Assembly (NCBI RefSeq): GCF_030268965.1
Contig: NZ_BSSE01000008.1
Coordinates: 186,001 to 250,000 of the forward strand
DNA from: Microtetraspora sp. NBRC 16547
GTDB taxonomy: Bacteria; Actinomycetota; Actinomycetes; Streptosporangiales; Streptosporangiaceae
Direction: 5' to 3'
DNA length: 64,000 nt
Below, piece after piece: positions 1 to 64,000 of the stretch. The number at the start of each line of letters is the position of its first letter. Positions within the stretch are counted from its first letter, which is position 1. The translations under genes and the position numbers were made by a program. Under the pieces are notes generated by a model. That model had not been told where the DNA came from and ran no database searches. It saw only the letters and a list, made by a program, of their open reading frames with translations.

Positions 1-477
1 GAGCGCACCATCGTGGTGCCAGCCATTTCGCTCATAGAAGGAGCGTGCTCGCGTGTTCCCTTCCAGAACCCAGAGGGTTGCCTCGGCGTATCCAGCCGAC
101 GCCATGGCGTCGAGGACAGCGGTGATCAGTGTTTTGCCCACGCCAGTGCCCCAGACGTCGGGGAGCGTGTAGATCGAGCCGATCATGCCCACCTGCACGG
201 AGTCGTCATCCTCGTCGTCAGTGGGATAGAAGCGCGAGTATCCAACAACGTGGTCAGTCTGCTCAACGAGCAACGTGCCTGCCCCCGCGCCCCCGGCGCG
301 GGTCAGCAAGCCTTCCCACGTCTTCGTCAGCGTCTCATGGTCGAGACCATCCAGGTAATCGTCCGACAGAAGCCCACGGAAGGCCGCACGCCATGATGTC
401 CTCTGGACCCTGGCCAGGGCCGGGGCATCTTGCTGCGTGGCGAGTCTGATTCGAAGTGTCACGTGGTCTTCTCCCAT
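1..477 (-). CDS. GNAT family N-acetyltransferase, C-terminus cut by window edge
   Basis: This frame is open on the minus strand from an ATG and runs off the left edge, giving 159 codons. It starts MGEDHVTLRIRLATQQDAPA and shows the typical GNAT order: an N-terminal strand and helix, then VGMIGSIYTLPDVWGTGVG (beta4 plus the acetyl-CoA pyrophosphate loop, degenerate Q/RxxGxG/A) and AEATLWVLEGNTRARSFYER, which is GNAT motif B with the N-ARSFYER-G-W signature. The acetyl acceptor cannot be inferred. A GTG five codons downstream is an alternative start. The C-terminal strand lies outside the window. Confidence 0.85.
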   Translation of the reverse strand, partial: MGEDHVTLRIRLATQQDAPALARVQRTSWRAAFRGLLSDDYLDGLDHETLTKTWEGLLTRAGGAGAGTLLVEQTDHVVGYSRFYPTDDEDDDSVQVGMIGSIYTLPDVWGTGVGKTLITAVLDAMASAGYAEATLWVLEGNTRARSFYERNGWHHDGAL

Positions 478-831
478 AGCGCCGTCTCTCCGCGTGTTCG
501 CAGACGCTAGCCGTGACCGGGGCGGACGCAAAGCGATTATTTCTCTCGCGCAGCCCACCTTCGTTCCTGCGGCCCTTACGATCGCCTTGCTGTGGCTAGT
601 CGCCGTACGTGGTTGGGGGCGATCGACGGTCCGAGGCCTCGTTCCTCAGCCCCGGCCCAACGAAGCGCCGTTGGTTGCACTTCGAGTTGCAGTACGGAAC
701 CGTCCGGGGCTGTTCAGAACGGACCGCGCAGGCCCGCTGACCTGCATTGAACTGTCCTGAACGGTGATCGGCCGAGCTTTTAATCCGCGGATTCGTGAGT
801 TGACCTTCGGACCTGCTCCTCTTGCGGGACA
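478..831. other. Gap without a convincing gene
   Basis: Open frames exist on both strands, but their translations lack recognisable domain patterns and look like composition artefacts. Near 776-795 there is a short string (CTTTTAATCCGCGG) resembling the anticodon loop and 3' stem of a tRNA-Lys(UUU). It is too short to call. Confidence 0.4.
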
Positions 832-1197
832 TCACTCCCAGGAGCCTGGCGCGTCAACGATGAGATCTTCAGGCCGTGGGAGCGTGGCCGGCTCATCTTC
901 GACGGAGTAGACCTCAAGACACGAAAGATGGCCTTCTTCGACGAAGAGCAAGACACCATCACTGCGCCCACGTACGTCAGCGGAGATCAGCACGCCATCT
1001 TGCACCGGCGAGGCGAGTGCGCGAGGTCCTGTTCCCACTCGAAGATCCACTGTCGCGCATCCGCATCCGCAACGCCCGCTGACAACTGCCGAAGGAACCT
1101 GAGCCCGAAGTTCGTCCGCGCCGGGGAAATCCTGCGCGAGGAGTGCCAGGATGACGGCTTGCTCCTCGACTGACAGACGACGCTCACTGCTCGACAC
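832..1197 (-). CDS. Conserved hypothetical protein with a GRCGCGC motif
   Basis: This is a small soluble protein of about 121 residues. The N-terminal part (SSERRLSVEEQAVILALLAQ, then DFPGADELRAQ) is a predicted helical region. It is followed by a VVSGRCGCGCATVDLRV segment with three closely spaced cysteines and an acidic beta-rich C-terminus (DGVLLFVEEGHLSCLEVYSV). Small actinobacterial hypotheticals with this layout are common, as far as I recall, and their function is unknown. The frame stays open upstream to 1317, but that extension runs into a tRNA-derived scar, so I prefer the GTG before SSSERR. An ATG at 1263 is the alternative. Confidence 0.6.
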   Translation of the reverse strand: MSSSERRLSVEEQAVILALLAQDFPGADELRAQVPSAVVSGRCGCGCATVDLRVGTGPRALASPVQDGVLISADVRGRSDGVLLFVEEGHLSCLEVYSVEDEPATLPRPEDLIVDAPGSWE

Positions 1198-1314
1198 GTC
1201 GTCACGGTAGCGGATCGGGCCTGCGGGATATCTGCGGGATGATCTTCTCTGCCCCCCGTACATCGATAGCTTGCCGAGCAGGTCAGCGGCATATGGCTGG
1301 GGGAAAGAATCACC

Positions 1315-1360
1315 CACTTCTAATCCGACGGTCGGGGGTTCGAATCCCTCAGGGCGCGCT
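1315..1360 (+). repeat. tRNA-Arg(UCU) 3'-half remnant (scar copy A)
   Basis: The sequence reads CTTCTAA (anticodon loop, TCT), TCCGA (3' anticodon stem), a variable region, GGGGGTTCGAATCCCTC (T arm) and AGGGCGC (3' acceptor strand). This matches the 3' half of an argU-type tRNA-Arg. The bases before the loop (TCACCCA) cannot pair with TCCGA, and there is no D arm, so it is not a functional tRNA. The break lies at the anticodon loop, where many tyrosine integrases recombine. Related copies lie near 11.70 and 55.68 kb. A rho-independent-like hairpin follows immediately, so this copy probably keeps the tRNA gene's own 3' flank. Confidence 0.75.
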
Positions 1361-1380
1361 CCCTATGAGCAGTAAGAAGA

Positions 1381-1412
1381 GCTCCTGGCCAGCGGTGATG
1401 CCGGTCAGGAGC
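1381..1412 (+). terminator. Hairpin terminator after tRNA-Arg remnant
   Basis: GCTCCTG pairs with CAGGAGC across an 18-nt loop, and a T-rich stretch (CCTCTTGTTGTG) follows. The position about 20 nt after the tRNA 3' end is typical of a tRNA terminator. Confidence 0.55.
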
Positions 1413-1504
1413 CCTCTTGTTGTGTCCGGTGGCGTACGGCTATGCCCGAGCGGTTGCGGATGATCGTGCCAAATACGTGCGCAAGTTTCCGCGGCTGCTT
1501 TGGA

Positions 1505-1745
1505 TCACTCGACGCCCCTCCGAGCCTCCGAGATCCGTCGCTTGACGGCCTTGTCCTGGCCCGCGATGCACTTGGCGTAGATCCGCAGGAGCCCTCGCAG
1601 CCGCTGGGAGCTTGGTAGCGCGTTTTGCAGGATGGTCTTGTTCCGCAGGGCTGTGCTCGTAGCGGCCCGCTTGCCGTCGAGCAGCGAGGTTGCCGTGTCG
1701 AGCAGCTCCCGTACGGCTGCGCCCGGCGATCGGCAAGGCGCCCAT
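1505..1745 (-). pseudogene. Unidentified gene remnant
   Basis: Reading the minus strand gives a plausible, amphipathic stretch (VRELLDTATSLLDGKRAA, later LLRIYAKCIAGQDKAVKRR) that ends in TGA. Upstream it stays open only to another stop, and I find no credible start codon. It looks like the C-terminal end of a helical protein left behind next to the tRNA scar. I do not recognise the family. It could also be a chance open frame. Confidence 0.25.
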
Positions 1746-1938
1746 CACCCGCAAGGTGGACAAACTCGCGCAAGTCCGAGGCATCACCGCGGGCGGTAGC
1801 TGGCGGACCTCCACGCCATCACCAGCCTGTTGCCCGTCTTCCAAGCCGGCCCCGTCGAACTGCAAGGGTCCGGGTGCCCTTGGCTGTGCCGTGCACCGTC
1901 ACCGCCCGCACCGCGCGGCGGGTCCTGGTAAGCCTCGC

Positions 1939-2880
1939 CTACTTGCTGCGCAGGCTGCCCAGCGGGTTGGGGTCTTCCTCCAGCGCGGTGACCGCCGCCT
2001 TCCAACTGGTGTCGTCGGGGTAGAGGGCGCTGCGCAGGAAGGCAAAGGTGAGGTGCTGGATCAGCGTGACGCGTGCGGGATTCTCGTCGGTTGTCTCCGC
2101 GACCTCGTAGCCGGGGATGCCGCCGAGCGAGTGCTCGGCCCCGAACAGCGTGAGCAGGCTCTTGTTTGCCGGGCTGTGGGTGTAGGGGTCGGTGAACCAG
2201 TCCGGTCCGCGGGTGGACAGGTGGGACTGGTCGTTGTCCCCGGCGACGATGAGGGCCGGGGGGGTCATGGTGTCGAAGGACGGCTTCAGGAAGGGGAAGT
2301 GCTCGGCGGCGAACGGGGTCAGGTCGTCGCCCAGGCCGGTCAGGGCAAGCAGCACCCCCGCCTTGACGCGGGGGTCGGACAGATCCTCGCCGGGAAGGCC
2401 GTCGGAGTCCAGGACGCGCGCACCCAGCAGGGTGCTGGCCGTCTGGGCTCCCCAGGAGTGGCCTGCCACCGCGATGCGGCCACGGTCGATGCGCCCGGCC
2501 AGGCCGCGCACGGCGGCTTCCAGGACGTCGAGTCCGTCCAGCACGCGCGTGAGGTCCTCGATACGAATGCGCCAGATCCGCGGCGTCCGGGGGTCGTCGG
2601 CAGGCAGGCCGAGCGTGCGTGAGTCGAGGTGGGTGGGCTGCAGGACCACAAAGCCGTGGGCGGCCCAGTAGTCGGCCAGCGGGGCGTAGCCGTTCATCGA
2701 CCAGCCGAAGCCGTGCGAGAAGACGATGATGGGCAGGTTGTCGCCGGTCGCGGGCGCGGATACACGGACCTGCAGATCCTGCCCGCGGTCCGGGGCGGAC
2801 AGCACGACCGGTTGCGCAGATATCACCGTCGCGGGCGAGTCGGCGGACTTCGGCGTGCTGGCAAGGCTCGAGGGGGACAT
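1939..2880 (-). CDS. Alpha/beta hydrolase (dienelactone/chlorophyllase-like)
   Basis: This 313-residue cytoplasmic hydrolase starts MSPSSLASTPK with GAAGG upstream. It has the alpha/beta-hydrolase fold signals in order: an early strand PIIVFSHGFGWSMNGYAPL (HG oxyanion motif), WAAHGFVVLQPTHLDS, the nucleophile elbow GHSWG in RIAVAGHSWGAQTA, an acidic candidate in ALIVAGDNDQSHL, and a late His in FGAEHSLGG. A GHSWG elbow and the DNDQ loop are typical of chlorophyllase/dienelactone-type enzymes acting on small esters, so the substrate is uncertain. It is transcribed away from the adjacent TetR gene across two palindromic operators, so repression and substrate-induced release is the likely control. 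A longer upstream open frame crosses the operators and is unlikely to be used. Confidence 0.85.
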   Translation of the reverse strand: MSPSSLASTPKSADSPATVISAQPVVLSAPDRGQDLQVRVSAPATGDNLPIIVFSHGFGWSMNGYAPLADYWAAHGFVVLQPTHLDSRTLGLPADDPRTPRIWRIRIEDLTRVLDGLDVLEAAVRGLAGRIDRGRIAVAGHSWGAQTASTLLGARVLDSDGLPGEDLSDPRVKAGVLLALTGLGDDLTPFAAEHFPFLKPSFDTMTPPALIVAGDNDQSHLSTRGPDWFTDPYTHSPANKSLLTLFGAEHSLGGIPGYEVAETTDENPARVTLIQHLTFAFLRSALYPDDTSWKAAVTALEEDPNPLGSLRSK

Positions 2881-2982
2881 GGATGCACCTTCGTTCGGTT
2901 CCGTGGGCCGCTGAGTGGTGGAACGGCATGGTGACAGGGCGCGGCCTGGTGGTCGGGCAGTTGATCTGACACCATGGACAAG

Positions 2983-2997
2983 CGGGACCCTGTCCCG
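2983..2997. promoter_or_regulatory. Operator palindrome 1 (hydrolase/TetR intergenic region)
   Basis: CGGGACCCTGTCCCG is an inverted repeat with CGGGAC/GTCCCG arms. It lies between the divergent hydrolase and TetR genes, and its centre is 25 bp from a second copy. Confidence 0.65.
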
Positions 2998-3006
2998 TTT
3001 GACGAT

Positions 3007-3023
3007 ACGGGACACTGTCCCGT
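3007..3023. promoter_or_regulatory. Operator palindrome 2 (hydrolase/TetR intergenic region)
   Basis: ACGGGACACTGTCCCGT is a 17-bp palindrome, perfect except for the central base. It lies just upstream of the TetR start and shares its arms with palindrome 1. Tandem operators of this size and place are typical autoregulatory TetR sites. Confidence 0.7.
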
Positions 3024-3029
3024 TTATCA

Positions 3030-3647
3030 ATGTCGAGGGTGAAGGTGAACGTCGCGGTGAATGACAGCGAACCGGGCGCCGGGCGCGCGGGGAAGCCCAG
3101 GCGAGCCGACGCCCGGCGCAACGAGGAGACCCTGCTCGACGCGGCCGCCGCAATCTTCGTCACATCGGGCGTGGAAGCACCGATACGCGACATCGCGGCC
3201 AAGGCCGGCGTGGGGACCGCCACGATCTATCGTCACTTTCCGACGCGAGCGGATCTCATCATCGCCGTGTACCGGCACCAGGTCGAAGCCTGTGTCGAGG
3301 CCGGTCCGGCCCTGCTGGCGACCAGCGCGACCCCACACGCAGCACTGGAGCGATGGACCGGCCTCTTCGTGGACTTCCTGGTCACCAAGCACGGGCTCGC
3401 CGCCGTGCTGAGGTCGGACAACGGCCAGTTCGACGCCCTGCACACCTACTTCGTGGACCGCCTCGTGCCCGTATGCGCCCAACTGATCCAGGCCGCAGCC
3501 GCCGCCGGCGAGATCCACGCCGACCTGGAGGCCTACGAGCTCATGCGCGGCATCGGGAATCTCTGCATCGGCGCGGACAGCGACCCCGGCTACGACGCGC
3601 GCCGACTGGTCGCGCTCCTGCTCGCAGGACTGCGCCAACCGTGCTGA
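3030..3647 (+). CDS. TetR/AcrR family transcriptional repressor
   Basis: This 205-residue regulator has an N-terminal helix-turn-helix at roughly residues 30-75: NEETLLDAAAAIFVTSGVEA, then IRDIAAKAGVGTATIYRHFP, the classic TetR recognition helix ending. The C-terminal half is a helical ligand-binding and dimerisation domain with no strong family clue. The ATG has no good ribosome-binding site; a GTG five codons in (after GAGG) is an equally likely start. It is divergent from the hydrolase across two near-identical palindromes, which it probably binds to repress both genes. The effector is unknown. Confidence 0.85.
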   Translation: MSRVKVNVAVNDSEPGAGRAGKPRRADARRNEETLLDAAAAIFVTSGVEAPIRDIAAKAGVGTATIYRHFPTRADLIIAVYRHQVEACVEAGPALLATSATPHAALERWTGLFVDFLVTKHGLAAVLRSDNGQFDALHTYFVDRLVPVCAQLIQAAAAAGEIHADLEAYELMRGIGNLCIGADSDPGYDARRLVALLLAGLRQPC

Positions 3648-3848
3648 CCGTGGTGCTCGCGAACGACAGAGTCCTCTCGTAAACGGTCGATTTTGAGAGA
3701 AGGTCAACAAGCACGGCGTATGCCGGTTCATCCGGCACAGTCGCCAGGACTGGTCTGGTCAGGTGAGCGCACTGGCCTGAGCCGCCGTCTCAGATCGATA
3801 CACAGGTCAAGCGCCCTGTGATGACTTTTGAAGCGGTACAGGCGGGCC

Positions 3849-3998
3849 TCACCGATGTCGGTTGCGGTAGTGGTGGACGATCAGCGCGATGGCGGAGGCG
3901 AGGCTGATCGGCCCGAAGACGGCGTTGCCGATGAGGAGGCCGTTGCTCGACGCCGCCATGTTGCCGGCCAGGCCGAGCGCAAGCAGCCCCCACAGCAC
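3849..3998 (-). CDS. Small membrane protein, start unclear or decayed
   Basis: The minus strand encodes a hydrophobic product that ends in LIVHHYRNRHR after two likely membrane segments (VLWGLLALGLAGNMAAS and LLIGNAVFGPISLASAIAL). Small actinobacterial hypotheticals of this type usually begin a few residues earlier with R-WLDRARP, and WLDRARP is indeed encoded just upstream in the same frame. No ATG, GTG or TTG precedes it before the stop at 4089-4091, so the gene has either lost its start or begins at the internal GTG used here (49 residues). The function is unknown. Confidence 0.45.
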   Translation of the reverse strand: MLWGLLALGLAGNMAASSNGLLIGNAVFGPISLASAIALIVHHYRNRHR

Positions 3999-4116
3999 CG
4001 GCCGCGCACGATCCAGCCAACGCGTCGTATTCGGTACAGCAGGCTGTACTTCCCCGCCGACCCCCCTGACAGTGGCCGTTTCGCTGCCCTAAGTTCCTGC
4101 CTCGGGAGGTACAGAG

Positions 4117-5388
4117 GTGGAGAAAAGGGCCGGATCGGGCGCTGGCCGGCGGACCAGGCGAGAGGGCGTCCTGCTGCGCGTTCGTGTCATCCTCGACGCG
4201 TTCGAACATCTCGTCGGTGGACTCGGCACAGCCCTGCTCGCCTTCGTCGCCCTGCTGTGGATCGTCCTGGTCGGGCTCGCGTGCGCCGTCGGCATCGGCT
4301 TCCTGCTGGCGCCCGGCCTGCCCCGCGTCGTACGGTCCGTCGCCGATCGGGAGCGCTCCCGGCTGTCCCGCTCGGGTCCCGAGATCATCAAGCTCGGGCC
4401 CGCACCGTCCGGCGGCCTCCGCGCCGCCCTCGCGGACTCCGTCGTACGGCGGGAGCTGCGCTGGCTTCTCATCCACGGCACGCTCGGCCTGTTCCTCGGC
4501 CTGGCCGGAGTGACGGCGGCGCTGAACTCCGTGCAGGACCTCACGTACCCGCTGTGGTGGCGGATCCTGCCCAGGGACGACGCCGCACCCACCTTCGTGT
4601 TCTGGACCGTGCAGGACAGCGCCGACGCGTGGGGGGTCGCGCTCGTCGGCGTGTTCCTGGCGGTCATCTTCCTGACCCTCGGACCGGGAATGGCCCGTCT
4701 GCAGGCGCTGCCGGGCCAGCGGCTCCTGGTGCCCCCTGCCGACATCGACCTGTCGCTGCGGATCGCCCAGCTGACCGCCACCCGTGCCGCCGCACTGGAC
4801 GCCCACGCGACCGAGCTGCGGCGCATCGAACGCTCGCTGCATGACGGTGCGCAGAATCGGCTCGTCGCCGTCACCGTCCTGCTCGGCGCGAGCCGCCGCG
4901 CGCTCGCCCGCGACCCGTCCAGCGCCGAGGCCATCCTCGATCGCGCCCAGTACGCCGCCGAGCAGGCCCTCGCGGAGCTCCGCGCCGTCGTGCGTGGCAT
5001 CCTGCCGCCGGTCCTGGCCGACCGGGGGCTCGCCGGCGCGCTCGACGGGCTGGCCGCGGCCTCCGTCGTACCCTGCAAGGTCGACGTCGACGTGCCTGGC
5101 CGGTGCGCCGTCTCCGTCGAGGCCACCGCCTATTTCGTCACCTCCGAGGCGCTCACCAACATCGTCAAGCACAGCCGGGCCCGGAACGCCACCGTGGTCG
5201 CCCGCCGCGAGGGCGACCGGCTACTACTGCGGATCGAGGACGACGGCGTCGGTGGCGCGGACGTACGCGACGGCACCGGGCTCACCGGAATCCGGAGCCG
5301 GATCTCGGCCCACGACGGCCGTCTCACCGTGACCAGCCCGCCCGGCGGGCCGACGACCATCCAGGTGGAGCTGCCGTGCGGATCGTGA
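4117..5388 (+). CDS. Two-component sensor histidine kinase (NarL-type, HisKA_3)
   Basis: This 423-residue membrane kinase starts at GTG behind GGGAGG. Residues 35-70 and about 115-135 and 170-190 are membrane segments. They are followed by a HisKA_3 dimerisation/phosphoacceptor helix with RRIERSLHDGAQNRLVA, in which the His of LHDGAQ is the expected phosphorylation site. The C-terminal HATPase_c domain has the N box (TSEALTNIVKHS) and G boxes (IEDDGVGG, GTGLTGIRSRI). No extracellular sensor domain of any size is visible, so it probably senses a membrane-associated signal. It overlaps the response regulator gene by 13 nt, so the two are co-translated partners. Confidence 0.93.
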   Translation: MEKRAGSGAGRRTRREGVLLRVRVILDAFEHLVGGLGTALLAFVALLWIVLVGLACAVGIGFLLAPGLPRVVRSVADRERSRLSRSGPEIIKLGPAPSGGLRAALADSVVRRELRWLLIHGTLGLFLGLAGVTAALNSVQDLTYPLWWRILPRDDAAPTFVFWTVQDSADAWGVALVGVFLAVIFLTLGPGMARLQALPGQRLLVPPADIDLSLRIAQLTATRAAALDAHATELRRIERSLHDGAQNRLVAVTVLLGASRRALARDPSSAEAILDRAQYAAEQALAELRAVVRGILPPVLADRGLAGALDGLAAASVVPCKVDVDVPGRCAVSVEATAYFVTSEALTNIVKHSRARNATVVARREGDRLLLRIEDDGVGGADVRDGTGLTGIRSRISAHDGRLTVTSPPGGPTTIQVELPCGS

Positions 5389-6035
5389 TCGCCGAGGACG
5401 ACCCCCTGCTGCGCGAGGGAGTCGCGTTGCTGCTGCGCGCGGAGGCCCTGGACGTGGTGGCCACCACCGATTCCCCGGATGCCTTCCTGGAGGCCGTGGA
5501 CCACCACAGGCCCGACGTCGCGATCGTCGACGTCCGGATGCCGCCGACCCACACCGACGAGGGCATCAAGGCGGCGGTAGAGGCCCGGCGCCGCCTGCCC
5601 GGCCTGGCCGTGCTCGTCCTGTCCGCCTATGTCGAGCAGGCGTTCGCCACCGAACTGCTCGCCGCCGGCGGCGACGGGCTCGGCTACCTGCTCAAGGAAC
5701 GGGTCGGCCGCGTCGAGCAGTTCCTCGACGCCCTGCACCGCGTCGCAGGGGGCGGCACGGCCATCGACCCGGACGTCGTCACGCAACTGCTCACGCGCAC
5801 CCGTCCCGACAGCGGGCTGCAACAGCTCACCGCCCGGGAACGCGACGTACTCGCCCTGATGTCGGAGGGCCTGGGCAACGCGGCCATCGCCGAACGGCTC
5901 TTCGTCACCGAAGGCGCCGTGCACAAGCACATCCGCAACATCTTCGCCAAGCTCGGCCTGGCCCCCACCGACCGGGCGGACCGGAGAGTCACCGCCGTCC
6001 TGCGCTACCTGGAGGAGAGCAGGCGCCACGGCTGA
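5376..6035 (+). CDS. LuxR/NarL-family response regulator
   Basis: The 219-residue protein starts at a GTG inside the kinase gene (MRIVIAEDDPLLREGVALLL). The receiver domain has the acidic pair EDD, the phospho-acceptor Asp in DVAIVDVRMPP, the Ser/Thr switch in LVLSAYVE and the Lys in YLLKERV. The C-terminal GerE/LuxR helix-turn-helix is LTARERDVLALMSEGLGNAA followed by IAERLFVTEGAVHKHIRNIF. Phosphotransfer from the upstream kinase should control DNA binding. The next gene (CPBP protease) lies 204 bp downstream with its own ribosome-binding site and may be a target, but this is only inferred from proximity. Confidence 0.93.
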   Translation: MRIVIAEDDPLLREGVALLLRAEALDVVATTDSPDAFLEAVDHHRPDVAIVDVRMPPTHTDEGIKAAVEARRRLPGLAVLVLSAYVEQAFATELLAAGGDGLGYLLKERVGRVEQFLDALHRVAGGGTAIDPDVVTQLLTRTRPDSGLQQLTARERDVLALMSEGLGNAAIAERLFVTEGAVHKHIRNIFAKLGLAPTDRADRRVTAVLRYLEESRRHG

Positions 6036-6239
6036 GCTCGCCGCGCCTTGAGCCGTCGCCGAGGCCCGTTCCCCTGCCGTCGACAGGGGCATGGGCCTCT
6101 CGCGTTCCAGCCTGCTGTACCTCGGGACGGCAGGACGCTGGACGGGATTTCGAGCAGTTGGCGGGAGGGACCCGGGAGGGGGCGGGCTGCTGGAATTCAT
6201 CTTGTTTCCGCAACCCCCCACTCACGGAGGATCCGCCCG

Positions 6240-7178
6240 ATGAGCATGCCCACGCGGCCCGACAGCGCGATCGAGGCGCGGTCGGTTCCCGTGCCGCGCC
6301 GACGCGGCCCGCTCGGAGCCGTCCAACGCTTCCCCCTGATCTCGTTCTACGTCGTGGCGTGCGCGGCGAGCTGGCTGGGCTGGCTGCCGTACGTGCTATC
6401 CGCCCAGGGACAGGGCATCCTGGACTTCAACTTCCCCGGGGGCCCGGAAGGGTCCCAGCTCCTTGGCGTCCTGCCCGGCGCGTACATCGGACCGCTCGGC
6501 GCGGCGCTGCTGGTCACCGCGGTCACCGGCGGCCGGGAGGGGCTGCGCGCTTGGCGGCGCCGGCTGTTCCGGCTGCGGGTCGGCTGGCACTGGTACGCGA
6601 TCGTGCTGATCGGCGTCCCGATCACGATGGTGAGCGGCGCCTTCGGGATCCCCGGCCTCGCCGAGAGCATCAAGTCGCCCCCCGTCATGGTCCTCGCCGT
6701 CTACCTGCCCGCTCTCCTCATCCAGGTGGTGACCACCGGCCTCGCCGAGGAGCCCGGCTGGCGCGACTTCGCCCTCCCGCTGATGCAGCGCCGCATGGGC
6801 CCGGCCGTCGGCACCGCCGTCCTCGGCGTCGTCTGGGCCTTCTGGCACCTGCCGCTGTTCTTCACCGACTGGTCCCTCGGCGGCAAGGAGTACGACACGG
6901 CGCACTGGTGGATCACGATCGGCGTCTTCACGATCATGTGCGTGGCGATCAGCTACCCCATCACCTGGGTGTTCAACCACACCAAGGAGAGCCTGCCCGT
7001 CGCCCTGCTGCTGCACGCGAGCAACAACACCGTCGCCAGCATCGTCCTGCCGGAGATCTTCCCTGACGCCGACGGCGTGACGATGCTCGCCGCGGGCGCT
7101 CTCGGCTACGGACTCGTCTCGGTCGTGCTCCTCGGCGTCACCCGTGGCCGCCTCGGCTACCGCGGCCCCCGCGACTGA
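6240..7178 (+). CDS. CPBP family intramembrane metalloprotease
   Basis: This 312-residue integral membrane protein is preceded by CGGAGGA. About eight hydrophobic segments are visible. The CPBP (Abi, CAAX-protease-like) motifs are all present: EEPGWRDFALP (EExxxR, motif 1), FWHLPLFF (motif 2, FxxxH type) and LLHASNNTV (motif 3, HxxxN). The family cleaves within or beside the membrane, and prokaryotic members act in bacteriocin self-immunity or protein processing; the substrate here is unknown. It follows a kinase/regulator pair on the same strand and is followed by a strong hairpin terminator. Confidence 0.9.
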   Translation: MSMPTRPDSAIEARSVPVPRRRGPLGAVQRFPLISFYVVACAASWLGWLPYVLSAQGQGILDFNFPGGPEGSQLLGVLPGAYIGPLGAALLVTAVTGGREGLRAWRRRLFRLRVGWHWYAIVLIGVPITMVSGAFGIPGLAESIKSPPVMVLAVYLPALLIQVVTTGLAEEPGWRDFALPLMQRRMGPAVGTAVLGVVWAFWHLPLFFTDWSLGGKEYDTAHWWITIGVFTIMCVAISYPITWVFNHTKESLPVALLLHASNNTVASIVLPEIFPDADGVTMLAAGALGYGLVSVVLLGVTRGRLGYRGPRD

Positions 7179-7216
7179 CCCCCGAAGGCGCGCGCCGAGC
7201 GGCGTCTGCCCGCGCA

Positions 7217-7258
7217 CAGGCAATCGGAGTTGACTTGCTGGCCAACTCCGGTTGCCTG
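7217..7258 (+). terminator. Strong hairpin terminator after CPBP gene
   Basis: CAGGCAATCGGAGTTG pairs over 16 positions (one T-G wobble) with CAACTCCGGTTGCCTG across a 10-nt loop. No T-run follows, which is usual in high-GC actinomycetes. Confidence 0.65.
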
Positions 7259-7606
7259 ACGTCGTCTACCTCACCCGCGCACGGTGGCCAGTGGCGTCCT
7301 GCCTTCGTACCGGGTTGCGTCCGTGGCGGCTGGTCACCGGTGGTCATAGACCGTCCTGGGCCGTACAAGTTGGCCCGCGTATCTTCCCGGCCGCGTGTTC
7401 GCATCGGCGAGCTGTGCTCGTCGTGTGCTCGCACGCCCTGGAAGGGGCCGTCAACGTCCGTCACGATCCGTCAGGAGGATCTGAGGTGCCCCGCGTTCTC
7501 CGGACAGGTGCGGTTCGCCTGTCCCGCCCGGCCGTCCCCTGGAAATGTCATCGCGGGGTGATTGGATCCTCTTACTCGTTTCGGGCTGGACGCACAGGGA
7601 GACCAG
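7259..7606. other. Gap without a convincing gene
   Basis: Beyond the terminator hairpin I see no open frame with a recognisable product. The last 50 bp before the following gene are comparatively AT-rich (GGATCCTCTTACTCGTTTC) and may hold its promoter. Confidence 0.35.
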
Positions 7607-8331
7607 GTGAGCAGGGACGCGGAATATCTGGCGGCGCGAGGCCTTGACCCCGACGCCATCCGGCGCAGGCAGCGCTCGCGCTGACCGGCCCGCTCGCCGA
7701 CCTGTTCACCGGCCTGCCTGCAGTTCCCGTCCTCGATTCCGGCAGTGTGCGGCGGCAGGCGGAGGTCGACGCGCTCGTCGCCCGCTATGACAACTGGGAT
7801 ACCTACTGTGGTGAGGGCGAGGGGTTCGCGTTCGTCGCTGATGTCGACGAGGACGAGGCCATCGGCCGCCTTGGTCTTGATCCTGCCTCTTGCCCGCTCC
7901 TCGACGAGGACGAGTACGAGATCTGGTCGGAGGCCGACGGAGACGCACTCTGGCTGGGGCAGCCGCCGGGTGGTACCGGAGTCGCGCTGTTCACCATGAT
8001 CAGCTTCTATCCGGGCAGTGACCACCTGTGGTGCCCGCTCAGCTCACCTGGCAGCGCCGTCTGCATCAGTACCAACATGGTCGCTCCCACCACGGTAGAG
8101 GTGTGGCGCGATGGAACCTGCATCCGGGATTTCCAGAGTGTGTCCGATCCCGACAATGACACGCTGGCCGAAGAGTGGCTCTGCCGCTTCTACGACCGCT
8201 CCGAAGGCTCCGCGAGTACGTTGACCCGAGGCCTGGCCCTCGGCACTCTGCTCACCGGCGTCGACATCGACGAGGACTGGCTGTTCCACGCACCCAAACG
8301 GCTCCTGATCGTCCCAGGGAACACGCCATGA
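7607..8331 (+). pseudogene. Frameshifted hypothetical protein gene
   Basis: A GTG behind AGGGAGA opens a frame reading VSRDAEYLAARGLDPDAIRR that meets TGA after about 25 codons. The neighbouring frame then continues without a break (LTGPLADLFTGLPAVPVLD and on to the end at NTP). Joining the frames within CGGCGCAGGCAGCG gives one protein of about 240 residues, so this is one gene with a one-base frameshift or a base-call error. The C-terminal part is acidic, with WDTYCGEGEGFAFVADVDED and repeated short strands. I do not recognise the fold. If translation restarts at 7747 a 194-residue product could still be made. It has no operon partner. Confidence 0.5.
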
Positions 8332-8385
8332 CCAGCGCGCTGAACGCTCCGGCTTCGGTAGAAAAGCGCAGCTTTCTCAGGTGCC

Positions 8386-8586
8386 TCCGAACTGAGCCCA
8401 CCCGGCCTGATCCAGCTATCCCTCGCCGAGATCCGCCGTGTGCTGGCCCGGCTGTTCCTGCCCGCCGCCCGCATGGTCGACCATGTCCTGGCCTGGTCGG
8501 ACTTCCGACGACGCCACCAGACCCGGGCGCTTCTCAGTCACTACCGCCGACGCGGAGACCCACCACCAATCGATCTACGAATGTAG
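8386..8586 (+). pseudogene. Transposase C-terminal remnant (IS701-like)
   Basis: A short frame reads ELSPPGLIQLSLAEIRRVL and ends in RRRHQTRALLSHYRRRGDPP. The pattern of an EIRR-LL-RL helix, then WS-RRRHQ-RA, SHYRRRG, is the usual C-terminal tail of actinobacterial IS701/IS4-like transposases. The catalytic core and terminal inverted repeats are absent, so only the tail of an old insertion remains. Confidence 0.55.
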
Positions 8587-8899
8587 TACCGGAGTGCCGC
8601 CGAGGCCGGCCGCAGCGTCCTCCCAGACGACGGGATGCTGTCGTATTGCCGGTCTCCGGTGGTAGGTGACAGGCGACCGCAATGAACCAGTGGTCACGAC
8701 TCCCTTATCGCCGGGCGCATATCGGCCGAAGATTACTAGTGGATCTGGCCTGTGGATCTTAAGTTCCACCTTCAGTTTTCCGGCCGCTTCTACGGCGACA
8801 CGAGACGGTCACCTCCGCTTCCTACGGTGCTTCGGCGGCTGGCCCGACCTCACGGTGGGCCACCTCGTGTCACCTACCTGCATGACGAAGGATCTCCGA
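8587..8899. other. Leader region of the secreted phosphoesterase gene
   Basis: No gene is visible. The stretch is locally AT-richer (around 8690-8790) and probably carries the promoter of the downstream gene. A longer in-frame extension of that gene into this region lacks a signal peptide and a ribosome-binding site. Confidence 0.35.
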
Positions 8900-11467
8900 A
8901 TGAGCACCACAATCAAGGCTCGGCTGACGATCGGGGCGGTGAGCGGCGCACTGCTTGCGCTGATCGCCGTCAGTCCCGGCGCGTCGGCCGCCACCACCCC
9001 GGCGCCGGAATCGTACGCGACCGTCAACGGCGTCGTGTTCGCCGACGCGAACGGGAACGGTACGCAGGACCGCGGCGAGCGGGGCCTGGCGAATGTCAGC
9101 GTCTCGGACGGCGTGACCACCGTCCAGACTGACGCCCAGGGCAACTACGAACTCCTTACCGACCCGGCGCGCCGCACCGACGAGATCGTGTTCGTCTCGC
9201 AGCCGACCGGCTATCTCGTGCCGGTCGACGAGTTCCAGACCCCGCAGTTCTACAAGCACCTCGGTGAGCTGACCGTCGGTCAGGAAGCCAGCGCCTCCTT
9301 CGGCCTCATCCCCGCGCCGAAGACCAGGAACCCGAACTTCACCTTCGGCACGTTCACGGACACGCAGACGCTGACGTTAAGCGAGGACGTCCGCAAGATC
9401 TTTGAAGGTGCTGTCGCCGAGCTCAACCAGCTCAGCGACCAGCCCGAGTTCATGATCGTGTCCGGCGACCTCACGCAGAACTCCACGGAGCAGGAGTTCG
9501 TGCGTTACACCACCACCACTGCCACCTCTCGGGTGCCGGTCTGGCCGGCGGTGGGCAACCACGATTTCAGCAACCAGCCGCTCTACACCAACTACCGCAA
9601 GTTCCTGGGCCCGGAGTGGTACTCGTTCGACTACGGCAACCGGCACTTCGTCGTCCTTGAGAACACGTCCGGGTTCAAGGACCCTGCGCAACTCGAGTGG
9701 ATGCGCAACGACCTGGCCATGAACGCCAAGGACGACAAGGTCGTCACGGTCGTCGCCCATCGGCCGATGCAGGCTCCCCCCACCGGCGGTGGCGGCGACT
9801 CGCCCGCTCCGTACATCGAGCTGATGGAGCAGTACAACACCAAGCTGGTGCTCACCGGCCACACGCACAAGAACGACGTCGACCTGCACGCGATCGAGGG
9901 TGCCGCACACGTGGTCACCAACGCGACGTCGAGCACGCTCGACCAGACGCCCAACGGCTTCCGCGTCGTCACCTTCAAGGGTGACAAGATCACGTACCCG
10001 TTCAAGATGTACGGGGTCGATCACACCCTCACGGTCACCAACCCTGCCCCGGGCAGCCGGATCGGTGCGGACGACGGAACCGTCCAGGTCAACGCCTACA
10101 ACACGACGTCCAACGTGACTGCCGTCCACTACCGCATCGACGGTGGCAAGTGGAAGGCCCTGAAGCAGAGCAGCGCCTTCACCTGGGCCGTGGAGACCCG
10201 CGGGTTCCGCCTCCCGATCGGTGAGCACACGATCGAGGTCCGGGCCACCGACGACACCGGCCGGACGTGGAAGGAGACGTCGAGCTTCCGGGTCGTGCCC
10301 GGCGACGAGCTCAACGCGCCGCGTATGGGTAGCGACTGGTCGATGTTCAAGGGCAACTCCGCCTACACCGGCGTCGCCCAGGACGTCCTCGGCGACAACC
10401 TCGAGCTCGCCTGGACCTACCGCACCCCCGGCACCATCCTCACCTCGTCCCCTGTGGTCGTGGACGGTGTCGTGTATGCCGGCACCCGCGACGAGGACGG
10501 CGAGGTGAACCACGCTATCCACGCCATCGACCTGGCCACGGGCAAGCAGCTGTGGCGCTTCCCGACCGATGGCCAGGCCGAGGCGACGCCCGTGGTCGCC
10601 GACGGCATCGTGTATGCCGCATCCGTGCGCGGAACGCTCTTCGCCCTCGACGCCAAGACCGGCACGAAGATCTGGTCGATCACCAAGGGTGACCAAGTCG
10701 GCGACGGCGTCCACCGTGGCTGGATGTACGAGCCGCCGAACTACGCCGATGGAGTGATCTACCAGGTCTACAGCAACGGGGAGCGGCGCCTCATGGCCCT
10801 GGACGCCAAGACCGGCGCCCAGCTGTGGGACTCCCGGCTCAACGGCGGCTGGATCTCCGAGACGCCGCCTGCCCTCGGCGGCGGCCGGCTCTATGTCGAC
10901 GGCGACAACGACTGGCTGGTCGCGCTGAACGCGAAGACCGGTGCCGAGGAGTGGCGCGTGTCGCGCATGCGGTGCACCAACACCACGCCGACGTACTCGG
11001 ACGAGCTTCTCTACATGGGTTGCCAGGGCGACGTGCTCATCGTCCTCGACGCCGCCACGGGCAAGGAGGTCTGGCGCTACACCAGCACGGACCCGAGCTT
11101 CCTGCGCGGCACCCCGACCGGTTCGTCGCCGGCGATCATCGACGGGGTGGCCTACCAGGGCTTCTCCAATGGCAACATGACTGCGCTCGACGCCAAGACC
11201 GGTGAGTTCATGTGGACCCGGCGGACCGGTGGCGGCATCACGTCCGCTCCGGTGGTGAGCGGCGACACGCTTTACTTCGGGTCGAACGACGGCTTCGTCT
11301 ACGGTCTCGACCGTGCCACCGGCGCCCCGACCTGGAAGTTCGAGATCGGCACGTGGGTCGCCTCCAGCCCGGCGGTCACCGGCAACACGCTGGTCGTCGG
11401 CGCCTGGGACGGCAACGTCTACGCCTTCACCGCCGACGACGCCGCGAAGCCGGGCGAGGCGGAATGA
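8900..11467 (+). CDS. Secreted calcineurin-like phosphoesterase fused to a PQQ-type beta-propeller
   Basis: This 855-residue protein starts at ATG behind AAGGA and has a Sec signal peptide (MSTTIKARLTIGAVSGALLA, cleavage near GASA-A at about 30). A Metallophos_N/SdrD-B-like domain follows (GVVFADANGNGTQDRGERGL). The metallophosphoesterase core has TDTQ (replacing the DxH of the first metal motif), SGDLTQ, GNHDF and GHTHKND. An Ig-like segment leads into a PQQ-repeat propeller with at least seven repeats of the type LDAKTG-LWxF. Soluble phosphodiesterases with such propellers are usually surface enzymes or scaffolds; the natural substrate is unknown. The gene stands alone. Confidence 0.85.
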   Translation: MSTTIKARLTIGAVSGALLALIAVSPGASAATTPAPESYATVNGVVFADANGNGTQDRGERGLANVSVSDGVTTVQTDAQGNYELLTDPARRTDEIVFVSQPTGYLVPVDEFQTPQFYKHLGELTVGQEASASFGLIPAPKTRNPNFTFGTFTDTQTLTLSEDVRKIFEGAVAELNQLSDQPEFMIVSGDLTQNSTEQEFVRYTTTTATSRVPVWPAVGNHDFSNQPLYTNYRKFLGPEWYSFDYGNRHFVVLENTSGFKDPAQLEWMRNDLAMNAKDDKVVTVVAHRPMQAPPTGGGGDSPAPYIELMEQYNTKLVLTGHTHKNDVDLHAIEGAAHVVTNATSSTLDQTPNGFRVVTFKGDKITYPFKMYGVDHTLTVTNPAPGSRIGADDGTVQVNAYNTTSNVTAVHYRIDGGKWKALKQSSAFTWAVETRGFRLPIGEHTIEVRATDDTGRTWKETSSFRVVPGDELNAPRMGSDWSMFKGNSAYTGVAQDVLGDNLELAWTYRTPGTILTSSPVVVDGVVYAGTRDEDGEVNHAIHAIDLATGKQLWRFPTDGQAEATPVVADGIVYAASVRGTLFALDAKTGTKIWSITKGDQVGDGVHRGWMYEPPNYADGVIYQVYSNGERRLMALDAKTGAQLWDSRLNGGWISETPPALGGGRLYVDGDNDWLVALNAKTGAEEWRVSRMRCTNTTPTYSDELLYMGCQGDVLIVLDAATGKEVWRYTSTDPSFLRGTPTGSSPAIIDGVAYQGFSNGNMTALDAKTGEFMWTRRTGGGITSAPVVSGDTLYFGSNDGFVYGLDRATGAPTWKFEIGTWVASSPAVTGNTLVVGAWDGNVYAFTADDAAKPGEAE

Positions 11468-11695
11468 CCGTCAACGAGAAGGTGCCTCCGGTCGCACCGC
11501 CACGCTGACGATCACCGCGCTGTCGTAGGCACGGTTCACATCTGGCCTCTGGACCCGCCCGTTCACGGGTCGGTCCGGAGGCTCCCAGTATCAAGGACCG
11601 GCCTGCGGCAAGATCCGGAACATGCTTGGCCTCAGCCGAGAGGGAACGATAGATCAGCCGCAGGTCAGCCCGTCATCGGGTCAAGGAACGGCGAT
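11468..11695. other. Gap with weak hairpin, no gene
   Basis: Downstream of the phosphoesterase, GACCCG (11552) can pair with CGGGTC (to 11571) across an 8-nt loop and may terminate transcription. Nothing else recognisable lies before the tRNA scar. Confidence 0.3.
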
Positions 11696-11740
11696 CCACT
11701 TCTAATCCGACGGTCGGGGTTCGAATCCCTCAGGGCGGGC
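11696..11740 (+). repeat. tRNA-Arg(UCU) 3'-half remnant (scar copy B)
   Basis: This copy again begins at the anticodon loop (CTTCTAA), continues through TCCGA and the T arm GGGGTTCGAATCCCTC, and ends AGGGCGGGC. It matches copy A over about 40 bp with a one-base deletion and end changes. The 5' half is absent (preceding bases GCGATCCA cannot form the anticodon stem). It sits about 200 bp before the biosynthetic cluster and is a candidate integration scar. Confidence 0.7.
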
Positions 11741-11812
11741 CGACGCCTCCGGAGCGAGCCTGGTGGAGGCGGGCGTCGACAACGACGTCAAGATCACCGG
11801 GCGGTAGCCCAC

Positions 11813-11850
11813 CGGGATTCCGGAGCCATGCGTGTGGCTCCGAAATCCCG
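11813..11850. terminator. Strong hairpin upstream of the NRPS cluster
   Basis: CGGGATTCCGGAGCC pairs with GGCTCCGAAATCCCG over 15 positions with one mismatch and an 8-nt loop. It follows a short reading-frame remnant (A-D-A-S-G to KITGR-stop) that adjoins scar copy B. It probably ended transcription of whatever lay upstream. Confidence 0.5.
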
Positions 11851-11946
11851 AAAAATACGGGCTTGTGGTGAATGATGGCGCTCGGCAAGGATGCTGGGAG
11901 GCGGACGGTGATCCCGTCCAATCGCAGGCGAGACAAAGGACGCCGG

Positions 11947-12248
11947 ATGACCCAGGCCGACGCGGTTGCATCTCTCGTGGAGCGAAGGTTAGGCCGCGTT
12001 CTCGATCCCGATCTCAACTTCTTCGAAGCCGGTCTCGATTCGCTCGCCCTGGTCGAGCTGCACGAGGAGATCACCAGCACACTGGGCCTGAGCCTGCCGG
12101 TTACCGCGATGTTCACCCACCCGAACCTGCGTGCCCTCTCGGACCTGATCACGCAGGGCCAGGCGCCCGCCAGGCAGGACGGCGCCCGTCGCCGTCCGCT
12201 GGGCGGCAGCCGCCGCGACGTGCGTGCCAGGATCCGTGAGGACGGTCG

Positions 12249-12252
<4 letters not shown>
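11947..12252 (+). CDS. Discrete acyl/peptidyl carrier protein
   Basis: This 101-residue protein is preceded by AAAGGA. It has the carrier-protein four-helix pattern with the phosphopantetheine site in NFFEAGLDSLALVELHEEIT (Ser of GLDSL, about residue 36). The C-terminal 20 residues are basic and probably disordered. The stop overlaps the GTG of the next gene, so it is co-translated with the glycine NRPS. It most likely carries an acyl or aminoacyl unit that meets that NRPS in trans. Activation would need a PPTase such as the one at 42036-43493. Its cargo cannot be read from sequence. Confidence 0.85.
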
Positions 12253-16192
<3,940 letters not shown>

Positions 16193-16196
<4 letters not shown>

Positions 16197-16924
16197 CGCC
16201 GTGGTTCGTCCAGGTCAAGGAGGGCGAGCGGGCGCTGGTCGCGTTCCCGCACGCGGGCGGCGGCCCCGCGTCGCTCGGCGAGCTCGCCGGCCACCTGCCG
16301 CCCGAGGTGGGGCTGTGGTCGGTCAACCTGCCGGGACGGCAGGCCAGGCTCGCCGAGGAGCCGCGCACCGACCTCGACGGGCTCGTCGACGAGCTCGCCC
16401 ACGACCTCGTGGAAAGGGGCCCGCACACGCTGTTCGGCTACTGCAGCGGCGCGCTGCTGGCCTTCCTCGTCTGCCGCCGCGCGGTCGAGCTGGGCGGACG
16501 ACCGGAACGGCTGATCGTCGCGTCGTTCGCCGCGCCGGACGTGACGTTGCTCCTGCGCAGGCTGCCGTCGCTGCCGTCGTGGCTGTTCTGGGAGCAGCTG
16601 ATCGCGCTCGGCGGTGTCCCGCCGGAACTGGCCGATCGGGAGGTGCTCTGGCCGGTGCTGGAGCCGGCGCTCCGCGCCGACTTCGGGCTGCTGGCCGGCT
16701 ATCACCACCGGCCCGGGCCACCGCTGCCGGTGCCCATCTCTGTCCTGTACGGCATCCGGGACGCCTCGCTGACCAGGGGCGGCCTGCTCGGCTGGCGCAG
16801 GCAGAGCGTGCACAGGCCCGTGCTCAGGGAGCTCGACTCCACCCACTGGCTGGCCGAGGACACCCCGGACGTCCTGGCAGCCGCGATCGCTGAGGAGATG
16901 GGATGCGCCTCGGTTACAGCATGA
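16193..16924 (+). CDS. Type II thioesterase with Cys nucleophile
   Basis: The 243-residue alpha/beta-hydrolase starts at an ATG overlapping the NRPS stop. It shows the type II TE pattern: LVAFPHAGGGPASL, LWSVNLPGRQARL, the elbow FGYCSGALLAFL and a late His in ELDSTHWLAED. The nucleophile position of GxSxG is Cys84 (GYCSG) rather than Ser; Cys-type thioesterases are known in some NRPS systems. Its role is probably to clear misprimed carrier proteins or to release the glycine-loaded unit. It overlaps the monooxygenase gene by 22 nt. Confidence 0.88.
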
Positions 16925-17922
16925 GCTACTGGGGCGGCGCGGGCCTCGGCCCGGCCGACCACCTGGCGCTGGTACGAGAGGCCGAGGCGCTGGGCTACGA
17001 CTCGGTGTGGGCGGCCGAGACCTACGGCACCGACCCGGCGAGCCTGCTGGCCTGGATCGCCGGGCAGACAGAACGCATCGCGCTGGGCACCGGCGTGCTG
17101 CAGATGACCGGGCGCAAGCCCGTCGTCGCCGCCATGACCGCGGCCACCCTCGACCAGGTCTCCGGCGGGCGGGCCAGGCTCGGCGTGGGGCTGTCAGGAC
17201 CGCAGGTGGTCGAGGGCTGGCACGGCGAGCGCTTCGAACGGCCGCTGGCCCGCGCCCGGGACTACCTCCAGGTGGTGCGCAAGGCGCTCCACCAGGAGCC
17301 GGTGCGGCACGACGGGCCCACGATGACGCTGCCCCTGCCCGGCAGCGAGGGCAAGGAGCTGGCGCTGGCCGTGTCGCCGGTGCAGGAACGGCTGCCGGTC
17401 TACCTGGCCGCGATGGGGCCCGGGACTGTCGCGCTGGCCGGCGAGCTCGCCGACGGCTGGCTGGCCATCCACTTCCCGCCCGACCACCTGGCCAGGATGG
17501 CCAAGCACCTGAACCGCGGCGACCTCGACGTGGCGCCCATGGTGCTGACGCTCGTCGAGGAGGACCAGGAGCTGGCCTACGACATGATGCGGCCCATGCT
17601 CGCCCTCTACCTGGGCGGCATGGGCTCACGCCGGACGAATTTCTACAACCGGCTGGCCGCCACGCTCGGCTTCGAGCAGGAGGCCGCCCGCATGCAGGAA
17701 GCCTTCCTGGACGGGCGGCAGGGCGAGGCCATGGCGATGCTGCCCGACGCACTCGTCGACGCGATGACCATGTGCGGCCCGGCCGGCAAGGTGCGCGAGC
17801 GGATGGCGGCCTACCAGGAGGCGGGCGCGACCACGCTGATCGTCGGCCTGGTCACGCCCACCCGGCGGCTCCGCAGCCGCCAGCTACGGCTCATTGCGAG
17901 CCTGGCGCCGGCATCTCCTTGA
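16903..17922 (+). CDS. Luciferase-like (LLM class) flavin/F420 monooxygenase
   Basis: This 339-residue TIM-barrel protein has LLM hallmarks: MRLGYSMSYWGGAGLGPADH, LVREAEALGYDSVWAAETYG, RIALGTGVLQM and LPVYLAAMGPGTVALAGELADGW. The length and the ETYG/GTDP region are usual for the F420-dependent or FMN-dependent group, which cannot be separated by eye. Being translationally coupled to a glycine NRPS and a thioesterase, it probably oxidises a carrier-bound intermediate (hydroxylation, N-oxidation or dehydrogenation). Its 3' end overlaps the convergent MFS gene by 32 nt, so the two cluster halves meet tail to tail. Confidence 0.88.
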   Translation: MRLGYSMSYWGGAGLGPADHLALVREAEALGYDSVWAAETYGTDPASLLAWIAGQTERIALGTGVLQMTGRKPVVAAMTAATLDQVSGGRARLGVGLSGPQVVEGWHGERFERPLARARDYLQVVRKALHQEPVRHDGPTMTLPLPGSEGKELALAVSPVQERLPVYLAAMGPGTVALAGELADGWLAIHFPPDHLARMAKHLNRGDLDVAPMVLTLVEEDQELAYDMMRPMLALYLGGMGSRRTNFYNRLAATLGFEQEAARMQEAFLDGRQGEAMAMLPDALVDAMTMCGPAGKVRERMAAYQEAGATTLIVGLVTPTRRLRSRQLRLIASLAPASP

Positions 17923-19162
17923 GCTTGGCCAGCGGAGACCAGGCCATCGCCGCGATCGGCACCAGAGCGCCGATGGCCACGACCACCCACAGCGCCACGC
18001 GCGTCCCCACGGCGCCGGCCAGCAGGCCGGCGCCCAGCGCGCCCAGCGGGGCCGGGATCAGGCCCAGCGAGTAGATCGAGGCCACCACGCGGCCCTGCAG
18101 CTGCGGCGGGGTGATCGTCTGCACCAGCGAGGTGTTGGTGACGAAGAAGATCTGCGAGCTGACGCCGCTGACCAGCTGCGCGAGGACGAGCATCGCCACC
18201 GACACCCAGACGTCGCCGGTGGCCAGCGGGATGAGGAAGAGCGCCAGGTTGCCGTACACCATCGACCACACCAGCACCTTGCCGATCGCGTAGCGGCGCA
18301 TCACCTTGACGGCGATCAGCGCGCCGATGATCGCGCCCACGCCGCCGCCGGCCAGGATGCTGCCGAACCACGCCGCGGGCACGCCCAGGTCGCGGATCAC
18401 GTACAGGGCGTAGATGGAGTTCATCGAGCCCAGGATGAACAGCGAGTACACGGCCGAGGAGATGGCCAGCGGCCGGATCAGCTCGTGCCGCATCACCCAG
18501 AGCACTCCCTGCCAGATCGCCTTGTGCACCTGCCCGGCGGTGGTGTCGTCCGGCTCGGGCCGCGCCTCCGGCCGCTTGATCAGCGACACCGCGATCGCGG
18601 AGGCCAGGTACGACACCGCGTCGATGATCAGCAGCGCGGGCGCGGCGAGCACCTTCAGCAGCGCCGCGGCGAGGCCGGGTCCGAACGTCTGGGCGGTCGA
18701 CTCGGTCAGTTGCAGCTTGGAGTTGCCCTCCAGGAAGTTCTCCCGCGGCACCAGGAACGGGAAGTAGCTGCGGTAGGCCGTCTGGAAGAGCGTGCTGAGC
18801 AGCCCGAGAGCGAAGATGACGCCGTAGATCCAGGTCAGCGTGAGCATGTCGGCGAACCACGCGATGGGGATCAGCATCAGCAGCACGAAGCGCGCCACGT
18901 CCGTCCAGATCAGGATGGGCCGCTTGCGCACCCGGTCGGCCAGCACGCCGAAGACCAGGAAGAACACCATCGGGAGCCGCAGCAGGAAGCCGACGACGCC
19001 CATCTCCGCCTCGGAGGCGTTCAGGACGGTGACCGCGATGACGGGGAACGCGAAGAGGCTGATCGCCGAGCCGAACTGCGACAGGCTCTGGCCCGCCCAC
19101 AGCCGCAGGAAGTCGGGGTACTTCCACAGGCTCGACCGCTGCTCAATGGTCGGGGATGCCAT
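17891..19162 (-). CDS. MFS transporter, likely product exporter
   Basis: This 423-residue, 12-segment major facilitator protein has the motif A-like loop GVLADRVRKRPILIWTD between segments 2 and 3, and a second half beginning near residue 220. The N-terminus (LWKYPDFLRLWAGQSLSQFG, then SAISLFAFPVIA) is typical of the EntS/MdtG-like drug and siderophore exporters. It is the last gene of the minus-strand NRPS-PKS operon and overlaps the final NRPS by 20 nt, so it most likely exports the product or confers self-resistance. The substrate is inferred from context only. Confidence 0.9.
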   Translation of the reverse strand: MASPTIEQRSSLWKYPDFLRLWAGQSLSQFGSAISLFAFPVIAVTVLNASEAEMGVVGFLLRLPMVFFLVFGVLADRVRKRPILIWTDVARFVLLMLIPIAWFADMLTLTWIYGVIFALGLLSTLFQTAYRSYFPFLVPRENFLEGNSKLQLTESTAQTFGPGLAAALLKVLAAPALLIIDAVSYLASAIAVSLIKRPEARPEPDDTTAGQVHKAIWQGVLWVMRHELIRPLAISSAVYSLFILGSMNSIYALYVIRDLGVPAAWFGSILAGGGVGAIIGALIAVKVMRRYAIGKVLVWSMVYGNLALFLIPLATGDVWVSVAMLVLAQLVSGVSSQIFFVTNTSLVQTITPPQLQGRVVASIYSLGLIPAPLGALGAGLLAGAVGTRVALWVVVAIGALVPIAAMAWSPLAKLKEMPAPGSQ

Positions 19163-22100
19163 GATCCATCCACTTTCTGATTTCGGTGGCCGCTCCGGCG
19201 ACCAGGGGTTCGTAAAGGATCGGCACGCGTTCCTCGGGGATCTCCACGTGCGCCAGCCGTCCCTTGGCGACGGAGGGCCAGCCGCCGTCCTCGCGCCTGG
19301 GCGCGAAGAGCGCGACGTCGCCGTCGTACGGCTCGTGCCGGTAGCCGCCGACCGCGTGCGCGTTGGCCCGGAACACCGCCAGGTAGCGGCGCGCCTGCTC
19401 GACCTCGGCGGTGTCCGGGGCCAGCCGGTCGGCTGCCTCGGCCGCGCCCATCACCGCCAGCAGCCGCTCCTCCGGCGACCGGGCGGCCAGCTCCGCCGCG
19501 TCCAGCCCGAGGGTCTCCTCGGGCCCGCCGGCCAGCGCGTGGAACAGCAGCACCGTGTCGTCCTTCAGCGACGCGTCCGCCACCGGCTCCTCGGCGTTGG
19601 CGTAGAACAGCACGACGAGCGGCACCTGCTCGCCGCGCTCGCGCAGCCGCCTGGCCACCTCCAGCGCGATGTTCCCGCCGATGCAGAACCCGCCCAGCAC
19701 GTACGGCCCGGCCGGCCGTACTGCCAGCAGGTCGGTCACGTAGGCGTCGGCCATCTCGGCGAGCGTGGCGTGCGGCTCCTCGCCGGGCACGAGCCCGCGC
19801 GCGGCGATGGCGTACACCGGCTGGTCGGGTCCGAGCCGCCGGGCCAGCGGGTGGTAGCGGAAGACCTGGCCGCCGAGCGCGTGGATGAAGAAGATCGGCG
19901 TACGGTCGCCGTCCGGGTTGAGCGGCACGACGTGGCTCGGCGGCGCCAGGTCCTCGGGCTGACGCAGCACCCGGCCGAGCGCGCTGATCGTCGGCGCGGC
20001 GAGCACGGTGGCGACCGGCAGGTTCCGCCCCAGCTCCTGGCGGATGCGGGCGGCCAGCCGCAGCGCGCTGATGGAGTGGCCGCCGAGCTCGAAGAAGTCG
20101 TCCAGGATCCCGGCCGCGGGCACCTTCAGCACCTCCTCGTACAGCCTGGCCAGCCGCGCCTCCACCTCGTCGCGCGGCGGCACGTACGGCTTGCCGCCGG
20201 TGGTCTCCGGCGCGGGGAGGGCGGCGCGGTCGAGCTTGCCGCTGCGGGTGAGGGGGAAGGCGTCCAGCCGGACCCAGCGGCGCGGGATCATGTGGTCCGG
20301 GAGCAGGTCTGTCAGGTCGGGGATGTCGCCGACGTGGTAGCCGATGAGGTGGCCGTCGACGAGTTTGACGGCGGCGCCGGAGACGGCTTCGATTTCGCCG
20401 AGTTCGACGCGCATGCCGCGGATTTTGATTTGGTGGTCGGTGCGGCCGAGGTATTCGAGTTCGCCGGTGGGGAGCCATCGGGCGAGGTCGCCGGTTTTGT
20501 AGAGGCGTTGGCCATCCGGTGCGGGGAGGAAGCGTTCGGCGGTGAGTGCGGGTTTGCCGAGGTAGCCGCGGGCGAGTTGGATGCCGCCGATGTAGAGCTC
20601 GCCGGGTGTGCCGATGGGGACGTCGCGCAGGTTCGCGTCGAGGACGTGCAGGGTGGTGTTGTCCACCGGCCGCCCGATCGGGACGACGGTTTCGCCCGGC
20701 TGGCAGGGGTGCCAGGAGACGTCGACGGCTGCCTCGGTGGGGCCGTAGAGGTTGTGCAGCCCGGGGATGTTCAGGCCGGGTGGGAGGGCTTCGCCGGAGC
20801 AGATGATCCGCTCCGGCAGTTGGATGTCCTCTTCTTCCAGGAAGGCGTGGAGCATCGAGGGGACGAAGTGGACGGTGGTGATGGCCTCGGTTTTGATGAG
20901 GTCGCGTAGGTAGGCGGTGTCGCGGTGGCCTCCGGGGCGGGCGATGACCATGGTCGCGCCGGTGATGAGTGGCCAGAACAGTTCCCACACTGAGACGTCG
21001 AAGGTGATCGGGGTTTTGTGCAGGACCCGGTCGTGCGGAGTGAGGTGGAAGGTGTCTTGCATCCAGCGGAGTCGGTTGACGATCGCGCGGTGGGAGATGC
21101 CGACGCCTTTGGGGCGTCCGGTGGATCCTGAGGTGTAGAGGACGTAGGCGAGGTTGTCTGCGTGGGGGTGGCCGCCGGGGGTGGTGTGGGCGTCGGCGAG
21201 CATGCCGTTGCGTCGTTCTTCGGGGTCGTTGGGGTCGAGGGGGAGGAATGCGCCGCCGGCGGCCAGTACTGCGAGGAGTTGGATGGGCAGGTCGAGGCCG
21301 CGTTCCATGCAGACGCCGACGGGCTGGTCGACTTGCACGTCGAGCCCGGCCGCGATCTGGCGGGCACGTTCAGCCAGTTCGTGGTAGGTCAGTCGCTGGC
21401 CTTCGAAGATCACGGCTGTCGCGTCCGGGGTGCGGGCCGCTTGCTCGAAGACCAGCTCGTGGAGGAGTCCGCCGGGGTGGTCGCGTGTGGTGGCGTTCCA
21501 GCGCGCGAGTAGCGCCGTATCCTCCGGCGAGATGGTGATATTTCCGGACAAGGCGCGGAGGTAGTGGTCCCGGATCGCCGCGATCTGGTCGGCGGGGAAC
21601 TGCGTGGTGTCGTAGGAGATCGTCAGCGTCAGCCCCTGCCCCGGAGTCCGGACGAAGGCCGCGCTGAACGCGAAGTCGGTCTGCTCGAAGAAGTCCTGGC
21701 CCTCGATGGGGGTGGCGGCGCCGCCGTACACCTGGAAGTCGCGGAAGTCGACGTGCGTGTCCAGCAGGCGCGCGCGATCGCTGGCCCGCTGGATCTCGAA
21801 AAGCGGGAAATGCCGGTACGGCAGCGCCGCCACCTCCGCCTGGAACACCCGCTGCACCAGGTCGGGAGCGTCGGCCCGCACGCGCAACGGGATGGTGTTG
21901 AGGAACAGGCCGAGCACCTCGCCGCCCGCCTCGCTCTCCGGGCGGCTGTGCGTGAGCATCCCGGTGAGGACGTCCGGTTCGCCGGTCAGCAGTCCCATGA
22001 CGCGCACGTGCGCCGCGAGCAGCACCGAGCGCAGCGGCACCCGCGCGTCTGCCGCCTCCTCGGCCAGCGCCCGCGTCAGGTCGCCGGGGAGCGTCGTGGC

Positions 22101-22706
22101 CAGGACCTCGACGTGGCGCGGCCCGCCGGTGGGGTAGCCGGGCCTGCGGGGCAGCCGTCCCTCGGGCGCCTCGGCGATCGCCTCCCGCCAGAACTCCGCC
22201 GCCTCCGGCTGAGCGAGCACCGCCTTCTCGGCCGCCACCAGGTCGCGGAAGCGCGCCCCGGGCGGATCCAGCGGCAGTCCCGGTGTCGCGTAGCGCGCCA
22301 GCAGCTCGCTGACCAGAGTCGCGACGCTCCACCCGTCGAGGATCGCGTGGTGGAAGTACACGGTCAGCGCGAACCGGTCCGCCTGCGGCAGCACGTGCAC
22401 GCGGAGCAGCGGAGCCTGCGTCCAGTCGAACGGCCCGTACTCCGGCGCGTCGCCCGACACCGTCAGCGGGATGTCCGCGCTGTCGTGCACCAGCTGGACG
22501 GGCTCGCTGAACCCGGTCAGGTCGAACGACGTCCGCAGCACCTCGTGCCGCGCCGACAGCTCTCCCAGCGCCCTGACCAGCGCCGCCTCGTCGAACGTCC
22601 CGCGCACCATGAGCGTGGTGTGGTCGTGGAAGGTCACCCCGTCCAACTCGCTGTGGTACAGCATCCCGGCCTGGAGGGCGCTGAGCGGGTAGGCGTCGAT
22701 GATCAT
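19143..22706 (-). CDS. NRPS terminal module: C, A (Ser), T, TE
   Basis: This 1187-residue protein opens with a condensation domain (YPLSALQAGMLYHSEL; HHAILDG at 119-125). The adenylation domain (about 400-830) has [11 protein letters not shown] and a code read as DVWHISLVDK, close to the serine code DVWHLSLIDK. It is compact, about 40 residues short between A2 and A3. A thiolation domain (FFELGGHSISAL) and a thioesterase (about 945-1187) follow. The TE elbow is GFCIG with Cys1008 as nucleophile, and the region where the catalytic His is expected reads EIPEERVPILYEP, without His. It should load serine and release the chain by hydrolysis, cyclisation or lactone formation. It overlaps the preceding NRPS by 4 nt. 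Confidence 0.92.
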   Translation of the reverse strand: MIIDAYPLSALQAGMLYHSELDGVTFHDHTTLMVRGTFDEAALVRALGELSARHEVLRTSFDLTGFSEPVQLVHDSADIPLTVSGDAPEYGPFDWTQAPLLRVHVLPQADRFALTVYFHHAILDGWSVATLVSELLARYATPGLPLDPPGARFRDLVAAEKAVLAQPEAAEFWREAIAEAPEGRLPRRPGYPTGGPRHVEVLATTLPGDLTRALAEEAADARVPLRSVLLAAHVRVMGLLTGEPDVLTGMLTHSRPESEAGGEVLGLFLNTIPLRVRADAPDLVQRVFQAEVAALPYRHFPLFEIQRASDRARLLDTHVDFRDFQVYGGAATPIEGQDFFEQTDFAFSAAFVRTPGQGLTLTISYDTTQFPADQIAAIRDHYLRALSGNITISPEDTALLARWNATTRDHPGGLLHELVFEQAARTPDATAVIFEGQRLTYHELAERARQIAAGLDVQVDQPVGVCMERGLDLPIQLLAVLAAGGAFLPLDPNDPEERRNGMLADAHTTPGGHPHADNLAYVLYTSGSTGRPKGVGISHRAIVNRLRWMQDTFHLTPHDRVLHKTPITFDVSVWELFWPLITGATMVIARPGGHRDTAYLRDLIKTEAITTVHFVPSMLHAFLEEEDIQLPERIICSGEALPPGLNIPGLHNLYGPTEAAVDVSWHPCQPGETVVPIGRPVDNTTLHVLDANLRDVPIGTPGELYIGGIQLARGYLGKPALTAERFLPAPDGQRLYKTGDLARWLPTGELEYLGRTDHQIKIRGMRVELGEIEAVSGAAVKLVDGHLIGYHVGDIPDLTDLLPDHMIPRRWVRLDAFPLTRSGKLDRAALPAPETTGGKPYVPPRDEVEARLARLYEEVLKVPAAGILDDFFELGGHSISALRLAARIRQELGRNLPVATVLAAPTISALGRVLRQPEDLAPPSHVVPLNPDGDRTPIFFIHALGGQVFRYHPLARRLGPDQPVYAIAARGLVPGEEPHATLAEMADAYVTDLLAVRPAGPYVLGGFCIGGNIALEVARRLRERGEQVPLVVLFYANAEEPVADASLKDDTVLLFHALAGGPEETLGLDAAELAARSPEERLLAVMGAAEAADRLAPDTAEVEQARRYLAVFRANAHAVGGYRHEPYDGDVALFAPRREDGGWPSVAKGRLAHVEIPEERVPILYEPLVAGAATEIRKWMDHGIPDH
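20212..21510. repeat. Adenylation-domain DNA repeat, copy 1
   Basis: About 1.3 kb, nearly identical to 23031-24329 (constant offset 2819). It covers the serine A domain from its first residues to the [11 protein letters not shown] motif. Its minus-strand codons favour GAA, AAA and CAA where the flanking domains use GAG, AAG and CAG, so the block looks foreign to the surrounding NRPS. Confidence 0.85.
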
Positions 22707-25667
22707 CGCGTGAGCCTCTCTCTGTCCGCCGGGCTGAGCAGGTCGAAGGCCGCCGCCGCGGACTCACGTACGGCCCGCCGCGGCCGCAGTACGGTGGCCA
22801 GCTCGGAGACCGCCTGGTGGGTGAACAGCTGCTGCAGTTCCACGTCGTAGTCCAGGCCCCGCAGCCGGGCCACGACCCTGAGGCTGCTGATCGAGTCGCC
22901 GCCCACGGCGAAGAAGGTGTCGTTCCTGGCGACCCGGTCGAGGCCGAGAATCTCCTGCCAAACCTGCGCGACGGCTCGCTCCGCCGCGTCTCGCGGGGGC
23001 TCCCAGGGCAGGTCGGCCGGGCGGTCGGGGGCGGGGAGGGCGGCGCGGTCGAGTTTGCCGCTGCGGGTGAGGGGGAAGGCGTCCAGCTTTACCCAGCGGC
23101 GGGGGATCATGTGGTCCGGCAGCAGGTCTGTCAGGTCGGGGATGTCGCCGACGTGGTAGCCGACGAGGTGGCCGTCGACGAGTTTGACGGCGGCGCCGGA
23201 GACGGCTTCGATTTCGCCGAGTTCGACGCGCATGCCGCGGATTTTGATCTGGTGGTCGGTGCGGCCGAGGTATTCGAGTTCGCCGGTGGGGAGCCATCGG
23301 GCGAGGTCGCCGGTTTTGTAGAGGCGTTGGCCGCCCGGTGCGGGGAGGAAGCGTTCGGCGGTGAGTGCGGGTTTGCCGAGGTAGCCGCGGGCGAGTTGGA
23401 TGCCGCCGATGTAGAGCTCGCCGGGTGTGCCGATGGGGACGTCGCGCAGGTTCGAGTCGAGGACGTGCAGGGTGGTGTTGTCCACCGGCCGCCCGATCGG
23501 GACGACGGTTTCGCCCGGCTGGCAGGGGTGCCAGGAGACGTCGACGGCTGCCTCGGTGGGGCCGTAGAGGTTGTGCAGGCCGGGGATGTCCAGGCCGGGT
23601 GGGAGGGCTTCGCCGGAGCAGATGATCCGCTCCGGCAGTTGGATGTCCTCTTCTTCCAGGAAGGCGTGGAGCATCGAGGGGACGAAGTGGACGGTGGTGA
23701 TGGCCTCGGTTTTGATGAGGTCGCGTAGGTAGGCGGTGTCGCGGTGGCCTCCGGGGCGGGCGATGACCATGGTCGCGCCGGTGATGAGTGGCCAGAACAG
23801 TTCCCACACTGAGACGTCGAAGGTGATCGGGGTTTTGTGCAGGACCCGGTCTTGGGAAGTGAGCTGGAAGGTGTGCTGCATCCAGCGGAGTCGGTTGACG
23901 ATCGCGCGGTGGGAGATGCCGACGCCTTTGGGGCGTCCGGTGGATCCTGAGGTGTAGAGGACGTAGGCGAGGTTGTCTGCGTGGGGGTGGCCGCCGGGGG
24001 TGGTGTGGGCGTCGGCGAGCATGCCGTTGCGCCGTTCCTCGGGGTCGTTGGGGTCGAGGGGGAGGAACGCGCCACCGGCGGCCAGCACTGCGAGGAGTTG
24101 GACGGGTAGGTCGAGGCCGCGTTCCATGCAGACGCCGACGGGCTGGTCGACCTGTACGTCCAGTGCGGCCGCGACCTGGCGGGCGCGGGAGGCCAGCTCG
24201 CGGTAGGTCAGTCGTTCGCCCTCGAAGATCACGGCTGTCGCGTCCGGGGTGCGGGCCGCTTGCTCGAAGACCAGCTCGTGCAGGAGCCCGCCGGGGTGGT
24301 CGCGTGTGGTGGCGTTCCAGCGCGCGAGTTGGTCCCGCTCCCCGGCGGGCAGCAGGTCCAGGCGTCCCACCGGCACGTCGGGCTCCGCCACCACCGCGCG
24401 CAGGAGGGCGGCGAACCGCCCCGCCAGCCGTTCGACCGTCGAAGGCAGGAAGAGGTCGGCGTTGTAGACGAAACGCCCCTCCACCCGGTCACCCCGCTCG
24501 GCGGCGTACAGCTCCAGGTCGAACCGGGTGGTCGTGCTGTCCGGCTCGAAACCTTCGCCGCCGTCGCGGTAGCTCTGCAGCGCGAACAGCACCTGCGCCA
24601 CCGGCGGCCGGCTGACGTCGCGTTCGGGGTCCAGCTCGGCGACCAGCTTCTCGAACGGCAGCTCCTGGTGGCCGTAGACCTCCAGCGCCCCGTCCCGCGT
24701 ACGGCGCAGCACCTCGGCGAACCCGGGATCCCCCGCCAGCCGCGCCCGCATCGGCAGCAGGTTGACGAACAGCCCCACCATGTCCTCGAACTCCGGCCTG
24801 GTCCGCCCGGCCACCGGCGACCCCACCGCGAACTCGGTCAGGCCGGACCAGCGCGACAGCAGCACCTGGAAGGCGGCGAGCAGCCCCATGTAGAGCGTCG
24901 CCCCCTCGGCCGCGCACAGCGCGCGGAACTCCGCGACGTCCAGTTCGAGGTCGTGCCAGCCGCCGCGGAATCCCTGCCGGGGCGGGCGCGGCCGGTCCAG
25001 CGGCAGGTCGAGTACCTGCAGCCCGGCCAGTTCCGCGCGCCAGAACGCCAGGTCGCCGGCCAGCCGCTCGCCGCTCAGCCGTTCCCGCTGCCACAGCGCG
25101 TAGTCGCCGAAGCCGAGCCGCGGTTCGCGCTCGGGCGGGGTCAGGAGTTCGCGCAGGATGAGCTCGGCGGACCAGCCGTCGGCGACGATGTGGTGGACGG
25201 CGATGAGCAGGGCGTGGTCGTCGGGAGCCAGCCGTACGAGGGTGGCGCGGAGCAGCGGGCCCGCCGCCAGGTCGAAGGGGAGCGCGGCGTCGGTGCTGAG
25301 CACGTGCCTGGCGGCCTCTTCGGTCGCCGCGTCCACGACGCGCAGCGGGACCGCCACGTGGTCGGCCACGCAGACCTCGGGCCGGCCGGAGGTCCCGGCG
25401 GGGAAGGTCATGCGCAGGCTCTCGTGCCGGGCGACCACGGCGTCGAGCGCCCGCCGCAGCCGCTCCACGGAGAGCGGGCCGCGGAGCCGGGCCGAGGCGG
25501 GCAGCACGTAGGCGCTCGTCCCGGGGGCGAACTGCTCCATGAACCACAGCCGCTCCTGCGCGAACGACAGCGGCGGTCGGCTGCCCTCGGCCCGCCGCGG
25601 GATCTCCTCCGCCGCGCCCAGGCCCGCCACCGCCCTGCGGAAGCGGGCCTCGACGCGCGCACGCCGT

Positions 25668-25675
<8 letters not shown>
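22703..25675 (-). CDS. NRPS module: C, A (Ser), T
   Basis: This 990-residue protein has a condensation domain (LSFAQERLWFMEQFAPGTSA; HHIVADG), an adenylation domain nearly identical to that of the following module, and a C-terminal thiolation domain. The code reads DVWHISLVDK, so serine is predicted. The thiolation motif is FFAVGGDSISSLR; the GGDS form often precedes epimerisation or D-specific condensation domains, but no separate E domain is present here. It overlaps the upstream module by 8 nt and the downstream one by 4 nt. The almost perfect sharing of its A domain with the next gene points to recent duplication or gene conversion. Confidence 0.92.
23031..24329. repeat. Adenylation-domain DNA repeat, copy 2
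   Basis: Partner of 20212-21510, with only scattered base differences across 1.3 kb. Homology stops sharply at both ends: on the low side after the shared GCGGGGAGG, on the high side after GCGCGCGAGT. This is what domain swapping or gene conversion by homologous recombination would leave. Confidence 0.85.
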
Positions 25676-28765
<3,090 letters not shown>

Positions 28766-28769
<4 letters not shown>

Positions 28770-31700
28770 CCGTCCGCGCCCTCTGCCAGGAGCTCGTCCA
28801 GCTCGACGTCCCCGAGCTGAAGTTCCAGTACGGCCAGCGCATGCTCGCCCACCGTGGTCAGCTCGAAGCAGACCCGCAGATCCAGCTCGATCCCGTACGC
28901 CTCCCGATACCTGGTGATCAGCTGTACGGCCAACAGCGAATGCCCGCCGAGCGCGAAGAAGTCGTCCTCGACACCCACCCGGTCACGCCCGAGCAGCTCA
29001 CCCCAGAGCGCGCACAGCTCCTCCTCCAGCGGCGTCTCCGGCGCGACATAGCCGGTCCCCAGGTCGCCGCGGCCGGGCCCGGTCGGCGGCGGCAGCGCGG
29101 CGCGGTCGAGCTTCCCGCTCGGGCTCAACGGGAACTCGGTGACGTGCACGAACGCCTGCGGCACCAGCGCCGGCGGCAGCCTGCGCGCCAGCCCGGTCCG
29201 CAGCTCGTGCGCCTCGCCCGTCCCGTCCACGTACGCCACCAGCCCGCGACCGCCCGGCGCGTCGTCACGCAGGGCCACGACCGCCCTGCGCACCCGCGGG
29301 TCCTCGGCCAGCGCCGCCTCGATCTCGCCCAGTTCGACCCGCCAGCCGTGCACCTTCACCTGGTCGTCGAGCCGGCCGAGGAACTCCAGCTCCCCGTCCG
29401 CGCGCAGCCTGGCCAGGTCGCCGGTGGCGTACAGGCGGGCGCCGGGCGGGCCGTACGGGTCGGGGACGAAGCGCTCGGCCGTCAGCCCGGGGCGTCCCGC
29501 GTAGCCGCGCGCCACCTGGACGCCGCCGATGTGCAGGTGACCGGGCACGCCGACGGGCATCGGCTCCAGGTGCTCGTCCAGGACGTGCAGGCGGCAGCCC
29601 GGCATCGGGCGGCCGATGGGGATCACCGTCTCGCCAGGACGGCAGGCGTGCCAGGAGACGTCGACGGCCGCCTCGGTGGGGCCGTACAGGTTGTGCAGCT
29701 CGGCGTGCGGCAGGCGGTCGAAGAAGCGGGCCGCCATCCTGGGGGGCAGCTCCTCGCCGCTGCACACCACGCGGCGCAGCGACGTGCACGACTCGATGTT
29801 GGCCTCCTCCAGGAAGAGGGCGAGCATCGACGGCACGAAGTGCATGGTGGTGACCGCGTGCCGTTTGATCAGGTCGCGCTGGTGGGCGGGGTCCCGGTGG
29901 CCGCCGGGCCGTACGGGGACCAGGGCGGCGCCGTGCAGCAGCGGCCAGAACAGCTCCCACACCGACACGTCGAAGCTGGTCGGCGTCTTCTGCATCACCA
30001 CGTCGTCGACCGTCAGGCCGAACGTCTCCTGCATCCAGGCCAGGCGGTTGACGATCGCGCGGTGGGTGTTGACCACGGCCTTGGGCCGGCCGGTCGAGCC
30101 CGAGGTGTAGATCAGGTACGCGGCGTCGTCCGGTCCGGCCACCGGCTCCAGATCGTCGGAGGGCAGCTCGTCGTCGTCCTCCAGCAGCACCGTCCGGAGC
30201 GGACCGCCCGGCTCCAGGTGGCGCTGGGTGAGCAGCACCCGCGCGCCGCAGTCGGACAGCATGAACTCCAGCCGGTCGCGCGGGTACTCGGGGTCCAGCG
30301 GCACGTAAGCCCCGCCCGCCTTCAGTACGGCCAGCAGCCCGACGACCAGCTCGGCCGAGCGTTCCGCGCAGACCGCGACCGGCTGGCCGCGCTCGACGCC
30401 GGTGTGCCGCAGCCGCCGGGCCAGCCGGTTGGCGCGGGCGTTGAGCTCGCCGTACGTCAGGGTGACGTCGCCGGACACCACCGCCGGGGCGCCGGGCGTC
30501 GCGGCGGCCTGGGCCTCGACCAGCGCGTGCAGGGTTCCGGGAGCGGCTTCGGGACCGCCCGCCCCGAGGGCGAGCACCCGCTCGCGCTCCTCCTCCGCGA
30601 GCACCGGCAGCGCGGGAACCGCCCGGTCAGGGTCGGCGACGGCGGCCTCGACCAGCGTCCGCAGGTTCGCCTCGAAGCGCTCGATCGTCCCGGGGTCGAA
30701 CAGGTCGGTGGCGTACTCGAGCCGCGTGTGCAGCCGCCCCTCGCGCACGTTGAGGTCGAGCTGGAGGTCCACCTTCGCGGTGCCGTTGGCGATCTGCCCC
30801 TCGTTGGTGCCGGAGGCCAGGTTGAACATCACCTGGTAGAGGGGCGGCACGCTCAGGTCCCTGGCCGGCTGCAGGTCCTCCACGAGCCGCTCGAACGGCA
30901 GCTCCTGGTGGTCCAGCGCCTCGGCCACCGTCGCCCGCACCCGCGCCGCCGCCTCGCGGAAGCTGGGCGTGCCCGACAGGTCCACCCGCAGCGGCACCGC
31001 GTTGACGAACATGCCGATGACCGGCTCGGTCTCGGGCAGCAGCCGCCCCGCGATCGGCGTGCCCACCACGATGTCGTCGATCCCGGACCAGCGCGACAGC
31101 ACGGCCGCGTACGCGGTGAGCATCACCGTGAACAGCGTCGTGTTGAGCTCCCTGGCCAGCCGCTCCACTCCCGCCGACAGCTCGGGGGAGTAGGCGCCCA
31201 GCCGCATCTCCCCCCGGTAGGTACGGCGGGCAGGCCGCGGCCGGTCGCCCGGCAGCGCGAGATCGGCGGGCACCCCGGCCAGCCGTTCACGCCAGTGGGT
31301 CAGCTCGGTCTCCAGGAACTCGCCGGACAGCCTGCCGCGCTGCCACACGGCGAAGTCGGCGAACTGGATCGGCAGCTCGGGCAGCTTCGGCACGCGGTCC
31401 TCGCCGAGCGCGTCGTAGCACTCCTCCACCTCGTTCATGAAGATCATGCCGGAGACGCCGTCGAAGACCGTGTGATCGAAGACGATGATCAGCCGCAGGT
31501 CGTCCTCGGCCAGCTTGACGTGCCTGGCGCGGTACAGCGGCGCCCGCTCCATGTCGAACGGCGCGACCGCGTCCGCCCTGGCCAGCCGGGCCAGCTCCGC
31601 TTCCGCCGCCGCCCGCGGCAGGTGGGTCAGGTCCGTCTCCGTCAGCGCCGTGGGCTCCGCGTCCGGGCTGACGAGCTGCACCACCTGCCCGTCCCTGAAC

Positions 31701-31894
31701 TCGAACGTGCTGCGCAGCGCCTCGTGCCGCCGCACCACCAGGTCGATCGCCCGCTCCAGCCGGCGCGGGTCCACCGGCTGCCTGGCCGCCATCGGCATGA
31801 GCATGCCGATGTTGTAGACGGCCAGGTCAGGCTCGAAGCGGGAAAGGAACCACATCCGCTCCTGGCCGGAGGAAGCGGGGAAGGCATCACTCAC
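28766..31894 (-). CDS. NRPS module: C, A (Ser), T
   Basis: This 1042-residue protein begins at the condensation domain ([20 protein letters not shown]). Its His motif reads DHTVFDG, with the first His replaced but the catalytic second His kept. The adenylation domain has [11 protein letters not shown] and a code read as DVWHVSLVDK, fitting serine. A thiolation domain follows ([12 protein letters not shown]). Unlike the two later serine A domains it has native codon use and full length, so it is a diverged relative rather than a third copy of the repeat. It receives the polyketide-extended chain from the PKS and overlaps mbtH by 8 nt. Confidence 0.92.
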
Positions 31895-32072
31895 TGTGCA
31901 TCGCCTCTCGCAGGCTCTTGGGCCGCATGTCGGTCCACACCCGCTCGATGTGTTCCAGGCACTTGTCCTTGGTGCCGGAGAAGCCGGCGTCGTACCAGCC
32001 CGACGGGTTCTCCCGGTCGGCGGGCCAGATGGAGTACTGCTCTTCGTCGTTGCGAACGACCTTGGTGCTCAT
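31887..32072 (-). CDS. MbtH-like NRPS accessory protein
   Basis: This 61-residue protein has the MbtH signature: [19 protein letters not shown], the conserved [10 protein letters not shown] tail and the invariant tryptophans. MbtH proteins bind the A-domain C-terminal subdomain and are needed for folding or activity of many adenylation domains. It lies between the PKS and the first serine module, overlapping the PKS stop by 4 nt and the next NRPS by 8 nt, so it is made in step with them. It probably serves one or more serine/basic A domains of this cluster. Confidence 0.95.
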
Positions 32073-35000
32073 GCGGAACTCCGGGGGAGGCGGGGGATGG
32101 TCTGGGCGGCGGGTTCTGCGGTGGTGGCGGCGGAGACCAGGGCGGCGACACCGGCCACGGTCGGCTCCTCGAACAGGCTGCGCATCGGCAGCCGCACCCC
32201 CAGCTCCTTGCGGATGAGGGCGATGAGCTGGACCGCGATGAGCGAGTTGCCGCCCAGCTCGAAGAAGTCGTCATCGACGCTGATGTGGTCGCCGCCGAGC
32301 ACCTCGCCCCACAGCCGGGCGACCATCGCCTCGGCGTCGTTGCGCGGCGCGACATAGCCCTCGGCGGGCGCCTTGTCCCGCCGGGCCGCGACCGCCGCCG
32401 GATCGAGTTCCGTCTCGACGGTGTCCTGGGTCAGCGAACCGACTCCGGCCACGAGGTCGGCCACCGTACTGGCCGCCACCACGACCTGGGGGCCGAGCGG
32501 CGCGGCCAGCAGCCGGCGCAGGGAGAGCACACCGTCGGCGGGCCTGATCCCGGCCGTGTCGTCGTCGGTCGCGGCCGGGGCGGCACGCTGGGCGTCGGCG
32601 CTGGCGACCACTCCGGTCACCACGGCGTCGGCGTCGATCCGCCGCATCACGTAGTCCGACACCTGCACCAGCACCGTGCCGTCGGGCCCGATCAGCGTGA
32701 CGTCGACGACCAGCACCTCGTCGGTGTCGGTGCTGGTGACGCGCAGGTGGCTCCAGAACGCCTCCGGCAGGCTCTCGTACACGGAGATGCGGCCGTAGCC
32801 GAGCGGCAGGTAGTGGCCCTCGACCTGGATCCAGCTGAAGGTGGTGGCGGCGTCGAGCAGCGCCGGGTGCAGCCCCCACTGGTCGAGGTCGGACAGCAGC
32901 GCGTCGTTGGCCTCGAACAGGCCCAGCGCCTCCTGCTGGCCGGTGTGTGTGGCGGTCAGCGTCCTGCTCCAGTGCCCGCCCAGCGTGAGCAGGCCGGACA
33001 GCGGCACGCTGCCCTGCCCGTCCGCCGTCGGCACGCAGCGATCCATGATCGCGCGCAGGTCCACGCGGCCGGCGGGCGGCGGGCTCACCTTGGCCGCCGT
33101 CCCTGTCGCGTGCGTACGGTGCGACCCCCCGATGATGCTCTGCACCTGGAACTCGGCCCCGTCGGCCTCCGGTCTGAACACCACCCGCACCTCGGCGGTC
33201 GCCCCGTCGGCCACCGACAGCGGCTCGACGAACACCACGTCACGCAGCTCCACGATGTCGCCGCCGGGGCCGCCGCCGGGCAGCACCGCCTCGGCGGCCG
33301 TCCTGGCCAGCTCCAGGTGCCCGGTGCCGGGCAGCACCGGGACGTCGGCGATGCGGTGCTCGTCCAGCACCCAGTGCGTGCCGGGCGAGATCGTGCCGCT
33401 GCACCAGTCGAGTCCGTCACCGGCGTGCCTGGCGGTCAGGACCGGATGGTCGATTGCCTTGATCCGGTCGCCGCGCCGCAGCGCGGCGAATCCGGCCGGC
33501 GCCGCGGTCTCCGCGGCCATGCCGACCTCCAGCCACCTGCCCCAGTTGACGCTGACGAGCTGAGCCGCGTTCCAGCCCCGCCCGGCGCCGGCGTACGCGT
33601 CGAGGAAGTTGTTGGCCGCACAGTAGTCGATCTGCCCGAACCCGCCGGCCACCGCGGTGATCGACGAGCAGAGCACCACGGCCTCCAGCTCCAGGTCGCC
33701 GAACGCCTCCTGGAGGGCCAGCGTGCCGAGCACCTTGGGGCGGAGCACGGCCTCGGCCGCCTCCCGCTCCTTGATCTGCGCCATGCCGCCGCCGGGCAGC
33801 CCGGCCGCGTGCACGAGCACGTCCACCCGGCCGAACGCGGCCAGCGTCTCGTCCCTGACCCGGCGCATGTCCACCGGATCCGTCACGTCGGCGGCGAGCG
33901 TCAGCACCCGCGCCCCGGCGGCCTCCATCCGGCCGATCGCCTCGGTGGCGCGCGCCTCGCGGGCCGAGCGCGGCGGCCCGTCGGGCAGCCCGCTCCTGGA
34001 CAGCAGCACCAGGTTGACGCGGGCGCGCGCGGCCAGGTCCTCGGCGAGCGAGACGCCGATGCCGCCCAGCCCGCCGGTGATCACGTACACCTGGCCGTCG
34101 CGCGGCTCGGCCGGCTCGGCCGTCACCTCCACCTGCTCGTACCCGAGCAGCCACCGCTTGCCGCCGCGCAGCGCGACAGGGGCCAGCAGCCCGGCCGGAC
34201 CGGGTTCCGGCTCGCGGCCCAGCTCGGCGGCGACCGCGCGTACCGCGTCACGGTCCTGGGCGTCGATGTGGCGGACGCGCAGCCACGGCGTCTCCAGCGG
34301 GACGACGCGGGCGAAGGCGGCCAGCGTGGCGTGCTCCGGGCTGGTCAGGTCGTCGCCGACGACGTCCATCGTGCCCGCGGTGACCAGGTCGAGCTGCACG
34401 CCGCCCGGGGGTTGCGCTGCCGAGAGGGCCTGGACGAGGGACAGGACGCCGAAGAAGCCGCGGTCCTGGGCCGACCAGGTGTCCTCGTCGCCGGTGAGGG
34501 ACCAGGCGTGGACGATCCGCTCGGGGATCTCGCCGAGCGCTTGGAGGAGGGCGTCGTAGTCCTCGCGTTCGGCCGGCCGTACGGTGAAATATCCGTCAAA
34601 ACTGCCGAACGCGGGGCCTGGCCGTACTGCGATGGCCTCGGGGCCCACCAGTGCGGCCGAGCCCTCGTCCACGAAGGCCAGGCAGCGCGTGATCGGGGTC
34701 GACGGGCGGGCGGGTGCCTGGTGCCAGACGGGCACGCCGTACCACCGCTCGGGCGGCAGCGGACCCTCGGCCTGCTGCGGGCGGGCGACGCCGCCGGTGA
34801 ACGCGCCCTGCGGGTCCGGGTCGATCCAGGCGCGCTGCCGCTCCCACGGGTAGCTGGGCAGCGAGACGCGGTAGCCGGGGGCGCCGAAGTCGTTCAGCTC
34901 GATGCCATGGACCCAGAGCGCGCCGGCGGCCTGCGAGAAGACCGTGACGTCACCGGCCCGGTCGCGCGGTCCGGGCAGCGACGGCAGCGGGGCGATCGCG

Positions 35001-37435
35001 GCGGCGGGCAGCTGCGTGGCGGCCAGGCCGGCCAGCTGCCGTCCAGGACCGCACTCGATCATGACCCACTCGCCGTCGGCCAGCAGCGTCGAGACGCAGT
35101 CGCCGAAGCGGACGGGTTCGCGCACGTGCCTGGCCCAGTAGGACGGGTCGGTGGCCTCGGCCGCGGTGATCCAGGTGCCGGTCACGTTCGACAGGAACGG
35201 CAGGCTCGGCGCCGACAGCTCGGTGGCCGCGACCAGCTCGCGGAACTCGCCGAGCATCGGCTCCATCATCGCCGAGTGGAAGGCGTGCGACGTCCGCAGC
35301 GGGGTGCAGCCGATGCCCTCCTCCTCCAGCATCTCCGCCAGCTCCCTGACCGAGTCCGACGGGCCCGACACCACGCACGTGCCCGGGCCGTTGATCGTGG
35401 CCACGGACACGCCGTCGGGCAGCATCGGCGCGACCTCGTCCGGCATCAGCTGTACGGCCAGCATCGACCCCGGCGGCAGCGCCTGGATCAGCCGCCCGCG
35501 CGCCGCGACCAGCCGCAACGCGTCGGGCAGCGCGAACACGCCGGCGACGGTCGCGGCGGCGTACTCGCCGATGCTGTGGCCGATCATCGCCGCCGGCTCG
35601 ACGCCCAGCGACAGCCACAGCCTGGCCAGCGCGTACTCGACGGTGAACAGCGCGGGCTGGGTGAGCGAGGTCTGCCGCAGCGCCTCGTCGGCCTCCTCGC
35701 CGGTGGCGAAGATCTGCTCGCGCAGGTCGAGGATCTCGGCGCACTCGTCGACTGCCTCGCGGAAGACGGGCTCGCTCTCGTAGAGCTGCGCCGCCATGCC
35801 GCCGTACTGCGCGCCCTGGCCGGAGAACAGGAAGGCCACCTGCGGCGCGCGCTTCGGCTTGGCCCCGGCGACGACGCGCTTCTGGTCGGCCAGCGCCGCC
35901 ACCGCGTCGGCGGTCGAGGTCGCCGCCACCGCGGCCCGGTGCTTGAGCTCGCGGCGGCCCACGCGCAGCGTGAAGGCCACGTCGGCCAGGTCCGTGTCGG
36001 GGTGCTCGGCCAGGTGCGCCGCCAGCCGTTCGCGCGCGGCGGTCAGCGCGGACTCCGTCCTGGCCGACAGCTTCAGCAGGTGCGCGGGCCGCTCGCGGGG
36101 CAGCGGCGGTCGCGGCGGCGCCTCCTCCAGTACGGCATGCGCGTTCGTCCCGCCGATCCCGAACGAGCTCACGCCCGCCCGCCGCGGGAACCCGTCGCGC
36201 TCCCACTTGGTCGGCGAGGAGACGACGTAGAACGGGCTCGCCGGAAAGTCGATCTTCGGGTTGGGGCTCGTGTAGTGCAGTGTCGCCGGGATCAGCTCGT
36301 TCTCCAGCGCCAGCACCGTCTTGATCACGCTGGGGATGCCCGCCGACTGGCCGAGGTGGCCGATGTTGCTCTTCACCGAGCCGATGCCGCACCACTGCGT
36401 GTCGGCGGTGTACTGCGAGAACACGCTGGACAGCGCCGCCACCTCGATCGGGTCGCCGAGCGCCGTACCGGTGCCGTGCGCCTCGACGTAGGTGACCGTG
36501 CGCGGATCCACGCCGCCCACGCCCAGCGCCTGCGCGATCACCGCGGACTGCCCGTCCATGCTCGGCGCGGAGAAGCCCACCTTGCCCGCGCCGTCGTTGT
36601 TGATCGCGTTGCCCAGGATGACCGCGCGGATGTTGTCGCGGTCCTCGATCGCCTCGGACAGCCGCTTCAGCACCAGCACGCCGCCGCCGCTGCCCCAGAC
36701 CGTGCCGCCCGCGTTGGCGTCGAAGGAGCGGGTGCGACCGTCGGGCGAGACGATGCCGTCCTCGTCGTAGACGTACCCCTCGCCCTGCGGCAGGTCCAGC
36801 ATGGCCGCGCCGGCCAGCGCCATGTCGCACTCGCCTGTCCGCAGCGCCTCGCACGCGATGTGCAGCGCCACCAGCGCGGTCGAGCACGCGGTGTGCACGG
36901 TGTAGCTGGGGCCGCGCAGGTCGAGCTTGTAGGAGGTGAGGGTCGCGCAGTAGTCGACGTGATTGCCCACCATGATCGCCAGCCAGCCGGCGTTCTTGTG
37001 CGCCTGGGCGTTGCTGCGGATGTTCCGCCACTGGTAGTTGTCAGACCCGGTCCCGGCGTAGACGCCGATCTCGCCCGGATAGCGGAACGGGTCGTAGCCC
37101 GCGTCCTCCAGCGCCGTGTGCGACAGCTCCAGGAACATCCGGTGCTGCGGGTCGCGTACCTCGGCCTCCCTGATCGACATGCCGAAGAACGCCGCGTCGA
37201 AGCCCTCGTAGTCGTCCAGCACCATGGCGGCCGGCACGAAGTTCGGGTCGGCCAGCAGGCTCTCGGCCGTGCCCATCGCCCGTTGCTCTTCCAGGGTGTA
37301 GGTGGTCAGCGACTCGACGCCGTCGGCGAGGTTGCGCCAGAACTGCCGCGCGTCACCCGCTCCCGGGACCCGGCACGACAAGCCGATGATCGCGATCGGC
37401 TCAGCCGTGGGCTCAGCCGTGGGCTCGTCCGTCAT
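32069..37435 (-). CDS. Type I PKS module: KS, AT (malonyl), KR, DH, ACP
   Basis: The 1788-residue protein starts at an ATG overlapping the NRPS stop. The KS (about 12-435) is complete: HTACSTA with Cys184, EAHGTGT with His320, SNIGH with His360. The AT (about 530-830) has GHSIGEY with Ser621 and HAFH at 717-720, which indicates malonyl-CoA. The KR (about 1118-1290) has GGLGGIG and a Ser...Tyr...Asn set in SSITAV...[12 protein letters not shown] follows (about 1330-1600): His1360 in [15 protein letters not shown] and Asp1528 in [10 protein letters not shown]. The ACP site is [12 protein letters not shown] near the end. KR before DH reverses the usual modular order. The module should add C2 and reduce and dehydrate it, giving a vinylogous amino acid from the preceding residue. 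Confidence 0.9.
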
Positions 37436-40400
37436 GGGGCAGTCCCCTTCCCGTTGCGTTTCCTCAACCTGTCTCGCTGTACGGCCAGCCGGCGCGCGGC
37501 CCGGTCCAGCCCGGGACTGCCCCCCGCGCCGTCCAGATGGGCGGCCAGCGCCCGGATCGTGGGATGCCGGAACAGCTCCACGATCGGCACCTCGCGGCCG
37601 ATCGCCGCCTTCAGCCGTGCCTGCACGGCGGCCATGGCGAGCGAGTGGCCGCCGATCTCGAAGAAGTTGTCGTCGGGCCCGATCCGTGGCACGCCCAGCA
37701 CGGCGTGCCACACCTGGGCGACCGCCCGCTGCGTGGGGCCGTCGAGGCGGCCTTCGGCCTGCTGCTGGTCGACCGGCCGCCCGCGCAGCGCGGCCCGATC
37801 CACCTTCCCGTTGAGCGTCAGTGGCAGCGCGGGCAGCGACACCACCTCGGTCGGTACGGCATGCTCGGGCAGCACGCGGCGCAGCTCCTCCAGGACCCGG
37901 TTCGCCGCCAGCCCGGGCCGCGCGGGCACCACATAGCCGGTCAGCGTGCCGCCCTCGACCCTGGCGACGGCGGCGCGCACGTCCCTGCAGCCGGCCAGAG
38001 CCGCCTCCACCTCGCCGAGCTCGACCCGGAACCCGCGCACCTTCACCTGGTCGTCGGCCCGCCCCGCTGGGGTGATCGTGCCGTCGGGGTTGCGCCGCCC
38101 GAGGTCGCCGGTGCGGAAGCGGTCGCCGTCGAACCGCTCGCCGGTCAGCGCCGGATCCAGGTAGCCGGTGGCCAGGTGGCGGCTGCGGACAACCACCTCG
38201 CCGAGTTCGCCGACCCCGGCGCGCCTGCCGCCCGGGGTCACCACGATGATCTCGCTGCCCTCGACGGGCGTCCCGATCGGCACGACCTCCGGGTACGGCT
38301 CGGCGAGCTCGTGCCAGGCGTGCACCTGCGGGGTCTCGGTCGTGCCGTAGCAGGCCACGAGCCTGGCCCGCGGCATGAGCTTCCGTAACCTTCCCGCTTC
38401 CGCGCCGGTGAGGCGGTCGCCGCCGATGGCGGCCAGCCGTACGTCGGGCAGGGGCGTGCCGGTGCCCGCCAGCATGGCCGCGAGCTGCGGCGTCAGGTGC
38501 AGGACGGTGATCGCGTGCTCGCGCAGCCAGGCGACGAGCTTGGCGGGGTCGCGGGTCAGTTCCTGCTCGGGCACGAACAGCTCGGCGCCCAGGGCGGCGG
38601 GGACGAACATGTCGCGCAAGGCCGGATCGTGGGCCAGCCCGGACAGCAGCGCGAACCGGTCGTGCGGCTTCAGGTCGAAGGTGCGGATGTACCAGGAGAT
38701 GAAGTGGGCCAACGGCTTCTCGCCGGTGACGACCGGTTTGGGGTCGCCGGTGGTGCCGGAGGTCATCGACAGGTATCCGGACCCCGGCAGGTTCGTGCTG
38801 CCGTCGCGCCGTACGACCTCGTGGTCCCTGAAGACCGCCCGGGCTCCCGAGGCGGCGATCTGCCTGTCCTGCACGGCCGGCGGGTAGGCCGAGTCGATCA
38901 CCACCCACCGCGCACCCGCCGCCAGCACACCGAGCAGGATCCCCGGCAGCTCGGGCACCCGCGAGGCGACCACGGCCACCACGTCGCCCGGCTCGACGCC
39001 CTTGTCACGCAGCGCCGCCTCCGTCCGCCGCCGCGTCCGCTCGTGGGCGTCGCCCGCCAGCTCCAGCAGCCCCGGCCCCGTCCAGCCCGGCAGCTCCGCC
39101 TCGGGGAGGTCCTGGTCCACGCGTCCGGTCAGCAGTTCCGCTAGCTGGTCGACGTAGCCCTCGACCAGCGCCGCCATGCGCTCGGCCGTGTAGAGGTCGG
39201 GGTTGTAGATCAGCTCCAGCGTGTACCCGTCGGCCTGCTCGCTCACGTACATCGTCAGGTCGAACAGAGCCCCCGGCAGGCCGGGCCGTAACGGCTCGCT
39301 CGCGCACCCGGCCAGGTCCAGCCGCGCCTGCGCGAAGTTGTACATGTTGAACATGACCTGCGTGATCGGGTTGCGGCTCAGGTCGCGCGGCAGCCGCAGC
39401 GACTCCAGCAGCTGCCCCAGCGGCACGTCCCGGTGCCTGATCGCCGCGTCCAGCTCGGCCGCGCACGCCCGCACCTGCTCGGCGAAGTCGCCCCGCGGCC
39501 GCAGCCGCAGCGGCAGGACCTGCACGCACATCCCCACCAGCGACTCGAACGCCACGTGCGGCCGGTCCGCGTACGCCGCCCCCACCACCAGATCGTCGCG
39601 TCCCGACAGCCCGGCCAGCTGCCGTCCGAAGGCCGCCAGCAGCACCGCGTACGGCGTGGCCCCCAGCCGCGCCGCCAGCTCCGCCACCCGCCCGGCCAGT
39701 GCCGCGTCCAGCTCGCCCCGGCAGGCAGCGCCGTGGAAGGTCTGCGCGGGCGGCCTGGCCGCGTCCCTGGGCAGGTCCAGCACCAGCGGAGCGTCGCGCA
39801 GGTGCTCCCGCCACCAGCCCAGCGCCCGGCCGTCGCCGTTCCCGCGCAGCCAGCGCACGTAGTCGGCGAACGTGTGCTCGGTCACCTCGACCGGCTCGCC
39901 GCGGTAGGCGGCGGACAGGCCCCGGTAGAGCACATCCTGCGACCAGCCGTCGAACACCAGGTGGTGCGCGGTCAGGCAGAGCACGTGCTCGTCGGGGGCC
40001 AGCCGGATCAGCCGTGCCCGGAACAGCGGCCCGGCGGTCAGGTCGAACCGTTCCCGCGCCTCCTTCTGCAGGGCTCCGGCCAGCTCCGCGGGGGAGAGGT
40101 CGTCGACCGGCAGCGGCACCTCGCCCGGCGGCGCGACCGTCACGTCGGGGATCCCGTCGCGCGAGCCCACCCGCCAGCGCAACGCCTCGTGGACCGCCAC
40201 CACGGTGGTGAGCGCGCGCTGGAGCGCGGCGACGTCGAGCGGGCCGCGGATCCGCTCGGCCATCGCGATGTTGTGCGCGGTCGACTCGGGCGCCAGCTGT
40301 TCGACGAACCACATCCGGCGCTGGGCGGGGGTTAACGCGGCCGGGCTCCCCGTGGGCGGGGCGGCGGTGGTCGTCCGCTGCGCGCGCTCCACCAGCGCGC

Positions 40401-42039
40401 GCAGCGCGCCGTAGGTCCTGCCCGCGTACACGTCCTGGACCGACACCACCCGGCCCAGCTCCGCGCGTACCGCGGTCACCAGCCGCATCGCCCGCAGCGA
40501 GTGCCCGCCGCGCTGGAAGAAGTCGTCCTCGTCGTCCGGGGCGGGCGCCTCGAGCACCCGCGCCCAGATCCCGGCCAACCCGGTCCCCGTTCCCTGCTCC
40601 CGCTGGGACTGCGCCCTGAGGGCGGCGAGGTCGACCTTGCCCGAGGCGTTCAGCGGGAGGATGGCCAGCCGTACCAGCCTGGTCGGCAGCATGTACGGCG
40701 GCAGCCGTACCGCCAGGTCCTCGCGCAGCGCGGCCAGGTCGGGCGCGTCCTCGGGCGTCACGTAGGCGACCAGCTCGCCCGTGAAGTCCACCACCGCCTG
40801 CAGCACCTTGGGGTGGGCGCGCAGTGTCGTCTCCACCTCTCCGATCTCCACGCGCTGCCCCTGGACCTTCACCTGGCGGTCCAGCCGGCCCATGAACGCG
40901 ATCTGGCCGTCCTCCTGCCACGCCACGCGATCGCCTGTCCGGTACAGCCGCGCGCCCGGCTCGGTCGAGAACGGGTCGGGGATGAACCGCTCGGCCGTCA
41001 GCCCGGGCCGGCCCACGTATCCGCGGCTGATCTGCGGGCCGCCGATGCACAGCTCGCCCGGTACGCCGGTCGGGCACTCGTTCAGGTCCTCGTCCAGGAT
41101 GTGCGCCCGGCAGCCGCGCAGCGGCCGCCCGATCGGCAGCGGCCGCTCCCACACGCCCTCGAACCGGCCGCCCACCACCGTGACGGTCGACTCGGTCGGG
41201 CCGTACCAGTTGTGGAAGTTCCCGTGCGCCGACCACCGCGCCACCTGCTCGGGCGGGGGCGGCTCGCCCGCCGTCATCACGTCCTGCAGGTACGGCAGGC
41301 GGCTGGGGTCGATCAGCGGGAGCACCGCGGGCGGGAGGAACCCGTAGGTGACGTCGTGCTCCTCCAGGAAGCGCTGCAACCGGGCCGGATCCACCCGGTC
41401 CTCGTCGGGCACCAGTTGCACGCAGCCGCCGGCGGTCAGCGGGGTCAGCATGTCGAACACCGAGGCGTCGAAGCCCAGCGCGGAGAAGGCGAACGAGCGG
41501 CAGCTCGCGTCCAGCGCGAAGTGCGCGACCGTGGAGGTGACGAAGGCGACCACGTTGGCGTGGCTCACGACCACGCCCTTGGGCCTCCCGGTGGAACCGG
41601 AGGTGTAGATGACGTGCGCGGCGTTTCCCGGAACGGCGCGGTTCGGCGGAGCGGCCCGACGGGGCTGGTCCGCGTTCACGAGCGCGCGCCCGCAGCCCTC
41701 CAGCAGCTCCGCGCCGCGCTCGTCGACGACGACCACCTCGACCCCGGCGTCGTCGAGCACCTCTTCCAGCCGCAGGCGGGGATGCCCCGGATCCAGCGGC
41801 AGGTACGCCCCGCCCGCGAGGTGGATGCCGAGCACGGCCGCCGGCATCAGCGGGGTACGGCGGGTGCACAGGGCCACCCGGCTTTCCGGTCCGACGCCGA
41901 GCTCCTGGAGCCGCGCCGCCAGCGCCTCGGCCCGCTCGACCAGCTGGGCATAGGTGAGCACGTTCTCCCATTGCCGGACCGCCGGGGCATCCGGGGTCCT
42001 CGCGGCCTGAGCCGTGATCAGAGTGCTGAGGAGTGTCAT
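37432..42039 (-). CDS. NRPS: A, T, C, A (atypical), T
   Basis: This 1535-residue protein starts the assembly line with no leading condensation domain. A1 (about 1-470) has [11 protein letters not shown] and a code I read as DAFFMAWVTK, suggesting a nonpolar residue that I cannot name. T1 is FFQRGGHSLRAM (about 505-520), then a condensation domain (HHLVFDG at 691-697). A2 (about 1010-1430) is of a divergent type: TSGTTGDPKPVV, LSGLAHDPALRDMF in place of the usual FDxSxxE, and YGTTETPQVHAW; its code reads DPRHAGCQVK, with no match I know. T2 is FFEIGGHSLAMA. It passes the dipeptide to the PKS. It overlaps both neighbours by 4 nt. Confidence 0.9.
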   Translation of the reverse strand: MTLLSTLITAQAARTPDAPAVRQWENVLTYAQLVERAEALAARLQELGVGPESRVALCTRRTPLMPAAVLGIHLAGGAYLPLDPGHPRLRLEEVLDDAGVEVVVVDERGAELLEGCGRALVNADQPRRAAPPNRAVPGNAAHVIYTSGSTGRPKGVVVSHANVVAFVTSTVAHFALDASCRSFAFSALGFDASVFDMLTPLTAGGCVQLVPDEDRVDPARLQRFLEEHDVTYGFLPPAVLPLIDPSRLPYLQDVMTAGEPPPPEQVARWSAHGNFHNWYGPTESTVTVVGGRFEGVWERPLPIGRPLRGCRAHILDEDLNECPTGVPGELCIGGPQISRGYVGRPGLTAERFIPDPFSTEPGARLYRTGDRVAWQEDGQIAFMGRLDRQVKVQGQRVEIGEVETTLRAHPKVLQAVVDFTGELVAYVTPEDAPDLAALREDLAVRLPPYMLPTRLVRLAILPLNASGKVDLAALRAQSQREQGTGTGLAGIWARVLEAPAPDDEDDFFQRGGHSLRAMRLVTAVRAELGRVVSVQDVYAGRTYGALRALVERAQRTTTAAPPTGSPAALTPAQRRMWFVEQLAPESTAHNIAMAERIRGPLDVAALQRALTTVVAVHEALRWRVGSRDGIPDVTVAPPGEVPLPVDDLSPAELAGALQKEARERFDLTAGPLFRARLIRLAPDEHVLCLTAHHLVFDGWSQDVLYRGLSAAYRGEPVEVTEHTFADYVRWLRGNGDGRALGWWREHLRDAPLVLDLPRDAARPPAQTFHGAACRGELDAALAGRVAELAARLGATPYAVLLAAFGRQLAGLSGRDDLVVGAAYADRPHVAFESLVGMCVQVLPLRLRPRGDFAEQVRACAAELDAAIRHRDVPLGQLLESLRLPRDLSRNPITQVMFNMYNFAQARLDLAGCASEPLRPGLPGALFDLTMYVSEQADGYTLELIYNPDLYTAERMAALVEGYVDQLAELLTGRVDQDLPEAELPGWTGPGLLELAGDAHERTRRRTEAALRDKGVEPGDVVAVVASRVPELPGILLGVLAAGARWVVIDSAYPPAVQDRQIAASGARAVFRDHEVVRRDGSTNLPGSGYLSMTSGTTGDPKPVVTGEKPLAHFISWYIRTFDLKPHDRFALLSGLAHDPALRDMFVPAALGAELFVPEQELTRDPAKLVAWLREHAITVLHLTPQLAAMLAGTGTPLPDVRLAAIGGDRLTGAEAGRLRKLMPRARLVACYGTTETPQVHAWHELAEPYPEVVPIGTPVEGSEIIVVTPGGRRAGVGELGEVVVRSRHLATGYLDPALTGERFDGDRFRTGDLGRRNPDGTITPAGRADDQVKVRGFRVELGEVEAALAGCRDVRAAVARVEGGTLTGYVVPARPGLAANRVLEELRRVLPEHAVPTEVVSLPALPLTLNGKVDRAALRGRPVDQQQAEGRLDGPTQRAVAQVWHAVLGVPRIGPDDNFFEIGGHSLAMAAVQARLKAAIGREVPIVELFRHPTIRALAAHLDGAGGSPGLDRAARRLAVQRDRLRKRNGKGTAP

Positions 42040-43493
42040 CCTGCGGCCTCCACGCCGGGCCGTACCAGCCGGCCTTGCCGTACCGTCTCGAAACGCAGCA
42101 GGAAGCGCGGCTCGCGGACGGCGATCGCGGCGATCGCGCGCCCCAGCGGCAGGTGCGTCACCCGCCACTCCGCCAGCCGCGCCACCTCGGGAGCCGTCTC
42201 GGGCACCCACGTCGTGCCCGGCCGCTGCCCCGCGAACCCGAACAGCGCCGGATCCACCCGCAGCCCGTCACCGGTCGCCTTCAGCACCGCTTCCTTCGCC
42301 GTCCGCGTGCGCAGCGCGCTGTGCAACCGCAGCTCCTCGGGCAGCGCGGCGAACTCATCGCGCTCCCGCTCGTCCAGCGACCCCTCGAAGAAGGCCTGCT
42401 CGTTGGCCAGCGGGCGGAGGCGCTCGAGGTCGGCGCCCACCTCCCGGCCCGTCGCCAGCGCGATCAGCACGAGCCCGCCCGATTGGCCGAGGCTGTAGGT
42501 GGGCTGTGTTCCGGTGCACGGCTTGCCGCCGGGCCGGGTACGCAGCTCGCCGACGCCCGGCTCGATCCCGTACTCCCTGAGCAGCCGCCGCAGCAGCACC
42601 GACCTGCCGACGAACCAGCGCCGATGGTCCTCCTGCCGGAACCTGGCCGCTCGTGCCGCCTCCCTGGGCGACAGTTCGTCGACGGCCACGCACATCTCGG
42701 GCAGCTCCTCGAGGTTGGCCAGCCACACGTGCACCTCGTCCGCGGCCAGGCTCTGCTGGGGGCCCGCTGCGATCGTCCGCGCCACCTGACCGCCGTGCGT
42801 GGCGAGGAAGAGGTGCGCGGCGTCGAGCGTGTGCAGGCGGAAGGTCGAGGTGGTGTGGCGGGCCCAGCCGAGCATGGTGGGGTGGGCGACCTCTCGGTCA
42901 TGAGCGCCGGCGAAGGCGACGATGGGGATGTCGAGCGGCTCCTGCCTGGCGAAGCGGTAATGGCGCAGCCACTCCATGTCCGTCCGCAGGGCGGGGATGA
43001 GCAGAGCCTTGACCTCGGGCTGCGTCCGTAACTCCGCGGGCGCGCCCAGCCGGTGGATCAGCTCTTCGATCAGGTCCTCGTCACCCAGGCCCGTCCACCG
43101 CCCCAGCGTCTCCTGGTGCTCCGGCGGGTGCGCGGCGCCGACGTAGAGGCATTCGGGCGCTGGCACGCCAAGCCGCCGCAGCTCGCGGACCACCTCGAAG
43201 GCGACCCGGCCGCCCATACTGTGTCCATAGATCGAGTACGGCGTGCGGTGGTGGGCGGCGATGGACCGTGCGATCAGCTCCGGGGAGAGCGCCCCGGGTT
43301 CAGCCACCTGGCCTTCACGACCGGGGAGCATCGCCACCCGTACGTCGAAGACTCCGTCGAACGCCTGCCTCCACGCCCAGAAGGCGGAGACGTCTCCACC
43401 GGCGTAGGGGAGGCAGAAGAGGAGCCGAGCGCCGGGCGGGTATCGCGTTAGCGAGGCGAACGGTGTCTCGGGTAGCACGTGTTGCTCTCGCAT
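42036..43493 (-). CDS. Type II thioesterase fused to Sfp-type phosphopantetheinyl transferase
   Basis: This 485-residue fusion is the first gene of the operon. Residues 15-245 are a type II thioesterase: LLFCLPYAGGDVSAF, GHSMGG with Ser92, and DREVAHPTMLGW followed by DAAHLFL with the catalytic His. Residues about 255-485 are an Sfp-like PPTase: RRWFVGRSVLLRRLLREYG, GKPCTG, LGQSGGLVLIALA, the Mg-binding VGADLER and TAKEAVLKATGDGL. It both arms the carrier domains and clears stalled chains. These are usually separate genes. The stop overlaps the ATG of the first NRPS. Upstream lies an AT-rich region with an 18-bp imperfect palindrome. Confidence 0.92.
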   Translation of the reverse strand: MREQHVLPETPFASLTRYPPGARLLFCLPYAGGDVSAFWAWRQAFDGVFDVRVAMLPGREGQVAEPGALSPELIARSIAAHHRTPYSIYGHSMGGRVAFEVVRELRRLGVPAPECLYVGAAHPPEHQETLGRWTGLGDEDLIEELIHRLGAPAELRTQPEVKALLIPALRTDMEWLRHYRFARQEPLDIPIVAFAGAHDREVAHPTMLGWARHTTSTFRLHTLDAAHLFLATHGGQVARTIAAGPQQSLAADEVHVWLANLEELPEMCVAVDELSPREAARAARFRQEDHRRWFVGRSVLLRRLLREYGIEPGVGELRTRPGGKPCTGTQPTYSLGQSGGLVLIALATGREVGADLERLRPLANEQAFFEGSLDERERDEFAALPEELRLHSALRTRTAKEAVLKATGDGLRVDPALFGFAGQRPGTTWVPETAPEVARLAEWRVTHLPLGRAIAAIAVREPRFLLRFETVRQGRLVRPGVEAAG

Positions 43494-44322
43494 TGCTACG
43501 CGAAGTCACCCCCGACAGGTCCACCGCGCCGTGCGAGGTCGTCGCGCGGGCAGCAGAAAGTATGGGCCGCTCGTCAGGGTTCGTCCTGGCGAGGGTCGGC
43601 TAACGCCTAAAGCCATGCCATTCCTATTATTTTGTCCGAAAGCCAGTCAAGGGGTGAAATTTCAACCCATGCTGAAATGGAGGTTTCGGGCATTGGGAAA
43701 TTTCACTGCCTGTGGGTGCGTCGGCGCGTGGTGAACCTCTCCGGCTGGGCGGATGATCTCTACCTATCCCTGAGTCAAGACGTCGGTCATGCTCTGTGAG
43801 GATCTCGCTCCTCTACGGAATGTCCGTAATCAGGGTTTCGGCCTTCGTGCCGATGGGGCACCTGCCCACATTGACTAATTGATTTGAGCCCTATTCTGCA
43901 TATCGGTCAGATAGTTGGTGATCTTGCTGGCAGCAGCCTTGCGGGGTGTTGACAGCTGGGCGGCCAGACGATCCGATGCTCAACGAGCTAGATCATCAGC
44001 TGAGAGCATCTTCTACCTGGTCGGGTGTGAGCGCGTTTGTGCGGGGTTCTTTCCAGACCATGGCCTAGGCCGAGCCGGAGATCACGCCGCCCGTCCGCGT
44101 CCGGCACAGTCGTCCATCGTCGCCGATTATCTGGCAGCCTTCGTACCCGACGTACATGAAAGCGCGGCAAGTCTGGGCGGGACATCTCCTCAGCTTCGAG
44201 ATGCCATCGTGCCGGAACCGGACGGTTTCACACGGCTGCAACCCAACCGAACCTTCGCGCCGCGATGATCTGGGTCAAAGACCTCACCCGGATCATCTCT
44301 TGATCGCAACTGAATACGCGCC
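43494..44322. other. Long AT-rich control region of the NRPS-PKS operon, no gene
   Basis: No open frame here has a recognisable product. The part from about 43600 to 43720 is clearly richer in A and T than the rest of the window and holds the palindrome described separately. It most likely contains the promoter of the biosynthetic operon. The distal part, next to the CoA-transferase stop, shows nothing I can identify. Confidence 0.5.
43651..43668. promoter_or_regulatory. Palindrome upstream of NRPS-PKS operon
   Basis: GGGGTGAAATTTCAACCC is an imperfect 18-bp inverted repeat around the perfect core TGAAATTTCA. A half-copy GAAATTTCA recurs at 43697-43705. It lies about 160 bp upstream of the first biosynthetic gene. 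It is a candidate operator; no regulator in this cluster is an obvious binder. Confidence 0.4.
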
Positions 44323-45621
44323 CTAGTGCAGCAGTCCGGCTTTGCGGGCGTTGAAGGTCAGTTCGTCGCGGTGGTCCGGGTGGGCGATGGCGATCAGGCG
44401 TCGGGCGCGCTCGTCAAGGCTGGCTCCGCGCAGCCTCGCGACGCCGTATTCGGTCACCACGTGGTCGGTGGCGTTCTTCAGGGTGGTCACGACGCTGCCG
44501 GGGGTAAGAGTGGTGCGGATCTTGCTGTGTCCTTCGCTGGTGGCGGAGTGCAGGACGAGGAATGCCTTACCGCCGGGCGAGTACATCGCGCCGTGGGCGA
44601 AGTCGGCCTGGCCTCCGGAGGAGGACCAGTAGCGCCCCGCGATGGTCTCGCTGGCGGCCTGGCCCATCAGGTCGACTTCGGTGGTGGCGTTGATGGACAT
44701 GAAGTTCGGCTCTTTGGCGACCACGCGCGGGTCGTTGGTCCACTCCACCGGCATCATTTCCACGGCCGGGTTGTGGTCCAGCCAGCGCATCAGGTCCGGG
44801 CTGCCGACGCAGAAGGTGGTCACGTGCTTGTTGCGGTGCTGCTGCTTCGCCGTGCCGGTGGCGACGCCCTTGTTGGCGAGTTCCATGAGCCCGTCGGAGA
44901 AGCATTCGGTGTGGATGCCCAGGTCTTTGTGGTCGCCCAGGGCCCTGAGTAGGGCGTCGGGGATGGAGCCGACGCCGACTTGCAGGCACGCGCCATTGGG
45001 GATCATCTCGGCGATGTGGCCGGCGATCGCCTCGTCCTGCGGTCTCGGGGCGCGGCGCGGCTTACCTGCGGGGAGCTGGGCGTCGGTGCGGATCCAGCCG
45101 GCGGTCTGGCTGATGTGGATCTGGTTCTGGCCGTATGTGTAGGGCTGCGCGTCCATGACTTCGAGGAAGAAGGGGACCTGTCCGATGAACGCGGAGACGT
45201 AGTCGGCGTTGGTGCCCAGGCTGAAGTAGCCGTGCTTGCCCGGCCCGGCCGCGGCGGCCAGGATCAGGGAGGGATTGAGCATGCGCAGCAGCAGCGGCAT
45301 CTCAGAGAAGTGGTTGGGCACCAGCTCACACCGGCCGTCCCAGTATGCCTGGCGGGATCCCGGGCCCAGGAAGTAGTCGTAATGGCGCAGGTGGTCGCCG
45401 AAGTCGCCGTTGATATAGCTCCGGGAGACGAACGGGTCCATGCGGTGGATGCGGACCCGGTCGAGCTGGTCGGCGTGTGCCTCAAGGGTGTCGAGCAATG
45501 TAGGTGGCTCGCCGAGCGCGACCGGGACGATAAGGTCGCAGTCCGCGCCGACGAACTTGAGGACATCGCTTGCGGCGCCGGGCCGGAGACCAGAACCCTC
45601 AGCAGGAGCAACGGCGTTCAT
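44323..45621 (-). CDS. Acetyl-CoA hydrolase/CoA-transferase family (4-hydroxybutyrate CoA-transferase-like)
   Basis: This 432-residue enzyme starts at an ATG behind GGAGGT. It has the family I CoA-transferase fold: GPGKHGYFSLGTNADY, the glycine-rich LQVGVGSIPDALLRAL, the catalytic Glu in GIHTECFSDGLMEL, and NATTEVDLMGQAASE in the C-terminal half. The family moves CoA between acetate and succinate, butyrate or 4-hydroxybutyrate. A succinate-semialdehyde dehydrogenase lies 1.2 kb away, so a 4-hydroxybutyrate/GABA route is possible, but the two genes point apart and the link is weak. The upstream 130 bp should hold its promoter. Confidence 0.88.
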   Translation of the reverse strand: MNAVAPAEGSGLRPGAASDVLKFVGADCDLIVPVALGEPPTLLDTLEAHADQLDRVRIHRMDPFVSRSYINGDFGDHLRHYDYFLGPGSRQAYWDGRCELVPNHFSEMPLLLRMLNPSLILAAAAGPGKHGYFSLGTNADYVSAFIGQVPFFLEVMDAQPYTYGQNQIHISQTAGWIRTDAQLPAGKPRRAPRPQDEAIAGHIAEMIPNGACLQVGVGSIPDALLRALGDHKDLGIHTECFSDGLMELANKGVATGTAKQQHRNKHVTTFCVGSPDLMRWLDHNPAVEMMPVEWTNDPRVVAKEPNFMSINATTEVDLMGQAASETIAGRYWSSSGGQADFAHGAMYSPGGKAFLVLHSATSEGHSKIRTTLTPGSVVTTLKNATDHVVTEYGVARLRGASLDERARRLIAIAHPDHRDELTFNARKAGLLH

Positions 45622-45754
45622 GGTGCACCTCCTACCCTTCAGGTTTAGCTGGATGCATCACACGCTGTCGAATGCCGGTGATGACCGCTCCGGCCGGGCA
45701 CGCGGCCTGGGGGCCGGTCCCGGCCGACAGCGGCTCCGGCCGCGCCCGTCTCCT

Positions 45755-46279
45755 CTATAGCCCTCGCCCGTCACGTCGCCGAGGATTGCCAAGGACCGCG
45801 GTCAGATCCTCGGTGACCTGCGCGAGCAGGCCGGCACCGAAGACGCAGAGTGTGCCTTCCCACGGATGACCGAAGGTGCCAAAGCTAAAATCCTCCGAGA
45901 AGTAGACGTAGTAGTCCCCGTCTGGAAATGCACTACCCGGCCATCGCGGTTGTCCCAGGCCGCCCACCGGGTCCGGCCGGAAGCGCACCGCCGAGTGGTA
46001 CCAGTCCACAGAGTAGAGCCACATTTCCGGCAGAGCGCAGGCGGCCAAACCACGCTGTATTACCGCTCCCAACTGGTCTAACTTCTTACCCTCCGGCGCG
46101 TCCTCTACCGGGTCGAGAAGGATGGCGGACAGACCCCACGTGACCGATGGGCTTGGCTCTCGAATACTCGGCCACCCTTGCCAGTCATAGCTGGGCCGGA
46201 ACACAAACGCTTCAACGAAGCGATTGCAGATATCGCGGTACTCAGAGACGCCACATTCCACATAGCCGTCGCTACTCAC
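45755..46279 (-). CDS. DUF2716-like hypothetical protein
   Basis: This 174-residue protein has the order EAFVFRPSYDWQGWPSIREP, PSVTWGLS, LYSVDWYHSAVRFRPDPVGG, PDGDYYVYFSEDFSFGTFGH and PWEGTLCVFG. This W-P-I-EP-PS-TW and FGHPWE pattern is what I associate with DUF2716, a family of unknown function common in actinomycetes. It is soluble, without a signal peptide. It is a single gene between the CoA-transferase and a gap, so context says nothing about its role. Confidence 0.7.
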   Translation of the reverse strand: MSSDGYVECGVSEYRDICNRFVEAFVFRPSYDWQGWPSIREPSPSVTWGLSAILLDPVEDAPEGKKLDQLGAVIQRGLAACALPEMWLYSVDWYHSAVRFRPDPVGGLGQPRWPGSAFPDGDYYVYFSEDFSFGTFGHPWEGTLCVFGAGLLAQVTEDLTAVLGNPRRRDGRGL

Positions 46280-46848
46280 AGATGGAATATAGGACCGCTG
46301 TGGCCGGCCCAGTGGGCAACCTGAGGGGCGGACACGTCAGGGTTGAGCTATGTGGAGACACAGGCGTGGCGGAGGTCGCCGACCCGCTTGGTCAGTGGTG
46401 ATTCGGCCTTTCGCGACCGACAACAAGACCATCGCCAAGACCGCCACTATCCTGGCCCGCGGGTCGGCAAGCTCTGAGGTCTCGCACCGTGGTTGAAGCA
46501 CGCGAACGCACCGGCGGTAGTCTCTGAACCGAAGAGATCGGCGGAGCGACGCTCGAACTCAGCGGCCAGGGGTCCCCCCAGACGGCTCTGATCGACATGA
46601 TCGAAGCCGGGCCGCGAGCCGTACGGCGGCCGCCATGACGACCCCTGTTACCCGAGGCGCACCGTGAACACCTGCAGGGCTGCCGTCGCCCCGTACTTCG
46701 GGCCCGAGGCGCTCGACCCTGTTGTCTCCTCCGAGAGCGACCAGGCGAGCGAGGGGCGGACGCGTCGGCGCACAGCTCCGCACCGCCGACACTCACAATC
46801 GGTGCCCGAACCGGCACCGGCTGAACCACTCCCGACAGGAGAACGACG
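46280..46848. other. Gap without a convincing gene
   Basis: Open frames on both strands are arginine-rich artefacts. Only the last bases (CAGGAGAACGACG before ATG) are identifiable, as the ribosome-binding site of the dehydrogenase. I see no repeat or RNA gene. Confidence 0.4.
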
Positions 46849-48210
46849 ATGAGCACCAGTCCCTCCTACCAGGTGACCGACCCGGCGACGGGCAAGGTCG
46901 TCGAGACCTTCGAGCCGGCGACCGACGCAGACGTCGAGGCCGCGCTGACGGCCGCCGCTGCGGCGTACACGACGTGGAAGGACGTCCCGATCACCCGACG
47001 TGCCGAGATCGTCAGCAAGGTCGGAGCACTGTTCGCCGAGCGTGCGGATGAGCTCGCCGCGATCGCGGCCCAGGAGATGGGCAAGCCGGTCTCGGAGGGA
47101 GTGGAGGAGGTCGAGTTCTGCCAGGCGATCTTCGACTACTTCGCGACCGAGGGCCCGACGCTCGCTGCGGACCAGCCGATCAAGACGTTCGCCGGCGGAA
47201 AGGCGGTCGTGCAGAAACTGCCGATCGGTGTTCTGCTCGGGATCATGCCGTGGAACTTCCCGTTCTACCAGATCGCCCGTTTCGCGGCGCCCAACCTGAT
47301 GCTGGGCAACACGATCATCCTCAAGCACGCCGAGTCGGTGCCGCGGTCGGCGCTCGCAGTCGAACAGATCATGAAGGACGCCGGCGTGCCGGAGGGCGCG
47401 TACGTCAACGTGTTCGCGACCCACGAGCAGATCGAGACGATCATCGCCGACCCACGGGTGCAGGGCGTCTCGCTGACCGGATCCGAGCGGGCCGGTGCGA
47501 TCGTCGCGTCGCTCGCGGGGAAGAACCTGAAGAAGTGCGTGCTCGAGTTGGGAGGCTCGGACCCTTACGTGATCCTCGACAGCGACGACGTCGCGGAGGC
47601 GGCGGAGACCGCGTGGGGCACCCGCCTGTACAACATGGGCCAGGCCTGCAACTCCAACAAGCGCATGATCGTGATGGATGACATCTTCGATGACTTCGTC
47701 TCGGAGCTCACCCGGAAGGCGCTCGCGATCGAGCCGGGGTCATTCGCCCCGATGTCATCTCGGGCGGCTGCGGAGACGCTCGCGGCCCAGGTCGAGGACG
47801 CGGTCAGCAAGGGAGCGACGCTGCATGCCGGTGGTGTGCTCAGTGACGGCCCGGCGGCGTACTACTCGCCTGCTGTCCTCACAGGGATCACCCCGGACAT
47901 GCGGGCCTATCGCGAAGAGCTGTTCGGGCCGGTCGCCGTGGTCTACAAGGTCGGCAGCGACGAGGAGGCCCTGGAGCTCGCGAACGACACGCAGTACGGA
48001 CTGGGTGGCGCGGTGTTCAGCACCGACGTGGATCGAGCCACATCCATGGCCTCACGGCTCGAGACCGGGATGGCGAACGTGAACACCCCTGCCGGTGAAG
48101 GCGCAGAAGTTCCGTTCGGCGGGGTGAAGCGCTCCGGGTTCGGCCGCGAGCTCGGTCCCCTCGGCATGGACGAGTTCGTCAACAAGCGGATGTTCTTCGT
48201 CGCAGACTGA
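46849..48210 (+). CDS. NAD(P)-dependent succinate-semialdehyde dehydrogenase
   Basis: This 453-residue aldehyde dehydrogenase starts at ATG behind AGGAGA. It has the family motifs in order: GVLLGIMPWNFPFYQIARFA (Asn of PWNFP), ILKHAESVPRSAL, LTGSERAGAIVASLAGKNLK, the catalytic Glu in LELGGSDPYV and the catalytic Cys in NMGQACNSNKR, then EELFGPVAVVYKV and PFGGVKRSGFGRELG. The length and the GGSDPYV/QACNSNKR variants fit the bacterial GabD2-like SSADH group, which oxidises succinic semialdehyde to succinate. It is a single gene, closed by an exceptional hairpin terminator. Confidence 0.9.
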   Translation: MSTSPSYQVTDPATGKVVETFEPATDADVEAALTAAAAAYTTWKDVPITRRAEIVSKVGALFAERADELAAIAAQEMGKPVSEGVEEVEFCQAIFDYFATEGPTLAADQPIKTFAGGKAVVQKLPIGVLLGIMPWNFPFYQIARFAAPNLMLGNTIILKHAESVPRSALAVEQIMKDAGVPEGAYVNVFATHEQIETIIADPRVQGVSLTGSERAGAIVASLAGKNLKKCVLELGGSDPYVILDSDDVAEAAETAWGTRLYNMGQACNSNKRMIVMDDIFDDFVSELTRKALAIEPGSFAPMSSRAAAETLAAQVEDAVSKGATLHAGGVLSDGPAAYYSPAVLTGITPDMRAYREELFGPVAVVYKVGSDEEALELANDTQYGLGGAVFSTDVDRATSMASRLETGMANVNTPAGEGAEVPFGGVKRSGFGRELGPLGMDEFVNKRMFFVAD

Positions 48211-48221
48211 CAGCGCCGCCG

Positions 48222-48264
48222 CGTGATGAGGCCGACGGATCCTGGATCCGTCGGCCTCATCACG
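48222..48264 (+). terminator. Near-perfect 21-bp hairpin terminator
   Basis: Two perfectly complementary 21-nt arms (beginning CGTGATGAGGCCG and ending CGGCCTCATCACG) are separated by a single base, so the real loop will open a few pairs. It starts 11 nt after the dehydrogenase stop and insulates it from the tRNA-Sec/sel genes. Confidence 0.9.
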
Positions 48265-48392
48265 CCCCCGCATATCTCTTCCCCGGCACCCGGCACCCGG
48301 CATCGGGAACCGAGTGGAGAACGCGCCCGCCGGGCCGAACTCGAAGGGGGAGCCGAGCGCGTCGCCCACCGCCGGGGTCTATGATCCACTTC

Positions 48393-48485
48393 GGAGGCGT
48401 TTAGGAGTCTGGTGGCCCTCCTGGTCTTCAAAACCAGTGGCGCCGAGCATCTCGGCGCGGCGGGTTCGATTCCCGTCCGCCTCCG
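48393..48485 (+). tRNA. selC: tRNA-Sec (anticodon UCA)
   Basis: The sequence folds as a long selenocysteine tRNA: acceptor GGAGGCG.../...CGCCTCC, anticodon stem CTGGT/ACCAG around the loop CTTCAAA (anticodon TCA at 48428-48430), a long extra arm (GGCGCCGAG and CTCGGCGC), and T arm CGGGTTCGATTCCCG. The 93-nt length, long variable arm and UCA anticodon are diagnostic. CCA is not encoded. It lies just upstream of selA and selB. Confidence 0.96.
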
Positions 48486-48513
48486 CTGATCAGTGCATTC
48501 GGGATGGTCGTGA

Positions 48514-49794
48514 GTGGATCGACGCAGGTCTGTGCCGCGGACGGATGCCATGCTGGCCGACCCTCGGCTGGCCGCCGCGCAGGAGGTACTCGGCCGTAGC
48601 CTCGTCAAGGCCGCGGTGGCGGACGCCCAGCAGCGGGTCCGCGAGGGCTTCGCCGACCCCGGCGAAGCGGTGGAGGCCGCGCTCGCCCTCCTCCCCGCGA
48701 CCGCCGGCGGGCTCAAGAGCGTGGTCAACGCCACCGGCGTGCTCGTGCACACCAATCTGGGCCGGGCTCCGCTCTCACCCGCCGCCGTCGCGGCGGTCAC
48801 CGCGGCCTCCGGCTATACCGACGTCGAGTTCGACCTGGCCGACGGGCGACGCGCCCGCCGTGGGCGTACGGCTCTCGCCGCGCTGGCGCAGGCGGTGCCC
48901 GAGGCGGGGGCTGTGCACGTGGTCAACAACAACGCGGCCGCGCTCGTGCTCGCCGTCGCGGTGCTCGCGCCGGGCAAGGAGGTCCTCGTCAGCCGGGGCG
49001 AGCTGGTGGAGATCGGCGACGGGTTCCGCCTGCCCGAGCTGCTGGAGTCCGCCGGTTGCCGGCTTCGCGAGGTCGGCACCACGAACCGCACCGCCTTGCG
49101 CGACTACGTGCACGCCTGCGGCCCGGACACAGGCTTCATTCTCAAGGTCCATCCGTCCAACTACCGGATCGAGGGATTCACCTCCGAGGTCTCCATCCAG
49201 GAGCTGGCCACGATCGGGCCGCCCGTGGTGGCCGACATCGGCTCGGGGCTGCTCCGCCCGGAACCCCTGCTGCCCGGCGAACCGGACGCGGCCGGCGCAC
49301 TGCTCCAGGGAGCGGCGCTGGTCACCGCCAGCGGCGACAAGCTGCTCGGCGGCCCGCAGGCGGGTCTCCTGCTCGGCGATGAGGACCTCGTGGAACGGCT
49401 GCGCCGCCATCCCCTCGCCCGCGCGCTGCGGGTGGACAAGCTCACCCTGGCCGCGCTCGAAGCGACCCTGCGCGGTTCGCTGCCGCCGGTGCACCGCTCG
49501 CTCCGCACAAGCGTCGCCGAGCTCAGGGAACGTGCGGAACGACTCGCGCGACGCCTCGGCGGCCGCGCGGAGGCGGTGGCGACCGTGGCCAGGGTCGGCG
49601 GCGGGGGCGCGCCGGGAGTGGAGCTGCCCAGCGCGGGAATCGCCGTGGACGCGGACCTGGCCGCACGGCTGCGCTCCTGCGACCCTCCCGTGATCGGCCG
49701 GGTCACAGGAGGGCGCCTGGTGCTCGACCTGCGCGCGGTCGAGCCCGGTCAGGACGAGGTCATCGCCGCCGCGTTGGAGCGCGTGTGCAGGTGA
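48514..49794 (+). CDS. selA: L-seryl-tRNA(Sec) selenium transferase
   Basis: This 426-residue PLP enzyme converts Ser-tRNA(Sec) to Sec-tRNA(Sec) with selenophosphate. Visible SelA motifs are VVNATGVLVHTNLGRAPLS, VHVVNNNAAALVLAVA, SRGELVEIGDGFRLPELLES, the GTTNRT loop, LKVHPSNYRIEGFT, VVADIGSGLL and the PLP lysine in SGDKLLGGPQAGLLLG. It starts at GTG 28 nt after the tRNA-Sec gene and overlaps selB by 10 nt. No selD for selenophosphate synthesis is in the window and must lie elsewhere. Confidence 0.96.
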   Translation: MDRRRSVPRTDAMLADPRLAAAQEVLGRSLVKAAVADAQQRVREGFADPGEAVEAALALLPATAGGLKSVVNATGVLVHTNLGRAPLSPAAVAAVTAASGYTDVEFDLADGRRARRGRTALAALAQAVPEAGAVHVVNNNAAALVLAVAVLAPGKEVLVSRGELVEIGDGFRLPELLESAGCRLREVGTTNRTALRDYVHACGPDTGFILKVHPSNYRIEGFTSEVSIQELATIGPPVVADIGSGLLRPEPLLPGEPDAAGALLQGAALVTASGDKLLGGPQAGLLLGDEDLVERLRRHPLARALRVDKLTLAALEATLRGSLPPVHRSLRTSVAELRERAERLARRLGGRAEAVATVARVGGGGAPGVELPSAGIAVDADLAARLRSCDPPVIGRVTGGRLVLDLRAVEPGQDEVIAAALERVCR

Positions 49795-51530
49795 TCGCGA
49801 CGGCCGGGCACGTCGACCACGGCAAGTCGACGCTGATCCGGGCGCTGACCGGAATGGAGCCTGACCGCTGGGCCGAGGAACGCCGCCGCGGCATGACCAT
49901 CGACCTCGGCTTCGCCTGGACCACCCTGCGCTCGGGCGAACGGATCGCGTTCGTCGACGTTCCCGGGCACGAGCGTTTCGTCACCAACATGCTGGCCGGG
50001 GTCGGGCCGTGCCCGGCGGTGATGATCGTCGTGGCCGCCGACGAGGGCTGGCAGGCCCAGTCGGCCGAGCACTTGGCCGCGCTCGACGCCCTGGGCGTAC
50101 GGCATGGCCTGGCGGTCGTCACCAGGGCCGATCTCGCCGAGCCTGAGCTCGCCCTGACACAGGTCCACGGCCACCTCGACAAAACATGCCTGGCGGGGAT
50201 CGAGAGCGTCGTCGTCAGCGGGCGGACCGGGCAGGGGCTTCCCGAGCTGGAGGCCGCCCTGGCCCGGCTCGCCGCCACGTTGCCCGAGCCGGACACCGAG
50301 GGTGCCGTCCGGTTGTGGATCGACCGGGTCTTCACCGTGGCGGGAGCGGGGACCGTCGTCACCGGCACGCTGAGCAGGGGGACGCTCCGTGTCGGCGACG
50401 AGCTGGACATGAGCGGCCGGCGGGTCAGGATCCGCGGGCTCCAGACACTCGGTGAGAAGAAGGAGAAGGTCTCCGCGACCGCCCGCGTCGCCGTCAACCT
50501 CCGGGGCGTCGACCGTGACGGCCTGTCCCGAGGCATGGCGCTGGTGACTCCCGAGTTCTGGATGCCGACCCGGGTCATCGACGTACGGCTGAACGCGGGC
50601 GTGCATCATCGTGGAGAGGCGGTGCTCCACGTCGGGTCGGCCGCCGTCCCCGTCAGGCTCCGTTTCCTCGGCGGCGACACCGCCAGGCTCACCCTCAGCC
50701 GTACCCTGCCTCTCAGGACAGGCGACCGGGGCCTGCTCCGCGATCCCGGCAGACGGGAGATCATCGCCGGGCTGCGAGTGCTGGATGTGCGTCCTCCCGC
50801 GCTGCGGCGCCGGGGCGCGGCAGCCGCCAGGGCGGCCGCGCTCGGCGAGGTGGGGCTCCCCGACGCCGCGGCCCTGCTGCGCTGGCATGGCCTGCTGAGG
50901 GGCAGCGAGCTCACGGCGATGGGCTGCCCGCCCGGGGGCTCACCCGTCGTCGGCGACTGGTACGCCGACCCGGGGCACTGGTCGTCGCTGCGCAGCCGTC
51001 TCGCCGACCACGTCTCGCGACGGCCCGCACTCGACCCGGGGATCACCGTGGACGCCGCCACCCAGCTGCTCGCCCTGTCTGATCGCCGGCTCACCGAGGC
51101 GCTCGTGGCGCCGCCGCTGGCGGTCGAGGGCGGGCGGATCCTTCCCGCCGGAGGGTCGCTGCCTCCAGCGATCGCCAAGGCGGTCACGGAGCTGACCGCC
51201 GACCTCGCCGAGCAGCCCTTCAACGCCCCTACCGCCGAGCGCCTGAACGAACTCGGCCTCACGGGCAAGGCGCTGGCGGCGGCGCTCCGCTCGGGCGCGG
51301 TGACGTCGATCGCGAAGAACGTCATCCTCCTGCCCGGCGCGCTGGACAGGGCCGCGGACGTTCTCGCCCGGTTGCCCTCGCCCTTCACCGTCAGCGACGC
51401 GCGGGTCGCCCTGGCCACCAGCCGCCGCGTCGTCCTCCCCCTCCTGGAGCGCCTCGACGCCGGGGGAATCACCCGGCGGATCGACAACGACCTGCGCATA
51501 TGCCGCCCCCAGGACGGGTCGCACCTCTAG
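49785..51530 (+). CDS. selB: Selenocysteine-specific translation elongation factor
   Basis: This 581-residue GTPase begins with the P-loop AGHVDHGKSTLIRAL, then RRGMTIDLGFAW (switch I), VDVPGHERFV (switch II) and a TRAD motif replacing NKxD. Two beta-barrel domains follow (GTVVTGTLSRGTLRVGDELD), then C-terminal winged-helix domains that bind the SECIS hairpin. It delivers Sec-tRNA to UGA codons. It is co-translated with selA. Its 3' end overlaps by 4 nt the last gene of a convergent operon that contains an in-frame UGA (see below). Confidence 0.95.
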   Translation: MQVIATAGHVDHGKSTLIRALTGMEPDRWAEERRRGMTIDLGFAWTTLRSGERIAFVDVPGHERFVTNMLAGVGPCPAVMIVVAADEGWQAQSAEHLAALDALGVRHGLAVVTRADLAEPELALTQVHGHLDKTCLAGIESVVVSGRTGQGLPELEAALARLAATLPEPDTEGAVRLWIDRVFTVAGAGTVVTGTLSRGTLRVGDELDMSGRRVRIRGLQTLGEKKEKVSATARVAVNLRGVDRDGLSRGMALVTPEFWMPTRVIDVRLNAGVHHRGEAVLHVGSAAVPVRLRFLGGDTARLTLSRTLPLRTGDRGLLRDPGRREIIAGLRVLDVRPPALRRRGAAAARAAALGEVGLPDAAALLRWHGLLRGSELTAMGCPPGGSPVVGDWYADPGHWSSLRSRLADHVSRRPALDPGITVDAATQLLALSDRRLTEALVAPPLAVEGGRILPAGGSLPPAIAKAVTELTADLAEQPFNAPTAERLNELGLTGKALAAALRSGAVTSIAKNVILLPGALDRAADVLARLPSPFTVSDARVALATSRRVVLPLLERLDAGGITRRIDNDLRICRPQDGSHL

Positions 51531-52039
51531 GACGGGACGGCGTCCAGCTGGGTACGCGCGGCCTCCGCGAACAGTTGGAGCTCCGCGTCAGAGCCGGTGC
51601 CGGCGAGCACGATGAACCTGTCCTTCGACATCGCCGCCACCTCCACCTCGCCGTCGTGGCGCGCGACGTTCTTGGGCCCGGGCACCGAGGTGACGCTGCC
51701 GACCGTTCCGCATTCCGCATAGAAGGACTTGAACGCGTCCATGGCGTCCACCCCGCTCACCACGACCTGCGTCATCGTGGTCCCGTCCGTCGCCGTGAAG
51801 GAACGCCACGAGGTCGCGGCTTCCATCGGCGCGATGACCCGCTTCCCGCAGGGCACCAGGCTCGCGTCCAGATCTCGCCAGATCCCGTGCGAGGCGCCCG
51901 TGACTGTCCACGTACGGCCGTCCTTCAGTTGGCCCGGTTCCAGGAGGAGCGAGGGCGGGTCGGTCTTCACCGGCTCTGCGCCGCAGGCGGCGCAGGCGGC
52001 GCAGAGCAGCGCGATGAGCGTCACGATCGTGCGGTTCAC
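51527..52039 (-). CDS. Predicted lipoprotein
   Basis: This 170-residue protein has a lipoprotein-type signal (MNRTIVTLIALLCAACAACG) with two candidate lipobox cysteines at about 16 and 19. The mature part is small and mixed alpha/beta, with two cysteines (LVPCGKR and YAECGTVG) and a C-terminal ELQLFAEAARTQLDAVPS. I do not recognise a family. It is the last gene of the methylamine-utilisation-like operon, 36 nt after the MauE-like gene, so it is likely an outer-face component of that system. Confidence 0.75.
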   Translation of the reverse strand: MNRTIVTLIALLCAACAACGAEPVKTDPPSLLLEPGQLKDGRTWTVTGASHGIWRDLDASLVPCGKRVIAPMEAATSWRSFTATDGTTMTQVVVSGVDAMDAFKSFYAECGTVGSVTSVPGPKNVARHDGEVEVAAMSKDRFIVLAGTGSDAELQLFAEAARTQLDAVPS

Positions 52040-52075
52040 GTGTGATGATCCTCTCTCCGGCCTTCGTCACATGGA

Positions 52076-52606
52076 TTATTGCCCGTGGGCCGCGGAGGTT
52101 CCCTGAAGATCGGCCACCTTGTCGGCGACGATCAGGAAGCCCGCCACGAAGATGGCAAGTCCGCAGGCGAGCAGCCGGGCACCCATCTCAGCCGGTACGG
52201 GCGGCCATTCTGCGACGAGCGGTGCCGTGGCCAGTGCCAGCAGTACGGCACGGCCGACCTTCACAGGCGAGGCCGGGCTGGTCTCATCCAGGCATCCGCA
52301 CGGCACCCTGCCCCTGCGCCGCAGCAGTACGGCCAGATAGGCAGCCAGTGCCAGGTACCAGAGCGCCACGGCTGCGGCGGCGAACCGCAACAGCCGGGCT
52401 TCTCCAGCCAGCCAACCAGCCAGTACGGCGGCGCCGGTCAGGCCCTCGGCGGGCCCGACCAGCGGCGCGAGCCGTACCAGGAAGACGGGAAGCAGGTCGT
52501 GTGCTTTGATCACCTCCGTCAGGCTGCCGCGGCGCACCGCGGCAACCACCAGCAGCACGGCGCCCGCCAGGGCGAAGCAGGCAGGCAGAGTGTCGAAGAT
52601 TGTCAT
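52076..52606 (-). CDS. MauE/DoxX-like membrane protein
   Basis: This 176-residue protein has four membrane segments (LPACFALAGAVLLVVAAV; EGLTGAAVLAGWLAG; LLRFAAAAVALWYLALAAYL; the last near the C-terminus) and a central CGC motif (VPCGCLDETSP). The four-helix layout with HDLLP before helix 2 is that of MauE, the methylamine-utilisation membrane protein thought to handle reducing equivalents or disulfides during assembly of the small MADH subunit. The Cys pair suits a thiol-redox role. It follows the Sec-candidate membrane protein with adjoining stop and start. Confidence 0.8.
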   Translation of the reverse strand: MTIFDTLPACFALAGAVLLVVAAVRRGSLTEVIKAHDLLPVFLVRLAPLVGPAEGLTGAAVLAGWLAGEARLLRFAAAAVALWYLALAAYLAVLLRRRGRVPCGCLDETSPASPVKVGRAVLLALATAPLVAEWPPVPAEMGARLLACGLAIFVAGFLIVADKVADLQGTSAAHGQ

Positions 52607-53320
52607 CTATGTCCATAGGAGCGCGAGCGACAGCAGGAACCCGATGGCACACAGGCGTCCCACCCAGGCAGTCGAGGCCAGCAGCTTCGTGTCCCACTGG
52701 TGCGGGTCGCCGCTGAGTGCGCGAGTGAGCGGCATGAGCGCCCTGCCCACGCCGAAGCCCAGCCCGGCCAGCAGGCCCGGTCCGAGTCCTCCGGCCAGCA
52801 CGACAACCAGGACGAGCAGCTGAGGTAGCGCGGTCGGGGTGAAGGTACGCACACCCGTGCCCATCTCGAAGCCGAACTGCAGCGGCCCGGAGAAGTCGGA
52901 GCGAGGGATGACGTCCTGCGGCACGAGCCGGCGGTTCTGCGGCAGCGACAGCGGCCGTCCGGCCAGCTCGAAGAGCATGATGACGGCGATGATCGGGGCG
53001 AGCGCCCATAGCCGCACTGCTTCCGGGATGATCGAGGCCAGCCCGCCGAGCGTCCCCGTGAGGAGGCCGGCCAGCAGCGCGCCGATCATGAGTCCGATGG
53101 TGAAAACGGGTAACTTGCCTCGCCAGACCGACGAGGTCAGCAGGTCCGCTGAGTTGAGGCTTCAAACGGAGCCGGACAGCGAGAACCCGGCTGTCACCCC
53201 CATCAGCGTCCAGGCGAGCAGGGTGAACGACGGAGTCCAGAACTGGTGGGCGGCCATCACCAGGGCCGTGCTCAGCGCGATGCCGAGCGCGACCCTGGTG
53301 GCGGCGAAGCTGTTACTCAT
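52607..53320 (-). CDS. Membrane protein with in-frame UGA: candidate selenoprotein
   Basis: The frame starts at ATG (MSNSFAATRVALGIALSTAL), runs 52 codons, meets TGA at 53162-53164 (residue 53), and continues in the same frame without a start codon for 25 codons (SLNSADLLTSSVWRGKLPVF) and on through further membrane segments (LWALAPIIAVIMLFELAG, LLVLVVVLAGGLGPGLLAGL) to a TAG. Read through UGA, it is a 237-residue protein with about six membrane helices. Hydrophobicity and codon use are continuous across the UGA. A 7-bp hairpin with loop GGUCU lies shortly downstream. The internal ATG at 53089 has no convincing ribosome-binding site. Alternatives are a nonsense mutation or base error. The family is unknown to me. 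It sits between a Cys-rich Tat substrate and MauE-like genes. Confidence 0.65.
53118..53136 (-). promoter_or_regulatory. Candidate bacterial SECIS hairpin
   Basis: In the mRNA, CCUCGUC pairs with GGCGAGG (one U-G) and leaves the pentaloop GGUCU. The loop begins 33 nt after the UGA. Bacterial SECIS elements sit within the coding region shortly after UGA and carry G-U in the loop; the E. coli fdhF element also presents GGUCU. The reading frame continues through it. Confidence 0.6.
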
Positions 53321-53326
53321 CAGTGC

Positions 53327-53821
53327 TCACGGGCGGGGCCAGGCGCAGATGTAGAAGGACGTACCGCCGCAGCTAGCGATGTTTCCGTCGGCGCAGCGGT
53401 AAGGGGTGCCGCTGAACGTCCAACGCCAGGCGTTCCGGGCAGTGTAGCCGTCTCCGCACGCCTTGATGGCGTAGCTGTTCCAGCAGGTGCCGGAGGAGCG
53501 CAAGAACCAGCCGTCGCCGCCGCAGTAGCTCTTGGAGTAGGTGCCACCCACGCAGATCTTGGTGTCGTTGTTGTAACCGCTCCAGTTGTTGTAACCGGCG
53601 CAGTGGGTGTACTCATCCCCTACCACTGCCTGGGCGCTGTTGTTCCTGCCCGGCAGGGCGGACAGCACGTTCAGGGCCAGGGCGCCGCCCAGCACGCCTG
53701 CGGTCTTGAAGATGGTTCTGCGGGAGGGCATCGACCACGTCAGGCTGCGACGCCTGCCGCTGTCCGGCTCGTCTTCCACGGAGGGCACCTCGGCCCAGTA
53801 GCGGTCGACATCGACTGTCAT
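53327..53821 (-). CDS. Tat-exported Cys-rich protein, MADH small-subunit-like
   Basis: This 164-residue protein has a twin-arginine signal after a 30-residue leader (SRRTIFKTAGVLGGALALNV, then LSALPGRNNSAQA). The mature part is about 100 residues with eight cysteines in an aromatic, Gly-rich context (HCAGYNNWSGYNND, YCGGDGWFL, GTCWNSYAIKACGDGY, YRCADGNIASCGG, ICAWPRP). Tat export, Cys density and linkage to MauD- and MauE-like genes resemble the methylamine dehydrogenase light chain, but it has 8 rather than 12 cysteines and no provable TTQ tryptophans, so the enzymatic role is open. It is 6 nt upstream of the UGA-containing gene. Confidence 0.75.
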   Translation of the reverse strand: MTVDVDRYWAEVPSVEDEPDSGRRRSLTWSMPSRRTIFKTAGVLGGALALNVLSALPGRNNSAQAVVGDEYTHCAGYNNWSGYNNDTKICVGGTYSKSYCGGDGWFLRSSGTCWNSYAIKACGDGYTARNAWRWTFSGTPYRCADGNIASCGGTSFYICAWPRP

Positions 53822-54324
53822 GCGCTTAACCTCTCTGAGGAGTCGACGGCGAGAAAGGCGTCGAGGTCGTCATCGGAACCGACGACCCTGCGCCATTCCT
53901 CCGTCCCGTTGGCGGAGTACTTGACCAGCGTCGGGGTCGCGCCGACGGCGACCGTGCCGACAAGGGTGGCGTCGATGACGGGGAGGACCTGGCTGTCCGC
54001 CACCCACTCGGCGCAACGGTCGGCGGGTGCCAGCAGCACGGCGTGTCCGGACAGGCCTGGCCCGGCCACGGCGGCAAGGCGGTGGGCACGATCCCGGCAG
54101 TTGGAGCAGTGCTCCGACACGACCAGGACGAAGGTCGGCAAACCATCGTCGGAGCCGAACCTGTCCACCGACCTGACGACCGGCGCCGCCGGCGCGGCCG
54201 CCTGCGCGCGCAGCAGCTTGCCCTGCAGCTCACGGACCATGTTCAGCATCGCGGCGAAGGCGAAGAGGAGCAGCACCGTCCCCAGGAAGGACAGAACCGC
54301 CAGCGAGTCCAGGAATGCCCTCAT
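53818..54324 (-). CDS. MauD-like membrane-anchored thioredoxin-fold protein
   Basis: This 168-residue protein has one N-terminal membrane anchor (LAVLSFLGTVLLLFAFAAML) and an extracytoplasmic thioredoxin-like domain with the redox motif CSNC (Cys73, Cys76) in LVVSEHCSNCRDR and a later VGATPTLVKY that matches the thioredoxin cis-Pro region. MauD proteins have the same plan and serve disulfide formation in the small subunit of methylamine dehydrogenase. Here the partner is probably the Cys-rich Tat substrate encoded directly downstream, whose start it overlaps by 4 nt. Confidence 0.82.
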   Translation of the reverse strand: MRAFLDSLAVLSFLGTVLLLFAFAAMLNMVRELQGKLLRAQAAAPAAPVVRSVDRFGSDDGLPTFVLVVSEHCSNCRDRAHRLAAVAGPGLSGHAVLLAPADRCAEWVADSQVLPVIDATLVGTVAVGATPTLVKYSANGTEEWRRVVGSDDDLDAFLAVDSSERLSA

Positions 54325-54328
54325 CGGT

Positions 54329-55006
54329 CTAGCTCAGCCTGCACGAGATGGACTCCACGACATTGATGAAGCGCGCGTCGTCCGGGCGGGCGGCGACCAC
54401 GGTCGTCGCGGTGCTGTCATTGACCATGAAGGCTGAGCGGGTCTGGACGATGCCGGTCGCGTCGCGCTCGTCGACGCGCCACATCGAGCCGCCAGGCACC
54501 TTCTTGCCCGTGGAGGGCGGGATCGCCTCCAAGGCTTCCGCGATCGGCTTGACCTGGACATTGCAGACCTGGTCGATGGTGTTGACCGCCAGCAGGTTGC
54601 CGAGCGTCAGGCCCGCTCCCGCCCGGGGCAGCATGGTCAGCCCTTCCGGTGTGTCCTGGATGTCGAACTTGGCCAGGATGTCCATGAAGGCTTCGAACGG
54701 GACGCCCGTGCCGGTGAAGAAGGTGGCAATCTCGTGGTGCGGTCCCACCCACACCATGTTGGTCCCGATCTCCGGGTCCTCGAGCGACACCATCCGGCCG
54801 CCGTTCCACTGGGCCTCACGCACGGTGTAGCGGGACCAGTCGCCCATCTGCTTCGGGAGGAGTTCGTTGGACCCTGCCGGAACGACCTGGAACCGGATGC
54901 CACCGGTGGGGCCGTGTGCCCAGATGAGGTAGGCCCAGCCGCCGATGAAGGGCTGAGAGTTTCCGTCGACCGTTAGACGTTGTCCGTTGGGTGCACGCAC
55001 TTGCAT
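54329..55006 (-). CDS. Unknown protein, first gene of the Mau-like operon
   Basis: This 225-residue protein starts MQVRAPNGQRLTVDG behind AAAGG. No signal peptide or membrane segment is visible. The sequence is beta-rich at first (GGWAYLIWAHGPTGGIRFQV), then has a middle helical section with TMLPRAGAGLTLGNLLAVNT, and ends with a Cys (VVESISCRLS). I do not recognise a family. It is 4 nt upstream of the MauD-like gene, so it belongs to the operon and may be a cytoplasmic assembly or regulatory part. Confidence 0.7.
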   Translation of the reverse strand: MQVRAPNGQRLTVDGNSQPFIGGWAYLIWAHGPTGGIRFQVVPAGSNELLPKQMGDWSRYTVREAQWNGGRMVSLEDPEIGTNMVWVGPHHEIATFFTGTGVPFEAFMDILAKFDIQDTPEGLTMLPRAGAGLTLGNLLAVNTIDQVCNVQVKPIAEALEAIPPSTGKKVPGGSMWRVDERDATGIVQTRSAFMVNDSTATTVVAARPDDARFINVVESISCRLS

Positions 55007-55448
55007 GGGGTTGCCTTTCACAAGGAGGGGGGAGGGGCACACCGAGTAGTCCGGATGGGCTTTGAACTGGCAGGGAGGTGTAGGTGTGCCCGGCGCCTGC
55101 GCCGAACTCCATCAAGATCAAACGGAATATCTCACGCGATCTACAGGCAGTCAAGATCTTGTCAAGTCTATGGATCGGGCTGCATACTGTGTGTCCCAAA
55201 TTCCTTTACAGTCGTTCGCTAAACCACCGCGAAGTTTCAGTAGGTGCCTGGGTCTAGTCGTGGGATTGGTAATGGCGACTGGAAGTGTCCTGATGGCCGC
55301 CTTGGTTGTTACTGACGTCTTTCTCACGACGGGCTACATCGAGATGGGTTATGACGAAGGGGCCTCGGAGCCTTACTGAACAGAGACCCCGTCTGATGCG
55401 GCGAGGGTGTGGCCGACTCGTACCGGAGCCGCCCGGGCGCCGTTGTCA
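55007..55448. other. Promoter region of the Mau-like operon; possible small ORF
   Basis: The first 200 bp upstream of the operon are AT-richer and should contain its promoter. A plus-strand frame ending at 55379 encodes a hydrophobic tail (LVVGLVMATGSVLMAALVVT) that could be a small membrane peptide, but its start and codon use are unclear and I do not call it. Confidence 0.35.
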
Positions 55449-55673
55449 AAGATGTACGCACTGGACCGGGCCGCGTATCTGGCTGTATTAAAGGCGATGG
55501 ATCCGGGGTTGGTCATCGATGAGGAGCGGGCGATTCGGCGGGGCCGAGCGGTTTGCGACAAGATCATAAACGTCGGCACGACTCGTCACCGGAATCGGAC
55601 GGATCAGGGACGAAGCATTACCGAACGGCAGCCGGAAACCCAGAACAATAGCAGCGGACAGCCGCCCAGTTGA
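55449..55673 (+). pseudogene. Truncated remnant of a secreted DUF732-like protein
   Basis: The frame reads KMYALDRAAYLAVLKAMDPG, then LVIDEERAIRRGRAVCDKII. The pattern Y-L-L-IDPGLV-E-RA-RRGR-VC is typical of the C-terminal domain of small actinobacterial secreted or lipoproteins. No signal peptide or N-terminal part is present, and it ends exactly at the tRNA-derived scar. It is a fragment left at a recombination junction. Confidence 0.5.
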
Positions 55674-55674
55674 T

Positions 55675-55691
55675 CTTCTAATCCGACGGTC
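55675..55691 (+). repeat. tRNA-Arg anticodon-loop core (scar copy C)
   Basis: CTTCTAATCCGACGGTC is identical to the core of copies A (1317) and B (11699). Here it is joined on one side to a truncated secreted-protein gene and on the other to a truncated integrase gene, as expected of an attachment-site junction. Confidence 0.6.
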
Positions 55692-55846
55692 TCGGCCAGG
55701 CCCTTCGTGCGGAACGTCGAGGACTTCTCACGAGTGTCCACCGTCCAGCGCACGGTGTGCGCGACGACCCGCTTGGGCTTCCCCGGCCCCTGGTGGGTCT
55801 TGTTCGCGCGAATCTCCCAGAACTTCACGTTGTAGGTCGGGTTCAC
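55688..55846 (-). pseudogene. N-terminal fragment of a tyrosine-type integrase
   Basis: From a GTG the minus strand reads VNPTYNVKFWEIRANKTH, then RVVAHTVRWTVDTREKSSTF and RTKGLAETVG. The plan YxVxFWxI, VRWTV, K-FRTKxLA is the usual N-terminal (SAM-like, DNA-binding) start of integrative-element integrases in actinomycetes. The frame then runs into the tRNA-derived core and loses similarity, so the catalytic domain (R-H-R-Y) is missing. It is the most direct sign of past site-specific integration at this junction. Confidence 0.65.
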
Positions 55847-55888
55847 GCAGCCTCCCGGAGGCTTTCCAGCCAGGGGCACCTCCATCCA

Positions 55889-55915
55889 TGTCACAGGGGG
55901 CCGGGCTACCTCGTC
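55889..55915 (+). promoter_or_regulatory. ECF41-type promoter
   Basis: TGTCACA is followed by exactly 16 bp and CGTC, the published consensus of ECF41 sigma factors. It lies 40 bp upstream of the AhpD-like gene, whose neighbour encodes an ECF41 sigma factor. Confidence 0.85.
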
Positions 55916-55955
55916 TCAGGGGGTGTAGCCACCGACGACCACAGAGGAGCACACC

Positions 55956-56429
55956 ATGGACGCGCGACTGAACTACTTCGCCGACCCGACCGCCAGCAAG
56001 GTACTCAAGTACTTCATGGCGGCGGGCAAGGCGCTCAAGGACTCGCCGCTGCCGACCGCCACGCAGGAGCTGGTGGCGCTTCGCGTGAGTCAGATCAACG
56101 GCTGCGCAGTCTGCATCGACATGCACACCAAAGAGGCCGCCGCTGCCGGCGAGACCTCGGTCCGGCTGAACCTCGTCGCGGCGTGGCGGGAGGCCACGGT
56201 CTTCACCGAGGCCGAGCGTGCCGCGCTGGAACTGGCGGAGGAGGGGACCCGGGTCGCGGATGCGGCCGGTGGGGTCAGCGACGAGGTGTGGGCGTACGCC
56301 GCCAAGCACTACGACGAGGAGCAGCTCACCGCCCTGGTGATCCTGATCTCCTTCATGAACACCGCGAACCGGCTGAACATCATCACCCAGCAGCCGGCCG
56401 GCGACTACGAGCCCGGGCAGTTCCACTGA
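55956..56429 (+). CDS. Carboxymuconolactone decarboxylase/AhpD-like protein
   Basis: This 157-residue protein starts at ATG behind GAGGAG. It has the CMD-family core with the redox pair CAVCIDMH (CxxC...H) after ELVALRVSQINGC. A second helical half carries a conserved VILISFMNTANRLN. AhpD-like CMD proteins act as small disulfide reductases or peroxidases. ECF41 sigma factor genes are classically linked to a CMD-type gene, which is their main target, and the promoter upstream fits. It should therefore be made under ECF41 control. Confidence 0.92.
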   Translation: MDARLNYFADPTASKVLKYFMAAGKALKDSPLPTATQELVALRVSQINGCAVCIDMHTKEAAAAGETSVRLNLVAAWREATVFTEAERAALELAEEGTRVADAAGGVSDEVWAYAAKHYDEEQLTALVILISFMNTANRLNIITQQPAGDYEPGQFH

Positions 56430-56504
56430 ACGGCATCAGCAACTGGCTCGGGGTCCGGCTACGGGCTCCGGGCCTCCGGGCTCGGGGGCGTTACTCTGGC
56501 CTGC

Positions 56505-56558
56505 CGGTGGCCCGGATGTTTAACAGAAGATCGGTGGCCCGGATCTTTAACAGAAGAT
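56505..56558 (+). repeat. 27-bp tandem duplication
   Basis: Two adjacent 27-bp units starting CGGTGGCCCGGAT and ending TTTAACAGAAGAT differ at one base. They lie between the CMD and sigma factor genes, about 50 bp before the sigma start. Confidence 0.85.
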
Positions 56559-56608
56559 GCCTGCGCCAGCGAGTACGGCCGGAGGGCTTCAAGGGGAGGG
56601 GATCCCGC

Positions 56609-57577
56609 GTGAGCAAGGTCGAAGAGTTCGAGGAGCTGCGGCCGCTGCTGTTTTCGATCGCCTATCGGATTCTGGGCAGTGTGAGTGAGGCCGAGGACGC
56701 GGTGCAGGAGACATGGCTGCGCTTTGACGGATCGGCGACCCAGCCCACGTCGACCAAGGCTCTTCTGTCGGCCACGGTGACGCGGATCTCGATCGATGTG
56801 CTGCGCTCCGCACGGGTGCGGCGGGAGGAGTACGTGGGCCCGTGGTTTCCCGAGCCGCTGCTGAGCGATCCGTATCAGGATCCGGCGCGGTCGGTGGAGC
56901 TGGCCGACTCGGTGTCGATGGCGGCGCTGCTGCTGCTGGAGCGGCTCAGCCCGCTGGAGCGGGCGGTGTTTGTGCTGCGGGAGGTGTTCGGCTTCGGGTT
57001 CGACGAGGTCGCCGCGGCGGTGGGGCGGTCGGAGGCGGCGTGCCGGCAGCTGCTGGTGCGCGCGCGGCGGCATATGGAGGCCGGGCGGCCGCGCTTCGAA
57101 GCGGTCCGCAAAGAGCGGGAGGAACTGGCGTCGCGGTTCTTCGGCGCCCTCCGCGAAGGCGACGTCGCCAGCCTGCAGGAACTGCTCGCCGCCGACGTAT
57201 CGATGGTCGGCGACGGTGGCGGCAAGGCCCCGCAGCTGGCCAGGGCTGTCATCGGCGCCAAGAACGTGGCCCGGCTGCTTGCCTCCATCTTCCTCCAGAT
57301 GGCCCGGATCGACGTGACGTTCGAGCCGCACGAGATCAACGGCCAGCCGGGCGCGATCTTCCGCGACCGGGACGGCAAGGTGCTCCACACCCTGGTGCTT
57401 GATGTACTCGACGGGCAGATCCAGACGATCCGCTCGGTGATCAACCCCGACAAGCTCGGGCACGTGGGCCCAGTTGCGGACGCATGGGCAATCGACCGCG
57501 AAGTAAGGCAGGCACGCAAAGACTTGGATGCCACTAATCGACCCGAAGATCTGGTCGTGGAAGGGCCACGACACTAG
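56609..57577 (+). CDS. ECF41-family RNA polymerase sigma factor (SigJ-like)
   Basis: This 322-residue protein starts at GTG behind GGGGAGGGG. Sigma region 2 is LFSIAYRILGSVSEAEDAVQ; region 4 is LSPLERAVFVLREVFGFGFD followed by VAAAVGRSEAACRQLLVRAR. A C-terminal SnoaL-like domain of about 120 residues follows (SRFFGALREGDVASLQELLA, with MVGDGGG and a late tail), the mark of ECF41 factors, in which this fused domain controls activity in place of an anti-sigma. The region after INPDKLG is a longer acidic extension. It is preceded by the CMD gene it should regulate. Confidence 0.93.
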   Translation: MSKVEEFEELRPLLFSIAYRILGSVSEAEDAVQETWLRFDGSATQPTSTKALLSATVTRISIDVLRSARVRREEYVGPWFPEPLLSDPYQDPARSVELADSVSMAALLLLERLSPLERAVFVLREVFGFGFDEVAAAVGRSEAACRQLLVRARRHMEAGRPRFEAVRKEREELASRFFGALREGDVASLQELLAADVSMVGDGGGKAPQLARAVIGAKNVARLLASIFLQMARIDVTFEPHEINGQPGAIFRDRDGKVLHTLVLDVLDGQIQTIRSVINPDKLGHVGPVADAWAIDREVRQARKDLDATNRPEDLVVEGPRH

Positions 57578-57586
57578 TCTGCCCGG

Positions 57587-59191
57587 ATGGCCGTGACCGA
57601 CTTCTCCCACAAGGCGGGTGAACATACCCGTGGGGACCAGGACGCCGCCACGCGGCTGTCCGTGCGGGACCGGATGATACCGCCGATGCCCGGTAGCGAA
57701 CTGTGGGGCTGGCTCGGCCCGCTGATCGTGGCGCTGTTCGGTGCCTTCCTGCGTTTCTACCGCCTCGGCACGCCCAAGGCGATCGTTTTCGACGAGACGT
57801 GGTATGCCAAGGATGCCTTCTCGACGATCAAGTACGGTGTCGAGCGCGCGTTCGTCGACAAAGCCAACGATCTGCTGGTCGCCGGCAATACCGACGTCTT
57901 CAAGCACTGCGATCAGGTGTCCAAATGCGCCGGATACGTGGTGCATCCGCCGCTGGGGAAGTGGCTGATCGGCGTCGGCGAGATGATCTTCGGGATGAAC
58001 CCGTTCGGCTGGCGATTCGCCGCCGCACTGGTCGGAGCGCTGTCGATCTTCATCCTGGCCCGGCTGGCCCGCAGGATGACCCGATCGACCCTGCTCGGCT
58101 GTCTGGCCGGGTTCCTGCTGTCGCTGGACGCGCTGCACTTCGTGCTGTCCCGTACGGCGCTGCTGGACATCTTCCTGATGTTCTGGGTCCTGGCCGGGTT
58201 CGCCTGCCTGGTGGTGGACCGGGACCGGACGCGGCAGACGCTGGCCGAGTGGCACGCGTCGGCCACCTCACTCGACGTCGGCCCACGGCTCGGCTGGCGG
58301 CCGTGGCGGCTGGCGGCCGGGCTGTGCCTGGGCGCGGGCCTCGCCACGAAGTGGACCGCGATCCTGTTCATCGCCGCCTTCGCGGTCATGTCGCTGCTGT
58401 GGGACGCGGGCGCGCGGCGCGCCGTGGGGCTGCGCCGGCCGTACCGCGAGACCCTCCGGCTGGACATGCCGTTGGCCGCGGCGTGGACGGCCCTGGTACC
58501 GGCCATCGTGTACGTCTCCTCGTTCGCGGGCTGGTTCGCCACCGACAAGGGGTACGGCCGGAAGTGGGAGCAGGCCACCTCGAGCGGCCCGGTCTTCTTC
58601 GTCTTCGACTCGCTCCGTTCGTGGCTGAGCTACCAGCTTCAGGTGCTGAGCTTCCACACCGGGTTGGAGGAGGAGCACCCCTACCAGTCCGAGCCGTGGA
58701 GCTGGCCGCTGCTGCTGCGTCCTGTGGCGTTCTTCTACGAGTCGCCCAAGACCTGCGGCGCGGACAGCTGCTCATGGGCCGTGCTCGGCACCGGAACCCC
58801 GGTGATCTGGTTCGCCGGCCTCGCCGCCATGATCGGCATGATCGCGTGGTACGTGGCGACCCGTGACTGGCGGGCCGGCGCGGTGCTCCTCGCGTACGCC
58901 GCGGGCTGGCTGCCGTGGTTCTACTACGCGATCGCCGACAACCGAACGATGTACCTGTTCTACGCGCTGCCGATGCTGCCGTTCATGATCCTCGCGATCG
59001 TGCTCGCCTGCGGCCTCATACTCGGGCCCGCTGTACCAGATAGGCGGCGGCTGATCGGATCTATAGCTGTCGGCGCCTTCGCACTGCTCGCGCTGGTCAA
59101 CTTCTGGTGGCTCTATCCCGTCATCGGTGCCGAGGTGATCCCCTACCAGGACTGGTACGACCGAATGCTTTTCAAGAATGGCTGGATCTAA
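57587..59191 (+). CDS. Protein O-mannosyltransferase (GT39, PMT family)
   Basis: This 534-residue integral membrane enzyme moves mannose from a polyprenyl-phosphate donor to Ser/Thr of exported proteins. It has the GT39 DE motif in VFDETWYAKDAFST after the first membrane segment, VHPPLGKWLIG, and many hydrophobic segments thereafter, including LLGCLAGFLLSLDALHFVLS and the C-terminal FWWLYPVIGAEVIPYQDWYD, common in actinobacterial Pmt. Length is normal. It starts 9 nt after the sigma factor stop and may be co-transcribed with it. The region after the stop is not coding. Confidence 0.93.
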   Translation: MAVTDFSHKAGEHTRGDQDAATRLSVRDRMIPPMPGSELWGWLGPLIVALFGAFLRFYRLGTPKAIVFDETWYAKDAFSTIKYGVERAFVDKANDLLVAGNTDVFKHCDQVSKCAGYVVHPPLGKWLIGVGEMIFGMNPFGWRFAAALVGALSIFILARLARRMTRSTLLGCLAGFLLSLDALHFVLSRTALLDIFLMFWVLAGFACLVVDRDRTRQTLAEWHASATSLDVGPRLGWRPWRLAAGLCLGAGLATKWTAILFIAAFAVMSLLWDAGARRAVGLRRPYRETLRLDMPLAAAWTALVPAIVYVSSFAGWFATDKGYGRKWEQATSSGPVFFVFDSLRSWLSYQLQVLSFHTGLEEEHPYQSEPWSWPLLLRPVAFFYESPKTCGADSCSWAVLGTGTPVIWFAGLAAMIGMIAWYVATRDWRAGAVLLAYAAGWLPWFYYAIADNRTMYLFYALPMLPFMILAIVLACGLILGPAVPDRRRLIGSIAVGAFALLALVNFWWLYPVIGAEVIPYQDWYDRMLFKNGWI

Positions 59192-59378
59192 AGAGGACTT
59201 TCGCCGAGAAGACGAAGGCGGAGGTCTTCGATGCCTCCGGCGGGGGCGTCGGCTCCGGGGTGATCGCCCACGCGCGAGCGAGTCCGCGTCCGGCAGTCGG
59301 ACCACTACCAGGTGGGCACCGACATCGCCCCCACCCTCGCCAGCCGAAACGGGTGTATCGTGGCATACATGACTATAT

Positions 59379-59404
59379 GTAACGTCAGGTGTGCTGAGCG
59401 TTAC
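59379..59404. promoter_or_regulatory. Inverted repeat upstream of carbonic anhydrase
   Basis: GTAACG and CGTTAC are separated by 14 bp, 45-70 bp upstream of the carbonic anhydrase start, in a locally AT-rich stretch. A possible operator; not matched to any regulator. Confidence 0.3.
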
Positions 59405-59448
59405 GTCTTCTGGCGCGTCGGCATGACAGCAGCGCGTACTCCTGTTCC

Positions 59449-60168
59449 ATGCCAAGTCACATGATCAACCGGCGGGCCTTCCTGCGCGCCGGCATCGTCG
59501 CCGGAGGCCTCCTGACCGGTGCGGCATCCGCGGGCACCGCCGTATTCGCCCGCACCGCTCAGCCGTCGAACGGGACCGTGCCGGACCAGGGTCCCGCCAC
59601 CCCGGACCAGGCGTGGGCGACCCTGCGCGAGGGTAACCGCCGCTGGGTGGACGGCACCGCCACCCACCCGCACCAGGACGCCGATCGCCGCAGGGAGGTG
59701 GCGCAGAAGCAGAACCCGTTCGCGGTCGTATTCTCGTGCATCGACTCGCGAGTCTCCCCCGAGTTGGTCTTCGACGCCGGGCTGGGCGACCTGTTCGTGG
59801 TGCGGACCGCCGCGCAGACCATTGACCCGCTGGTGACAGGTGCCGCCGAGTACGGCCCAGCCGAAGTCGGCACCCCGCTCGTCGTCGTGCTCGGCCATCA
59901 GCGCTGCGGGGCAGTCACGGCCGCCGCAGAATCGCTGCACGAGCACAAGAAGCTGCCTGGCGAGCTGAGCACGATCGCTTCCGCCCTGCGTTCGGCCTAC
60001 ACGCGTTCGGGCGGCGACGTCGACAAGATGATCCGCATCAACACCGTCGACGTGGTGAACCAGCTCAAGAAGGACAAGCTCTTCACTCCTCGCATCGCCA
60101 AGGGCGAGCTCAAAGTCATCGGCGCGTACTACTCGATCGACACCGGCACAGTCACCCGCCTCGTCTGA
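59449..60168 (+). CDS. Tat-exported beta-class carbonic anhydrase
   Basis: This 239-residue protein hydrates CO2 to bicarbonate with a catalytic zinc. A twin-arginine signal is at the N-terminus (NRRAFLRAGIVAGGLLTGAA), so it acts outside the membrane. The beta-CA zinc ligands and dyad are present: Cys97 and Asp99/Arg101 in SCIDSRVSPE, and His150/Cys153 in GHQRCGA. Length, with the signal, is normal. The start could instead be the Met at residue 5, directly before INRR. It stands alone downstream of the O-mannosyltransferase. Confidence 0.92.
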   Translation: MPSHMINRRAFLRAGIVAGGLLTGAASAGTAVFARTAQPSNGTVPDQGPATPDQAWATLREGNRRWVDGTATHPHQDADRRREVAQKQNPFAVVFSCIDSRVSPELVFDAGLGDLFVVRTAAQTIDPLVTGAAEYGPAEVGTPLVVVLGHQRCGAVTAAAESLHEHKKLPGELSTIASALRSAYTRSGGDVDKMIRINTVDVVNQLKKDKLFTPRIAKGELKVIGAYYSIDTGTVTRLV

Positions 60169-60340
60169 CCCGGCGGGAATAGAGCCTCGCCCGGCGAAAG
60201 GAGGGTGCTCGCCGTAGGCCGCCGGGTCGGACCCGAGCCGATCTGCGAGGTGCCGCAGGCGGCGATCTCGACCTACTACCGTGCTGTGGCGGACGGTTGT
60301 TCCAGTGTCCCTGCGGACTCTGTCGCAGTAGCCTACTGGC

Positions 60341-61744
60341 GTGATCGGCACCCTTCCGGAAGGTTCATCCAAGATTCGGGTGTTACGCGGGGTCGTGTCT
60401 CGTAGGCCGGGTTTGCTGGTTCCGGCATCGCTACGACGGGTCACCGGGCCGATATTGGCGGGCGCGGCGGCGGTGGCGATCGCAGCCATTCTCGACCACG
60501 CCGTCCTGCATGTCGGCTTCAACGCGTTCCTGCTCGGGCCGATCGCGCTGATCGCGGGGACGGTCGCCGTAGTACTCAGCGCGTCTCAACCGGATCAGCA
60601 TCTGCATCACCTCACCGCCGAAGATCATGCTGAGCTGTACGACCTGGTCCACGACGTCGCCGACGCGCTGGCGGTGCGGCGGCCGCGGCGGATCTCGGTG
60701 TGGGCACACCCAGACTCAGTGGCTGTACGCCCACTGCCGTGGAGGAGCGAGCTGTGGCTGGGCTTGCCGTACCTCACCGAAATGAGCTCCGACGAACTCA
60801 GGGCAGTGATCGCGTATGAGCTCACCCTCCTCAAGCTGCGCCGATCCTGTCTTGTGAACGCAGCCCTTTCGTTCTTGCACGAGGAGGTGCCGCGCGGAGG
60901 TGGCCTGCCCGTAGAGGTCGAGATGCTGGCGATGGCCGCGATCAAGGAGGCGGACGCGGCTGCGGTACGCATCGCGGGCGAACGCGTCACCACCGCGGCG
61001 CTCTGGCGAGGTGGGCTGATCTCCTACTCGTTCACGTGGTTCGCCGTCCGCTATGCCTGGCCGATGGCGGGCCTGCGCTGGTATCCATCCGATCTGTATG
61101 TGGGCTGGCGCTGGAAAGTACACCACGATGATCTGCATGGCAGATTCATCCGCCATCTCCTCGAAGATGAGCGGCCCTTCGGCATGAAGGCCAGGGTCAC
61201 TGTGATCGGAGGAGAGCAGGGAGAGGTCCTCCCGGTCGTGGTCGGCGTATTGCCGACCGGACTGCCTAAGGAGATCGAAGCTCGGCTGGCGCGAGCCTAT
61301 CTGCGCGAGGAGTTTCCCGCGCAGTACGTCAAGTCGGTAGCCTTCGCCACCTTGCCTGACACGATTTGGGATGCTGTGTTCGAGCAGCAACTCGCTGATG
61401 TGTCGGAGGCCTTGGCACGCGTTCTCAACAAGGCCACGGTGACCCCTCGCGACGTTCTCGACATAGTGGTCACCGGCCGGGTAGGAGAGATCACCTGGGA
61501 TCACCGCGACTGGTTGTGCACACATTCCACGCCGGAAGTCTGCGTGCTGTTCCCGCTCCTCCACCACGCGCTTCGGTCTGGCGGTTACCGATACGAGCAT
61601 CCCCTGAGGCAGCGCCTACTGGTCTCGGATGATGGCCGGCGTGTGGACGTTGTGGCGCTCGCTGAACAAGTGGCGGGCGGCGGACCGGTGCCGGATTGGC
61701 TACCGCTTGGCGGAGAAAGCCCGGACCTGTCGCGGAGATCGTAG
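60341..61744 (+). CDS. M48-like membrane protein without the HExxH motif
   Basis: This 467-residue protein starts at GTG and has two membrane segments (GPILAGAAAVAIAAILDHAV and LLGPIALIAGTVAVVL). The following domain copies the M48 zinc-peptidase plan: LHHLTAEDHAELYDLVHDVA, RRISVWAHPDSV, LWLGLPYLTEMSSDELRAVI and then AYELTLLKLR where M48 enzymes have AHExxH. Tyr159 and Leu163 replace both zinc-ligand histidines; Glu160 remains. It is probably a proteolytically dead family member. The C-terminal part is soluble and unassigned. No operon partner is visible. Confidence 0.7.
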   Translation: MIGTLPEGSSKIRVLRGVVSRRPGLLVPASLRRVTGPILAGAAAVAIAAILDHAVLHVGFNAFLLGPIALIAGTVAVVLSASQPDQHLHHLTAEDHAELYDLVHDVADALAVRRPRRISVWAHPDSVAVRPLPWRSELWLGLPYLTEMSSDELRAVIAYELTLLKLRRSCLVNAALSFLHEEVPRGGGLPVEVEMLAMAAIKEADAAAVRIAGERVTTAALWRGGLISYSFTWFAVRYAWPMAGLRWYPSDLYVGWRWKVHHDDLHGRFIRHLLEDERPFGMKARVTVIGGEQGEVLPVVVGVLPTGLPKEIEARLARAYLREEFPAQYVKSVAFATLPDTIWDAVFEQQLADVSEALARVLNKATVTPRDVLDIVVTGRVGEITWDHRDWLCTHSTPEVCVLFPLLHHALRSGGYRYEHPLRQRLLVSDDGRRVDVVALAEQVAGGGPVPDWLPLGGESPDLSRRS

Positions 61745-62018
61745 AGATCGCCCTCCATCGCTCGCCGCTCGCCTCGCGCGACCTCCGCAGCCCGGGTGCC
61801 CGACCGGCTGGCGACGGGCCTGTCCCTGGGCGAGGAACACCCCAACGCGCTGGCAAGCCGCAACAACCCTCGCCCTCGTGTCGGATTGCGCGCGATCTCG
61901 ATCGCGGTGCCAGCATGTCGTTCTGCCACGAGCCGAGTTGCCGCCAGCCGCCATCTGTGATCCGCAGCTCAGGTGCGTTGAATGGAGCCTGGCGGAATAC
62001 GGTTGCCGGTCTGTGAGC

Positions 62019-63350
62019 TCAGTTCGACAACGTCCGTGCAGGTCCGGATGGTTCGGCCGTGTCGTGCCCAGGAGTGCCCTCGTTCCTGCCGGTCGTCCGC
62101 TCGACGAGGGCCTCGAGTTCGGCGACCGCTCGGTCGGTGGCCGTTTCGGCGGCGATCTCGGCCGCCAGTCGCTGCGCTTCGCGCTGGTAGGAGGGCTCGT
62201 GGAGGACACGGTCGACCGCCCGGGCGATCGTGCGGGGTGAGGCGTTCTTGCTCACAGTGATCCCGGCGCCGGCGAGTTCGACATGCCGTGCCACCTCGAC
62301 CTGGTCGCGCCCGAGCGGCACGCAGACCAGGGGGACCCCGGCGGCCAGGGACTTGACGGCCGTCCCGTGGCCGGCGTGCGTGATCGTCACTGCGGCGTGG
62401 CGCAGCGCGGTGCTGTGCGGAGCGGCTGCGGTGACCAGGACGTTGCCGGGCGCGCGGACCGTCGCCGGGTCCACGGCCGGGCCGGTGGTCAGCAGCCCGC
62501 GCACCGGCAGCGTGCCGAGGGCTTCGGCGATGCGCTCGAGTTGCGTGCGCTGGTTCATGAACGATGAGCTCAGGCTGGCCAGAACCAGCGGTGCGTCACC
62601 TTCCGGCAGCTCCAGTTCCCCGGCCCAGGCCGGGTCATCGAGCCGTGGGCCGACGTGCCGCACGTAGGCGGGGAAGCGCCTGCTGGGGTAGTCCAGCGCA
62701 CGCGGGGACAGCACGAGCAGCCGGTCGACGCGACCGAACGCGTCGATCACCGAGTCCACCGGCGATAGGCCGTGCGCGGCGCGGGCGGCGTTCAGCGCCG
62801 GCAGTCCCTTCCCCCACGGTTTGGGGATCAGCTGTGTCAGCACCCGATCGCGCAGGCGCCCCAGCACGCCCGAGGCGGGGGCGAGGCCCGGACCGGGCGG
62901 TGGTGCCCCCGGAGTGGGGAACGGATAAAGGGTCGTCGCCAGCGAGGCCACGGGGATCCCGGCGGCCTCGCCGCCGGTGAGCGCGCCGAGCAGCATGTGC
63001 TCAGCAACCAGCACGTCGGCCGGGCGGGCACGCAACTCGGCCAGCGTGTCCCGGGCGTAGTCGGCCGCGGGGCCGCAGACAATGCGATCTCTCAGCCGTG
63101 CGAACGCGCCGATCGGCGTGCGGGCCTCGAAGTCCTTGATGACGTCCTTGGCCGGATCGGTGGCGTCGCCCTGGGGCGCCGTGGTCCAGGCGATCGGTTC
63201 CACACCGCTGGCGGCGACTTCCTCGTGCAGTGACCTGTCAGCCAGCACCCGGACGCCGTGGCCGCGTTCGTGCAGCGCGCGGGCGATCGACAGGACGGGC
63301 GGCACGGCTCCGCCGCCGGACCAGGTGGCAAACAGGAAGTTCTTACGCAT
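62019..63350 (-). CDS. GT1-family glycosyltransferase (MGT-like)
   Basis: This 443-residue enzyme has a GT-B fold: N-terminal FLFATWSGGGAVPPVLSIAR, ALHERGHGVRVLADRSLHEE, and the C-terminal donor-binding domain with VTAAAPHSTALRHAAVTITH, AGHGTAVKSLAAGVPLVCVP and LGRDQVEVARHVELAGAG, which is the GT1 signature (H-AGHGT...P-RDQ). Such enzymes glycosylate macrolides, flavonoids and similar small molecules, often for drug inactivation. It overlaps its TetR regulator by 8 nt in one operon, so ligand-induced detoxification is likely. Acceptor and sugar are unknown. Confidence 0.9.
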   Translation of the reverse strand: MRKNFLFATWSGGGAVPPVLSIARALHERGHGVRVLADRSLHEEVAASGVEPIAWTTAPQGDATDPAKDVIKDFEARTPIGAFARLRDRIVCGPAADYARDTLAELRARPADVLVAEHMLLGALTGGEAAGIPVASLATTLYPFPTPGAPPPGPGLAPASGVLGRLRDRVLTQLIPKPWGKGLPALNAARAAHGLSPVDSVIDAFGRVDRLLVLSPRALDYPSRRFPAYVRHVGPRLDDPAWAGELELPEGDAPLVLASLSSSFMNQRTQLERIAEALGTLPVRGLLTTGPAVDPATVRAPGNVLVTAAAPHSTALRHAAVTITHAGHGTAVKSLAAGVPLVCVPLGRDQVEVARHVELAGAGITVSKNASPRTIARAVDRVLHEPSYQREAQRLAAEIAAETATDRAVAELEALVERTTGRNEGTPGHDTAEPSGPARTLSN

Positions 63351-63945
63351 CGTGTCTCTTTCGGGGGTCGATCGAGGTCAACAGGTCGCGCATGGCACGT
63401 TCGGCGTCCTCACGCGACAGGCCGAGGTCGCGCCGCCACAGCTTCCACAGATAGACGTCCGTGGCGGCGTAGTGCAGGTTCAGCGCATGCTCGCGGGCGG
63501 GTCCCGGGGCCGGGAGGCGGTCGGCGAAGACCCGTTCCAGCCACGCCCGATGCTGGCCGCGCGCGTGAGCGGCCGCCCGGGCGATCGCCGGGACACGGTC
63601 CATCTGCGCGGTCCAGAGCACGTTGGCGTCGCCGTGCCGCTCGTAGTCCGCGAAGAGCACGGCCACGATCGCCGCTACATCACCGGTCGGCGCCTGACGG
63701 GTGACCGCCGCTTGCGACGCCACCCAGTCGGCGACGGCATCGGCGAGCCCGTCCTTGCCGTCGAAGTGGTTGACGATGGTCTGCACCGACACGCCCGCCT
63801 CGTCTGCGATGTGCTGCAGCGTGACGTCGTCGTACCACCGCTGCATCCATAGCGCGACCGCAGCTTCGAGGATGCGCGCGCGTGTGGTCTCCACAGCCGC
63901 GGCGCGGGCACCCATACGGTACGGGCGCCTGGCCTTACTTTCCAT
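63343..63945 (-). CDS. TetR family transcriptional regulator
   Basis: This 200-residue protein starts MESKARRPYRMGARAAAVET. The helix-turn-helix is RARILEAAVALWMQRWYDDV, TLQHIADEAGVSVQTIVNHF. The C-terminal domain is helical, with DANVLWTAQMDRVPAIARAA. It precedes and overlaps the glycosyltransferase gene and probably represses it and itself. No ribosome-binding site precedes the ATG; the promoter-like sequence immediately upstream suggests a leaderless transcript. A start 12 codons earlier (63981) lies in that promoter and is less likely. Confidence 0.88.
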   Translation of the reverse strand: MESKARRPYRMGARAAAVETTRARILEAAVALWMQRWYDDVTLQHIADEAGVSVQTIVNHFDGKDGLADAVADWVASQAAVTRQAPTGDVAAIVAVLFADYERHGDANVLWTAQMDRVPAIARAAAHARGQHRAWLERVFADRLPAPGPAREHALNLHYAATDVYLWKLWRRDLGLSREDAERAMRDLLTSIDPRKRHDA

Positions 63946-63954
63946 GGAGTCATA

Positions 63955-63981
63955 TCTATATTCAATTGCTAGGCCAGTCAA
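63955..63981 (-). promoter_or_regulatory. Candidate promoter of TetR-glycosyltransferase operon
   Basis: On the minus strand TTGACT (63976-63981) is followed at about 15-17 bp by TATAGATAT, close to sigma-70-type -35 and -10 boxes, about 10 bp before the ATG. The short distance implies a leaderless mRNA. Confidence 0.45.
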
Positions 63982-64000
63982 ACGAAAGTGGACCAGAAGG

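Follow-up and report, generated by a model that had tools for sequence, protein, structure and literature searches.

A MauF-like membrane protein of Actinomycetota with a probable selenocysteine at an in-frame UGA codon

Results

Genes at the locus

The window analysed here is a stretch of 64,000 nucleotides from Microtetraspora sp. NBRC 16547 (contig NZ_BSSE01000008.1, positions 186,001 to 250,000 of the forward strand), and the features of interest within it are listed in Table 1. Five minus-strand genes stand in tight order, encoding a 237-residue conserved protein, a thioredoxin-like protein, a Cys-rich protein that bears a Tat signal, the product of a gene with an internal UGA, and MauE. 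The UGA gene, here called Sec-MauF after the reading argued below, opens with ATG at 53320, contains a single TGA, at codon 53, and runs on in the same frame to a TAG. The sequence-only reading of this DNA had described the same frame, and re-reading of the sequence confirmed it. The genes selC, selA and selB claimed next to the cluster were likewise borne out by ARAGORN, Rfam, Pfam and NCBIfam. The selD gene lies elsewhere in the host genome, in which selA, selB, selC and selD are thus all present.

Table 1 Features of the Sec-MauF locus, in window coordinates
Feature	Position	Strand	Evidence
tRNA-Sec gene (selC)	48393..48486	+	ARAGORN; Rfam RF01852, 77.8 bits (gathering score 47)
selA	48514..49794	+	TIGR00474, 432.3 bits (cut-off 267.9); also Pfam
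selB	49785..51530	+	TIGR00475, 297.5 bits (cut-off 242.25); also Pfam
ORF at cluster end, possible lipoprotein, membership uncertain	51527..52039	-	ORF only
MauE membrane protein	52076..52606	-	Pfam PF07291, E 7.7e-11; C-x-C invariant in 70-row alignment
Sec-MauF coding sequence, 237 residues with TGA read as Sec	52607..53320	-	hhalign homology to MauF
SECIS-type hairpin CCUCGUC-GGUCU-GGCGAGG	53118..53136	-	32 nt from UGA to loop
UGA codon 53, inferred selenocysteine	53162..53164	-	Conserved UGA column; Cys in 5 distant homologs
Cys-rich Tat-signal protein	53327..53821	-	Tat signal E 0.003, below Pfam cut-off
MauD-like membrane-anchored thioredoxin-like protein	53818..54324	-	CxxC
Conserved 237-residue protein, family without name	54329..55042	-	Homologs in 69/80 loci

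The MauD-like, MauE and Cys-rich Tat partners assigned to the gene in the sequence-only reading were right, as judged by Pfam, by a profile match to MauD and by the alignment of the Cys-rich family. The thioredoxin-like family (16 rows) matches MauD of Paracoccus along its length (Prob 97.1, E 5.1e-11), and its PDB profile matches include MPT53 (3.6e-6) and DsbF (2.3e-5). Six Cys residues and a W-x-W motif are invariant in all 19 rows of the Cys-rich family, the window's protein included. A PDB profile search with this family matched the signal region only, and the AlphaFold model of the protein has a pLDDT of 51.2. An identity of the Cys-rich neighbour with MauA was considered and rejected, since the alignment is confined to the Tat signal region (Prob 18.6). 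The product of the gene at the upstream end of the cluster matches no Pfam family over cut-off. For the possible lipoprotein at the other end, the homology search was unreliable, as it matched the selenoprotein region in other frames.

The arrangement is widely shared. In the best 80 of the 192 loci described below, genes of the thioredoxin-like (77), Cys-rich (78), 237-residue (69) and MauE (64) families lie on the same strand within 3 kb of the UGA gene. We also inspected 20 distant loci, 15 with UGA and 5 with Cys at the corresponding codon, on either strand and over about 6 kb of flank where the contig allowed. A MauD-like gene accompanies all 15 UGA loci and MauE 14 of them, with 3 of 5 and 2 of 5, respectively, at the Cys loci, and the window's Cys-rich and 237-residue families were detected in none of the 20. 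At three loci from distant lineages, ORFs with 22 Cys codons each lie between the MauD-like and Sec-MauF genes (L204:6687-7136, L206:3260-3835 and L208:3705-4373). At two UGA loci (L138 and L143), Sec-MauF continues at its C-terminus into a fused MauE domain (Pfam E 2.3e-24 and 2e-18).

Relatives carry UGA or Cys where the codon is identifiable

A search with the read-through protein found two further copies in the window's own genome, each with one in-frame TGA. In a sample from the host's family, 32 of 120 genomes have a Sec-MauF match. All 37 matches, the three own copies included, contain exactly one TGA, and in all 37 the UGA stands at the aligned codon. Three other genomes of the host's genus contain selA and gave no Sec-MauF match.

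In a collection of genomes from named organisms we confirmed 192 relatives, and among the best 80 of these the codon is UGA in 79 (78 by pattern, L084 by eye). One of the two search patterns lacked the Sec codon, so Cys forms were detectable. Hosts among the best 80 of the 192 include Nonomuraea, Herbidospora, Streptomyces, Micromonospora, Actinoplanes, Actinomadura, Amycolatopsis, Phycicoccus, Pimelobacter and one genome of the Acidimicrobiia. The eightieth locus, the copy in Nonomuraea sp. SYSU D8015 (L052:8850-9300), is broken upstream of codon 55, and the record of Nonomuraea gerenzanensis carries no annotated features at its locus.

A profile search of 396 genomes sampled across the phylum gave matches in 44, the host's own included. 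The codon is UGA in 35 of these and Cys in five (L121, L123, L125, L135 and L142); four are undecided, one being masked (G386), one without the motif (G393), one at a contig start (G406) and one a doubtful match (G210). A plasmid search with a distant Sec-MauF as query gave no match. The motif around the codon is WSP[U/C]G, with a few variants, in the distant relatives and GSVU in the window's protein. The Sec53 column holds Cys or Sec in all 34 rows of the window-family alignment (A5, all Sec) and in all 25 rows of alignment A2, where it corresponds to the WSPCG position, and there is no second such column. The sequence-only reading had proposed to see which residue relatives carry at position 53, and the answer is UGA or Cys wherever the codon could be identified.

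The region downstream of the UGA evolves as protein-coding sequence. In seven comparisons with close Nonomuraea copies, two of which are the same sequence, dN/dS ranges from 0 to 0.36 over codons 54-77 and from 0.18 to 0.29 over codons 78-237. Two separate proteins, or loss of this region among relatives, had been named beforehand as outcomes that would speak against a selenoprotein; instead, the region 3' of the UGA is conserved as protein, with low dN/dS.

A hairpin follows the UGA in most members

The stem CCUCGUC/GGCGAGG with loop GGUCU, noted earlier at 25 nt past the UGA, is present on re-examination. Its arms (53136-53130 and 53124-53118) form 7 bp around the loop (53129-53125), with 25 nt from UGA to stem and 32 nt from UGA to loop. 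A bacterial SECIS model given in the accessible part of a recent catalogue requires a loop 16-37 nt from the UGA, a G in the first two loop bases and a stem of 4 bp or more at -7.5 kcal/mol or lower (PMC13188914). The window hairpin fits this model, with -10.0 kcal/mol, 32 nt, 7 bp and loop GGUCU.

Across the family, the same model (PMC13188914, as stated in that accessible part) fits 134 of 150 rows with UGA, 1 of 6 with Cys and 1161 of the 4773 positions used as controls (24%); the controls lie in the neighbouring MauE, selA and selB genes, and near-identical rows were kept. These counts leave out L127 (masked), L052 (broken), L117 (the window again) and L136, L157, L163 and L118, in which the codon was not found or the match was doubtful. 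A stricter test, for a GGU loop on a stem of at least 6 bp at a fixed place, is passed by 125 of 150 UGA rows, none of the 6 Cys rows and 94 of 9480 controls. Hairpins at -12 kcal/mol or lower are no commoner in UGA rows (11/150) than in controls (6.9%). A less redundant set comprises 67 UGA rows. Of these, 49 contain a GGU-loop hairpin with 5 bp or more and 36 beat synonymous shuffles at p ≤ 0.05; the best hairpins of the set fall into 36 distinct sequences, a few of which are trivial. Folding energy compared with synonymous shuffles gives a weak signal row by row (p ≤ 0.05 in 8/67 and 12/67 rows in two runs), and covariation in the hairpin of the close clade is no better than in shuffles (0.178 vs 0.173, with 145 of 500 shuffles as high). 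Among the 6 Cys rows one, L121, retains a GGU-loop hairpin, of 5 bp, that beats synonymous shuffles (p 0.009).

Lack of conservation of the hairpin among UGA-bearing relatives had also been put forward as evidence that would count against the proposal. We find that the hairpin recurs with different stems; 134 of the 150 UGA rows fit the model and 16 do not. Among the host's own paralogs, L002 has a hairpin that fits; L003 is one of the 16, together with its clade mates L167 and L168. These three, of which the first is the host's third copy (L003:1483-2115), share the motif SFGT[SA]U and keep the UGA with no model-fitting hairpin.

A second UGA gene with a hairpin of this type is found in the same genome. 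It encodes an FdhA-like formate dehydrogenase (L171, G000:C7:139355-140092) with an in-frame UGA (UHSS) and a score below the curated cut-off. As in Sec-MauF, the UGA is followed by a hairpin with a GGUCU loop, although the enzyme is unrelated and the distance from UGA to loop is 18 nt, counted by eye, against 32 nt in Sec-MauF. The same GGUCU loop occurs in E. coli fdhF.

Association with selA

In the family sample, selA scores over cut-off in all 32 genomes that contain Sec-MauF compared to 42 of 88 without (Fisher p 7e-9). In the phylum sample, where selA is over cut-off in 226 of 396 genomes overall, a selA match is present in each of the 35 UGA genomes (E 9e-116 or lower; Fisher p 1.3e-9) and in one of the five Cys-form genomes (UGA vs Cys, Fisher p 5.5e-5); the trials behind these p values are not independent, because the genomes are related. 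All 26 named genomes tested, the hosts of 26 of the 80 loci, contain selA. Within flanks of up to 9 kb, selA is found at 30 and selB at 29 of the 80 loci, counts in which the window region itself is perhaps included.

Two further observations concern Sec genes. In the host genome, two selA-like pieces below the family cut-off lie at G000:C7:168507-169265, by a CcdA-like gene (C7:167405), and are perhaps a decayed second copy. Amycolatopsis vancoresmycina DSM 44592 is listed with selD and with no known selenium trait in the part of a survey that was accessible (PMC5029168); the genome of strain NRRL B-24208 of this species (L093) contains both selA and Sec-MauF.

Homology to MauF

Neither the window protein nor the members scanned match any Pfam or NCBIfam model over cut-off, except in the MauE portion of the fusions. 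The clue to its identity came from the mau cluster of Paracoccus denitrificans (mauF-B-E-D-A), whose MauF contains the sequence STWSPCGYSS. Compared by hhalign with five Pseudomonadota MauF sequences, taken from 5 of the 15 plasmid records that contain MauF, the A5 profile aligns over 153 columns (Prob 97.0, E 9.1e-11), and Sec53 falls opposite a Cys that is invariant in all five. An alignment to the Paracoccus MauF by itself (Prob 95.8, E 6.5e-9) also places Sec53 opposite that protein's Cys, and addition of the distant members raises the match to MauF to Prob 99.5 (E 3.2e-23). In a plain alignment of nine sequences, unlike in the profile comparisons, Sec53 is misplaced and does not stand opposite the MauF Cys. 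On these profile comparisons, the window protein is very probably a homolog of MauF. It resembles MauF of P. denitrificans PD1222 (WP_011750949.1) in profile homology over 153-193 columns, in a residue opposite the WSPCG Cys and in the grouping of its gene with mauE and mauD; the Paracoccus protein, however, has Cys rather than Sec, and its gene lies beside mauB and mauA. The host genome gave no match to PF02975 (mauA), a model that detects Paracoccus MauA, or to PF06433 (mauB), used without a positive control, and the control genomes gave none either. Taking mauA and mauB as the mark of a methylamine dehydrogenase cluster, the window locus does not qualify as one.

A more distant relationship, to the CcdA/DsbD membrane reductases, is perhaps also present. 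The profile with distant members aligns with CcdA (Prob 85.1, E 6.2e-6) with the SPC motifs in register, and two distant members match the Pfam models DsbD_TM and DsbD_2 below their gathering scores (best E 8.4e-5 and 6.3e-4). The CcdA profile against MauF alone gives Prob 3.6. The AlphaFold model of Sec-MauF (pLDDT 87.9, pTM 0.82) has helix breaks at residues 46-52 and 155-165, and two such breaks would fit a CcdA-like design. CcdA and DsbD, to whose transmembrane domain the sequence similarity is weak, nevertheless have two redox-active Cys, whereas Sec-MauF has one conserved Cys/Sec column. The sequence-only reading had placed Sec53 at the end of the second membrane helix; the model instead predicts it at the break between helix pieces 30-46 and 52-62. 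A Foldseek search of the model against the PDB gave no match at E ≤ 0.001, and a PDB profile search with MauF returned nothing meaningful. Among known selenoproteins, TsoB (NF045694) is described, in the accessible part of the catalogue, as a rhodanese/DsbD fusion-like protein with a DsbD-like part and two Sec (PMC13188914). The TsoB model matches 1 of 34 Sec-MauF members, at E 0.044, which is too weak for membership, and with its two Sec and its rhodanese part TsoB, as described there, differs from Sec-MauF.

Discussion

Our results support the view that this gene encodes a selenoprotein. What had been listed as able to overturn that view spoke for it instead, to the extent that it could be tested, and the homology to MauF, the two paralogs in the same genome and the membership of a large family are points that the sequence-only reading did not contain. 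Comparative sequence evidence argues strongly that UGA codon 53 is decoded as selenocysteine, which we regard as almost certain. If the UGA were a true stop, the locus would yield a peptide of 52 residues and, from an internal ATG, a separate C-terminal protein, and an in-frame ATG is in fact found at codon 78 in the window and in the seven close rows examined. Such a protein would, however, lack codons 54-77, which are conserved at the low dN/dS given above, and Cys homologs cross the position in one frame; we consider this reading very improbable. Just as improbable is that a different residue is inserted at the UGA, or that the gene is a pseudogene or reflects a sequencing error. Beyond the stop codon itself nothing points that way, and an identical UGA in many assemblies, the exchange with Cys, the link to selA and the low dN/dS 3' of the UGA all stand against it. 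Separate proteins, read-through with another residue and a pseudogene were accordingly rejected on the conservation of UGA or Cys, the selA link and dN/dS.

The function can be approached through the neighbouring genes. In Paracoccus, MauD and MauE are needed for making the disulfide-rich MauA subunit. By analogy, the neighbourhood suggests, if weakly, that Sec-MauF acts as a membrane relay serving MauD and MauE as they set the disulfides of the exported Cys-rich protein, a maturation role that we consider somewhat likely. In the mechanism we propose, the neighbouring SelA, SelB and tRNA-Sec would decode UGA 53 as Sec, guided by the downstream hairpin. Sec53, the sole conserved Cys/Sec, would relay electrons at the predicted helix break by way of a transient mixed bond; with only one Sec, such bonds would have to form with partner proteins. 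This relay may link the membrane-anchored MauD-like protein, with its CxxC, to MauE, with its CxC, or to a cytosolic thioredoxin, and would give the cluster's exported Cys-rich protein its correct disulfides. The Cys-rich protein is likely to be the client, judging from its place in the cluster, and we infer both the membrane electron transfer by Sec-MauF and its direction. Taken as a whole, the explanation of a Sec-decoded MauF that forms a relay with MauD-like and MauE partners and matures the Cys-rich protein seems to us moderately likely.

A Sec-MauF that is real but has another task is the less likely alternative, though one to be taken seriously. It could keep the thiols of exported proteins reduced, or provide reductant for a cofactor derived from a peptide, as with TTQ in MauA. 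CcdA-type proteins are reductive relays, and the alignment of the distant-member profile with CcdA is in keeping with such a task; the W-x-W motif, invariant in all 19 Cys-rich rows, and the grouping of Paracoccus mauF, mauE and mauD with the methylamine dehydrogenase subunits would suit it as well. Yet no relation of the Cys-rich protein to MauA was detected outside the signal, and a cofactor-forming enzyme did not stand out among the genes of the cluster. In a more far-reaching form of the maturation role, Sec-MauF, MauD and MauE would be a selenol/thiol maturation machine in the membrane with a different secreted Cys-rich client in each lineage, and the window's client would be a new enzyme with a Trp-derived cofactor, the counterpart, assembled with the help of selenium, of the small subunit of methylamine dehydrogenase. 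This is a speculative idea that we think rather improbable.

Sec-MauF is classed here as a selenoprotein variant of the known MauF family. In its accessible part, a 2026 catalogue of 119 selenoprotein families does not name MauF, and the terms MauF, MauE and methylamine are absent from that text, with the unnamed hypothetical families of its table compared through NCBIfam only (PMC13188914). No NCBIfam model fits Sec-MauF. Titles and beginnings of abstracts on selenoproteins in actinomycetes, on mau genes and on DsbD/CcdA, a coverage that mostly excludes subscription papers, mention no such protein. Automatic annotation is likely to miss or truncate genes with an internal stop codon.

Should the selenoprotein reading hold, the Actinomycetota gain a large family of selenoproteins, with 192 relatives in one collection, matches in 32 of the 120 genomes sampled from the host's family and three copies in the host itself. 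It would also suggest that MauF, a little-understood protein of methylamine-oxidation clusters, is a membrane redox relay built on a single chalcogen. One membrane protein that occurs naturally with Sec and with Cys would make possible a direct test of why selenium is used there, and the hosts would gain a reason beyond formate dehydrogenase for keeping the Sec machinery.
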